Below are positions 1 to 35,159 of a stretch of 35,159 nt of DNA, piece after piece (within the stretch, counting starts at the first letter, position 1; each line of letters opens with the position of its first letter). The position numbers and the translations under genes were made by a program. The notes under the pieces were generated by a model, which saw only the letters and a program-made list of their open reading frames with translations, was not told the DNA's origin and searched no databases. The stretch covers positions 1 through 35,159 of the IMG/VR virus record IMGVR_UViG_3300028862_000071, one strand, 5' to 3'. This stretch comes from a virus.

Positions 1-255
1 TTCATAATCATTGCCTCAGATGGCGAAGGATTCGAACATGTCTCCGTTCATTGTATTACCGAAGGATTGGATAGAACGCCTATGTGGGCCGAGATGTGCT
101 TCGTTAAAGATTTGTTTTGGGGTGAAGATGACTGTGTTATTCAGTATCATCCTGCCAAGTCCGAGTATATCAATATGCACAAACATACATTGCATTTATG
201 GCGGCCAATAGGAATTAATTTTCCCATTCCAGATAAAATCTTAGTAGGGTGCTAA
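1..255 (+). CDS. DUF7694-like small phage protein (5' end cut off)
   Basis: The reading frame is open from the first base, so the gene starts outside the window; 84 residues are visible. It carries the pattern I recognise from a widespread small phage and prophage family (DUF7694): SDGEGFEHVSV near the left edge, then RTPMWAEMCFVKDLFW, CVIQYHPAKSEYINMH and LHLWRP, ending IPDKILVGC. The family has no known biochemical role and usually sits among early genes. The stop codon lies 2 bases before the ATG of the next gene, so the two are probably co-translated. Family assignment is from memory of the motif; function is unknown. Confidence 0.85.
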   Translation, partial: FIIIASDGEGFEHVSVHCITEGLDRTPMWAEMCFVKDLFWGEDDCVIQYHPAKSEYINMHKHTLHLWRPIGINFPIPDKILVGC

Positions 256-257
256 TT

Positions 258-608
258 ATGAACCTCAACGAATTCCGGCATAACGATTTCATAATGACTG
301 ACTGTAAGATGGTTAAAGTGGTCAGAAATGATACCTTAAAAGCTATTGACAAGAATGGAACTACTTATGACGTAGGGCTTACCGCTTCAAGGGTCGTAAT
401 GAACATATCGTATCTTAAACGAGTGCCGGGATTCGCTGAACTGACCGAGAATAATTTCGTACTATCACCAATGCCGGGGAGAATTTCGTACAATTACACT
501 GATCTTCAGTACGAATGGATTGTAGGCGGAATTACTATCCGTACTCTTGAATTCCTTGACGAGTTGCAGGGATTATTTTTTTATACAACAGGGAAAGAAC
601 TATTTTAA
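258..608 (+). CDS. Conserved small Bacteroidetes phage protein
   Basis: A 116-residue soluble protein. I chose the ATG at 258 over the in-frame GTG at 249, because the GTG overlaps the end of the previous gene and adds only three residues. The N-terminal half (MTDCKMVKVVRNDTLKAI, then YDVGLTASRVV) looks like a small beta-rich fold. The C-terminus, IRTLEFLDELQGLFFYTTGKEL, follows the 'HELQNLYFALTGEEL' pattern found at the end of many small hypothetical proteins of Bacteroidetes phages and mobile elements. No catalytic motif is visible. It is tightly packed between the DUF7694-like gene and the next small gene, so it is probably early and co-transcribed. Function unknown. Confidence 0.75.
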   Translation: MNLNEFRHNDFIMTDCKMVKVVRNDTLKAIDKNGTTYDVGLTASRVVMNISYLKRVPGFAELTENNFVLSPMPGRISYNYTDLQYEWIVGGITIRTLEFLDELQGLFFYTTGKELF

Positions 609-620
609 AACCAATGAGTT

Positions 621-923
621 ATGAGTTTATTTAGAGAAGACTTGGAAGATTTAGTCAATAGGTACTCTAAGGAGAATGGAAGCAATACTCCAGACTTTAT
701 ATTAGCTAACTATTTAGAAGCATGCCTTATCAGTTTCGATGAGGCAGTTAAGCTGCGGGACATTTATTATGGAGGCTATTCAGAAGACAAGGATGTCGTA
801 TTAGCTAAATCGTCAAACGATACCGACAAGCCTGGATTCGAAGTGCACCATTCTCCTAGCAATCCCAATGGCGTGTCGGTTACAGGCGATATTCCTGATT
901 TTGATTGGCCTGAATTTGGATAA
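621..923 (+). CDS. Small phage protein with NTPDFILANYL motif
   Basis: A 100-residue protein whose N-terminal 50 residues carry the widespread phage motif 'SNTPDFILAxYLxxCLxxFxxAxxxRDxxYG' (here NTPDFILANYLEACLISFDEA, then RDIYYGGY). The C-terminal half is acidic and low in complexity (SSNDTDKPGF, DIPDFDWPEFG) and probably disordered. The family is common in early regions of phages from many hosts; its role is unknown. The gene ends the left cluster and is followed by a strong terminator at 985-1017. A related, more diverged copy of the N-terminal part appears in the gene at 2185, on the other side of the structured RNA. Confidence 0.8.
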   Translation: MSLFREDLEDLVNRYSKENGSNTPDFILANYLEACLISFDEAVKLRDIYYGGYSEDKDVVLAKSSNDTDKPGFEVHHSPSNPNGVSVTGDIPDFDWPEFG

Positions 924-984
924 TTCAAAAGTTTAATTACATTTACTCCTGTTTGTTCGTGTCTTATTGGTTGGTTAGGTTCGG

Positions 985-1017
985 GTCGCATCAATATTAT
1001 GTTGGTGCGACTTTTTT
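985..1017 (+). terminator. Strong intrinsic terminator of the left gene cluster
   Basis: A perfect 10-bp stem GTCGCATCAA/TTGGTGCGAC (one T-G wobble) with a 7-base loop TATTATG, followed directly by six T residues. It ends transcription of the 1-923 cluster and insulates it from the RNA element downstream. Confidence 0.9.
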
Positions 1018-1063
1018 ATTTTAAAAATAATTTGAATTAATGAATATATATGTAATTAATTAT

Positions 1064-1071
1064 TATCTTTG
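1064..1071 (+). promoter_or_regulatory. Bacteroidetes-type -7 promoter element before the structured RNA
   Basis: TATCTTTG matches the Bacteroidetes -7 consensus TAnnTTTG exactly. It sits in a very AT-rich gap just after a terminator, so transcription is expected to start at about 1077-1080. No TTTG occurs at the usual -33 distance; a TTTG at 1031-1034 is too far away (29-base gap). The first product is not a protein but the folded region that follows. Confidence 0.75.
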
Positions 1072-1077
1072 TACCAT

Positions 1078-1560
1078 TAAGTTCGTTGACGTTTTTTGAA
1101 AGACCGAGCAAGACCGGGGGGCAGAACCCCGCTTCTCCTCAAGCGTTCGCAATTGAAGCTAACCCGTCGCTTTAGTACGGTTAAATAACCGGTGGATGCC
1201 TCGACAGGCTGCAAAACTTATCCGAAAGGAAAGACGAAAAGCCAATCCGGTTATTTTTTAAAAATGGGGAAGAAACAGTATTGATTGGCGGGATGAGTAG
1301 ATTTACCGAGGACTTAGTAAATGCCAAACGGCAAAACAATTGAAATGAAAATGGCCGCCTAGGGTGGTACTTTTTCGAGTCGGGCGACCTTGAACAGCTT
1401 CCCGACTACAAACATTCTCGCAACGAAGGGGAAATCCCCGCTGACGTTTATTCGGCAGGTTTGACAACGAGATTAAATATGATACCGGAGTCTGTATTGT
1501 TTAACTTTGCCCGGACTATATTTACAGGGATGTCAGATGGATGATGAACTGAGGGGATTT
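1078..1560 (+). ncRNA. Large structured RNA (about 480 nt), family not recognised
   Basis: This protein-free stretch between a terminator/promoter pair and the next gene is much richer in G and C and in inverted repeats than the flanks. Perfect helices I can place: TTCGTTG 1082-1088 with CAACGAA 1421-1427 (long-range); AAATAACCGG 1183-1192 with CCGGTTATTT 1247-1256 (10 bp), enclosing GCCT-CGAC-AGGC and a TCC-GAAA-GGA GNRA hairpin; GGCGG 1287-1291 with CCGCC 1355-1359, enclosing ATTTAC/GTAAAT; AGTCGGG 1378-1384 with CCCGACT 1401-1407; and a nested set AAATCCCC 1432-1439/GGGGATTT 1553-1560, CTGACGT 1441-1447/ATGTCAG 1530-1536, CTGTA 1492-1496/TACAG 1523-1527. The outermost 3' helix ends right before the next gene. 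It could be a free large phage RNA of the GOLLD/ROOL kind or a very long regulatory leader. I could not match it to tmRNA, RNase P, or a group I or II intron core. Confidence 0.7.
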
Positions 1561-1591
1561 CAATTTGAACTTAATTTTAACCAATATACAC

Positions 1592-1999
1592 ATGGGCGCA
1601 ATCGCAGAAATTGAAGGAAAGCTGATAAAGATTGGCAAGGAAATAGATTCTAAATCCGGCACATTCAAGCACAAAGAAATCGAAATCTACATCGAGAATA
1701 CACGGGACTCAAAGTATGATGACTACCACGAGATTCAGGTGTCGGTAAATAATTATCAACTGCTCGAAAAGTTTAAAGTAGGATCCATGGTCAAAGCAAC
1801 CGTAAACCTGATCGGAAGGCCGTGGACGAACCCTAAGACCCAGCAAAGGATAATCTTCAAGACGTATAGCCTGTGGAAGATGGAGTTTGTAGGTGCTAAC
1901 AATGCGCCAAGACAGGACACAGGATTACAACAACGTGCTGAAAATGTTGGATTTGCGTCAGATACCAACAATGACGAAAACGAAAACCTCCCCTTTTAA
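1592..1999 (+). CDS. DUF3127-like OB-fold protein (putative ssDNA-binding)
   Basis: A 135-residue protein starting MGAIAEIEGKLIKIG. The body fits the DUF3127/OB-fold pattern: ...IEGKLIKIGKEID, KHKEIEIYIENT, then an FKVGSMVKATVNLIGRPW strand pair, QQRIIFKTYSLWKMEF, and an acidic disordered tail ending DENENLPF. An acidic tail ending in a hydrophobic tip is typical of SSB-like proteins, where it docks partner proteins. The frame is also open from a TTG at 1565, which has GAGGGG eight bases upstream; that start would put the ribosome site inside the last helix of the structured RNA. I prefer ATG 1592 because family members start at the first beta strand. It is the first gene after the RNA and is followed by its own terminator. 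Confidence 0.75.
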   Translation: MGAIAEIEGKLIKIGKEIDSKSGTFKHKEIEIYIENTRDSKYDDYHEIQVSVNNYQLLEKFKVGSMVKATVNLIGRPWTNPKTQQRIIFKTYSLWKMEFVGANNAPRQDTGLQQRAENVGFASDTNNDENENLPF

Positions 2000-2015
2000 A
2001 ATACTGGAATGAAAG

Positions 2016-2047
2016 CCCTGATTGCCTTCGACCATAAAGGTTCAGGG
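2016..2047 (+). other. Hairpin in the 3' untranslated region of the DUF3127-like gene
   Basis: CCCTG 2016-2020 pairs with CAGGG 2043-2047 and encloses CCTT 2025-2028 paired with AAGG 2037-2040. It lies between the stop codon and the terminator and could stabilise the mRNA or be part of a 3'-derived small RNA. The role is inference. Confidence 0.45.
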
Positions 2048-2073
2048 GTTGTATTTGTGATACATTTGCTATG

Positions 2074-2102
2074 TGGGGCATATTAGGTTGTGCCCCATTT
2101 TT
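2074..2102 (+). terminator. Intrinsic terminator after the DUF3127-like gene
   Basis: Perfect 7-bp stem TGGGGCA 2074-2080/TGCCCCA 2091-2097 with a 10-base loop, followed by five T residues. With the promoter at 1064 it defines a transcription unit holding only the structured RNA and one small gene. Confidence 0.85.
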
Positions 2103-2152
2103 ATGCCTAAAATTATTTTTGTATATTTACTTATATATTCATTTTTAATTTC

Positions 2153-2160
2153 TATCTTTG
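2153..2160 (+). promoter_or_regulatory. Bacteroidetes-type -7 promoter element (TATCTTTG)
   Basis: TATCTTTG in an AT-rich gap directly after a terminator. Start of transcription is expected near 2167, giving a short leader of about 20 bases to the ATG at 2185. No good -33 TTTG at the standard spacing. It drives the early run of genes that begins at 2185. Confidence 0.7.
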
Positions 2161-2184
2161 AGGCGAATTAAAAACACAACAGAC

Positions 2185-2601
2185 ATGAAAGACTTTAGAA
2201 CAGAATTAACAGAATTGCTTGATCGCCATCCCGAGTTGATGTTAAGCAATACTCCTACGTACTTAATGACTATTTATCTTCACAAGTGTATGGAGAATTT
2301 TCACATGACCGTAAATAGCATTGACGGGAATAGTGCCAAGATAATACTTACTAAAGGGCGTGTTGAAACAAATCCGTTTTGCGTAGAAGTTGAGGAACAG
2401 AATCAAACCGAATTTATGCAGGAAATGTTTGGCAGTACGGGTACGTGGCATAGATTTCCAGCAATGATGAAGGCTTCGCATATATGGAAAAGCGACCTGT
2501 TCAGGGATGAAGATGTAGATAAAAATATCATTCCATTTGAAGAGTGGATTTCTGATACGCCATCATTAATAGAAAAATGGGACAAATGGAAACAGAAGTA
2601 A
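2185..2601 (+). CDS. Hypothetical protein, distant relative of the NTPDFILANYL family
   Basis: A 138-residue protein. The frame is open from a TTG at 2158, but that codon overlaps the promoter, so I use ATG 2185 (MKDFRTELTELL). The first 45 residues resemble the gene at 621: 'FR.(D/E)L..L(L/V)(D/N)R', then SNTPTYLMTIYLHKCMENF against NTPDFILANYLEACLISF. The remainder differs and contains an acidic, Trp-rich tail (FEEWISD, IEKWDKWK). In other phages the SNTP-type motif often precedes a small acidic C-terminus. No enzyme motif is visible. Its last 25 bases overlap the following zinc-ribbon gene. Confidence 0.75.
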   Translation: MKDFRTELTELLDRHPELMLSNTPTYLMTIYLHKCMENFHMTVNSIDGNSAKIILTKGRVETNPFCVEVEEQNQTEFMQEMFGSTGTWHRFPAMMKASHIWKSDLFRDEDVDKNIIPFEEWISDTPSLIEKWDKWKQK

Positions 2602-3467
2602 AATTAAAGAGATGCTCTAAGTGCGGTGAGGAGAAGGAGTTGAGCGCATTCTGTAAAGATAACGGAACTAAGGATGGATTATATCGGTGGTGTAAAACAT
2701 GCTCTAACAAACAGCATGTTCAATATTATAAAAATAATCCAGAGAAGAGAATATTATATTATCAGCGCAAAGTTGGTACTCCTGAAAAGAAACAAGCCAT
2801 TGCTGAATACAAGAAAGTATATAGCAGGGAATACCACAAATTAAACTATGACAGACTTAAGATAAAAGCCGAAAAAGCCCGAAACGATGCAGTAAAACAA
2901 AACAAAAAATGCACAAATACGTCATGCGGTAAAATAAAATCAATTAACGACTTTTACTTATCATTAACGAGTTGTGATGGGTATTCTTCACAGTGCAGGG
3001 AGTGTACTGATAAAAAGGCAAAAAAATGGAGAGAAAGAAATAAAGATAAAATAGCCATAAAACGTAGAATTAGATTTGAAGAAAATCCCGAAAAGATTAG
3101 GGAGTATGCAAGAGAGTGGGTAAAAAATTACAGAAAAACATGTGATGAACTTCAATTAGAAGTCTTAAGAAGTAGATGCCGAAAGCAAAAGGCCGAGAAG
3201 AAGGAAGACAACAAGAAAACAGTTATTTTATGGAGAAAGAACAATCCAGACAAAGTACGATTGTATGGGCAAAAGAATTGTAGAAACATTAGGGATGATC
3301 TGCGTGATTCTTATGTGCGAGAAATACTTGTGTGTAATGGATTTAAAAAAGATTTCGTTAATTCGAATAAGGAACTAATAGAAATAAAACGATTAATCAT
3401 TAAAACCAAAAGATTATGCAAAACACTACAGAATTCGGAAACATTACGGACCTCCGAAACGAATTAA
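2577..3467 (+). CDS. Double zinc-ribbon protein, endonuclease-like
   Basis: A 296-residue, strongly basic protein with two zinc-ribbon modules: CSKC...WCKTC (Cys 13, 16, 39, 42) and C...C...CREC (roughly residues 112-143). Each is followed by a Lys/Arg-rich helix with 'YYKNNPEKR' or 'WRERNKDK' repeats. This architecture recurs in phage proteins annotated as HNH or endonuclease VII-like, although I do not see a clear HNH triad here. The C-terminus (DSYVREILVCNGF...ELIEIKRLIIK) follows the 'DxYIkxxL...ELIExKRxxLK' signature common to the ends of phage zinc-ribbon proteins. The gene overlaps its upstream neighbour by 25 bases and its downstream neighbour by 52, as expected of a selfish gene wedged into a compact operon. 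ATG 2586 is an alternative start. Confidence 0.75.
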   Translation: MGQMETEVKLKRCSKCGEEKELSAFCKDNGTKDGLYRWCKTCSNKQHVQYYKNNPEKRILYYQRKVGTPEKKQAIAEYKKVYSREYHKLNYDRLKIKAEKARNDAVKQNKKCTNTSCGKIKSINDFYLSLTSCDGYSSQCRECTDKKAKKWRERNKDKIAIKRRIRFEENPEKIREYAREWVKNYRKTCDELQLEVLRSRCRKQKAEKKEDNKKTVILWRKNNPDKVRLYGQKNCRNIRDDLRDSYVREILVCNGFKKDFVNSNKELIEIKRLIIKTKRLCKTLQNSETLRTSETN

Positions 3468-3643
3468 TTGAGAACTTCAAGCAAATGAAATTGAAACAAA
3501 TGGATCTTAAAATGGGTAAAGAACTGACCAATAATGCTGGTAAGATCATCAACTCATTAAAGGTTGAACAGGAAGAGCAAATAAGGCTTGGGATTAAAAC
3601 TCCGATTCCATTTTTGCAAACAACTAAAGAGGAAGAATTGTAA
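3416..3643 (+). CDS. Small conserved phage protein (NNAGKII family)
   Basis: A 75-residue, mostly helical protein: LRNELIENF, then GKELTNNAGKIINSLKVE, then TPIPFL near the end. I recognise 'LRxEL...F..L..G......AKExxNxAGKII....xxExxxR...P.IPFL' as a small conserved family in the early regions of phages and prophages; it is often annotated only as hypothetical. No known function. Its first 52 bases are shared, in another frame, with the end of the zinc-ribbon gene; the overlap may have arisen when that gene inserted. Confidence 0.75.
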   Translation: MQNTTEFGNITDLRNELIENFKQMKLKQMDLKMGKELTNNAGKIINSLKVEQEEQIRLGIKTPIPFLQTTKEEEL

Positions 3644-3658
3644 TTTAATTTTAAAACG

Positions 3659-3874
3659 ATGACAGAAAAAAATTACCCCCGTACTATACTTCCACTCATC
3701 AAGAAGATGGCAGTAGGCGAAATACTAACTTACCCCAAAGAACGATCAGGTTCGATCAGGAGTATCATCAACAATTACAAGATGACCAGACCCCTGAAAG
3801 ACTTTGCTACCGAAACTATTGGTGCTGAGATCAAAGTTACAAGGTTGGAAGACAAGAAACAGAAAATGGAGTAG
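3659..3874 (+). CDS. Small conserved phage protein, possible DNA binder
   Basis: A 71-residue basic protein: LPLIKKMAVGEILTYPKERSGSIRSIINNYK followed by a KDFAT...EIKVTRL strand. The order 'KMxxGExxxYP..R..S+RS......' then a two-strand end resembles small Bacteroidetes phage proteins thought to act as DNA-binding or transcription-associated factors, but I cannot name the family. It sits one base before the start of the GroES-like gene, so translation is probably coupled. Confidence 0.65.
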   Translation: MTEKNYPRTILPLIKKMAVGEILTYPKERSGSIRSIINNYKMTRPLKDFATETIGAEIKVTRLEDKKQKME

Positions 3875-3875
3875 C

Positions 3876-4127
3876 ATGGAACGAAGAACTATCCCAGGAA
3901 AGCTACTGATTGTTCCGGTAAAGGAAGAGTCAGTTATCATCAATACGTCTACGAAATTGAAAGACGCAGTTACCGGTAAAGTCTATTTGTCAGGACGAGC
4001 GCCTGAGAATGATCCGCAAGTTGAAGACGGACAAACGATTCAATATCGAAGGGGCGGTACCAACTGCCTGATCGACGATGTTGAAATGCTGTTAATCGAT
4101 TACAAACAAGTACTATACATTTACTAA
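3876..4127 (+). CDS. GroES-like co-chaperonin fold protein (early copy)
   Basis: An 83-residue protein. The frame is open from a TTG-type start at 3804, but that stretch lies inside the previous gene, so I use ATG 3876. It has the GroES beta-barrel order: PGKLLIVPVKEE (first strand), a mobile-loop-like segment (SVIINTSTKLKDAVTGKVYLSGRAPENDP), VEDGQTIQYRRGGTNCLIDDVEMLLID (the 'VKVGDxVLF...GxxxxxxxxxYLLI' part) and a short last strand VLYIY. Cellular GroES caps GroEL; phage versions such as T4 gp31 replace it during capsid folding. It is one of two or more GroES-like genes in this window. Fold confidence is good; partner and role are inferred. Confidence 0.7.
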   Translation: MERRTIPGKLLIVPVKEESVIINTSTKLKDAVTGKVYLSGRAPENDPQVEDGQTIQYRRGGTNCLIDDVEMLLIDYKQVLYIY

Positions 4128-4130
4128 CCT

Positions 4131-4496
4131 ATGGATAAAATTCAAATATTACAGCACGACATTCAGACTTGGAGTGATAAAGCATTTGGTATGCACAGAA
4201 TTGCGACACCAATTACTTATCACCTTAAAAAAGAAGTTGACGAGTTAATTGAAAAATTAGAGGAGTGGTATAAAGGGCAGTACGGAAGTATGGAGGAATG
4301 TCAAAAACACCTCCACGAAATAAAGATGGAATATGCCGATTGTCTTATGCTATTACTTGATTCTATTGCACACTTTCCGCTTACTATGGATTGTGTCATT
4401 AAGGCTACTGAAGAAAAATTAGAGATAAATAAAACTCGCAAATGGGGTAAGGAAGATGAAAATGGAGTAATCGAACATATAAGAGAAACTAATTAA
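4131..4496 (+). CDS. MazG-like / DUF550 nucleotide pyrophosphohydrolase
   Basis: A 121-residue all-helical protein. It matches the DUF550 (MazZ) pattern: WSDKAFG..R near the N-terminus, HLKKEVDELIEKLEE (the metal-binding E..E helix), HEIKMEYADCLMLLLDSI (the E..D helix, the second metal-binding pair), then KLEINKTRKWG and a C-terminal EHIRE. Known family members hydrolyse dATP or dGTP to the monophosphate plus pyrophosphate. In some phages this removes dATP/dGTP so that 2-aminoadenine can be used, but no purZ-like gene is in this window. A simpler role is cleaning the nucleotide pool or countering host signals. Starts 3 bases after the GroES-like gene. Confidence 0.8.
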   Translation: MDKIQILQHDIQTWSDKAFGMHRIATPITYHLKKEVDELIEKLEEWYKGQYGSMEECQKHLHEIKMEYADCLMLLLDSIAHFPLTMDCVIKATEEKLEINKTRKWGKEDENGVIEHIRETN

Positions 4497-4505
4497 ATCA
4501 AAAAC

Positions 4506-4922
4506 ATGAACACTAACCCATTAAAATTCGAACAAACACCGGCGGGCTTAAAGGTTTACTACAAGTACGACGAACAATGCACTGAATGGCTGCACATTAA
4601 GACCGTAAAATGTAAGTACGAGCCTGTAATTCTCGACCTGTTATGGATCAGGGATTACAAGAAGATACTGCCTACTCCCGAAGAACGGATGCATCTGGAA
4701 ATGAAGTACCAGCTTTATTCCCTTGAATATGATAACGAGGCTCAACGGGAATTCATTAACCGACAGGAACCTGTGTGCATCAAGAAGATTGAACTCAGGG
4801 ATGGAAGCTCGTACCATGTTGTAGTAATGTCGGAAGGGATCGAAGTAAGGTGCTCAGGTGCAGCCTATACGGTTGCGGTTAATTACGGAATACCAGTTCA
4901 AACCGTTAAAAAAACTTACTAG
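4506..4922 (+). CDS. Hypothetical protein
   Basis: A 138-residue protein with no motif I recognise. The middle is rich in Trp/Tyr (LDLLWIRDYKKILPT, LEMKYQLYSLEY) and the C-terminal third looks like a beta-rich domain (CIKKIELRDGSSYHVVVMSEGIEVRC). Real coding potential is supported by its place in a gapless run of genes: the stop codon touches the GTG start of the next gene. Confidence 0.65.
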   Translation: MNTNPLKFEQTPAGLKVYYKYDEQCTEWLHIKTVKCKYEPVILDLLWIRDYKKILPTPEERMHLEMKYQLYSLEYDNEAQREFINRQEPVCIKKIELRDGSSYHVVVMSEGIEVRCSGAAYTVAVNYGIPVQTVKKTY

Positions 4923-5492
4923 GTGAAAACCATCCCTGATAAATGCGGTAACTCAATTACGGTAGGTTCAGAAGAAGGCAATCTGATTGTAACGCTTAAC
5001 GGAAACCTGATGCTTGGTGAAATACTACCAAAAGAGAAGCTGTTCATTATAAACGGTAATGAATACCCTGTCAAAGTATCTGATAAGTTTTTAGCAGAAG
5101 CAAAGACTTTTAATACCGTACAGTTATGCGGATTCAGGATGGGCTTAAATTCGATCCTATACAATCTTTACCTTCCGAAAGGGATAATCATCAACTCGTT
5201 CGCGAAGCTGTCTGTAATCGAGAATTTCGAAGGTCTATTACAGTTTAAGAATAAGTATGAAGCTATGCTGACCATGACTAACATCTATGTCGCATATTTT
5301 CTGAATCATCCCGGGCCTGAAAAGTTTAAGCTAAACGATCATACTTTCGTGACTGATACGCACAAACTTGTAGAAACCTGTGTAAGAACAATTCAGAATT
5401 ATGCCTCAGCTAAACGTGGAGGAGAACCGGCATTCTTATTACTGACAGAGTATTACAGATATTTAAAAGAATATGAAGCTAAAGACAGTTAA
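4923..5492 (+). CDS. Hypothetical protein with GTG start
   Basis: A 189-residue protein. It begins with GTG immediately after the TAG of the previous gene, so translation is probably by re-initiation. The N-terminal 60 residues are beta-rich (GNSITVGSEEGNLIVTLNGN, LFIINGNEYPVKV), the rest alternates strands and helices (FEGLLQFKNKYEAMLTMTNIYV, LVETCVRTIQNYA) and ends in charged residues. The last 20 bases overlap the start of the SSB gene. I do not recognise a family. Confidence 0.65.
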   Translation: MKTIPDKCGNSITVGSEEGNLIVTLNGNLMLGEILPKEKLFIINGNEYPVKVSDKFLAEAKTFNTVQLCGFRMGLNSILYNLYLPKGIIINSFAKLSVIENFEGLLQFKNKYEAMLTMTNIYVAYFLNHPGPEKFKLNDHTFVTDTHKLVETCVRTIQNYASAKRGGEPAFLLLTEYYRYLKEYEAKDS

Positions 5493-5811
5493 CATTCACA
5501 TCCTCATGGGCACAGTACAGTCAGGAGGTAAGGTAAATTACTTCGCCAATGGACAAGGTAAGGCTAACTTCTTTCTCGCTACCGACTCGTACAAGAAATC
5601 CGGTGATGGAGGAATAGAACGTGTAGTCGAATATCATCGCGTACAAGTCGATAACCGGCAATACGATGACCTGGACGAACTCGTTAAGGAAGGCAATATC
5701 ATCATGGTTCAGGGCGAAATCCGTTCGTACACCAAGGACGGGATAATTACCAAATTCACCCAGGCAGAAAAATGTTCTTTAATGGGCAACGATATGGATC
5801 TGAAAAAATAG
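5473..5811 (+). CDS. ssb: Single-stranded DNA-binding protein (SSB-like OB fold)
   Basis: A 112-residue protein with the SSB OB-fold order: ILMGTVQSGGKVNYFANGQGKANFFLATD (strands 1-2), a hydrophilic loop (YKKSGDGGIERVVE), EYHRVQVDNRQYDDLDELVKEGNIIMVQGEIR (the 'WhxVvxfgkxAexxxxYlkKGxxVxveGxlr' part) and KFTQAEKCSLM. It is shorter than cellular SSB (about 170 residues) and lacks the usual long acidic tail with a DDDIPF tip. Role: coats ssDNA during replication and recombination. It closes the early cluster; with the DUF3127-like protein the phage has two OB-fold candidates. Confidence 0.85.
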   Translation: MKLKTVNIHILMGTVQSGGKVNYFANGQGKANFFLATDSYKKSGDGGIERVVEYHRVQVDNRQYDDLDELVKEGNIIMVQGEIRSYTKDGIITKFTQAEKCSLMGNDMDLKK

Positions 5812-5881
5812 TGTCCTTAAACATGCAAGTTTAATCGGGCATGAACGTGGAAGTATAAATTTTTAATTTACATTTACAGAG

Positions 5882-5899
5882 CCGAAGAGATTCGGTTTT
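5882..5899 (+). terminator. Weak terminator-like or regulatory hairpin
   Basis: CCGAA-GAGA-TTCGG, a 5-bp stem closed by a GNRA-type loop, followed by TTTT. It lies between the SSB gene and the small HTH gene. It could end the early operon partially or act as a regulator target; the stem is short, so support is modest. Confidence 0.4.
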
Positions 5900-5924
5900 A
5901 TTCACAAAAAATTGTAATAAAATT

Positions 5925-6089
5925 ATGAGTAAAGCATTTAAGCAGAAGATTAAAGAGAAGGGTTTGAAGACGGTTTGGATAGCCGAACAGTTAAAAATAC
6001 CACAGCCAACCCTGTCAATGTACCTTAACGAAAAACGCATTATGCCTACCGATATCGAGTATCGGTTGAAAAAATTACTGTACACATAG
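5925..6089 (+). CDS. Small helix-turn-helix DNA-binding protein (Cro/CI type)
   Basis: A 54-residue gene, MSKAFKQKIKEKGL to LKKLLYT. The core LKTVWIAEQLKIPQPTLSMYL matches a helix-turn-helix: 'WIAEQLKIP' (first helix and turn), 'QPTLSMYL' (recognition helix), then a 'NEKRIMPTDIEYRLKKLL' cap helix typical of the XRE/Cro family. It consists of little more than the DNA-binding domain. Placed between the early cluster and the replication module, with a candidate promoter just after it, it may switch or repress one of them. Start chosen because it is the first ATG and follows an A-rich leader. Confidence 0.75.
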   Translation: MSKAFKQKIKEKGLKTVWIAEQLKIPQPTLSMYLNEKRIMPTDIEYRLKKLLYT

Positions 6090-6092
6090 AGT

Positions 6093-6100
6093 TATTTTTG
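6093..6100 (+). promoter_or_regulatory. Candidate -7 promoter element before the replication module
   Basis: TATTTTTG fits TAnnTTTG and lies directly after the HTH gene, 36 bases before the next ATG. A GTTG at 6065-6068 is 24 bases upstream, longer than the ideal spacing. Moderate support. Confidence 0.5.
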
Positions 6101-6135
6101 CCACAAAAAAGTAATAGATTTATAACACAATTCGC

Positions 6136-6936
6136 ATGATTTCAGGAGGATACATTCTTCAGCCCAGAATAATAGATGAATCAGAGTTGATTCACGAGCC
6201 ACCTGTGGTTAGGGAATTATGGTTGTACTTGCTTAGAAAAGTAAACTATAAAGACAATGGAAAATTCAAAAGAGGATCAGGATTTTTTAGTCTTGATGAT
6301 ATATCCGATGACCTTCATTGGTATATTGGATTTCGTAGAATGAAGTACTCAAAACCGCAGCTTACGAAAACTCTACGAAAGCTACGCGAAAGAAATATGA
6401 TAGCAACGACGAAGGCAACGCGAGGAATCTTTGTAACTATCTGTAAGTATGATTATTATCAGGACTCTAAAAACTACGAAGGTAATGACGAAGAAATTAC
6501 GAAAGAATTACGAAAGAATTTTGGTGGTCACACTAAAAACAAGAAAGTAAAAGAAGAAAAAGAAAATAAAGAAAGCAAAGAAGAGTTAACACCAACAACA
6601 GTCGTCGTGGAAAAAACTTGGAGAGATGATTTTTCTATTTATAAAAAAGAGTTAATGGATGCTTTTAGTAAGTTGCCGGCTAATTTAGAATTTATCAAGA
6701 AGCAGGAAAGGTTTTATCCTGATGTTGATATTATACTTTCTGTTGAAAAAGCGATTGATTGTTATTGGGGGATGGAGGCAGGGTGGATGAATAAAAAAGA
6801 AGATAAAAAATTGATAAACCCAGACTGGGAAAAAACTTTTAAAAATGCTATCGGAAAAAACAGAGTATTCAAAAGAAAAAATGGAACTCAGTTATCGTTT
6901 CAGCAAGATTTATCAAAAATGGATTACACTAAATAA
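6136..6936 (+). CDS. Replisome-organiser / DnaD-like replication initiation protein
   Basis: A 266-residue protein. Residues 1-110 look like a winged-helix domain found at the start of phage replication proteins (VVRELWLYLLRKVNY, GSGFFSLDDISDDLHW, KYSKPQLTKTLRKLRERNMI, RGIFVTICKYDYYQ). A highly charged Lys/Glu linker follows (about 120-155). The C-terminal part (YPDVDIILSVEKAIDCYWGMEAGW, WEKTFKNAI) resembles the small helical C-terminal domain of Bacteroidetes phage proteins such as DUF7833. Position directly before the loader and helicase genes supports a role in origin binding and helicase recruitment. It likely substitutes for DnaA. Confidence 0.75.
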   Translation: MISGGYILQPRIIDESELIHEPPVVRELWLYLLRKVNYKDNGKFKRGSGFFSLDDISDDLHWYIGFRRMKYSKPQLTKTLRKLRERNMIATTKATRGIFVTICKYDYYQDSKNYEGNDEEITKELRKNFGGHTKNKKVKEEKENKESKEELTPTTVVVEKTWRDDFSIYKKELMDAFSKLPANLEFIKKQERFYPDVDIILSVEKAIDCYWGMEAGWMNKKEDKKLINPDWEKTFKNAIGKNRVFKRKNGTQLSFQQDLSKMDYTK

Positions 6937-6943
6937 AAATAAA

Positions 6944-7711
6944 ATGGAAAAGTTAAAGGATTTAGACTTAGTTACAGAAGTTATTTGCAGAATGTCATCA
7001 TTAGATGGATATAGTAATATCGGAAGTGTCTCTCATTTACTACCAGAAGAATCAAGATCGATTGTTATCAGCAAAAAAGGATTCTACCCCGAATGTGTTT
7101 CTAGTGATGTGTTTTATAAGTTGATGGAGCGATCTATTCTGGAACTTTTTTTAGAGATAGAAATTGATGATAAATTTAGCGGCACAATGAAAAAAATAAG
7201 CGACATGGCATCCAAGGATGGAGCTTATTCAGAAAAGTCGCCAAGAGGGTTTTTGTTAATGGGAAAGGTTGGCTGTGGTAAAACGGTTATGTCTAAGATA
7301 TTTAATAAAACCACAAGTATGTTCATGAAGTTGTCTAATAAAAATAAATTATTTGAACATATTTGTCCTCAGATGATTCAATCATACAAGATTGTTGGTG
7401 GGTTTTCTAAAAGTGGGTATGATATATTTTCATTTCCCGGGATAGGAGATGTTAGTAAGCCAGAATCTATAATGAGTGAATATTTAATGATTGACGACAT
7501 TGGCTCTGAGAATATTTGCAGTCATTATGGAAATACAACTAATTCTATTGGTGAATTAATCCTTAGAAGATATGATTCTGTATTAATCACATCCGCCACT
7601 ACTAATCTCGATAAAGAACATCTTAAATTATTTTATGGAGAAAGAGTATTTTCAAGACTCAATGAGATGATGAACTTTATAGTTATGGATGGGGATGACA
7701 GGAGAAAGTAA
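6944..7711 (+). CDS. DnaC-like AAA+ helicase loader
   Basis: A 255-residue P-loop ATPase. Walker A is GKVGCGKT (about residues 107-114, Lys113), Walker B is YLMIDDIGSE (Asp184-Asp185), sensor 1 lies in LITSATTN, and the arginine-finger region is RVFSRLNEMMNFIVMDGDDRR at the extreme C-terminus, the usual end of DnaC/DnaI-type loaders. It would load the hexameric helicase encoded next. The frame extends upstream to 6845 inside the previous gene; ATG 6944 after an A-rich leader is the natural start. Base composition is noticeably AT-rich compared with the structural genes. Confidence 0.85.
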   Translation: MEKLKDLDLVTEVICRMSSLDGYSNIGSVSHLLPEESRSIVISKKGFYPECVSSDVFYKLMERSILELFLEIEIDDKFSGTMKKISDMASKDGAYSEKSPRGFLLMGKVGCGKTVMSKIFNKTTSMFMKLSNKNKLFEHICPQMIQSYKIVGGFSKSGYDIFSFPGIGDVSKPESIMSEYLMIDDIGSENICSHYGNTTNSIGELILRRYDSVLITSATTNLDKEHLKLFYGERVFSRLNEMMNFIVMDGDDRRK

Positions 7712-7712
7712 T

Positions 7713-9146
7713 ATGAATCAACGAACAAACAAAATGACCATTGAGCAGATAAACGCTCAGTACGGGAAAATACCGCCGCAATGTTGCGACCTAGAGGAGG
7801 CCGTTCTTGGTGCCCTGATGTTGGAAGCAGAAGCATTTGAAAATATTGATTCGATACTATCGGAAGTTTCATTTTATAAAGAAACTCACCAGAAGATTTT
7901 CAGAACTATTAAGTCGATGCATGATCGAAATAAGCCAATTGACTTAATGATGGTTACAAGAGAAATAATTAACTTAAATTTACTCGATGAAATTGGTGGC
8001 CCAATGTATATAACCCAATTAACATCAAAGGTGGCATCTGCCGCACATATTGCGTTTCATGCCAGAATCATTCAGCAGAAGTTTGTTCAACGAGAATTAA
8101 TTAGAATTGGAACCATGATTCAGACTCAGGCATACGATGACACGCAGGACGTAGATGATCTTCTTGCGTTTGCTGAAAGTTCTATTGAAAATTTAAGTAA
8201 TGGTTCCGGTGGCGCAGATGGCTGTAAGTCTACGGAAGCCGTGGCGGAAAAAACCATAGAAGAGTTGAAGGAAGATTACGAAAAAGCCAAAGAAGGAAAG
8301 CTGATCGGAATACCAACAGGATTTTTTGAATTGGATAAGGGGACTTCTGGGTGGAGATCACCTAACTTTATAATCCTTGCGGCAAGACCATCTGTAGGAA
8401 AGACTTCGTTAATGCTTAGATTTATAGTTGTAGCGGCTAAGGCTGGATTTTGGGTGAACGTTTACGGATACGAAATGAACTCTGAAGACTTATATCGAAT
8501 AATTCTTTCCGGCGAGTCAGGCGTAAGTAGAACCAAAGTGAGGGACGCCAAGTTTACTGAATTGGATTGGGATGAAATAAATAGGGCTAATCAGATTTTA
8601 AGAAAACTACCTATACTTTGGTATGACAAATCTGACATTAAATCTGGCAAGATAAAATCCAACACAAAAAAAAATATCAAGTCCGGCAAGTGCGACATGG
8701 TATTTGCTGATTATCTTCAGCTTATTCCTCCCGAAGAAGAATCCAAGATAAGGGAACAGCAAATAAGCAAAATAAGCAGAACCCTTAAAAGTGTTACTCT
8801 TGATTGTCATGTGCCGCTAATGGCATTGGCCCAACTTAACCGTGAAGTAGAAACAAGGGGTGCCGGAGCAAAGCCACGAAAGGGTGATCTCAGGGAATCA
8901 GGAAGTTTAGAGCAGGACACGGATATAATCCTATTCCCATTCAAGGACGAGAATGATGATTTGATTTTATCTATTGCAAAGCATCGTCGCGGAAAGTGTT
9001 ATGACATACCGATAAGAGCAAACGAGGACATGACTCAGTTCTATGATATGAATCCTCAGTACGAAGATTATCCCGACATACAAAACGTGAGTTCAAAGAT
9101 GCCGGTAAATTCTAATTTTGAATACGAAGACGATAAACCATTTTAG
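7713..9146 (+). CDS. dnaB: DnaB-like replicative DNA helicase
   Basis: A 477-residue RecA-fold helicase. The N-terminal collar domain starts IPPQCCDLEEAVLGALMLE, a classic DnaB N-domain signature. The motor domain has IPTGFFELDKGTSGW, Walker A ARPSVGKTS (Lys about 230), GYEMNSED (motif H1a), Walker B DMVFADYLQLI (about 330), LAQLNREVETR, and DLRESGSLEQDTDIILF with a C-terminal KHRRGKCYDIPI arginine-finger region. It unwinds DNA at the fork. I use ATG 7713, which has a good Shine-Dalgarno (GGAGAAAG) and starts just after the loader's stop; ATG 7689 would overlap the loader. The C-terminal 35 residues are acidic and end EYEDDKPF, similar to partner-binding tails. Confidence 0.93.
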   Translation: MNQRTNKMTIEQINAQYGKIPPQCCDLEEAVLGALMLEAEAFENIDSILSEVSFYKETHQKIFRTIKSMHDRNKPIDLMMVTREIINLNLLDEIGGPMYITQLTSKVASAAHIAFHARIIQQKFVQRELIRIGTMIQTQAYDDTQDVDDLLAFAESSIENLSNGSGGADGCKSTEAVAEKTIEELKEDYEKAKEGKLIGIPTGFFELDKGTSGWRSPNFIILAARPSVGKTSLMLRFIVVAAKAGFWVNVYGYEMNSEDLYRIILSGESGVSRTKVRDAKFTELDWDEINRANQILRKLPILWYDKSDIKSGKIKSNTKKNIKSGKCDMVFADYLQLIPPEEESKIREQQISKISRTLKSVTLDCHVPLMALAQLNREVETRGAGAKPRKGDLRESGSLEQDTDIILFPFKDENDDLILSIAKHRRGKCYDIPIRANEDMTQFYDMNPQYEDYPDIQNVSSKMPVNSNFEYEDDKPF

Positions 9147-9149
9147 AAA

Positions 9150-9353
9150 ATGACCCTACCAAAATCCAAATTTAAGGGCGTGTATCCGATTATCTTAAAC
9201 GGTAAGTACGTGTGTTACATGGCTCAGTTGATGCATAAGTATGTTTATAAAAAGAAGTGCTGTAAATCCGAGAGAGAAGCTGCCCTATGTTATGATAGGT
9301 TCTGTATTGAATTCGGATTACCGCCAATTAATATTTTAAAACCAAAGAAATGA
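9150..9353 (+). CDS. Stand-alone AP2-like DNA-binding domain protein
   Basis: A 67-residue protein that is almost entirely one AP2-like domain: SKFKGVYP at the start, a three-strand sheet (NGKYVCYMAQLMHKYVYKK), then a helix SEREAALCYDRFCIEFG, and a short INIL end. The AP2/ERF fold in phages normally occurs attached to HNH or GIY-YIG homing endonucleases; here no nuclease domain is attached. It is fitted between the helicase gene (4 bases away) and the NinG gene (4-base overlap). It may be a remnant of a homing endonuclease or a small regulator. Confidence 0.65.
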   Translation: MTLPKSKFKGVYPIILNGKYVCYMAQLMHKYVYKKKCCKSEREAALCYDRFCIEFGLPPINILKPKK

Positions 9354-9988
9354 GAACCAAAAAACTACCAAAGCTAAAAAATATCTGCAAAGAACCAGGA
9401 TGCGATAAAACCCGAATGCCTGATCCGACTCGTGAAGGTAAGTTTAAACCCTATTGCGAGGATCACGCGATTTTAGCCGTTTTAAGACAGTTAGAAGATC
9501 AAAGGGTACAAACTACTGCGGAGTTAGAGAAAGCTCGTCAGGATCGAAAGGATGAGGCAAAAAAAGGGTATCATAACCAGACATGGAAGTTGGTAAGTAG
9601 ATTTATTTGCCTAAAATATGCGGACGATAATTTATGGGTTCATTGCGCCACTAATCCCGAACTGAAGTATAAAGTAAATGATAAACGATTGCAAACAGGG
9701 CATTACATTCGTTCGGACAAGTATCCGGCACTTAAGTTTGAATTTACAAATCTGGCACCACAGAGCTTGCAGGAAAATAAACATTTCGCCGGAAATCAGG
9801 AAGCCATGGCACAATGGATAGAGCGAACTCATGGAGAAGGAACTGTGACGAAATTGGAGGACAGAATGAATGATCCCGAACTTACCATGGAGCAGATAAG
9901 GGAAGTTCATAATAAATACAAGGATCTACTTAAAAACGAGATGCTTAGACGTGGAATAAGTGACCCATGGAGGACTAAAAAATATTAG
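9350..9988 (+). CDS. NinG/Rap-like recombination protein
   Basis: A 212-residue protein. It begins with a cysteine-rich segment (ICKEPGCDK...YCEDH), then a basic coiled coil (about 45-75), and then the NinG core: HCATNPELKYKVNDKRLQTGHYIRSDKYPALKFEFTNLAPQSLQENKHFAGNQEAM. The His and Asn residues of TGHY and ...N are the family's conserved positions. Lambda NinG (Rap) is a structure-specific endonuclease that acts on recombination intermediates. The first Cys pairs probably bind zinc. It ends the replication module; a new promoter follows. Confidence 0.85.
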   Translation: MRTKKLPKLKNICKEPGCDKTRMPDPTREGKFKPYCEDHAILAVLRQLEDQRVQTTAELEKARQDRKDEAKKGYHNQTWKLVSRFICLKYADDNLWVHCATNPELKYKVNDKRLQTGHYIRSDKYPALKFEFTNLAPQSLQENKHFAGNQEAMAQWIERTHGEGTVTKLEDRMNDPELTMEQIREVHNKYKDLLKNEMLRRGISDPWRTKKY

Positions 9989-10022
9989 ACTATTTATAAT
10001 CATTTTAAACTACGATTACCCA

Positions 10023-10052
10023 TTGCCAAGTCAATAAATATATATATATTTG
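10023..10052 (+). promoter_or_regulatory. Bacteroidetes promoter (ATTG-N19-TATATTTG)
   Basis: TATATTTG at 10045-10052 matches the -7 consensus and TTG at 10023-10025 lies exactly 19 bases upstream, the preferred Bacteroidetes spacing. Expected start near 10058, leaving about 15 bases to the ATG at 10073. It drives the second early/recombination block. Confidence 0.8.
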
Positions 10053-10072
10053 TGCAGAAATAATTCAACGAT

Positions 10073-10213
10073 ATGAACCTACAAGAAGCATTAAAAATAC
10101 TGGTAATTTACAATAAATGGCGCAGGGGTAGTGACGATGTAGAGTTACCTGGTCCGAAAGAAATAGGAGAAGCAATTGATGTTGCGATAAACATTTTAAA
10201 AGGATTAAAATGA
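10073..10213 (+). CDS. 46-residue conserved phage protein (WRRG/IGEAID family)
   Basis: A tiny gene, 46 residues. It has the recognisable small phage pattern: LQEALKILVIYNKWRRGSDD, then LPGPKEIGEAIDVAINIL. 'hnkWRRGdd....P.P.(K/E)IGxAID.A...L' is widespread in phages and prophages, with no known function. Its TGA overlaps the ATG of the next gene (ATGA), so the two are translationally coupled. It follows a canonical promoter directly. Confidence 0.75.
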   Translation: MNLQEALKILVIYNKWRRGSDDVELPGPKEIGEAIDVAINILKGLK

Positions 10214-10515
10214 AGGAATCAGAGCGGTTAAAACAGCAGATGTCCGAGGATAATTCAGACAATGACGAACGGGATTGTAATTGGATTAGAAAGATTGAAA
10301 GAGCCGAAAGGAAAGAGAAGTTCGAAGAAGAAGTTATGCCTGCATTAAGGGCGTTATATTTAGTTGAAGAATATGAGGATAGGATTAAAATTTACACTAA
10401 TGAATGGGGTAGAGTTGTATTTTATCCAAAGGCAGGTTCCGTTTTATTCTGTGACAACAATCAATGGATAAAAGGATGGAAAGGCGAACGGTGGTTGAAG
10501 GCTAATTTAATTTAA
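10210..10515 (+). CDS. Small conserved phage protein
   Basis: A 101-residue protein: a charged helical N-terminal half (to about residue 50) and a compact C-terminal part, IKIYTNEWGRVVFYPKAGSVLFCDNNQWIKGWKGERWLKANL. The second part ('TN.G.v.FYPKA..l....N.W...G..W+..NL') is a pattern common to small hypothetical phage proteins. It may be a small beta-hairpin plus helix; role unknown. Confidence 0.7.
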   Translation: MKESERLKQQMSEDNSDNDERDCNWIRKIERAERKEKFEEEVMPALRALYLVEEYEDRIKIYTNEWGRVVFYPKAGSVLFCDNNQWIKGWKGERWLKANLI

Positions 10516-10526
10516 AAGTAAGTAAA

Positions 10527-10727
10527 ATGGAATACTTAGACTATTTGATCAGGACATTAACCTACCAACGTAGTTGTTGGGAATTGGATTTAAAGAAAGA
10601 ACAAGAACAGTGGAAAGACAATTCTTCTTTTGTGATAAGAATTCAAGCAAAAATTGATGGTATTAACTTTGCTATATCAGAAATTTATAAACTTACAGCA
10701 GAACTTGATAAAATTCATACAAAATGA
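10527..10727 (+). CDS. Small helical hypothetical protein
   Basis: A 66-residue protein predicted to be two long helices, possibly a coiled-coil hairpin (YLDYLIRTLTYQRSCWELDLKK and FVIRIQAKIDGINFAISEIYKLTAEL). No family recognised. Supported as a gene by its position and by the 4-base overlap of its stop with the next ATG. Confidence 0.55.
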   Translation: MEYLDYLIRTLTYQRSCWELDLKKEQEQWKDNSSFVIRIQAKIDGINFAISEIYKLTAELDKIHTK

Positions 10728-10954
10728 CAGAAGCAGACTATTACCCGGCAGGCGCATATTTTAGTCCAGACGCTCCTTGGAACCAGGAAGATGATCCGCC
10801 CTGTCATTTCTGCGGAAATGAAACGACCTACGAATCACGAAATGAAGTTACCGGATTTAGGTTTGATAAAAAACTTCATGATGAGGTAGATTGTATATTT
10901 TACAAATGCGACGACTGCCTTAGAAAAGAAGGTTATTTTGAAGATGGAGAATAA
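10724..10954 (+). CDS. Small zinc-finger phage protein
   Basis: A 76-residue acidic protein with two CxxC pairs, CHFCG (about residue 28) and YKCDDC (about 66), arranged as one zinc knuckle. The N-terminus ADYYPAGAYFSPDAPWNQ is a recognisable motif of a small phage family ('DYYxAGAYxDPNAPWN'). Role unknown; likely a zinc-binding adapter. Confidence 0.7.
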   Translation: MTEADYYPAGAYFSPDAPWNQEDDPPCHFCGNETTYESRNEVTGFRFDKKLHDEVDCIFYKCDDCLRKEGYFEDGE

Positions 10955-10975
10955 TTAACCAATAAATAAATAGAC

Positions 10976-11794
10976 ATGGAATCAGAAGATTTAGTTCACG
11001 TAGAAGAAGTAAATGCGGATATAGTTTATTCGCAGGACAAGGCTCAGATTGACGTTCAGATTGCTACTGCAAAGCTGTACGGGAGAAATATGAAACGGGC
11101 AATTGAGAATGCAATAGCTGTGGTTACTCTCGATAAGGAAACGGCAGCAACATGTACTTATTCGGTGCCAAGAGGAGGTAAGTCAATTACCGGCCCAAGT
11201 GTTCATCTTGCAAAAATTCTTGCCCAGAGTTGGGGAAACCTGAGAATTGAGGCCAAGGTTATTGGAGTGGATGCAAAGCAAGTAACATGTCAGGCAGTAT
11301 GTTTTGATCTTGAAAATAACCTCGCAATAAAGGTTGAGGTTAAGCGATCGATCATGACAAAGACCGGCAGAATGAATGACGACATGATCGTCGTGACAGG
11401 AAATGCCGGTAATTCAATCGCGCTTCGTAACGCCATCTTGTCCGTTATCCCTAAAGCCATCGTAGATAAAGTTTATAACGAGGCTAAAAGTAAGATTACC
11501 GGCGACGTATCCGATAAGACCAAATTGCTTACCCGAAGAAAACAGGTAATTGATGCGCTGAAAGATTCGTATTCATTAACCGAAGCTGAAATTCTTGGTG
11601 CAATCGGTAAGGCTTCAATCGATCACATTACACCTGACGACTTGGTGGTTCTCATCGGAATTGGAACTGCAATCAAGGACGGAGATACAGATGTAGATAC
11701 CGCATTTCGTAAGGCTAAGACCAAACATGAAGTAGTCAATCCTCTGTCCAAAGAAACCAAGAAGGAAGAAGTTAAACCGGAAGAGGTAAATTAA
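10976..11794 (+). CDS. Putative phage single-strand annealing recombination protein
   Basis: A 272-residue protein. It contains RNMKRAIENAIAVVTLDKETAATCTYSVPRGGKSITGPSVHLAKILAQSWGNLRIEAKVIGV, then a beta strand CQAVCFDLENNLAIKVEVKR, then NAGNSIALRNAILSVIPKAI. The string 'GGKxIxGPSVxLAxxxAxxWGN' with a following '(F/W)DLEtN' strand is one I associate with phage proteins predicted to be Rad52/RecT-type annealing recombinases. The C-terminal third (Lys/Glu-rich, DKTKLLTRR, ending KPEEVN) is probably a flexible tail. It is followed by a coiled-coil protein and a PD-(D/E)XK nuclease, which together resemble a RecET/Red-type cassette. Function is inferred from pattern and context. Confidence 0.65.
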   Translation: MESEDLVHVEEVNADIVYSQDKAQIDVQIATAKLYGRNMKRAIENAIAVVTLDKETAATCTYSVPRGGKSITGPSVHLAKILAQSWGNLRIEAKVIGVDAKQVTCQAVCFDLENNLAIKVEVKRSIMTKTGRMNDDMIVVTGNAGNSIALRNAILSVIPKAIVDKVYNEAKSKITGDVSDKTKLLTRRKQVIDALKDSYSLTEAEILGAIGKASIDHITPDDLVVLIGIGTAIKDGDTDVDTAFRKAKTKHEVVNPLSKETKKEEVKPEEVN

Positions 11795-11811
11795 TCTAAG
11801 ACAGTACAGAC

Positions 11812-13038
11812 ATGAACGAATTAGCAAAAGTTGACCCAAAAGAATACGGGTTGTCAGATTCAAGCGCAGTTGAAATCGAAAAAGCGTTTTTACCCAAGAT
11901 TGCAGAACGCGAAGGTTATCAGGAAGTTTACAATCTTCTTTTAACCAAGGAGATTAATAAAGAAACCTGCATTGAAGCACGGGAACTCAGGTTGAAATTA
12001 GTCAAAGTCAGAACCGGTATCGGCGAAATTCATAAAACACAGAAAGCGTACTTCCTTCGTGCCGGACAGTTTGTTGATGCGTGGAAGAATAAGGAAACAC
12101 TACCGGTTGAGCAGATGGAAGAGAACCTGGAAAAGATTGAGAAACACTTTGCCATTCAGGAAGCCGAGAAGATTGCTAAGATTGCGGCAGAACGGAAGGT
12201 GGAATTGCTTCAATACACTTCTGAATTTCTACTTCCTGATCGATTAGGCGAGATGCCCGAAAGTATTTATCAGAACTACTTGGTTGGAATTAAAGTAGCT
12301 TTCGATGCAAAAGTTAAAGCTGATAGGGAAGCTGAAGAATTACTTATTGAGAACGAACGCATTGATAAACTCGGAAGAGAACGGCAGGTTGAGTTGTATA
12401 AGTACATTCAATTTCAGGAGGAAATATACTCAGTGGTTAATCTTGGTATAATGTCAACCGAAGATTATACTCAGCATCTTATATATCTCGAAGGCAAAAA
12501 GACGGCATACGAAACTGAACAGGCGCGAATCCATCAGGAGAACGAAAGGCTGAAAGCCGAAGCTATCGAAAGAGAAAAGAAGGCCGAGGCAGAACGGAAA
12601 CGTCAGGCCGATCTACTCGCAAAACAGAAAGCGGAAGCTGACAAAAAGGCTCGTATCGAAAAAGAAAAACAGGACGCCATTCTCGCCAAAGAGCGTGCAG
12701 AAGCAAAACGAATTCAGGATGCTATCGAAGAAAAGGCAAGAATCGAAAGAGAAAAAGCTGAGGCAGAGCGGAAAGCATTACAGGATCAAATTGCCAAGAA
12801 AGAAGCCGAAGAACGAAGAGTATTAGCCGAAGCTAAGATAAAGGAGGCTGAACGTATTGCTGCCGAAAAACAGGCATTAAAAGCGCCCGACAAGACAAAA
12901 ATGGTTCTATGGATTAACAATTGCACTCTTCCCGAACTGAAGCTTTCAAACATGGAATCCATTATCGTAGCGCAAGAAATCGATGCTAAATTTGAGCTAT
13001 TCAAAAAATGGGCGGTTACTAAAATTGAGGCGCTATGA
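11812..13038 (+). CDS. Coiled-coil protein of the recombination cassette
   Basis: A 408-residue protein. The first 100 residues are mixed helical (VDPKEYGLSDSSAVEIEKAF, LRLKLVKVRTGIGEIHKTQKAY). Residues about 240-365 form a very long Glu/Lys/Ala-rich coiled coil (AEREKKAEAERKRQADLLAKQK and similar repeats). A compact C-terminal segment (MVLWINNCTLPELKLSNMESIIVAQEIDAKFELFKKWA) closes the protein. Such proteins sit between annealing and nuclease genes in many Bacteroidetes phages. Scaffold or DNA-bridging roles are plausible but not shown. Its stop overlaps the nuclease start by 4 bases. Confidence 0.75.
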   Translation: MNELAKVDPKEYGLSDSSAVEIEKAFLPKIAEREGYQEVYNLLLTKEINKETCIEARELRLKLVKVRTGIGEIHKTQKAYFLRAGQFVDAWKNKETLPVEQMEENLEKIEKHFAIQEAEKIAKIAAERKVELLQYTSEFLLPDRLGEMPESIYQNYLVGIKVAFDAKVKADREAEELLIENERIDKLGRERQVELYKYIQFQEEIYSVVNLGIMSTEDYTQHLIYLEGKKTAYETEQARIHQENERLKAEAIEREKKAEAERKRQADLLAKQKAEADKKARIEKEKQDAILAKERAEAKRIQDAIEEKARIEREKAEAERKALQDQIAKKEAEERRVLAEAKIKEAERIAAEKQALKAPDKTKMVLWINNCTLPELKLSNMESIIVAQEIDAKFELFKKWAVTKIEAL

Positions 13039-13817
13039 TACTGACCAAAGATAACTACTTCAGCAAAGAATCAGACGCCCTTTATATGTCCAATTCTCAA
13101 TATAACTCATTTATTGGAAGTGGAATATATCCCGGATGTGAAAGTATGGCATTAGCAAAACTTCGTGGCGAATGGGTAGATGAACCGAATATAGCATTTC
13201 AGATTGGGAGTTTTTGTGACGCTCATTTTGAACATACGCTTCCTGAATTTAAGTTTTTAAACAATGATATGTTTACCCTTAAAGGCGAGTTAAAAGCCCC
13301 CTTTAAATTAGCAGAAGAAATGATCGCAAGAGCCGAATCCGACGAGTTCTTCATGGATTTTATGAACGGGCAAAAACAAGTCATTATGACTGGCGTAATG
13401 TTTAATGTGCCGTGGAAAATCAAGATTGACTCCTATCATCCCGGCAGATGTCTAGTGGACTTAAAAACCACGAAATCAATCCGTGAACGTGTATGGAACG
13501 GCAACATGAAAGTAAACTTCATTGAAGCCGGCGGATACTGTCAGCAATTAGCAATCTACCGAGAAATCGTGAGAATTAACACAGGGGAACTTCTCCCTGC
13601 ATTCATTGCTGCAATATCTAAGGAAAACCCAATCGACATTGAAATAATTGAGGTCCCGGTTCTCGAAATGGATATGGCACTAGAGCAGGTAAGGATGAAT
13701 ATTGATCATGTGATGGCGGTAAAGAATCACGATATTCCGAGTACGCCTTGTGGTAAGTGCGCCTACTGTGTGCTGAATAAAAAATTGTCATCCATTTTAT
13801 CTTTTTATGATCTCTAA
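13035..13817 (+). CDS. PD-(D/E)XK exonuclease-like protein with Cys cluster
   Basis: A 260-residue nuclease of the phage PD-(D/E)XK type (DUF3799-like). The active site is visible: Asp132 in IKIDSY, then DLKTT with Asp142 and Lys144 (D-x-K), and a Gln pair in YCQQLAIY (about 170). The C-terminal CGKCAYC together with an early Cys in YPGCESM could ligate an Fe-S cluster, as in Cas4/AddB-type nucleases. It would resect DNA ends for the annealing protein encoded two genes upstream. Starts by ATGA overlap with the coiled-coil gene. Confidence 0.85.
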   Translation: MILTKDNYFSKESDALYMSNSQYNSFIGSGIYPGCESMALAKLRGEWVDEPNIAFQIGSFCDAHFEHTLPEFKFLNNDMFTLKGELKAPFKLAEEMIARAESDEFFMDFMNGQKQVIMTGVMFNVPWKIKIDSYHPGRCLVDLKTTKSIRERVWNGNMKVNFIEAGGYCQQLAIYREIVRINTGELLPAFIAAISKENPIDIEIIEVPVLEMDMALEQVRMNIDHVMAVKNHDIPSTPCGKCAYCVLNKKLSSILSFYDL

Positions 13818-13828
13818 TTAATAATAAG

Positions 13829-14326
13829 ATGACCTATAAATTTCATGAGCTTTTAGCTGCAAAGACGACCGGGGCGAACATTCAAAAAATGTTTACCAAG
13901 ACCAGGAAAGGAGAAGAAGTCCTTGCCAGGATGCTATGTATGGTTTATGTGGAACAGAGCCATAGGATGTGTCAGGACGATAATGCAAAAAGATTTGGAT
14001 TAAAAGGGCATTGTTCTGTTTCCCATAGTAAAAGAGTTCTGGACGACAGGTCTGAATACGATGCACCATTTAAACAGATGGTTGATAAGTATTTGAAAAC
14101 GTGTTTTGAACACCAGGAAGAAGAATCCAATACGCGCAATAATTTTTCTACTGCCAAGGATTACGGACTCTACGGTATTATCCATGAACAAAATGCAGTA
14201 TTTGTCAGGCTCATGGATAGAGCTAATGCATTTCTTTCAGATGAATGTACTGATGCCGAAGTTATTGAAGCTATCGAAAAGGCTGAGGAGTCGATTGAAA
14301 AATTACGCTTTAATTTCACTAAGTAG
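13829..14326 (+). CDS. Hypothetical protein, possibly early phage factor
   Basis: A 165-residue mainly helical protein: KFHELLAAKTTGANIQKMFTKTRKGEEVLARMLCMVYVEQSH, then a middle segment with H/C residues (GHCSVSHSKRVL, KTCFEHQ), and a Glu-rich helical end (EVIEAIEKAEESIEKLRFNF). I recognise no family. It is preceded by the nuclease gene and followed directly by a promoter and a homing endonuclease gene, so its role cannot be read from context. Confidence 0.6.
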   Translation: MTYKFHELLAAKTTGANIQKMFTKTRKGEEVLARMLCMVYVEQSHRMCQDDNAKRFGLKGHCSVSHSKRVLDDRSEYDAPFKQMVDKYLKTCFEHQEEESNTRNNFSTAKDYGLYGIIHEQNAVFVRLMDRANAFLSDECTDAEVIEAIEKAEESIEKLRFNFTK

Positions 14327-14337
14327 AAATATTTTTA

Positions 14338-14345
14338 TATCTTTG
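14338..14345 (+). promoter_or_regulatory. Bacteroidetes-type -7 element before the HNH gene
   Basis: TATCTTTG directly after the previous gene's stop codon. No TTTG at the -33 spacing. The predicted transcript start (about 14351) lies only about 10 bases before ATG 14361, or about 100 before ATG 14454. Confidence 0.65.
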
Positions 14346-14360
14346 TATCGCGATTCAGTT

Positions 14361-15041
14361 ATGAAAACATTTAAAAATCCCATATTAGTCACATTGCCTA
14401 TCTGCAACTTCGCAGGACTGGATCGCCCTTGTGATTGGTATGGGTATTTTAATATGGAAAATCAAGAAGAAATTTGGAAAGATGTAGTTGGTTATGAAGG
14501 GTTATATCAGGTTAGTAATCTTGGTAGGGTTTGGAGATACGAGAGACAGGTGAGGAGAGGATACTGTCTGGCCACAATGAAAGCTAGGCTAAAGGTTCAG
14601 CAAATAGCGACTACTGGATACTGGACCGTAAATCTAACCGACAACAACGGAAAATTCATGGTGCACCGGGTGCACAGACTTGTCGCAATCGCGTTTATTC
14701 CTAATCCGAAAAATAAACCATGCGTTAATCACATAGATAGCAATAGACTTAATCCCTACGCGTCTAATTTAGAATGGGCCACTAAGTCAGAGGATTGTAT
14801 TCACGCATATAGAGTTGGGGGAAGGGTATCGTCAGGGAAGGGTAAGCTAGGAGAATTTAGCTTTGCGCGAAAGATTGTAGAACAGAGAGATTTAAAAGGA
14901 GAATTAATCAACACCTTTGATTGCATAAGATACGCTACGGAAAACACTGGAATATTAGGAACGAGTATATCGAACTGCACACACGGAAGGTCGGAAATGG
15001 CTGGTGGATTTATCTGGAAGTTAACAACTAAAAATAATTAA
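14361..15041 (+). CDS. HNH homing endonuclease (NUMOD4-HNH-NUMOD1)
   Basis: A 226-residue protein. NUMOD4: EEIWKDVVGYEGLYQVSNLGRVWR (about residues 35-60). HNH: VHRVHRLVAIAFIPNP...CVNHIDSNRLNPYASNLEWAT, with the His pair and the N-H-x-D and N-L-E-W elements of the HNH_3 family. NUMOD1-like DNA-contact segment: DLKGELINTFDCIRYATENTGILGTSISNC, ending WKL. Such enzymes cut a DNA site and copy themselves in by repair. Only the part from ATG 14454 is needed for the family; the 31 residues before it (MKTFKNPILVTLPICNF...) are unexplained, so 14454 is a real alternative start. It has its own promoter and immediately abuts a TTG-started gene, which fits a recent insertion. Confidence 0.88.
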   Translation: MKTFKNPILVTLPICNFAGLDRPCDWYGYFNMENQEEIWKDVVGYEGLYQVSNLGRVWRYERQVRRGYCLATMKARLKVQQIATTGYWTVNLTDNNGKFMVHRVHRLVAIAFIPNPKNKPCVNHIDSNRLNPYASNLEWATKSEDCIHAYRVGGRVSSGKGKLGEFSFARKIVEQRDLKGELINTFDCIRYATENTGILGTSISNCTHGRSEMAGGFIWKLTTKNN

Positions 15042-15042
15042 A

Positions 15043-15339
15043 TTGAAAATAATTGACGCGTACATCAAAGTTTTTGAGGATCCTGACGACGAGAAGCCTA
15101 GTTCAGATTGTTTATGCAAGGTAATAACCATCTGTCAGGAAACATTTTCTCAGGGCTCAGGAGAATACGCTACATCGGAACAGTATATGGTAGCATACAT
15201 TTTTAATCCTATTAACGGGGAAGTACAGGACGTTAAATTAAAAGACATTGTAATAAACAGTTACGAAGATGACAAAATTAAAGAACCTTCTCATACTTTG
15301 TCTCCGTTGCGAGTCGAAGCAGAAGGAACAAACGACTAA
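15043..15339 (+). CDS. Hypothetical protein with TTG start
   Basis: A 98-residue protein: KIIDAYIKVFEDPDDEKPSSDCLCKVITICQETFSQGSGEYATSEQYMVAYIFNPINGEV, then an acidic tail. A beta-strand-rich fold is likely. It starts with TTG one base after the stop of the homing endonuclease; no ATG occurs before residue 49. Its last 71 bases overlap the next gene. No family recognised. Confidence 0.55.
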   Translation: MKIIDAYIKVFEDPDDEKPSSDCLCKVITICQETFSQGSGEYATSEQYMVAYIFNPINGEVQDVKLKDIVINSYEDDKIKEPSHTLSPLRVEAEGTND

Positions 15340-15553
15340 GGCTGGTATCATTATTCCACTAGGAATGAGTAGTAAATCGAACCTGCCAATCAGGGCAGTA
15401 GTAAAAGAAATCGGCGGAGGACTTCCTAGTATTCCAATGGAAGTTGAAATTGGTGATATCGTGATTTACAAGCATGATGTAATCATAACCAAAGTTGACG
15501 GCATGGACTTAGTTGCTCAAAACGATTTAATTTTGGTAGAGGATGAGGAATGA
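15269..15553 (+). CDS. GroES-like co-chaperonin fold protein (single domain)
   Basis: A 94-residue protein with the GroES order: LILCLRCESKQKEQTTKAGIIIPLG (first strand, mobile loop, GI(I/L)IP signature), PIRAVVKEIGGG (AxVxxVG region), EVEIGDIVIYKHDVIITKVDGMDLVAQNDLILV (the 'VKVGDxVLF...GxxYLLxxExDILAV' part). This is close to the cellular GroES length of about 95. Cognate partner would be host GroEL, and a probable role is capsid protein folding. It overlaps the previous gene by 71 bases and the next by 11. Confidence 0.78.
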   Translation: MTKLKNLLILCLRCESKQKEQTTKAGIIIPLGMSSKSNLPIRAVVKEIGGGLPSIPMEVEIGDIVIYKHDVIITKVDGMDLVAQNDLILVEDEE

Positions 15554-16214
15554 AATCAGCGTCAATGGGCTAGGTCGTCCTGTAATGAACAAGTGCCTGA
15601 TCAAAATCAAGGACACGTTTGACGAGATGCAGACCAAATCTGGAATTACAATCAAGAGTTCAATTCATGAAGGTGCGTGGTCGGACAGTACTGGTCACAA
15701 CGTATCCGATTTTATTCCGCGTCACGGAGAAGTTGTCAGATTACCAAGGCTGATCAGCAGATACGGATTCGATTACGATACTGAAAATGAACTTGAAATT
15801 GGCGATACCGTATTCTGGAATTTAACCGTCTGTATGGATATGCAGATACTTGTATGTGACGGAGAGAAATACGCTTTAATTGATTATCATGGCATTTTGA
15901 TCAGGGTTAGGAATGGTGTAATAACGCCGATTAACGGATATGTACTTTTATCTCCGGTATCAAAAACAGTTACTGCATTATCGTATTCAAAGACTCAGGA
16001 AATTACTGATATATGGAAAATTAAACAGCTACCCGATAAAGATGCGGTATCTACAATTCCACGAAGAAACACAACTACTCCGTGGGAAGCAGGAGATCAG
16101 GTTAAAATCATGGTAGGAATGAGTCCGTATAAGATTGAGGGGGACTTGAATAAAGTGCTGGAAGAAGACTTATATGCAGTTCCAAGATTTATGGTGCTCT
16201 GCACTGTTGAGTAA
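15543..16214 (+). CDS. Tandem GroES-like protein (two domains)
   Basis: A 223-residue protein that appears to hold two GroES-like barrels. First: MNKCLIKIKDTFDEMQTKSGITI...RHGEVVRLP...LEIGDTVFWN...VCDGEKYALIDYHGILIRV. Second: ITPINGYVLLSPVSK...WEAGDQVKIM...EEDLYAVPRFMVLCTVE. The second is more diverged, lacking the clean mobile loop. It overlaps the end of the single-domain gene by 11 bases, so all three barrels are probably made together. A duplicated GroES may mimic a larger co-chaperonin cap. A terminator follows. Confidence 0.65.
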   Translation: MRNEISVNGLGRPVMNKCLIKIKDTFDEMQTKSGITIKSSIHEGAWSDSTGHNVSDFIPRHGEVVRLPRLISRYGFDYDTENELEIGDTVFWNLTVCMDMQILVCDGEKYALIDYHGILIRVRNGVITPINGYVLLSPVSKTVTALSYSKTQEITDIWKIKQLPDKDAVSTIPRRNTTTPWEAGDQVKIMVGMSPYKIEGDLNKVLEEDLYAVPRFMVLCTVE

Positions 16215-16236
16215 GCCTTGAATTGCAAATCCAAGC

Positions 16237-16266
16237 AAGGGTGCCTATATATCGGGTGCCCTTTTT
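16237..16266 (+). terminator. Intrinsic terminator after the GroES-like genes
   Basis: Stem AAGGGTGCCT/GGGTGCCCTT (10 pairs, three of them G-T/T-G) with a 7-base loop ATATATC and a T-rich tail. It ends the + operon and lies tail-to-tail with the only minus-strand gene. Confidence 0.75.
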
Positions 16267-16522
16267 ATTTTAAGGTCGACCCCCCTCCGCTACCCTGCCT
16301 TGCGCGATTGCGTGATCTATTTTCAAGCACGAGCGTGTGATTTTTTGTATGTGATAAGTCACCGGCTTTATGAGTTAATCCTCTTTTATGCCTAGCAATA
16401 GCGAGTAACGACCGATATTTCTTGCGCTCCGGGGTAGACTCGTACTTCAGGTCATAATATAATTTCTTTTTTCTGGCTTCAGGATGATTATGATAATAAA
16501 TAGCTGTCTTCTTTAACGGCAT
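16265..16522 (-). CDS. Small basic conserved phage protein on the minus strand
   Basis: An 85-residue protein, very basic: MPLKKTAIYYHNHPEARKKK, then STPERKKYRSLLAIARHKRG, SHTKNHTLVLENRSRNRARQG. I recognise this layout ('MPxKKTAxYYxxNPxARxKK...TPExxKxRxxLxxxxRxxG...SHxxxGxxxxExxSxNRxRxG') from small proteins in structural regions of diverse phages, some called HNH-like or DNA-binding; no function is proven. It is the only minus-strand gene here and has its own promoter and a terminator region shared in opposite sense with the + operon. It may bind DNA or RNA nonspecifically. Confidence 0.75.
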   Translation of the reverse strand: MPLKKTAIYYHNHPEARKKKLYYDLKYESTPERKKYRSLLAIARHKRGLTHKAGDLSHTKNHTLVLENRSRNRARQGSGGGSTLK

Positions 16523-16541
16523 AATCGTAAATTTTAATTAC

Positions 16542-16549
16542 CAAAGATA
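16542..16549 (-). promoter_or_regulatory. -7 promoter element for the minus-strand gene
   Basis: On the minus strand TATCTTTG matches the Bacteroidetes -7 consensus; it lies 20 bases upstream of the ATG of the minus gene. The same gap faces the tail fibre gene on the other strand. Confidence 0.7.
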
Positions 16550-16587
16550 AAAATAATTCAATGTATTCGCAGTTCACCTAAAAAATT

Positions 16588-16611
16588 GTAAGTTTATCGA
16601 ATAAAACTTAC
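16588..16611 (+). promoter_or_regulatory. Perfect inverted repeat just before the tail fibre start
   Basis: GTAAGTTT 16588-16595 and AAACTTAC 16604-16611 form a perfect 8-bp inverted repeat with an 8-base spacer, ending three bases before the ATG at 16615. In the mRNA it would fold over the ribosome entry site; in DNA it could be an operator. No T-run follows, so it is not a terminator. Confidence 0.65.
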
Positions 16612-16614
16612 GAC

Positions 16615-19203
16615 ATGACCGCACTAGAACAGATGTTGGTATCATCAAGACTGCCTCTTAATGCCAAGCTGTCAAATGTCAGGCAGGGGGACTATGGCTT
16701 TGTCATCGAATCTATACCGGAATACCTATTAAGGGTACTTACATATAATAGGCCGATTGGGGTTGATATTACCATCGTTTCCCCGACGGGTACAATATCA
16801 TTTCAGGATTGTATTGCAGGATTTTCTACACGAACATTTACTAAATATAGATTTACGGGTGGCATAGAAGACGCTGATTTTGTTCAATATTCCAGCGACG
16901 TGACTGCACATGAAGCCGCTTACGATCACACCCATATTGCTCACGGGGAAACTGCATACGGCTGGGGCGATCATTCACTTGTAGGTTACGTAACTGGTAC
17001 GCCTTGGACTGGCGCAGGATATGAAGTCGCATCTAATAAGGTGACTTCCATATCAAGCGGTTCGACTGACACTCAATACGGAAGTGCAAAACTACTATAC
17101 GATCAGCTTCAATTAAAAGTAAATACAGTTTCGGGAAGTTCACTTGTTGCGGATACTGAAATTGCTAAAATACATACTCAGAATACCGATACCCAGATAG
17201 CAAACGGATTGCATGTAGTTAGTTTGGATTCAGGTGGTACACTTCATGTTGAAAATATATCCCAAGTAGGGGTAAGTTATGTCACTCATGCTGAACAGGT
17301 CTACACAACAAAAGATCAAATAATACTTAGAGATGGAGCTGTATCTGGACTTGCGCCAGGACAATACGCAGGAATTCTGGCAAAACTATACGATGGTACG
17401 AATGATGGTAACCTTGTATTTGATAAAGACGGATATGCAAGAGTAGGGGATGTTGGCTCACTTTTAAAGATTGCTACAATCGAGGAAACGCCTACTAATG
17501 GGAAGTTTACTTATTACGATTCAGCAACATTATCCCTGAAAACAAAAGTAATAGCAACATCTGATTTACCAATGGGAAGTACAACAGGAACAGTCTTGGA
17601 AGGAAGAACTTTTGGTACTGCGGCTGCAAGTGCAACTACCGATTTTGATTCAAGTGGTGCGGCTGCAAGTGCTGTATCTGGACATGAATCTACATATAAT
17701 CATTCTAATTACAATACCGCTTATGGATGGGGTAATTGGGCATCAAACTTTGGAATTACAACAGGCAAGATAACTCAAGGCGACGACAGTAGGCTGTCAG
17801 ATGCAAGAACTCCCGTTTCACATACACATGGAAATATAACTAATGCAGGCTACTTAGGGACAACGATTTCTATACCATTAATAACTGGTACAGCAGGTAT
17901 AATACAGGCAGGTTCATTCGGAACCACTTCTGGTACATTTACGCAAGGTAATGATTCAAGATTAAGTGACGCAAGGACACCTACAGCACACGCATTAATT
18001 AACACCACAGGACATACTGTAAGTGGTCTAACCACAGGATATTTCCTTAAGGCAACGGGCGCAACTACTTATGCTTTCGGTGCACATGGATTAAGTTATA
18101 GTAATGTTGGTGCTGCACCTGCAAGTGGTTCTGCTAATTACATTCAAAATGGTACTTCTACACAGCCTGCTAATTCAACTATAAGCGGAACAGCAAAGGC
18201 TAATGTTCTACAATCCACAGTTGCAACAGGTACTAGCCCTTTGACTGTGGCAAGTACTACTCTTAATACAAATCTTAATGCTGATTTATTAGATGGTCAG
18301 CATGGTAGTTATTATCAACCATTACTAACCAATCCCATCACAGGCACAGGCACATCAGGTTACATACCAAAATTTACAGATGCAAGTGGGTTGGGAAATA
18401 GTCCTATTTATACGGATGGAACCAACGTCGGCATCGGGACGATGGATGCTTGGGCGAAATTGCAGGTTGTTGGTTCAGGTGGTACAGCACAAAGTATTCT
18501 TATTGATAACAGAGAAATTAAATTTAGGGGTGATGCAATTGCACATTATTCTATTTTCGCAAATAGGGTTTCTGAAGCATTAACAATTGATAATACTAGT
18601 AATTCAGCTGTTCCCGGTGTTGGAGGGTTAGTGAGTAATCTTGCGACATTTTTAGCGAGCGGCAACGTCGGCATCGGTTACTCCTCAGGAACTGAAATAT
18701 ACAACAATAAACTTGCTGTTAATGGTAGTGGGTATTTTAATGGTTTACTTCAATCTTCAACCGCCAAATTCACCACAGGAGCAGCCGCAAACACAATAGC
18801 CACAGGTGATTCAGGTGGTAATCTTAGTTGGAGTACTTTGGCTAGTATTGGAATTACTTCTGGTACTTACACCCCAGCAACCACGAATGTCACCAATATT
18901 ACTTCGTCAACTCCAAACAACTCAACTTACACGAGGGTAGGTAATAGAGTAACTGTATTCGGAACTGTAACGATTACAAATACCCTTGCCGTAGCTTCCC
19001 AGGTAGACATAGCTCTTCCGGTTGCATCTAACTTGTCGGCTGCAACTGATTTGAATGGAACCGGAACTATGGATAGCACAGCAAGCGTAAACCTGTATAT
19101 AAATGGAGATTCAACCAATGACAGGGCAAGAATTTTCTTTACAAGCGCAGGAGTAGGACAAACAAGTACTATATATTTTACTTTTATGTACTCGGTACTT
19201 TAA
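16615..19203 (+). CDS. Tail fibre / adhesin, repeat-rich
   Basis: An 862-residue protein rich in Gly, Ser, Thr and Asn. It has several repeats: HEAAYDHT...AYGWG (about residue 98) and HESTYNHS...AYGWG (about 357); DSRLSDARTP at about 392 and 450; LNADLLDGQHGSYY at about 555; NVGIG at about 605 and 685. These are typical of trimeric phage tail fibres and of Bacteroidetes fibre-like proteins. The C-terminal 110 residues (GTYTPATTNVTNI...RVGNRVTVFGTVTITNT...) look like a beta-sandwich receptor-binding tip. It probably binds host glycans. A hairpin before its start may regulate it. Confidence 0.8.
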   Translation: MTALEQMLVSSRLPLNAKLSNVRQGDYGFVIESIPEYLLRVLTYNRPIGVDITIVSPTGTISFQDCIAGFSTRTFTKYRFTGGIEDADFVQYSSDVTAHEAAYDHTHIAHGETAYGWGDHSLVGYVTGTPWTGAGYEVASNKVTSISSGSTDTQYGSAKLLYDQLQLKVNTVSGSSLVADTEIAKIHTQNTDTQIANGLHVVSLDSGGTLHVENISQVGVSYVTHAEQVYTTKDQIILRDGAVSGLAPGQYAGILAKLYDGTNDGNLVFDKDGYARVGDVGSLLKIATIEETPTNGKFTYYDSATLSLKTKVIATSDLPMGSTTGTVLEGRTFGTAAASATTDFDSSGAAASAVSGHESTYNHSNYNTAYGWGNWASNFGITTGKITQGDDSRLSDARTPVSHTHGNITNAGYLGTTISIPLITGTAGIIQAGSFGTTSGTFTQGNDSRLSDARTPTAHALINTTGHTVSGLTTGYFLKATGATTYAFGAHGLSYSNVGAAPASGSANYIQNGTSTQPANSTISGTAKANVLQSTVATGTSPLTVASTTLNTNLNADLLDGQHGSYYQPLLTNPITGTGTSGYIPKFTDASGLGNSPIYTDGTNVGIGTMDAWAKLQVVGSGGTAQSILIDNREIKFRGDAIAHYSIFANRVSEALTIDNTSNSAVPGVGGLVSNLATFLASGNVGIGYSSGTEIYNNKLAVNGSGYFNGLLQSSTAKFTTGAAANTIATGDSGGNLSWSTLASIGITSGTYTPATTNVTNITSSTPNNSTYTRVGNRVTVFGTVTITNTLAVASQVDIALPVASNLSAATDLNGTGTMDSTASVNLYINGDSTNDRARIFFTSAGVGQTSTIYFTFMYSVL

Positions 19204-19221
19204 ATTATAGGTTAAGTCGTA

Positions 19222-19252
19222 TTTGTATTTCTGAAATAAAAGTTTATATTTG
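19222..19252 (+). promoter_or_regulatory. Canonical Bacteroidetes promoter (TTTG-N19-TATATTTG)
   Basis: TTTG 19222-19225 and TATATTTG 19245-19252 with a 19-base spacer: the best promoter match in the window. Expected start near 19258. Its strength fits a late, abundant virion protein. Confidence 0.88.
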
Positions 19253-19293
19253 CTTTGTCCAGACAATAAAGTATGTGACGTAAATTTTATAAA

Positions 19294-20016
19294 ATGAAAA
19301 CAGTAACAGTTAGTTCAAAGAATGGAATATCGGTCACTCCGAACGAGACAATTGCGATTAATCTTCGCAATATTGTGTATTATTATCAGAATTCGGCCGG
19401 TTATGCCGTAGTTCGATATGTGAATGAGGCTACATCTAATTGGGAGCCAGAGTCGCTTACGCTTACGGTTAATAAGGCAGCAGTTGATTCTTTGGTCGCT
19501 ACCGATTCGGCAATTACCTTGCTTACCGTCAACGTATTTGACACTACTACCGGCGTAACCACTGCAACATCTTTTAATGAGAAATATCTTATTTCACTGA
19601 AAGATACCTACGTAAACATTTCAGGAACTAAAACCGCCGCAGTTGCATTTATTTTTGCTGACGGGCAGTTTAAGAACAAAACGAAATATATCAATAGCAC
19701 GTTAGCAACTTTGGTTGCAAGTAATGCTGCTGACTTTTTGACATTTACAATTCCTGTGGTCGGAAGCACAAGCTCGATAAATGTTGCTGCAAAAACCGTA
19801 TCGTTGACAGCCCCATTTGGCACAAGCACCACACAGGTCGCAACTTGGACGAGGAGCGGCACCGGCGGATCATCGTCTACCAATATCGGAGTTACCGCGC
19901 AGACAAGTGCTGCCACAAGTAACAGCTTTGCCACACCTGTTGTGTACGCATTAGTTGCAAGCGATGGCATCACAAGTAAAAACTGGACGGTCTCATTGAC
20001 TGTAGCTGCCGAGTAA
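19294..20016 (+). CDS. Virion surface protein with DUF5018/Ig-like domain
   Basis: A 240-residue beta-rich protein. The first 75 residues form one compact domain (TVSSKNGISVTPNETIAINLRNIVYYY). The middle is beta-rich too. The last 95 (FLTFTIPVVGSTSSINVAAKTVSLTAPFGT to YALVASDGITSKNWTVSLTV) match the DUF5018-type Ig-like repeat of Bacteroidetes surface proteins ('I.sFt......ttId......v.v.vP.gT...L.a.f......v......qtsg...dFt.pv.Ytv.a.dG....ytVtv'). It follows the tail fibre, has its own strong promoter and terminator, and is likely a capsid decoration or fibre protein binding host carbohydrates. Confidence 0.75.
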   Translation: MKTVTVSSKNGISVTPNETIAINLRNIVYYYQNSAGYAVVRYVNEATSNWEPESLTLTVNKAAVDSLVATDSAITLLTVNVFDTTTGVTTATSFNEKYLISLKDTYVNISGTKTAAVAFIFADGQFKNKTKYINSTLATLVASNAADFLTFTIPVVGSTSSINVAAKTVSLTAPFGTSTTQVATWTRSGTGGSSSTNIGVTAQTSAATSNSFATPVVYALVASDGITSKNWTVSLTVAAE

Positions 20017-20036
20017 TCTTATTTGATCTCATATTT

Positions 20037-20062
20037 AAAGGCATTCTTCGGGATGCCTTTTT
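20037..20062 (+). terminator. Intrinsic terminator with UUCG tetraloop
   Basis: Stem AAAGGCATTC/GGATGCCTTT closing on a TTCG tetraloop, followed by T residues. Ends the Ig-like protein transcript. Confidence 0.9.
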
Positions 20063-20105
20063 ATTTATATATGAGCGTAGATTTTGAAAATAGTTTTATA
20101 TCTTG

Positions 20106-20200
20106 GTCGGGTAAATGAACGAGATTTACATGAAGATATTGAGTTAGTAATAACTCACGAAACCCATTGCCGGAGCTCGTTCCTCTGGTTGTGGGTTTTT
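20106..20200 (+). ncRNA. Possible small structured RNA or attenuator before the homing endonuclease
   Basis: About 95 bases between two terminators. GAGTTA-GTAA-TAACTC (20141-20156) is a perfect hairpin with a GNRA loop. A second hairpin AAACCCA 20160-20166/TGGGTTT 20192-20198, enclosing CCGGAG 20170-20175/CTCTGG 20183-20188, ends in a T-run (20196-20200) and looks like a terminator. AACGAG 20118-20123 can also pair with CTCGTT 20176-20181 in the terminator loop. A weak promoter-like TATATCTTG precedes it (20097-20105). It could be a stand-alone small RNA or a leader that attenuates the endonuclease gene. Confidence 0.5.
20160..20200 (+). terminator. Terminator-like hairpin just upstream of the GIY-YIG gene
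   Basis: A 7-bp outer stem (AAACCCA/TGGGTTT) and a 6-bp inner stem (CCGGAG/CTCTGG) separated by a symmetric TTG/TTG internal loop, followed by five T residues. It ends only 13 bases before ATG 20213. Confidence 0.7.
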
Positions 20201-20212
20201 AATTTAAAAAAA

Positions 20213-20509
20213 ATGGATAAGCTAAAAATCAATGAAGAAAAAGGGGGTTTGGTTAATTATTATTGTTTTATATATGGACTAAAGTGCCCTATATCCGGCG
20301 AAATTAGGTATGTTGGGAAATCAATACATCCCCAAAAAAGATTTACTGACCATCGATATGAAGCAAATACGAACACGCGCAAATCAAGATGGTTGAACGA
20401 ATTGATGAAATTAGACTTATACCCTGAATTGATCATTATCGAAAAGGTTCGCAGGCAGGAATGGCAGGAAAGGGAACGATACTGGATATCAGCTACGGAG
20501 AAAACTTAA
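20213..20509 (+). CDS. GIY-YIG nuclease fragment (N-terminal part)
   Basis: 98 residues from ATG 20213; the frame is open further upstream from a TTG at 20084, but that part crosses the terminator hairpin and is not credible. It contains the GIY-YIG core: YYCFIYGLKCPISGEIRYVGKSIHPQKRFTDHR (FIY and YVG elements, with the Arg in KRF) and a conserved Glu helix EWQERERYWI. After that the frame runs into a stop within six residues. Alone it would lack the DNA-binding region, so activity is doubtful. Confidence 0.7.
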   Translation: MDKLKINEEKGGLVNYYCFIYGLKCPISGEIRYVGKSIHPQKRFTDHRYEANTNTRKSRWLNELMKLDLYPELIIIEKVRRQEWQERERYWISATEKT

Positions 20510-21030
20510 CCAATGGGACTAAGGGCGGAGATGGTAGTCCTGCCGGATGGAGGCATAAAAAGGAAGCGGTTGATAAAATTATTATTGCACTAAAACAAAG
20601 ATCTAAAGAAAGTAGGCGGATTGCGGCAGCTAAAGCGTCAATAAAGTTAACCGGAGGTCACGCCACTGAAATTGCAAAAAAAAGACTAAGTGATTCTCAT
20701 ATTGAATTTTGGAAAAGTTTAAGTGACGAGGATAAAAAGTTGAGAATAGGCGGATTAAGGAGGGTTTGGACAGACGAAGATAAAAACAGGGCATCTGAAA
20801 CGTGCACTGGGCTAAAACACGAATTGGCTACATCAAAATATAGGGGAGTTTCATGGTTTAAAAGAGATGGGCGATGGAGGGCGTGGTTACATTATAATGG
20901 TAAGCAATTGCATTTAGGATATTTCGATAATGAAATAGACGCTGCTCATGCATTTGACCAGCGTGTGCGTGAATTGCGCGGTGATTTTGCTCGGTTAAAT
21001 TTCCCGGATAATAGTGTATGTGAAATATAA
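20461..21030 (+). CDS. AP2-domain fragment of the homing endonuclease (C-terminal part)
   Basis: The frame opens at ATG 20461 (189 residues), although true homology to the full-length family begins at about residue 9 (ISYGENLTNG). It has a Lys/Arg-rich middle with NUMOD3-like turns and a complete AP2 domain: SKYRGVSWFKRDGRWRAWL, NGKQLHLGYFDNEIDAAHAFDQRV, FARLNFPD. If translated alone it would be a DNA-binding protein without nuclease. AP2 plus nuclease is a known homing-endonuclease design. Confidence 0.7.
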   Translation: MAGKGTILDISYGENLTNGTKGGDGSPAGWRHKKEAVDKIIIALKQRSKESRRIAAAKASIKLTGGHATEIAKKRLSDSHIEFWKSLSDEDKKLRIGGLRRVWTDEDKNRASETCTGLKHELATSKYRGVSWFKRDGRWRAWLHYNGKQLHLGYFDNEIDAAHAFDQRVRELRGDFARLNFPDNSVCEI

Positions 21031-21041
21031 AATATATTTAT

Positions 21042-21049
21042 TAGTTTTG
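21042..21049 (+). promoter_or_regulatory. Candidate promoter -7 element for the packaging operon
   Basis: TAGTTTTG fits TAnnTTTG and lies 15 bases before the ATG at 21065. The -33 region is only a weak match (TGTG 19 bases upstream). Confidence 0.45.
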
Positions 21050-21064
21050 ACAAAACGATAATTT

Positions 21065-21766
21065 ATGGCAGGAAACGGAAGATGTCTAATCCAAACAGGC
21101 GCTACTGATGATGACATTATTAGTGAGTTATATAATTTGGACAGAGGGTTTAGTGATTTGGTTTCAGAAATTGATCCGCCACTTGGGATAACTATTCCTA
21201 TGCTTGTGAGATATATGGTATTTGCGTATGATAAGAATTCGCATATAGCCATAGAATTTAAGTCTAGGTGGATTCAGAAAAAAAAGGAAAGTGCTATCAG
21301 AGCCGGATTTCCAACGATTAATGATGGGAATCTACTTAAATTTACTGTAGAGTCTGAGTCGATAATATTCAATAAGAATCCGCAATTTTCAGACTTGATA
21401 ATGTTATACCTATTCATACAGTGGGATTCAGATTGGCTGATGCATTCGGTGTACAACGAAATGTATTATAATGTAATGAAAGATTTACAGAAATATAACT
21501 ACGATAAGCCGTCAGACCTACAAAAAGCAAAACAAAATGCGGAAGATATACGTGAAGATATTGATAAGTTAAATTATAAAATATTTTCAGGAATGGAGGA
21601 TCGAACGTTGGTTAATTTGCTCTACGAAGACTCATATAGAAAAAGTCTTGATCTTCGTCCCGAACAGTTGATAACTAAAAAAGAGCGCGGAGAACCTGTC
21701 GTTGATATTACCCCTTATGGATCAAATTATGAGATTCCTGTTTTAAAATTCATAGGCGACCAATGA
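21065..21766 (+). CDS. Hypothetical protein upstream of terminase (possible small terminase role)
   Basis: A 233-residue, helix-rich protein: ATDDDIISELYNLDRGFSDLVSEIDPPLGITIPMLVRYMVFAYDKNSHIAI, then LQKAKQNAEDIREDIDKLNYKIFSGMEDRTLVNLLYEDSYR and a C-terminal strand. Its stop overlaps the terminase ATG (ATGA), so the two are coupled. That position is the usual place of a small terminase subunit, which recognises the packaging site, but no HTH or coiled oligomerisation signature is clear. I leave it as hypothetical with a context-based guess. Confidence 0.6.
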   Translation: MAGNGRCLIQTGATDDDIISELYNLDRGFSDLVSEIDPPLGITIPMLVRYMVFAYDKNSHIAIEFKSRWIQKKKESAIRAGFPTINDGNLLKFTVESESIIFNKNPQFSDLIMLYLFIQWDSDWLMHSVYNEMYYNVMKDLQKYNYDKPSDLQKAKQNAEDIREDIDKLNYKIFSGMEDRTLVNLLYEDSYRKSLDLRPEQLITKKERGEPVVDITPYGSNYEIPVLKFIGDQ

Positions 21767-24099
21767 GCGATGACTACTGCAAATATTCCCCACTTTATAC
21801 CGATGCAGACCGGTCTTTTGTCGTAAACTTCAACTCCAAGAATTTACGACCAATTCGTATAAGTTTACCTGCACCACCAAAACTTTCACTAATTGACGGA
21901 TTTGGGTTACATCCTGACGATCAAAAATTCAATAGATTCGAGATGCCAATAAAATTGATGGCACTTCAAAAGAAAATACTACGCGACTTTCAGGATTCAG
22001 TAAGGTCGGCTAATGGGGTAAACATATTACAGGCGTATTGGAATACACTTGAAGCTGACCGAAATAATTACGTAGATGAAATCAACTTTATTAAGCGATT
22101 CATTTACTTCATGAATTACGGGTATTGGTGTTATATTGACGGTAAGCCTACGTTCATTCCGGGTTGGTATTTTTCATATCTGAATATTCATCGAATGACA
22201 ACCGAGAAGGGTTATCAATATCCTGAGTATCGTAAAAAGGGATTATACCGCTTCCTGTTTCGCCATTACATTTGGAATACTACCGAAACGTTTGCTGACT
22301 TGGATAAAGAAGGCATTGCTTATAAGGTTATGGACGAAAATGGCAAACTTGTTTACCGGATGGCAGATGTAGGAAAGAGAACATTCTTCGGAACTATTGA
22401 GCCTAAAGATAGGCGCGGAGGATTGACAAATGAATACTGCCATATCATAACCCGGATAATGACAAGTGAGCGTGGTGCCGATAAATTGGGCACTATCGTG
22501 AGCCTTGGAGGAGAAAACGCAGAAACACATTTTAGGAAGAAACTGATTCCCGCCTGGAATAGTTGGTATTTATTCCTTAAGCCAATTTGGAAGGGTGGAA
22601 TGAATGTGGTCAAACAGTTAGAATTTACCGCTTCTATGCCCACAGACATCGAAACTCTTGATTGCATGATAAACTATACCGAATCAGCAGAAGACCTCGC
22701 TAATGACGGAAAAATGATACTTGCGGCAGGATACGACGAACAAGGTAAAGGAAAGAGAACCGGAAATGTACAAACACGTTGGCAGATCAACAAAGAAACA
22801 ATGTCTCTTGGTGGCGGATCAAAGATTATCGGATTCTGCATGCACCCATCCACGGTAGAACAAATGAATGAGGGTGGGGCAGATTTTAAGGAGATGGCAG
22901 ACAGTTCAAATTTTTACCAGAGAAAAGCTGACGGACAAACAACGTCTGGATTATCCCTTTGTTATATGCCAAGTTCGTTTTGTTTGGAAGGATTTATTGA
23001 TGCATGGGGCAATCCTGTTTATGAGAAACCAACTCCAAGACAGATTCAGGCAGGTTTCGAAAGCAGAATTGGGAGCTCGGCTTATATTCGGAATAAACGC
23101 AAGGATTTAAACGTGCCCGATGATCCGAAGAAGATGAGTGACCTAAAGAGTTTTGTCCGTAAATTCCCCGAAGACTACGATGAGTGCTGGACAGGAGTAT
23201 CGGGACAGTTGGGGCTTGATAACGACAAGCTCAGAGAAAAAATTATCGAACTTGAAAATAAATCTCAATCCAAGCGAGGTAATTTCTATTGGATTGACAA
23301 AGCGCACTATATTGTTGGGTTCAACGAATGTGCAGATGGTCGATGGGTGATTTCCTACGAGATGCCTTATGGAACAGCAAACAGGATGTCGTCAATGATG
23401 GATTACAGTGCGATTGAAGATGATGAGATACTTGTAAACCGACCTGCTGATCCTAAATTTATCGTAGGATTAGACCCTGCTCAATTTTCGAATAATGCAG
23501 AAGCAGTTCATATTAAGGGCGGTCATACTAAAAAATCTGACACCGGTATCTGTGTTTTACGCAAACGCGATAAGGAAATTGATAAGTCCGATAATCCCGC
23601 AGAATGGACAACAAGACAGATTGTGGCATTCTTTCGGGAAAGGCTATCTTCATCCATAGAAGCTGCAAACGAGGCTTTAATGGCAGCTATTTACTATGGA
23701 GGATTGATACATTGTGAGCGCAACAGATCAGAAGTATGGGAAAGATTGATCGAATGGAGAATGGGCGGATACCTGAATTATGACGTAGAAATATCTGCAC
23801 AGGGAGACATGAGAAAGGCTGCAAAACCGGGAACTCACATGGGACCAGAAAATAAAAAGGATGGATTCGCATTATTAGGAAATTTTATTACATTTCACTC
23901 ACGAATTCAGAAGGTCAAAGAGTGGATGAAAGAAGCTGATGAAATATCCTCAATGGAACAGCTTACCGGGTATGATGGACTTTCTGCTGTGATCGAGGCA
24001 TTATTTGGGGATGAAAGCCCTTATGCTGAGATCATGTCGAAAGATTTCGGTGATTCAGATGAGGTATTTAGCTTAGGCGCAACTACTTATAACTATTGA
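21763..24099 (+). CDS. terL: Terminase large subunit
   Basis: A 778-residue packaging motor. ATPase half: DRRGGLTNE (residues 216-224) occupies the Walker A place; it lacks the usual Lys before Thr, as in the variant P-loops of some phage terminases. Walker B is MILAAGYDE (Asp325-Glu326). The C-motif region is KIIGFCMHPSTVEQMNEGG..F. Nuclease half (RNase H-like): KFIVGLDP (Asp571), HCERNRS (Glu652) and a later Asp near KKDGFALLGNF (about 700). It cuts and pumps genomic DNA into capsids. It is longer than many terminases (about 500-600) but close to crAss-like lengths. The stop TGA is followed two bases later by the portal ATG. Confidence 0.9.
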   Translation: MSDDYCKYSPLYTDADRSFVVNFNSKNLRPIRISLPAPPKLSLIDGFGLHPDDQKFNRFEMPIKLMALQKKILRDFQDSVRSANGVNILQAYWNTLEADRNNYVDEINFIKRFIYFMNYGYWCYIDGKPTFIPGWYFSYLNIHRMTTEKGYQYPEYRKKGLYRFLFRHYIWNTTETFADLDKEGIAYKVMDENGKLVYRMADVGKRTFFGTIEPKDRRGGLTNEYCHIITRIMTSERGADKLGTIVSLGGENAETHFRKKLIPAWNSWYLFLKPIWKGGMNVVKQLEFTASMPTDIETLDCMINYTESAEDLANDGKMILAAGYDEQGKGKRTGNVQTRWQINKETMSLGGGSKIIGFCMHPSTVEQMNEGGADFKEMADSSNFYQRKADGQTTSGLSLCYMPSSFCLEGFIDAWGNPVYEKPTPRQIQAGFESRIGSSAYIRNKRKDLNVPDDPKKMSDLKSFVRKFPEDYDECWTGVSGQLGLDNDKLREKIIELENKSQSKRGNFYWIDKAHYIVGFNECADGRWVISYEMPYGTANRMSSMMDYSAIEDDEILVNRPADPKFIVGLDPAQFSNNAEAVHIKGGHTKKSDTGICVLRKRDKEIDKSDNPAEWTTRQIVAFFRERLSSSIEAANEALMAAIYYGGLIHCERNRSEVWERLIEWRMGGYLNYDVEISAQGDMRKAAKPGTHMGPENKKDGFALLGNFITFHSRIQKVKEWMKEADEISSMEQLTGYDGLSAVIEALFGDESPYAEIMSKDFGDSDEVFSLGATTYNY

Positions 24100-24101
24100 T
24101 C

Positions 24102-26522
24102 ATGGCAGTTATTAAGACTAACGAGAAACTAAAAGTTCAAAAGGAAGCCCACTACAAAGAAGGGTCATTCGTCTATCCTGATCAAAATATCCCTGTCGAT
24201 AAAAAGACAGAAGAGTACCATAAGATGTGGTGTGAGAAAATTTACAACCTTCACCTGAACGGGAGAACATGGATGACTACTGCTACCCGAAATACGATTG
24301 AAGAAAACCGCAGATGGTCAAATGGAACTCACGACACAAGATTTGCAGTTGATTTAATATTTGGCACAAGTAATGATCCTACTCCTGAGAGCGCCTTTGA
24401 TGCAACAGGAAAGGATGTACGCGACATTAACGGACAGACTCCATCATCAGGAAGAAAAGCTTGGGCGAACTTGGATTTATCGCCCGTAAGCGTTGCCCCA
24501 AAAATCAAGACTAAAATAAATGAGCACAGCCGGTCTATGTATTACGAAATGGCTGTTCGTGCTATTGATTCATTCTCGATCAAAACTGAGGAATCAGAAA
24601 AATATAAACTTTGGTTTTATAAAGAAAATCAGAAATGGGTTGATTCCCAAATGGCAGCAGCAGGTATAGGTGTATCCGAACCTGACTTCATGCCCCGCAA
24701 TCTTGACGAATTAGAACTTTATGCCGCTAATGGTGGTATCAGGGTGCCGTATTCGATTGCGATGGAAGATTTGATTAAGCACACCTTTGAAATTTCTGAT
24801 TGGGATAAAGAGGTTGCAGAAAAGGTTAAGGATGATCTTTTGACTAATGGTTATGCAATTATCAGGGAGAGATTCGACAGAGAGATTAACCGTGTTGTTG
24901 TTGAGTATAAGGACATCGCACATTCGGGGATGCAGTTTTCTTCAAGGAAATCATTTAAGAACTCGGAATTTGGGTACGACAATGATTTGATCGAGATATC
25001 TGTTATCCGGCAACGATTGGGTTTATCATGGGAAGACGCATCAGCATTGGCAAGGTCTTATGCTGGGCAATACGGAAACCCTACCCAGGATAGATGGGAA
25101 AACTACAATAAACAAGTTGGAGAGGGATCATCATCTTATGCAAGTTTTGACGCCTTTAAGATACCGGTATTCAGCACAGAATGGATTGATATTGACAATG
25201 AGCAATACCTGAGATTTACTGATCAGTTCGGAAGAAGAAGAGAAAAAGAATATCGCGGAGAAGTACATGATGACGAAACATTAATGGATAATCAGATCAG
25301 GTACGTCCGTAAATGTTCGTGGGTAGTCGGTACTGATTATGTATTTGATTGGGGTAAAAGTGAATATATCGCCAAGGATAAATTTGGAATGCCAAGGTTG
25401 AGTTATCGCGGTGTTATGCTGGCAACTACGCCGATTATTGTACAGATTAAGCCGTTCTTGAAAGGATTTCAATTGGCATGGATTAAGGCACAACATGCAA
25501 TCGCACAGGCAATAGCCAATGGATTTGCTGTTGATGTGGGTGCATTGAAAGAAATATCCATCGGTAAGGATAAAAGTTGGGATGCGCTTGAAGTGTTAAA
25601 ATTCTACAAACAGAGTTCATTTCTGTTATACAAGAAAAACAATTCACTATCAGGCTTTGGGAGATCAGCTTCACCGCCGGTTATTCCAATAAATAATTCA
25701 TCTCACGAAAACATTCGCGCTCAATTCGAGGCAATGTCAAAAGAGTTGTCGTTAATTGAAACCACTTCTGGAATTTCAGGAATCTCGACAGGAGAACAGG
25801 CTGACCCGAACGTAGCCAAATTCAACATGCAGATTTCGGTTCAGGGCACTAATGAGATTATCAATAATATCGTCAGGGCAGTGACCGATTTACAGGAAGA
25901 TGTTTCGGTAAATGTATGCTACCGGATCAGGCAGTATTGTCATTTGAATAAAGTCATAGCAGATTCTTATGCCGAGGTAATTGGAGAAACAAGAATGAAG
26001 GCCGTACTCGATGCAGAAAAGAATCATGTATCTTATGGCATAACCATTGAGGCTCAGGACATTACGGAAGAAAAAAGAAATATTATGGCGATGGTGCAGC
26101 AATTTATGGCACCTAATCCCGATGGAAGTCCAAGTAATATAGCAGAGGGAATTCATATAATGGACATGATTCATCAGCGCCAAAATCTGCGCCGTATTGG
26201 AATGGTGCTTGGATATATGATGGAAAAGAAATCCGAAAAGCAACAGGCAGCCAAATTAGAGGCTATCAAGGCTCAGAACGACCAATTGAAACAGCTTGAA
26301 GTAATGAAACAGCAGGCCGCCAAGCAGGATCAAGATTACAATATGGAATTTTTAAATCGTGAGTGGTGGAGTCAATTTACTGTTAAGTGGGGAAAAACAC
26401 CTGATCAAATGCTAGGATTAGGCAGCATGCCTCAACAAGGCGCACAAGGGTCGCCTCAGCCACAAGAACAACAAGCACAACCGGCAGAAATGCCACAACA
26501 AATGATGACGCAACAAACTTAA
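24102..26522 (+). CDS. Portal protein
   Basis: An 806-residue protein directly after the terminase. Characteristic portal features: an early stretch rich in helices and Trp, a central AISKEL-type helical region, KSFKNSEFGYDNDL, EISVIRQRLGLSWEDA, and a long C-terminal helix (QQAAKLEAIKAQNDQLKQLEVMKQQ) followed by a Gln/Pro-rich tail (PQPQEQQAQPAEMPQQMM). Length and gene order match the roughly 800-residue portals of crAss-like phages; that is context-based. I use ATG 24102 instead of TTG 24096. It forms the dodecameric channel through which DNA enters the capsid. Confidence 0.8.
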   Translation: MAVIKTNEKLKVQKEAHYKEGSFVYPDQNIPVDKKTEEYHKMWCEKIYNLHLNGRTWMTTATRNTIEENRRWSNGTHDTRFAVDLIFGTSNDPTPESAFDATGKDVRDINGQTPSSGRKAWANLDLSPVSVAPKIKTKINEHSRSMYYEMAVRAIDSFSIKTEESEKYKLWFYKENQKWVDSQMAAAGIGVSEPDFMPRNLDELELYAANGGIRVPYSIAMEDLIKHTFEISDWDKEVAEKVKDDLLTNGYAIIRERFDREINRVVVEYKDIAHSGMQFSSRKSFKNSEFGYDNDLIEISVIRQRLGLSWEDASALARSYAGQYGNPTQDRWENYNKQVGEGSSSYASFDAFKIPVFSTEWIDIDNEQYLRFTDQFGRRREKEYRGEVHDDETLMDNQIRYVRKCSWVVGTDYVFDWGKSEYIAKDKFGMPRLSYRGVMLATTPIIVQIKPFLKGFQLAWIKAQHAIAQAIANGFAVDVGALKEISIGKDKSWDALEVLKFYKQSSFLLYKKNNSLSGFGRSASPPVIPINNSSHENIRAQFEAMSKELSLIETTSGISGISTGEQADPNVAKFNMQISVQGTNEIINNIVRAVTDLQEDVSVNVCYRIRQYCHLNKVIADSYAEVIGETRMKAVLDAEKNHVSYGITIEAQDITEEKRNIMAMVQQFMAPNPDGSPSNIAEGIHIMDMIHQRQNLRRIGMVLGYMMEKKSEKQQAAKLEAIKAQNDQLKQLEVMKQQAAKQDQDYNMEFLNREWWSQFTVKWGKTPDQMLGLGSMPQQGAQGSPQPQEQQAQPAEMPQQMMTQQT

Positions 26523-26532
26523 AAATAAATTT

Positions 26533-27702
26533 ATGCCAGGATTAGAAGATTATTTAAACAATCTCGGAACCCAAACCGAAACAGAAGTATTGGAGCAAAC
26601 CGGGGAACAGGTCGAAGAACAGACTGAAGAAGTTGTCGAACAGACCGAGGAGCAGGTTCAGGAAACTGAAGCCGAAGTAGTAGAAGAAATTGCACAGCCG
26701 GAAGTTGACATCGACAAACTTCCCGTAGAAAAGAAATTAGCCATTGCCAGTAAACTGTTTGGCATGGAATTTACCACAGAAGCCGAGGTAGAATCATTTA
26801 AGGCTAAGTTCTCGAATCTGGAATCAGCGCAGAAACATATCGAACTTATTCCGAAATTAGTCGAAAAAATCAAATCATCTCAAAATATCCTCTCGTACTT
26901 CCCTGATGAGGCAGCCTATAAAGTTGCCCAGCTCAGTAAAAGCGAAGAATACAAGGGGAAAGAAGCTGTTATAAGCAAGGTGTTACACAGTAACATCGCT
27001 GAATTACCGTCACTCGAAGTGTTAGAACTTGCTGCAAGATTAGATGCCCCGGTAGGTGCCAGAAACCCGCTAAGGTTGAAATTACGCAGCATGGGATTAG
27101 ACCCGGATAATGTAACTGAGGGATACGATTCTTTGTCAGAGGATGACAAGGATCAAATCGATTATGCCGCAGCCGCAGAAAGAAAGGTTTTATCCAAACT
27201 TGGAGGTGATATCCAGATACCCGTCAGTGGGGATACCGATATTTTAGCAGAATACGAGCAGGAAAGTTTGCGCAGCAAGGAGGACTTAGCTGCAAAGCGG
27301 ACGAATCTTGCCCCTATAAGCAAGGCATTGGCAGCCGACCTGAAAGAACTGGAAATTACAGATGGATTCAAGTACGTTCTCGACATGAATTCCGAGGAAC
27401 GCAAAGAGTACGAAGATTTTATTTCCGACACCATTCTGTCAGGTGAGTACGACTTATCGACAGAAAGAGGTAAGGCTGAATTATGGGAAGCTGTTCAGGA
27501 TTTAGCTTACGTGAATAATCGTAAGAAAATTTCTGTGGCCCACGAAAAATTCATTCGGGAACAAGAACAGAGTGCCTTTCGTCAGAAGTCTAACAATGCA
27601 AGCCCGATCAAAAAAGACGAGCCTGCACCAATTAAGACTACGGAAGCCAAGCTGAGTCCGCAAGCTCAGGCAGTCATGGAAATGATTGAGGAAAGACGTT
27701 AG
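26533..27702 (+). CDS. Capsid scaffold-like acidic protein
   Basis: A 389-residue acidic protein. The first 60 residues are a Glu/Gln repeat (VLEQTGEQVEEQTEEVVEQ), then a helical body (PVEKKLAIASKLFGMEFTTEAEVESFKAKFSNLE, YVNNRKKISVAHEKFIREQEQSAF) and a basic end (SPQAQAVMEMIEERR). It lies between portal and capsid genes where scaffolding proteins are normally encoded. No protease domain is visible. A scaffold function is inferred from charge, helix content and position. Confidence 0.65.
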   Translation: MPGLEDYLNNLGTQTETEVLEQTGEQVEEQTEEVVEQTEEQVQETEAEVVEEIAQPEVDIDKLPVEKKLAIASKLFGMEFTTEAEVESFKAKFSNLESAQKHIELIPKLVEKIKSSQNILSYFPDEAAYKVAQLSKSEEYKGKEAVISKVLHSNIAELPSLEVLELAARLDAPVGARNPLRLKLRSMGLDPDNVTEGYDSLSEDDKDQIDYAAAAERKVLSKLGGDIQIPVSGDTDILAEYEQESLRSKEDLAAKRTNLAPISKALAADLKELEITDGFKYVLDMNSEERKEYEDFISDTILSGEYDLSTERGKAELWEAVQDLAYVNNRKKISVAHEKFIREQEQSAFRQKSNNASPIKKDEPAPIKTTEAKLSPQAQAVMEMIEERR

Positions 27703-27727
27703 TTATTAATTTAAAACTTATTTTACT

Positions 27728-29155
27728 ATGAGTACACCAAAAGGCCCCGCAGTCGTATCACACGTAGGGCAGGGCGCATACACCGAAGCTTGGCGTGAGG
27801 ATTTCGCCATTAATGATACTTCTCTTGCTCCTCAGTATTATGGAGAAGTAATCCAACCCTACGGAGGTTTAACATTCTGGGATGCACAAATGGCTGCCGG
27901 AAGAACCATCGATATCTCTACCCGTGAAATGACCGTTTTGACCAAGGGTTATTTTCTTGACACTATTGATGTGAAAACGCAGATTGAAGCCGCCGGGGCT
28001 AATGCGTCTTTGACTCTTTTGTCAACAAAAAATATCCTCCGTGTAGGATTTGTTGTGCATATTCCTGCAAAATATATGACCTCGGCAGAAATTCCGCAGT
28101 CGTATCGTTGTACTGTTAAAACTTATGATACCGACCATTGGGTTCACACCTTGGTTCCGCTTCTTGCCGGACAGCAGTTGGCAGTAGCCATTCCTGTAAC
28201 TCAGGAGTTGGTAGTCGGAGGTTCTATGTTTGCAGCCGGAACTCAACAGCCTGCCGGTTTGATTGACCAATTCTACTCTCAGAAATACAATACCCGTATT
28301 ATGAAGGAAACCATAAACTACGAGGGTGGACAGGGCGCATTGAAAGAACTTGATGCAATCGCTTCTCTGGGTAATTTAAAGGCACGTTCTCGTCTCGATG
28401 CACAGCTTCGTTTACGTTATCAGTTGAGTGATGCCGCACTTATGGGTTATAAGATTACCCACTCAGGCGGATGGACCCAGGCTAACGAGCAGGGTGAAGC
28501 AAATGTTGTTCTGAGTAATAACGGATTACTGCCTACCATGATTGCTGAATCGATGAAACAATATTATACCGGTTCGTTTACCGAGGATAATTTTGACATC
28601 ATCCCATTCTTGCTTGCATCTCAGGGTGTAGCAGGGCAATCAGGCATGTTCCTTATTGGAAACGAATTAGGACTTGGCGTTGAAAATGCTACCTTGAATA
28701 TGGTTAAAGAATATTCAGGCGGAACCGACCTGTACACTAAAATGCAGGGTATTGGATTCGGCGTATCTCAGATCACGAAAAATGGGTTCACTACCCGTAT
28801 TGTTCGCATTCCTGAGTTCAGCAATCCAAAACTGTACGGTGCTGCCGGTTATAACTTCGAGTCTCTTGGAATGATCTTCCCTGACGCTAAAGTTACTGCA
28901 ACCATCAATCAGGGTCTTCCTAATGGCTCTATGCTTGCATCCAAGACTGCTTCTCTTTCTAACTTTACCCTTGGCTTCCTGAATTATGGCGGAGAAAATC
29001 GCCGGTTAATTACGGGTGATAAGGCAGGCGTAAACGGATGGGGAATTCCATTCTCTTCTGATTGGGATAACTCTTCGGAGTACACCCTTACCGAAGCTAT
29101 GAATATCTTTGTTAATATGAATCAAACCATTCTCGTTCTGAGAACTGACGTTTGA
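27728..29155 (+). CDS. Major capsid protein (HK97-like fold expected)
   Basis: A 475-residue protein, in the place and size range of crAss-like capsid proteins (about 480-500). Rich in beta strands, with Gly and Pro-rich turns (YYGEVIQPYGGLTFWDAQMAAGRTIDI, QPAGLIDQFYSQKYN). No transmembrane or enzyme motifs. The gene uses more CGT arginine and C-ending codons (TAC, ACC, TTC) and is more GC-rich than its neighbours, which fits very high expression. It is followed by a hairpin terminator. I infer the HK97 fold from genome position, not from sequence similarity I can prove. Confidence 0.8.
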   Translation: MSTPKGPAVVSHVGQGAYTEAWREDFAINDTSLAPQYYGEVIQPYGGLTFWDAQMAAGRTIDISTREMTVLTKGYFLDTIDVKTQIEAAGANASLTLLSTKNILRVGFVVHIPAKYMTSAEIPQSYRCTVKTYDTDHWVHTLVPLLAGQQLAVAIPVTQELVVGGSMFAAGTQQPAGLIDQFYSQKYNTRIMKETINYEGGQGALKELDAIASLGNLKARSRLDAQLRLRYQLSDAALMGYKITHSGGWTQANEQGEANVVLSNNGLLPTMIAESMKQYYTGSFTEDNFDIIPFLLASQGVAGQSGMFLIGNELGLGVENATLNMVKEYSGGTDLYTKMQGIGFGVSQITKNGFTTRIVRIPEFSNPKLYGAAGYNFESLGMIFPDAKVTATINQGLPNGSMLASKTASLSNFTLGFLNYGGENRRLITGDKAGVNGWGIPFSSDWDNSSEYTLTEAMNIFVNMNQTILVLRTDV

Positions 29156-29177
29156 TCTTAATATTGATCTAACTTCT

Positions 29178-29205
29178 GCCGGTGGGTTACGACTCACCGG
29201 CTTTT
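29178..29205 (+). terminator. Hairpin terminator after the capsid gene
   Basis: Stem GCCGGTG 29178-29184/CACCGGC 29195-29201 with a GTC-type loop, followed by TTTT. It may be partial, so downstream structural genes still get some transcript while capsid mRNA is favoured. Confidence 0.75.
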
Positions 29206-29227
29206 AACTACCTTTAAAAAATAAATT

Positions 29228-30133
29228 ATGGCTATTTACATTGATGGTGTTCAGTTGGTTCCCAAACAAAACGGAACTTCGATGGAAAGAAAATATTACT
29301 CTGACTTGCAGGAGCTAAAAAAACTCTTTGATAAATTCAGAAAAGGCACCACGCCGCCGGTACTGTTGTTTAAACGGGAATGGTCAAGGCAGTGGAATGA
29401 GAGTAAAACCTCATGGAAACCATGTCCTCCAATGGCAATCCCGCTTCGGGCAAGTTATTACGACAGTGGATTCGACGGGATACAGGGTGCGGGTGCAATC
29501 GATATTCGATATTCAGCATCACCTCCTGAAAAGACAAACGGAAGATTACGCTGGAATGAGTCGCATGAGAAAATCTACGACATTTATTCTATTGACGAAA
29601 AAAACACGGATAAAGCATGGTTCTTCTTCAAGGCATCAAACTTCTTTGACAAGGGTATTTTAAAGCTCGTTGACGAGGATGTTGAGATTCAGGCAAAATG
29701 GGATACAATGGCATTGCAAGCTGATGTAGCTATTGCCCTGAGAAATATCTCGGAAGATGAACTCGCACAGGTATTCGTTTATTTCCTTGACGGTAAATTC
29801 AGCTACGACGAAGCTGCTCCAATAAGGGCAAACTCAATGCGTATTTGGGACTTGGCTATATTGCAGGCAAAGAATGGCAATGCGGAGGCTATGAACTCGC
29901 TTAAAAAGGCGTTGGATAAGGTTATTAAACCCGAACCTGTTGCTAAAGACGGCTCGATCATCATTGACGATGTGGAATACCCGATACTTCCGTTGCCTGA
30001 AGGATGGACTTTAAAAAACATCATGCAGGAAGCCGAGAATTACGGGATCGAACTGCCAAAGAAAATACTGAAAAATGAAATTAAGTATTCGATATTGCAG
30101 GCAAAGTTAAAACTGCTCGAAACAGCACAATAA
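29228..30133 (+). CDS. Structural protein after capsid
   Basis: A 301-residue protein. The N-terminal part is mixed (IYIDGVQLVPKQNG, ELKKLFDKFRKGTTPPVLLFKREWSRQW), with a central acidic/helical region. The last 60 residues (VEYPILPLPEGWTLKNIMQEAENYGIELPKKILKNEIKYSILQAKLKL) look like a small helical SAP/LEM-type module: a Trp-Thr-Leu turn then two helices. That module often binds DNA or partner proteins. Head-related function is likely by position; no family recognised. Confidence 0.65.
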   Translation: MAIYIDGVQLVPKQNGTSMERKYYSDLQELKKLFDKFRKGTTPPVLLFKREWSRQWNESKTSWKPCPPMAIPLRASYYDSGFDGIQGAGAIDIRYSASPPEKTNGRLRWNESHEKIYDIYSIDEKNTDKAWFFFKASNFFDKGILKLVDEDVEIQAKWDTMALQADVAIALRNISEDELAQVFVYFLDGKFSYDEAAPIRANSMRIWDLAILQAKNGNAEAMNSLKKALDKVIKPEPVAKDGSIIIDDVEYPILPLPEGWTLKNIMQEAENYGIELPKKILKNEIKYSILQAKLKLLETAQ

Positions 30134-30136
30134 ACT

Positions 30137-30802
30137 ATGACAAATTTTAATCTATACCGGTTATTGAACCTGATTGTAAATAAGGATATTTACGCAAATG
30201 CAATTTCAGGGGAAGAGTTTGAGCTTCAGTTAAAAGCGAAGAACATTCTTCTGTTTACCTCAAAATTGCCAAGTGATAAGTCTTTAAATACACAGCAAAT
30301 AGGCGTTGGTGTAACGAGGATGTCACAACACGACCTGTCTCCATTTTTGATCGATGATTTTTACGCCGTATCAAATATTGGGATGGTAGATATTCCGGGT
30401 CTGTATTACGTCGAGAACTTTTATTCTCCGACTAACGCCCACGGTTCCAGCGAACTTATTTCATTACAGGAAGTATCTGGCAGATTGAAAAGCTATATTA
30501 AACCCCCGACAGCTACCGACCTTGTAGTTTATGTAGTTGCCGGTGGTTTGAAAATACTGAATGTTGCGTCCGGGAATATCCACGTTTTAGGATACCGGTT
30601 ACCAACAGATCCGGTATTCGTTTTGACAACCAATGAAGGCACTTTAGAATTGGAGTATGATGAAACTGCATCTACCGAGCTTGAATGGAATGATGGCTGT
30701 AAGTTGGATATTTTACATCTGATTTTGCAGGATATGGGAGTGACGATCGAAAGACAGGAAGTTACTCAACTAGCTAATAAACTAATCGTAACCGGTAAAT
30801 GA
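30137..30802 (+). CDS. Virion connector or head-completion protein
   Basis: A 221-residue beta-rich protein (YYVENFYSPTNAHGSSELISLQEVSGRL, LVVYVVAGGLKILNVASGNIHVLGYRLPTDP) without catalytic motifs. Its end overlaps the next start by 4 bases (ATGA). In short-tailed phages the genes after capsid encode ring or adaptor proteins joining portal and tail. Named only by position. Confidence 0.55.
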   Translation: MTNFNLYRLLNLIVNKDIYANAISGEEFELQLKAKNILLFTSKLPSDKSLNTQQIGVGVTRMSQHDLSPFLIDDFYAVSNIGMVDIPGLYYVENFYSPTNAHGSSELISLQEVSGRLKSYIKPPTATDLVVYVVAGGLKILNVASGNIHVLGYRLPTDPVFVLTTNEGTLELEYDETASTELEWNDGCKLDILHLILQDMGVTIERQEVTQLANKLIVTGK

Positions 30803-31407
30803 TCAAGGGCGCACTCATAGAAGCAGTACAGTTTGAGATCAACAAGCAGGGTCAGACGCAGGACTCCCTCAAACAATCTCATCCTAAAGACATTGAATAT
30901 CAAATCAGTTTGGCTTATTCGTCCATGCTGAAGCAGTATTTTGCTGATCCCCGGAACCTGATGACAACCGACTTTGATTTTTACAGCAAGAAATACACAT
31001 TACCCGTTGCCCAGGATTCAGCTATACCGGCATTAAGACACGTAACGCTAACCGCACTTCCATTTGAATTACCCGATGGAATGGGAGTAAGATCGGTTCG
31101 TCCTCTTGGCGGGTATATATCCCTCGATAGAACGACCGAAGATGCAATGGACACTTACCGTTTACTCGAAGTATTCAGAACCGGAGACGGGATGTATTAC
31201 CTGAGTGGACCGATGATATTTTTGGTTTACACCTCAGCTAAAATGAAGTTGATTTCAAGCGTGGTAGTTAAAATGATTCCGCACTTTGAAGATTTGGCAA
31301 TGACAGACAATATTGAATTTCCTATGGGTGAAGCAGAAGCGATTAAGACTGTTCTGCAACTTGTAGGTATTCGCCCGACAGACAGTGTTAATGACGACGT
31401 TAAATAA
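30799..31407 (+). CDS. Virion adaptor or ring protein
   Basis: A 202-residue protein: helical first 60 residues (DSLKQSHPKDIEYQISLAYSSMLKQYFAD), then beta-rich (YSKKYTLPVAQDSAIPAL, RSVRPLGGYISLDRT, MIFLVYTSAKMKLISSVVVKMIPHFEDLA). Similar in size and mix to adaptors that bind under the portal. Starts on the stop of the previous gene, ends 6 bases before the next. Function inferred only. Confidence 0.55.
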   Translation: MIKGALIEAVQFEINKQGQTQDSLKQSHPKDIEYQISLAYSSMLKQYFADPRNLMTTDFDFYSKKYTLPVAQDSAIPALRHVTLTALPFELPDGMGVRSVRPLGGYISLDRTTEDAMDTYRLLEVFRTGDGMYYLSGPMIFLVYTSAKMKLISSVVVKMIPHFEDLAMTDNIEFPMGEAEAIKTVLQLVGIRPTDSVNDDVK

Positions 31408-31413
31408 TAAATT

Positions 31414-32130
31414 ATGCCCGATAACTTTGTATTGCTCGACACTGTGGTAGCTTCAATCCTACTTGAAATCGGAGATGAGGCAAATAAGAGATACCAGCTA
31501 AAAGCTCGTCAGTGGGCATTGGATGAATATCGCAGGATTAACGTACATCTATCTGACGTTTATTACGAGCGCAAAGCTGAGATCGACGACAATAATACCG
31601 GGCAAATTCCTGACGAATCAGTTAAATTAATCACAGTAGGAATTTACAGAAATGGGGTATTTGATCCGTTTGAAAAGTTACCTGACATGCAGGTAAGGCC
31701 GGAAGACATGAGCGATGGAATTTACGACAGTAAAAGTATCTTCCCAATTAATCCCGATCAAGTCTTAACAGGCGGAGGCTATTGGAAGGAAGATCGGGAG
31801 CATTCGAGGTTCTTTGTTCGTAATTTCAGGCAGACAAATAACGGAATTGAAGACACAACTTCAGTCATTCGAAGCAAGGTGGTAATCAGGTTCCGAACAA
31901 CCGGACTGAACTTAGGCGGTGACATATTTATCCCTGCCGAGGCAAGAGATTTTATCGTTGCTTCTGTTGCTCATAAATTCATGGCTAAGAGTATTCCTGT
32001 CAGAGTTACCAATATGGTGCTCAGGGATGATCAAGCCCAAGTTGATAAGTTCCGGGAGGATTATATGGCGCTGCTTTACGAACCCGGAAACATGTACGAA
32101 ATCAGGGACGCTCTTTTCGGGCGGACTTAA
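31414..32130 (+). CDS. P22 gp4-like tail tubular / ring protein
   Basis: A 238-residue protein: a helical N-terminus (VASILLEIGDEANKRYQLKARQWALDEYRRINVHLSD), a beta-rich middle (VKLITVGIYRNGVFDPFEKLPDMQ, GGYWKEDREHSRFFVRNF) and a C-terminal helix (VDKFREDYMALLYEPGNMYEIRDAL). The pattern 'helix bundle with (V/L)..y...KAxxWxxxxYRR...' matches head-tail connector proteins of short-tailed phages. Family-level call is moderate. Confidence 0.65.
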   Translation: MPDNFVLLDTVVASILLEIGDEANKRYQLKARQWALDEYRRINVHLSDVYYERKAEIDDNNTGQIPDESVKLITVGIYRNGVFDPFEKLPDMQVRPEDMSDGIYDSKSIFPINPDQVLTGGGYWKEDREHSRFFVRNFRQTNNGIEDTTSVIRSKVVIRFRTTGLNLGGDIFIPAEARDFIVASVAHKFMAKSIPVRVTNMVLRDDQAQVDKFREDYMALLYEPGNMYEIRDALFGRT

Positions 32131-32141
32131 ATATAATTATT

Positions 32142-32444
32142 ATGGCAAAGAAAAAAGTGACTCAAAACGAAGTTGGGACAAAAGTTTTAATTACACCAAA
32201 ATCTGCACCTAATCCTATCGCCGAAGATGCGGTGGTTAAACCTATTACAGTTGAACCTACACCCAAAGTTGATACAAAACATTTCGGTAAGGCTTATGCG
32301 GTTCAGATTAAAGACGGCAAAGTTGTTGCAACAGGATTATCTTACGGGCAGGCAACCGCCAAAATTGCATCCCTCGAAGAACACGACAAGTCCATTAAAG
32401 GAAAGTATTGGAAATCAGGATTTTACAAGATCATTGAAGATTAA
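32142..32444 (+). CDS. Small basic protein between tail genes
   Basis: A 100-residue protein. First half Lys/Pro-rich and probably disordered (AKKKVTQNEVG, VEPTPKVDTK); second half a small domain (AYAVQIKDGKVVATGLSYGQATAKIASLEEHDK, YWKSGFYKIIED). Possibly a virion accessory protein. Frame supported by 11-base and 25-base gaps to neighbours. Confidence 0.6.
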   Translation: MAKKKVTQNEVGTKVLITPKSAPNPIAEDAVVKPITVEPTPKVDTKHFGKAYAVQIKDGKVVATGLSYGQATAKIASLEEHDKSIKGKYWKSGFYKIIED

Positions 32445-32469
32445 TATTCACTGTTGACACCCTAATAAT

Positions 32470-35159
32470 ATGTCACTCAAAGCCCAAGTAGCGCCCCTCA
32501 GTCACGCCATAGATACAGATTCAGGCGACAAATACATAGATACGTCGAGAGGTTGGGTGCGAGATAGACTAAACTTGCGCCCTAATGAGCTTGACGGAAA
32601 TTCTCTGTTCAATAAGAAGCTAAAAGGAAATGTTCTTGCAGACATGACTTTGCCTGCCGGAGTAAACAAGTGTATTGGGTGGACTGCTGACTATAAGACT
32701 GAATCACTGATTTGGTTCGTATTAAATAGCTTGGGGGATCATTCTATTTACAGATACTTTGTAAATACCGATACAGTTCAGAAAGTGTGGTATCCCCTTG
32801 GAGGATTCAATCCTGAATTAGAATTTGAGGATGCAATTATAAAGGCATCTGTGGCTGACGGGAGATTGTATTGGATAAATGGCTCGCAACAGCCAAAGTC
32901 ATTCAATATTGAGAAGGCTGTAAATTTTACTAATTCGCTTGATGGAGATTCTTATACGGCAGATGACATGCCTGCCAAAGACATTATCTTCCCGTTAATT
33001 AAAAGACCACCTCAATTTGCTCCCGACATATCTTATACTAGCGTATACGAGGATGATGGAGTTACCATTAACTTTAATAATCTCAGGGGTAAATTATTCC
33101 AATTCAAATACTCCTACATATACGAAGATTTTCAACCGTCCGCATGGTCTCCGATATCAAAGATAGCTATACCTATTGGTGAATTGGATGGATTTGGCGT
33201 GTTTATTCAGGATGAAACATTTAATAATGCAATTAGGATATCGGTTAATACCGGGAATCATCTTGTAAAAAAAGTAATTATTGCTGCAAGAGATTGTTCT
33301 AATAGGGACGTCCCGGGTGATTTCTACCTCATTGATGAAATTAAAAAATTCGATTCTTCCGGCACATCAATAGTTGATTCTAAGAGTATTAAAAGCCTTA
33401 CGTTCCTAAACAATAAAATACAGAGTACGATTAATACTGAAATAAATAATCGGTACTGCGACGACGTTCCTTTTTCGGGATCGGATATTACGCTGTTAGA
33501 CGGAAAGTACACTGCTATATCCATGCCAGTAAAGGGATATGATCAGGTTGATGTAAATTACACCCTGGAAGCAAAAGAAGAAACGTTTTCCGTGGATAAT
33601 GCGGTTGTGCAGATGTTGGTGGAGATGTATCAAACCGACACACAATACGTATTCACACTCCACGTTCCAACCCCCTTGTACGGAAATGCCAAATATCAAA
33701 CAAACGTAGAACAACAAACAACTTACGGGGTTAATGCACGATCGTTCACTTACGAAACGACAAGTTCGGTATCCATGGAATCCGTTCGTGACGGCATCCT
33801 TAATTCTATAACAATAGATAGTCCTTATGATGTAATTCCAGTAGGAGACGACAGTATCCAATTAACCTTATACGTTGATTCAGATTATGGATTTGGAACG
33901 CCAACCTTTAATGGGTCTGTACAGACAGGCGCTTATCCCGGTTCTGTTTTGTCATTAAAGCGAGGACAATATCACCCGTTCGCCATAGTTTATAACGACA
34001 ATTATGGAAGATACGAGATTTGTTACGGGGATAAAAATATGTATTCCCCTATAAGCCTTGATATTCCTTCTGCCACATCCGGTAAGAGCGTGTATTGTGA
34101 AATGAAGATATATAACACACCCCCCGAATGGGCTACGTCTTATAGAATTTGCTACCTGCCAAATAAGTCATACCTGTACATGATGCAGATTCCTAAAATG
34201 GTAATTACCAAGGGGAATTCTACTCCATCGGGAAGTGTTGGCAACGGAATACCCGCAGATAAATTTCTTATTCAGCCAAATACATCCTTGGATATTGCAA
34301 GAAAGAATCGCAGTTGTATCATACCGGCTTACGTATGGCAAGAGGGTGATATGATGCGAATCGTTGGCGAGGATAAATCCACAAGAATACTTGGGGCTTA
34401 TCAGGCTAAAACAGGAACCGATCCCGAAGTCATTGAAGATGGATTTTTAATAGATCATTTCAGTGGCGCAGGGGATGACTATAATGCAATGTACATACCT
34501 CTCGCAGAAATATATCGACCGGTATCGGAAATAGCAGATAAAATATACTACGAAATTGGAGATGAATACCCAATAAAAAACGCAGGAACCGCACTTAGAT
34601 GTCATACTGCAAATATAGAAACCCAAGATGTTGATGCCGGACACCCTGCAATATTAAAACTCAATTTTGGAGACGTGTATTTACGTACCAGATATTTTAA
34701 GTATGCAAAAAAAATATTTGTAGGGGACAAGACAGACGTATCATCGCCTATTATAGTCGAAGATAAAAACATTAACGACTACTACGTGTCTTCCGGGATT
34801 AATCTTGGGCGGGCTGTAATAAAAATAGATTCTAAGCGAAAAGAATTACATCGTGTAGTCAGATCAGAAAATTATATCGAGGATTCAGAATACAACCAAC
34901 TTAATATATTTCTACCTCAAACAGCATTTTTAACCCTGAGTCAATCTTACGGCAAAATCACGGGAATAACGCAGACTGGCGAAGTATTGAAGGTTATACA
35001 GGAACACAAGGAAACGTCGGTCTACGTGGGTAAAACTGCCATAAAACAGGCTGACGGATCAAACCTTACTGTTATCTCTGATCAGGTGTTTGGAACGATC
35101 AATAAAGCTGAATCATTACATGGCACATCATACCCGAGGTCGACTGCATCCAATGACCG
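32470..35159 (+). CDS. P22 gp10-like tail stabilisation / muzzle protein, 3' end cut off
   Basis: Open from ATG 32470 to the window edge without a stop: at least 896 residues. The N-terminus (SGDKYIDTSRGWVRDRLNLRPNELDGN) and repeated WT...LIWFVLN...IYRY propeller-like strands resemble the beta-propeller start of tail-needle-associated proteins. Later hallmarks: LKRGQYHPFAIVYNDNYGRYE ('fk.G..h.fgivYyD..gR'), IYNTPPEWATSYRICYLPN ('PP.WA..Y.....KN'), and YGKITGITQTGEVLKVIQEHK (the 'GDtLkVyQEhK' segment). In crAss-like phages this position holds the P22 gp10-like stabilisation protein that caps the tail. P22 gp10 is about 470 residues; this one is far larger. Confidence 0.75.
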   Translation, partial: MSLKAQVAPLSHAIDTDSGDKYIDTSRGWVRDRLNLRPNELDGNSLFNKKLKGNVLADMTLPAGVNKCIGWTADYKTESLIWFVLNSLGDHSIYRYFVNTDTVQKVWYPLGGFNPELEFEDAIIKASVADGRLYWINGSQQPKSFNIEKAVNFTNSLDGDSYTADDMPAKDIIFPLIKRPPQFAPDISYTSVYEDDGVTINFNNLRGKLFQFKYSYIYEDFQPSAWSPISKIAIPIGELDGFGVFIQDETFNNAIRISVNTGNHLVKKVIIAARDCSNRDVPGDFYLIDEIKKFDSSGTSIVDSKSIKSLTFLNNKIQSTINTEINNRYCDDVPFSGSDITLLDGKYTAISMPVKGYDQVDVNYTLEAKEETFSVDNAVVQMLVEMYQTDTQYVFTLHVPTPLYGNAKYQTNVEQQTTYGVNARSFTYETTSSVSMESVRDGILNSITIDSPYDVIPVGDDSIQLTLYVDSDYGFGTPTFNGSVQTGAYPGSVLSLKRGQYHPFAIVYNDNYGRYEICYGDKNMYSPISLDIPSATSGKSVYCEMKIYNTPPEWATSYRICYLPNKSYLYMMQIPKMVITKGNSTPSGSVGNGIPADKFLIQPNTSLDIARKNRSCIIPAYVWQEGDMMRIVGEDKSTRILGAYQAKTGTDPEVIEDGFLIDHFSGAGDDYNAMYIPLAEIYRPVSEIADKIYYEIGDEYPIKNAGTALRCHTANIETQDVDAGHPAILKLNFGDVYLRTRYFKYAKKIFVGDKTDVSSPIIVEDKNINDYYVSSGINLGRAVIKIDSKRKELHRVVRSENYIEDSEYNQLNIFLPQTAFLTLSQSYGKITGITQTGEVLKVIQEHKETSVYVGKTAIKQADGSNLTVISDQVFGTINKAESLHGTSYPRSTASND

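Follow-up and report, generated by a model that had tools for sequence, protein, structure and literature searches.

Transfer-messenger RNA (tmRNA) rescues ribosomes that have become stuck and adds a tag to the incomplete proteins on them. Ribosome-rescue RNAs carried by phages are known but have received little study, and most of the two-piece examples in the literature come from marine or aquatic settings. Among bacteria, the permuted form is found mainly in the Alphaproteobacteria, Betaproteobacteria and Cyanobacteria; in a study of the methylophage Melnitz, 53 of the 133 unique tmRNAs counted in phages were two-piece, and 50 of these 53 came from marine or aquatic phages (PMC9004378). The Rfam model RF04321 represents the tRNA domain common to all permuted tmRNAs (PMC11915505), and phage DS6A carries a tRNA-like-only tmRNA, for which inhibition of tmRNA in E. 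coli has been reported (PMC11915505, PMC4131195). Our literature search for permuted tmRNA in Bacteroidetes phages, which was partial in coverage, returned no evidently relevant title.

The stretch analysed here, 35,159 nucleotides of viral DNA that we call the window, encodes a structured RNA at 1078-1560, but its class is not new. With a probability of roughly 0.93, the part at 1082-1427 is an ssrA gene in circularly permuted form, coding for a two-piece tmRNA, in a phage of Bacteroidota type. Two-piece phage tmRNA is a kind already published, and the window copy is a diverged addition to it. A search of the whole window against Rfam at the gathering cut-offs gave no match, and ARAGORN reported neither tRNA nor tmRNA in the window. 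At relaxed thresholds, RF04321 (tmRNA_permuted) matches 1081-1362 over the full model (1-213) with 41.4 bits (E=9.1e-9 when scored for the whole record), and RF01849 (alpha_tmRNA) matches with 37.2 bits (E=8e-9). Both scores lie below the gathering cut-offs of 47 and 50 bits, respectively, which are curation thresholds and no biological feature, and the family cut-off is passed by the closest relatives of the window copy. The full RF04321 match places the acceptor (3') half upstream of the coding (5') half. The tRNA-like domain, this gene order and the relatives are the demonstrated part of the tmRNA reading; the features are collected in Table 1.

Table 1. Features of the permuted tmRNA locus and its surroundings (window coordinates)
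Feature	Position	Strand	Remarks
Intrinsic terminator of upstream genes	983-1017	+	14-pair stem, then T run
Candidate Bacteroidota-type -7 box TATCTTTG	1064-1071	+	Transcript start would be ~1078
End-joining stem, 5' strand UUCGUUG (tentative)	1082-1088	+	Complementary to 1421-1427
Helix P2, 3' strand CCG(AG)CAA	1104-1111	+	Pairs with 1285-1291
T-arm	1115-1131	+	Stem CGGGG/CCCCG, 5 bp, loop GGCAGAA; Rfam match, 100% paired in relatives
Acceptor stem, 3' strand CUUCUCC	1132-1138	+	Pairs with 1266-1272
Discriminator position 73	1139	+	U instead of A; genomic UCAA, CCA not encoded
Intervening segment	1140-1265	+	Separates the two acceptor strands; removal expected
Acceptor stem, 5' strand GGGGAAG	1266-1272	+	5' end of coding piece
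D-loop-like segment AAACAGUAUUGA	1273-1284	+	Reads GAAACAGTATTGA together with G1272
Helix P2, 5' strand UUG(G)CGG	1285-1291	+	Partner of 1104-1111
Probable tag frame PNGKTIEMKMAA, then stop	1324-1362	+	Resume codon probably CCA at 1324
Post-tag hairpin AGUCGGG/CCCGACU	1378-1407	+	Perfect complement; place of P5/PK2
End-joining stem, 3' strand CAACGAA (tentative)	1421-1427	+	Approximate 3' end of coding piece
Tail / possible leader	1428-1562	+	Long imperfect hairpin closed by 1431-1439/1553-1561
SSB-like OB-fold protein gene	1592-1999	+	PHROG 4932 E=1.9e-14; Pfam DUF3127 E=1.5e-9

All seven acceptor positions (7/7) are paired, G3.U70 included, and a G.U at the third acceptor pair is the alanine identity mark. 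The two outer pairs of the T-stem covary among 35 viral relatives. The D-loop-like segment has its counterpart in the relatives L139-L141, where it reads GAAATAGTATTGA. The window copy departs from all other members of a set of 97 viral elements in its discriminator, since none of the others has a U at position 73. It is mainly because of U73, which could weaken charging of the window tmRNA, that charging is in doubt; CCA can be added post-transcriptionally.

A search with a pattern of the 5' half recovered the IMG/VR elements L139, L140 and L141, which adjoin or lie among tRNA genes, and a T-arm pattern recovered many more, including L196 (59.7 bits). These nearest relatives score 57.8-59.7 bits, above the family cut-off, and are permuted tmRNAs with A73 and no encoded CCA (ACAA). 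Like the window copy, all four have AAGAC before the T-stem, a GCAGAR T-loop and GAAAYAGTNTTGATT, and L196 additionally begins with UUCGUUGAYRUUUUUU at its 5' end, as the window copy does, and has the AACGAA end; they differ from it in A73 and in their tags, and the segments between their acceptor strands are shorter (61 and 96 nt versus 127 nt in the window). A loose pattern gave at least 120 permuted tmRNAs, mostly marine, which served as the comparison set; four pattern hits (L024, L142, L143 and L310) were rejected as chance matches that are not tmRNA.

We counted acceptor, T-stem and inner P2 pairs in 35 distinct viral sequences. Pairs of the tRNA-like domain were standard in 99.4% of cells, compared with 78.4% in shuffles and 40-55% when partners were slid. 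Two-sided changes occurred in 113 cells, where shuffles gave 29, and covariation scored 0.568 against 0.138 in shuffles. Some acceptor and T-stem columns say less than others because they were set by the search patterns and rows were required to have at least 6/7 acceptor pairs, whereas no pattern forced P2 or the outer two pairs of the T-stem. The inner three pairs of P2 were 97.1% paired in the 35 sequences, with two-sided changes at all three. Across 109 rows, P2 was 96.6% paired versus 65.7% in shuffles (maximum 71.3%), and the T pairs not forced by patterns were 100% paired versus 55%. The letters of P2 differ among the window (UUG(G)CGG/CCG(AG)CAA), L140 (UUG(G)CAA/UUG(AG)CAA) and L196 (UUACG/CGUAA), and pairing is kept in each. 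As the sequences are related, none of these figures is a probability.

Two further observations concern the viral set. Six permuted phage tmRNAs (L330, L333, L340, L342, L349 and L352) have C-G instead of G-C at acceptor pair 4 (GGGCC../..GGTCC) and keep G3.U70. Just upstream of many viral permuted tmRNAs (e.g. L015, L018 and L342) lies TATAAATA or ATAAATA, resembling a T4-type late promoter, which suggests late expression in those phages; the Melnitz permuted tmRNA, by contrast, is reported to be under an early promoter.

No close homologue of the window copy itself was found. With 1020-2010 as the query, annotated phages yielded no DNA match, homologues sought via the SSB-like protein were not recovered, and the nearest IMG/VR terminase relatives examined, several of them fragments, had no permuted tmRNA match; nor did the IMG/VR terminase relatives convincingly match the 900-2200 region. 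One 57.9-kb record with an identical terminase stops inside a helicase gene. Comparative support is thus limited to the shared domain and absent for the window's own intervening segment, post-tag hairpin and tail, and a typical PK1 was not recognised in the window copy.

In the coding half, the frame CCA AAC GGC AAA ACA ATT GAA ATG AAA ATG GCC GCC TAG ends in Ala-Ala-stop at the expected place of the tag and aligns with the GCA AAC GAC AAC of the common form. An alternative frame at this place reads AKRQNN and has no Ala-Ala end, and the PNGKTIEMKMAA frame is the likely tag. Its resume codon would be CCA (Pro), with one base more than in the relatives, whose short frames at the same place read (L)NDNVYTLGGVQMRSAA in L140 and AKVINLFSAPIRLAA in L196, each with Ala-Ala before the stop. 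The end-joining stem would connect the outer ends of both pieces; it stays tentative because it recurs in L196 only and not in the marine copies that share the 5' motif. In L196, a G/C hairpin and then a T-rich tail come after AACGAA.

The intervening segment, expected to be removed as in known permuted tmRNAs, has a folding z of -1.6. A resemblance by eye to a c-di-GMP-I riboswitch (GCAAA..CCGAAAGG..GACGAAAAGCC..CCGG) was rejected, as Rfam gave no match at E<=10 for the 128-nt stretch. The segment also holds the 10-bp stem (1183-1192/1247-1256) that the preliminary description had offered, together with 1378-1384/1401-1407 and 1082-1088/1421-1427, as evidence of structure. All three are exact complements, as claimed. 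As a set, however, the stems do not exceed chance: 7 perfect stems of 7 bp or more occur in the 485-nt region, where dinucleotide shuffles predict 6.5, a stem of at least 10 bp arises in 8/60 shuffles, and the folding energy of the whole region (z = -0.29) is no better than that of shuffles. Therefore, folding statistics alone establish no structured RNA here. The diagnostic helices, namely the T-arm and the acceptor stem, were absent from the earlier list of stems.

The same description had left the family unknown and pointed to the large ornate phage RNAs GOLLD and ROOL. The relaxed Rfam search instead returned tmRNA_permuted, and the homologues covary as a permuted tmRNA. A GOLLD/ROOL-like RNA of unknown class would suit the length of the non-coding stretch and the possible promoter and the terminators that flank it, but there is no match to such Rfam families even at E=10, the region folds no better than shuffles, and the tmRNA model explains 1081-1362, where the Rfam matches and covariation refute this reading; we consider it extremely unlikely.

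The upstream terminator is present, 1078-1560 contains no credible long open reading frame, and the OB-fold gene downstream is SSB-like. The proposed -7 box is there, and its location agrees with where the RNA homology begins at the 5' side, but the promoter call is weak by itself because TANNTTTG occurs 41 times in the window versus 36 expected. The terminase matches only Flavobacterium, Cellulophaga and Maribacter phages and one unclassified phage among 85 records, with 24-27% identity among the matches listed, and the phage is therefore of Bacteroidota type. At the right end (32470-35157), the apparent gap is coding, since an 896-aa frame runs past the end of the window.

No terminator was found between the tmRNA end and the SSB-like gene (1440-1592), the next one downstream lying at 2073-2098, and the two are likely to share a transcript. 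Structure in the tail is weakly supported: its hairpin, to which the nested set described earlier as closing at 1553-1560 belongs, has z = -2.0 alone, with 7/200 shuffles folding equally well. Searches for homologues of the tail and for Rfam matches gave nothing notable; the tail may serve the SSB-like gene as a leader, or it may be a cleavage site. Within it, GGGGAAAUCCCC can form a structure of its own (1428-1439) or instead pair with 1553-1561; these mutually exclusive states lie between the tmRNA and the SSB-like gene.

If the gene works as a permuted tmRNA, transcription from ~1078 would produce the acceptor (3') half before the coding (5') half. As in permuted tmRNAs that have been characterised, host tRNA-processing enzymes would cut at the acceptor ends and remove the intervening segment, leaving an acceptor piece of ~1078-1139, to which CCA would be added, and a coding piece of 1266-~1427. 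The acceptor stem and P2, perhaps with the end-joining stem as well, would keep the pieces together. Host AlaRS would charge the molecule through G3.U70, host SmpB and EF-Tu would deliver it to ribosomes that have stalled on mRNAs that are broken or lack a stop codon, and the putative tag PNGKTIEMKMAA would be added and the ribosome released. The benefit to the phage would most likely be that ribosomes stay available during the decay of host and early phage mRNAs.

The alternative that survives best is a decaying or repurposed permuted tmRNA that is not charged, either a remnant or a decoy that titrates SmpB and inhibits host trans-translation. It would account for a U73 unique among 97 elements, for the lack of an encoded CCA and for a score below the cut-off that the relatives exceed, and the DS6A RNA provides a precedent for a decoy. 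Nevertheless, the 7/7 acceptor pairs, G3.U70, the T-stem and P2 are intact, the tag frame keeps its Ala-Ala-stop end whereas the DS6A RNA has no tag frame, and L196 and L139-L141 also lack CCA and look otherwise intact. A working molecule is favoured over a decoy by the acceptor, P2 and tag frame, which are all intact, and we regard the alternative as unlikely. A variant of it, in which a diverged tmRNA, charged poorly or not at all, benefits the phage as a decoy or as an altered-tag form of host trans-translation and is co-controlled with the SSB-like gene through the tail hairpin, seems less probable still.

Of the two readings in the preliminary description, a free structured RNA with its own start has proved the better, and the leader reading, in which the long RNA would regulate the SSB-like gene, is very doubtful. 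The gene does start 30 nt past the last hairpin with no intervening terminator, and the tail z-score also speaks for a leader, but the tRNA-like domain would be left unexplained and, in the relatives, the neighbours of the RNA are tRNA genes or genes of other kinds; at most the final ~130 nt (1428-1562) could qualify. It is hardly credible that a one-piece tmRNA or fragment, as in the Cellulophaga phages phi38:1 and Calle_3, matches the permuted model by chance: RF04321 does give weak side matches (25-26 bits) on the true one-piece genes of these phages, which we rejected as permuted tmRNAs, but the window matches the full model with 41 bits, RF00023 is not reported there, and the 5' acceptor strand and D-like motif lie downstream of the T-arm.

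With this copy, the permuted form extends to Bacteroidota-type phages, some of whose cultured terminase relatives (Calle_3 and phi38:1) have one-piece genes. Diverged phage copies escape default tools (ARAGORN and the Rfam gathering cut-offs), and counts of phage tmRNAs are lower bounds for this reason. The combination of U73 with a CCA-less acceptor offers a test of how much drift a working tmRNA tolerates.

One-piece genes were also encountered in the course of the comparison. A GGCAG T-loop occurs in one-piece order in L189:498-853 (RF00023, 99 bits), L047 (minus strand, ~380 nt) and L152 (plus strand, ~363 nt), the order in the latter two having been read by script; L189 and L047 also carry the GAAATAGAATCGATTGG segment. 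The presence of GGCAG-type sequences in both gene orders bears on how permutation arises or reverts. In phi38:1 (NC_021796.1), an unannotated one-piece tmRNA lies at ~26803-27164 on the minus strand (L318:1713-2074; RF00023, 87.6 bits), with the hypothetical CDS gp041 annotated on the opposite strand; the Calle_3 tmRNA is annotated. A 642-kb uncultured phage (LR756502.1, a record without annotation) has an apparent one-piece tmRNA, recognised by eye, at ~231980-232360 (L314:258-640), with a GGCAGTG T-loop, an ACAA end and a frame ending in GCAGTAGCTTAA.

Among known systems, the alphaproteobacterial-type permuted tmRNA (RF01849; merged RF04321) resembles the window copy in its order of acceptor half, intervening segment and coding half, in the GGCRG-type T-loop, the GAAAYAG...GA after the acceptor, G3.U70 and a tag ending in Ala-Ala. 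The window copy differs from it in its sub-cut-off scores, U73, the lack of an encoded CCA, the probable Pro resume codon, a shortened P2 sequence and pre-tag stretch and its location in a phage of Bacteroidota type. The two-piece tmRNAs of marine phages, such as that of Melnitz, are likewise phage-borne permuted ssrA genes related to the alphaproteobacterial type, but they are mainly marine or aquatic, and the viral relatives found here mostly carry ACCA; the Melnitz RNA has a predicted glutamine riboswitch in its 3' domain (PMC9004378), whereas no Rfam riboswitch match was found at the locus analysed here. The Cellulophaga phages Calle_3 and phi38:1, terminase relatives from the same broad host group, also encode a tmRNA, but theirs has the standard gene order and a UUCGAUU T-loop.
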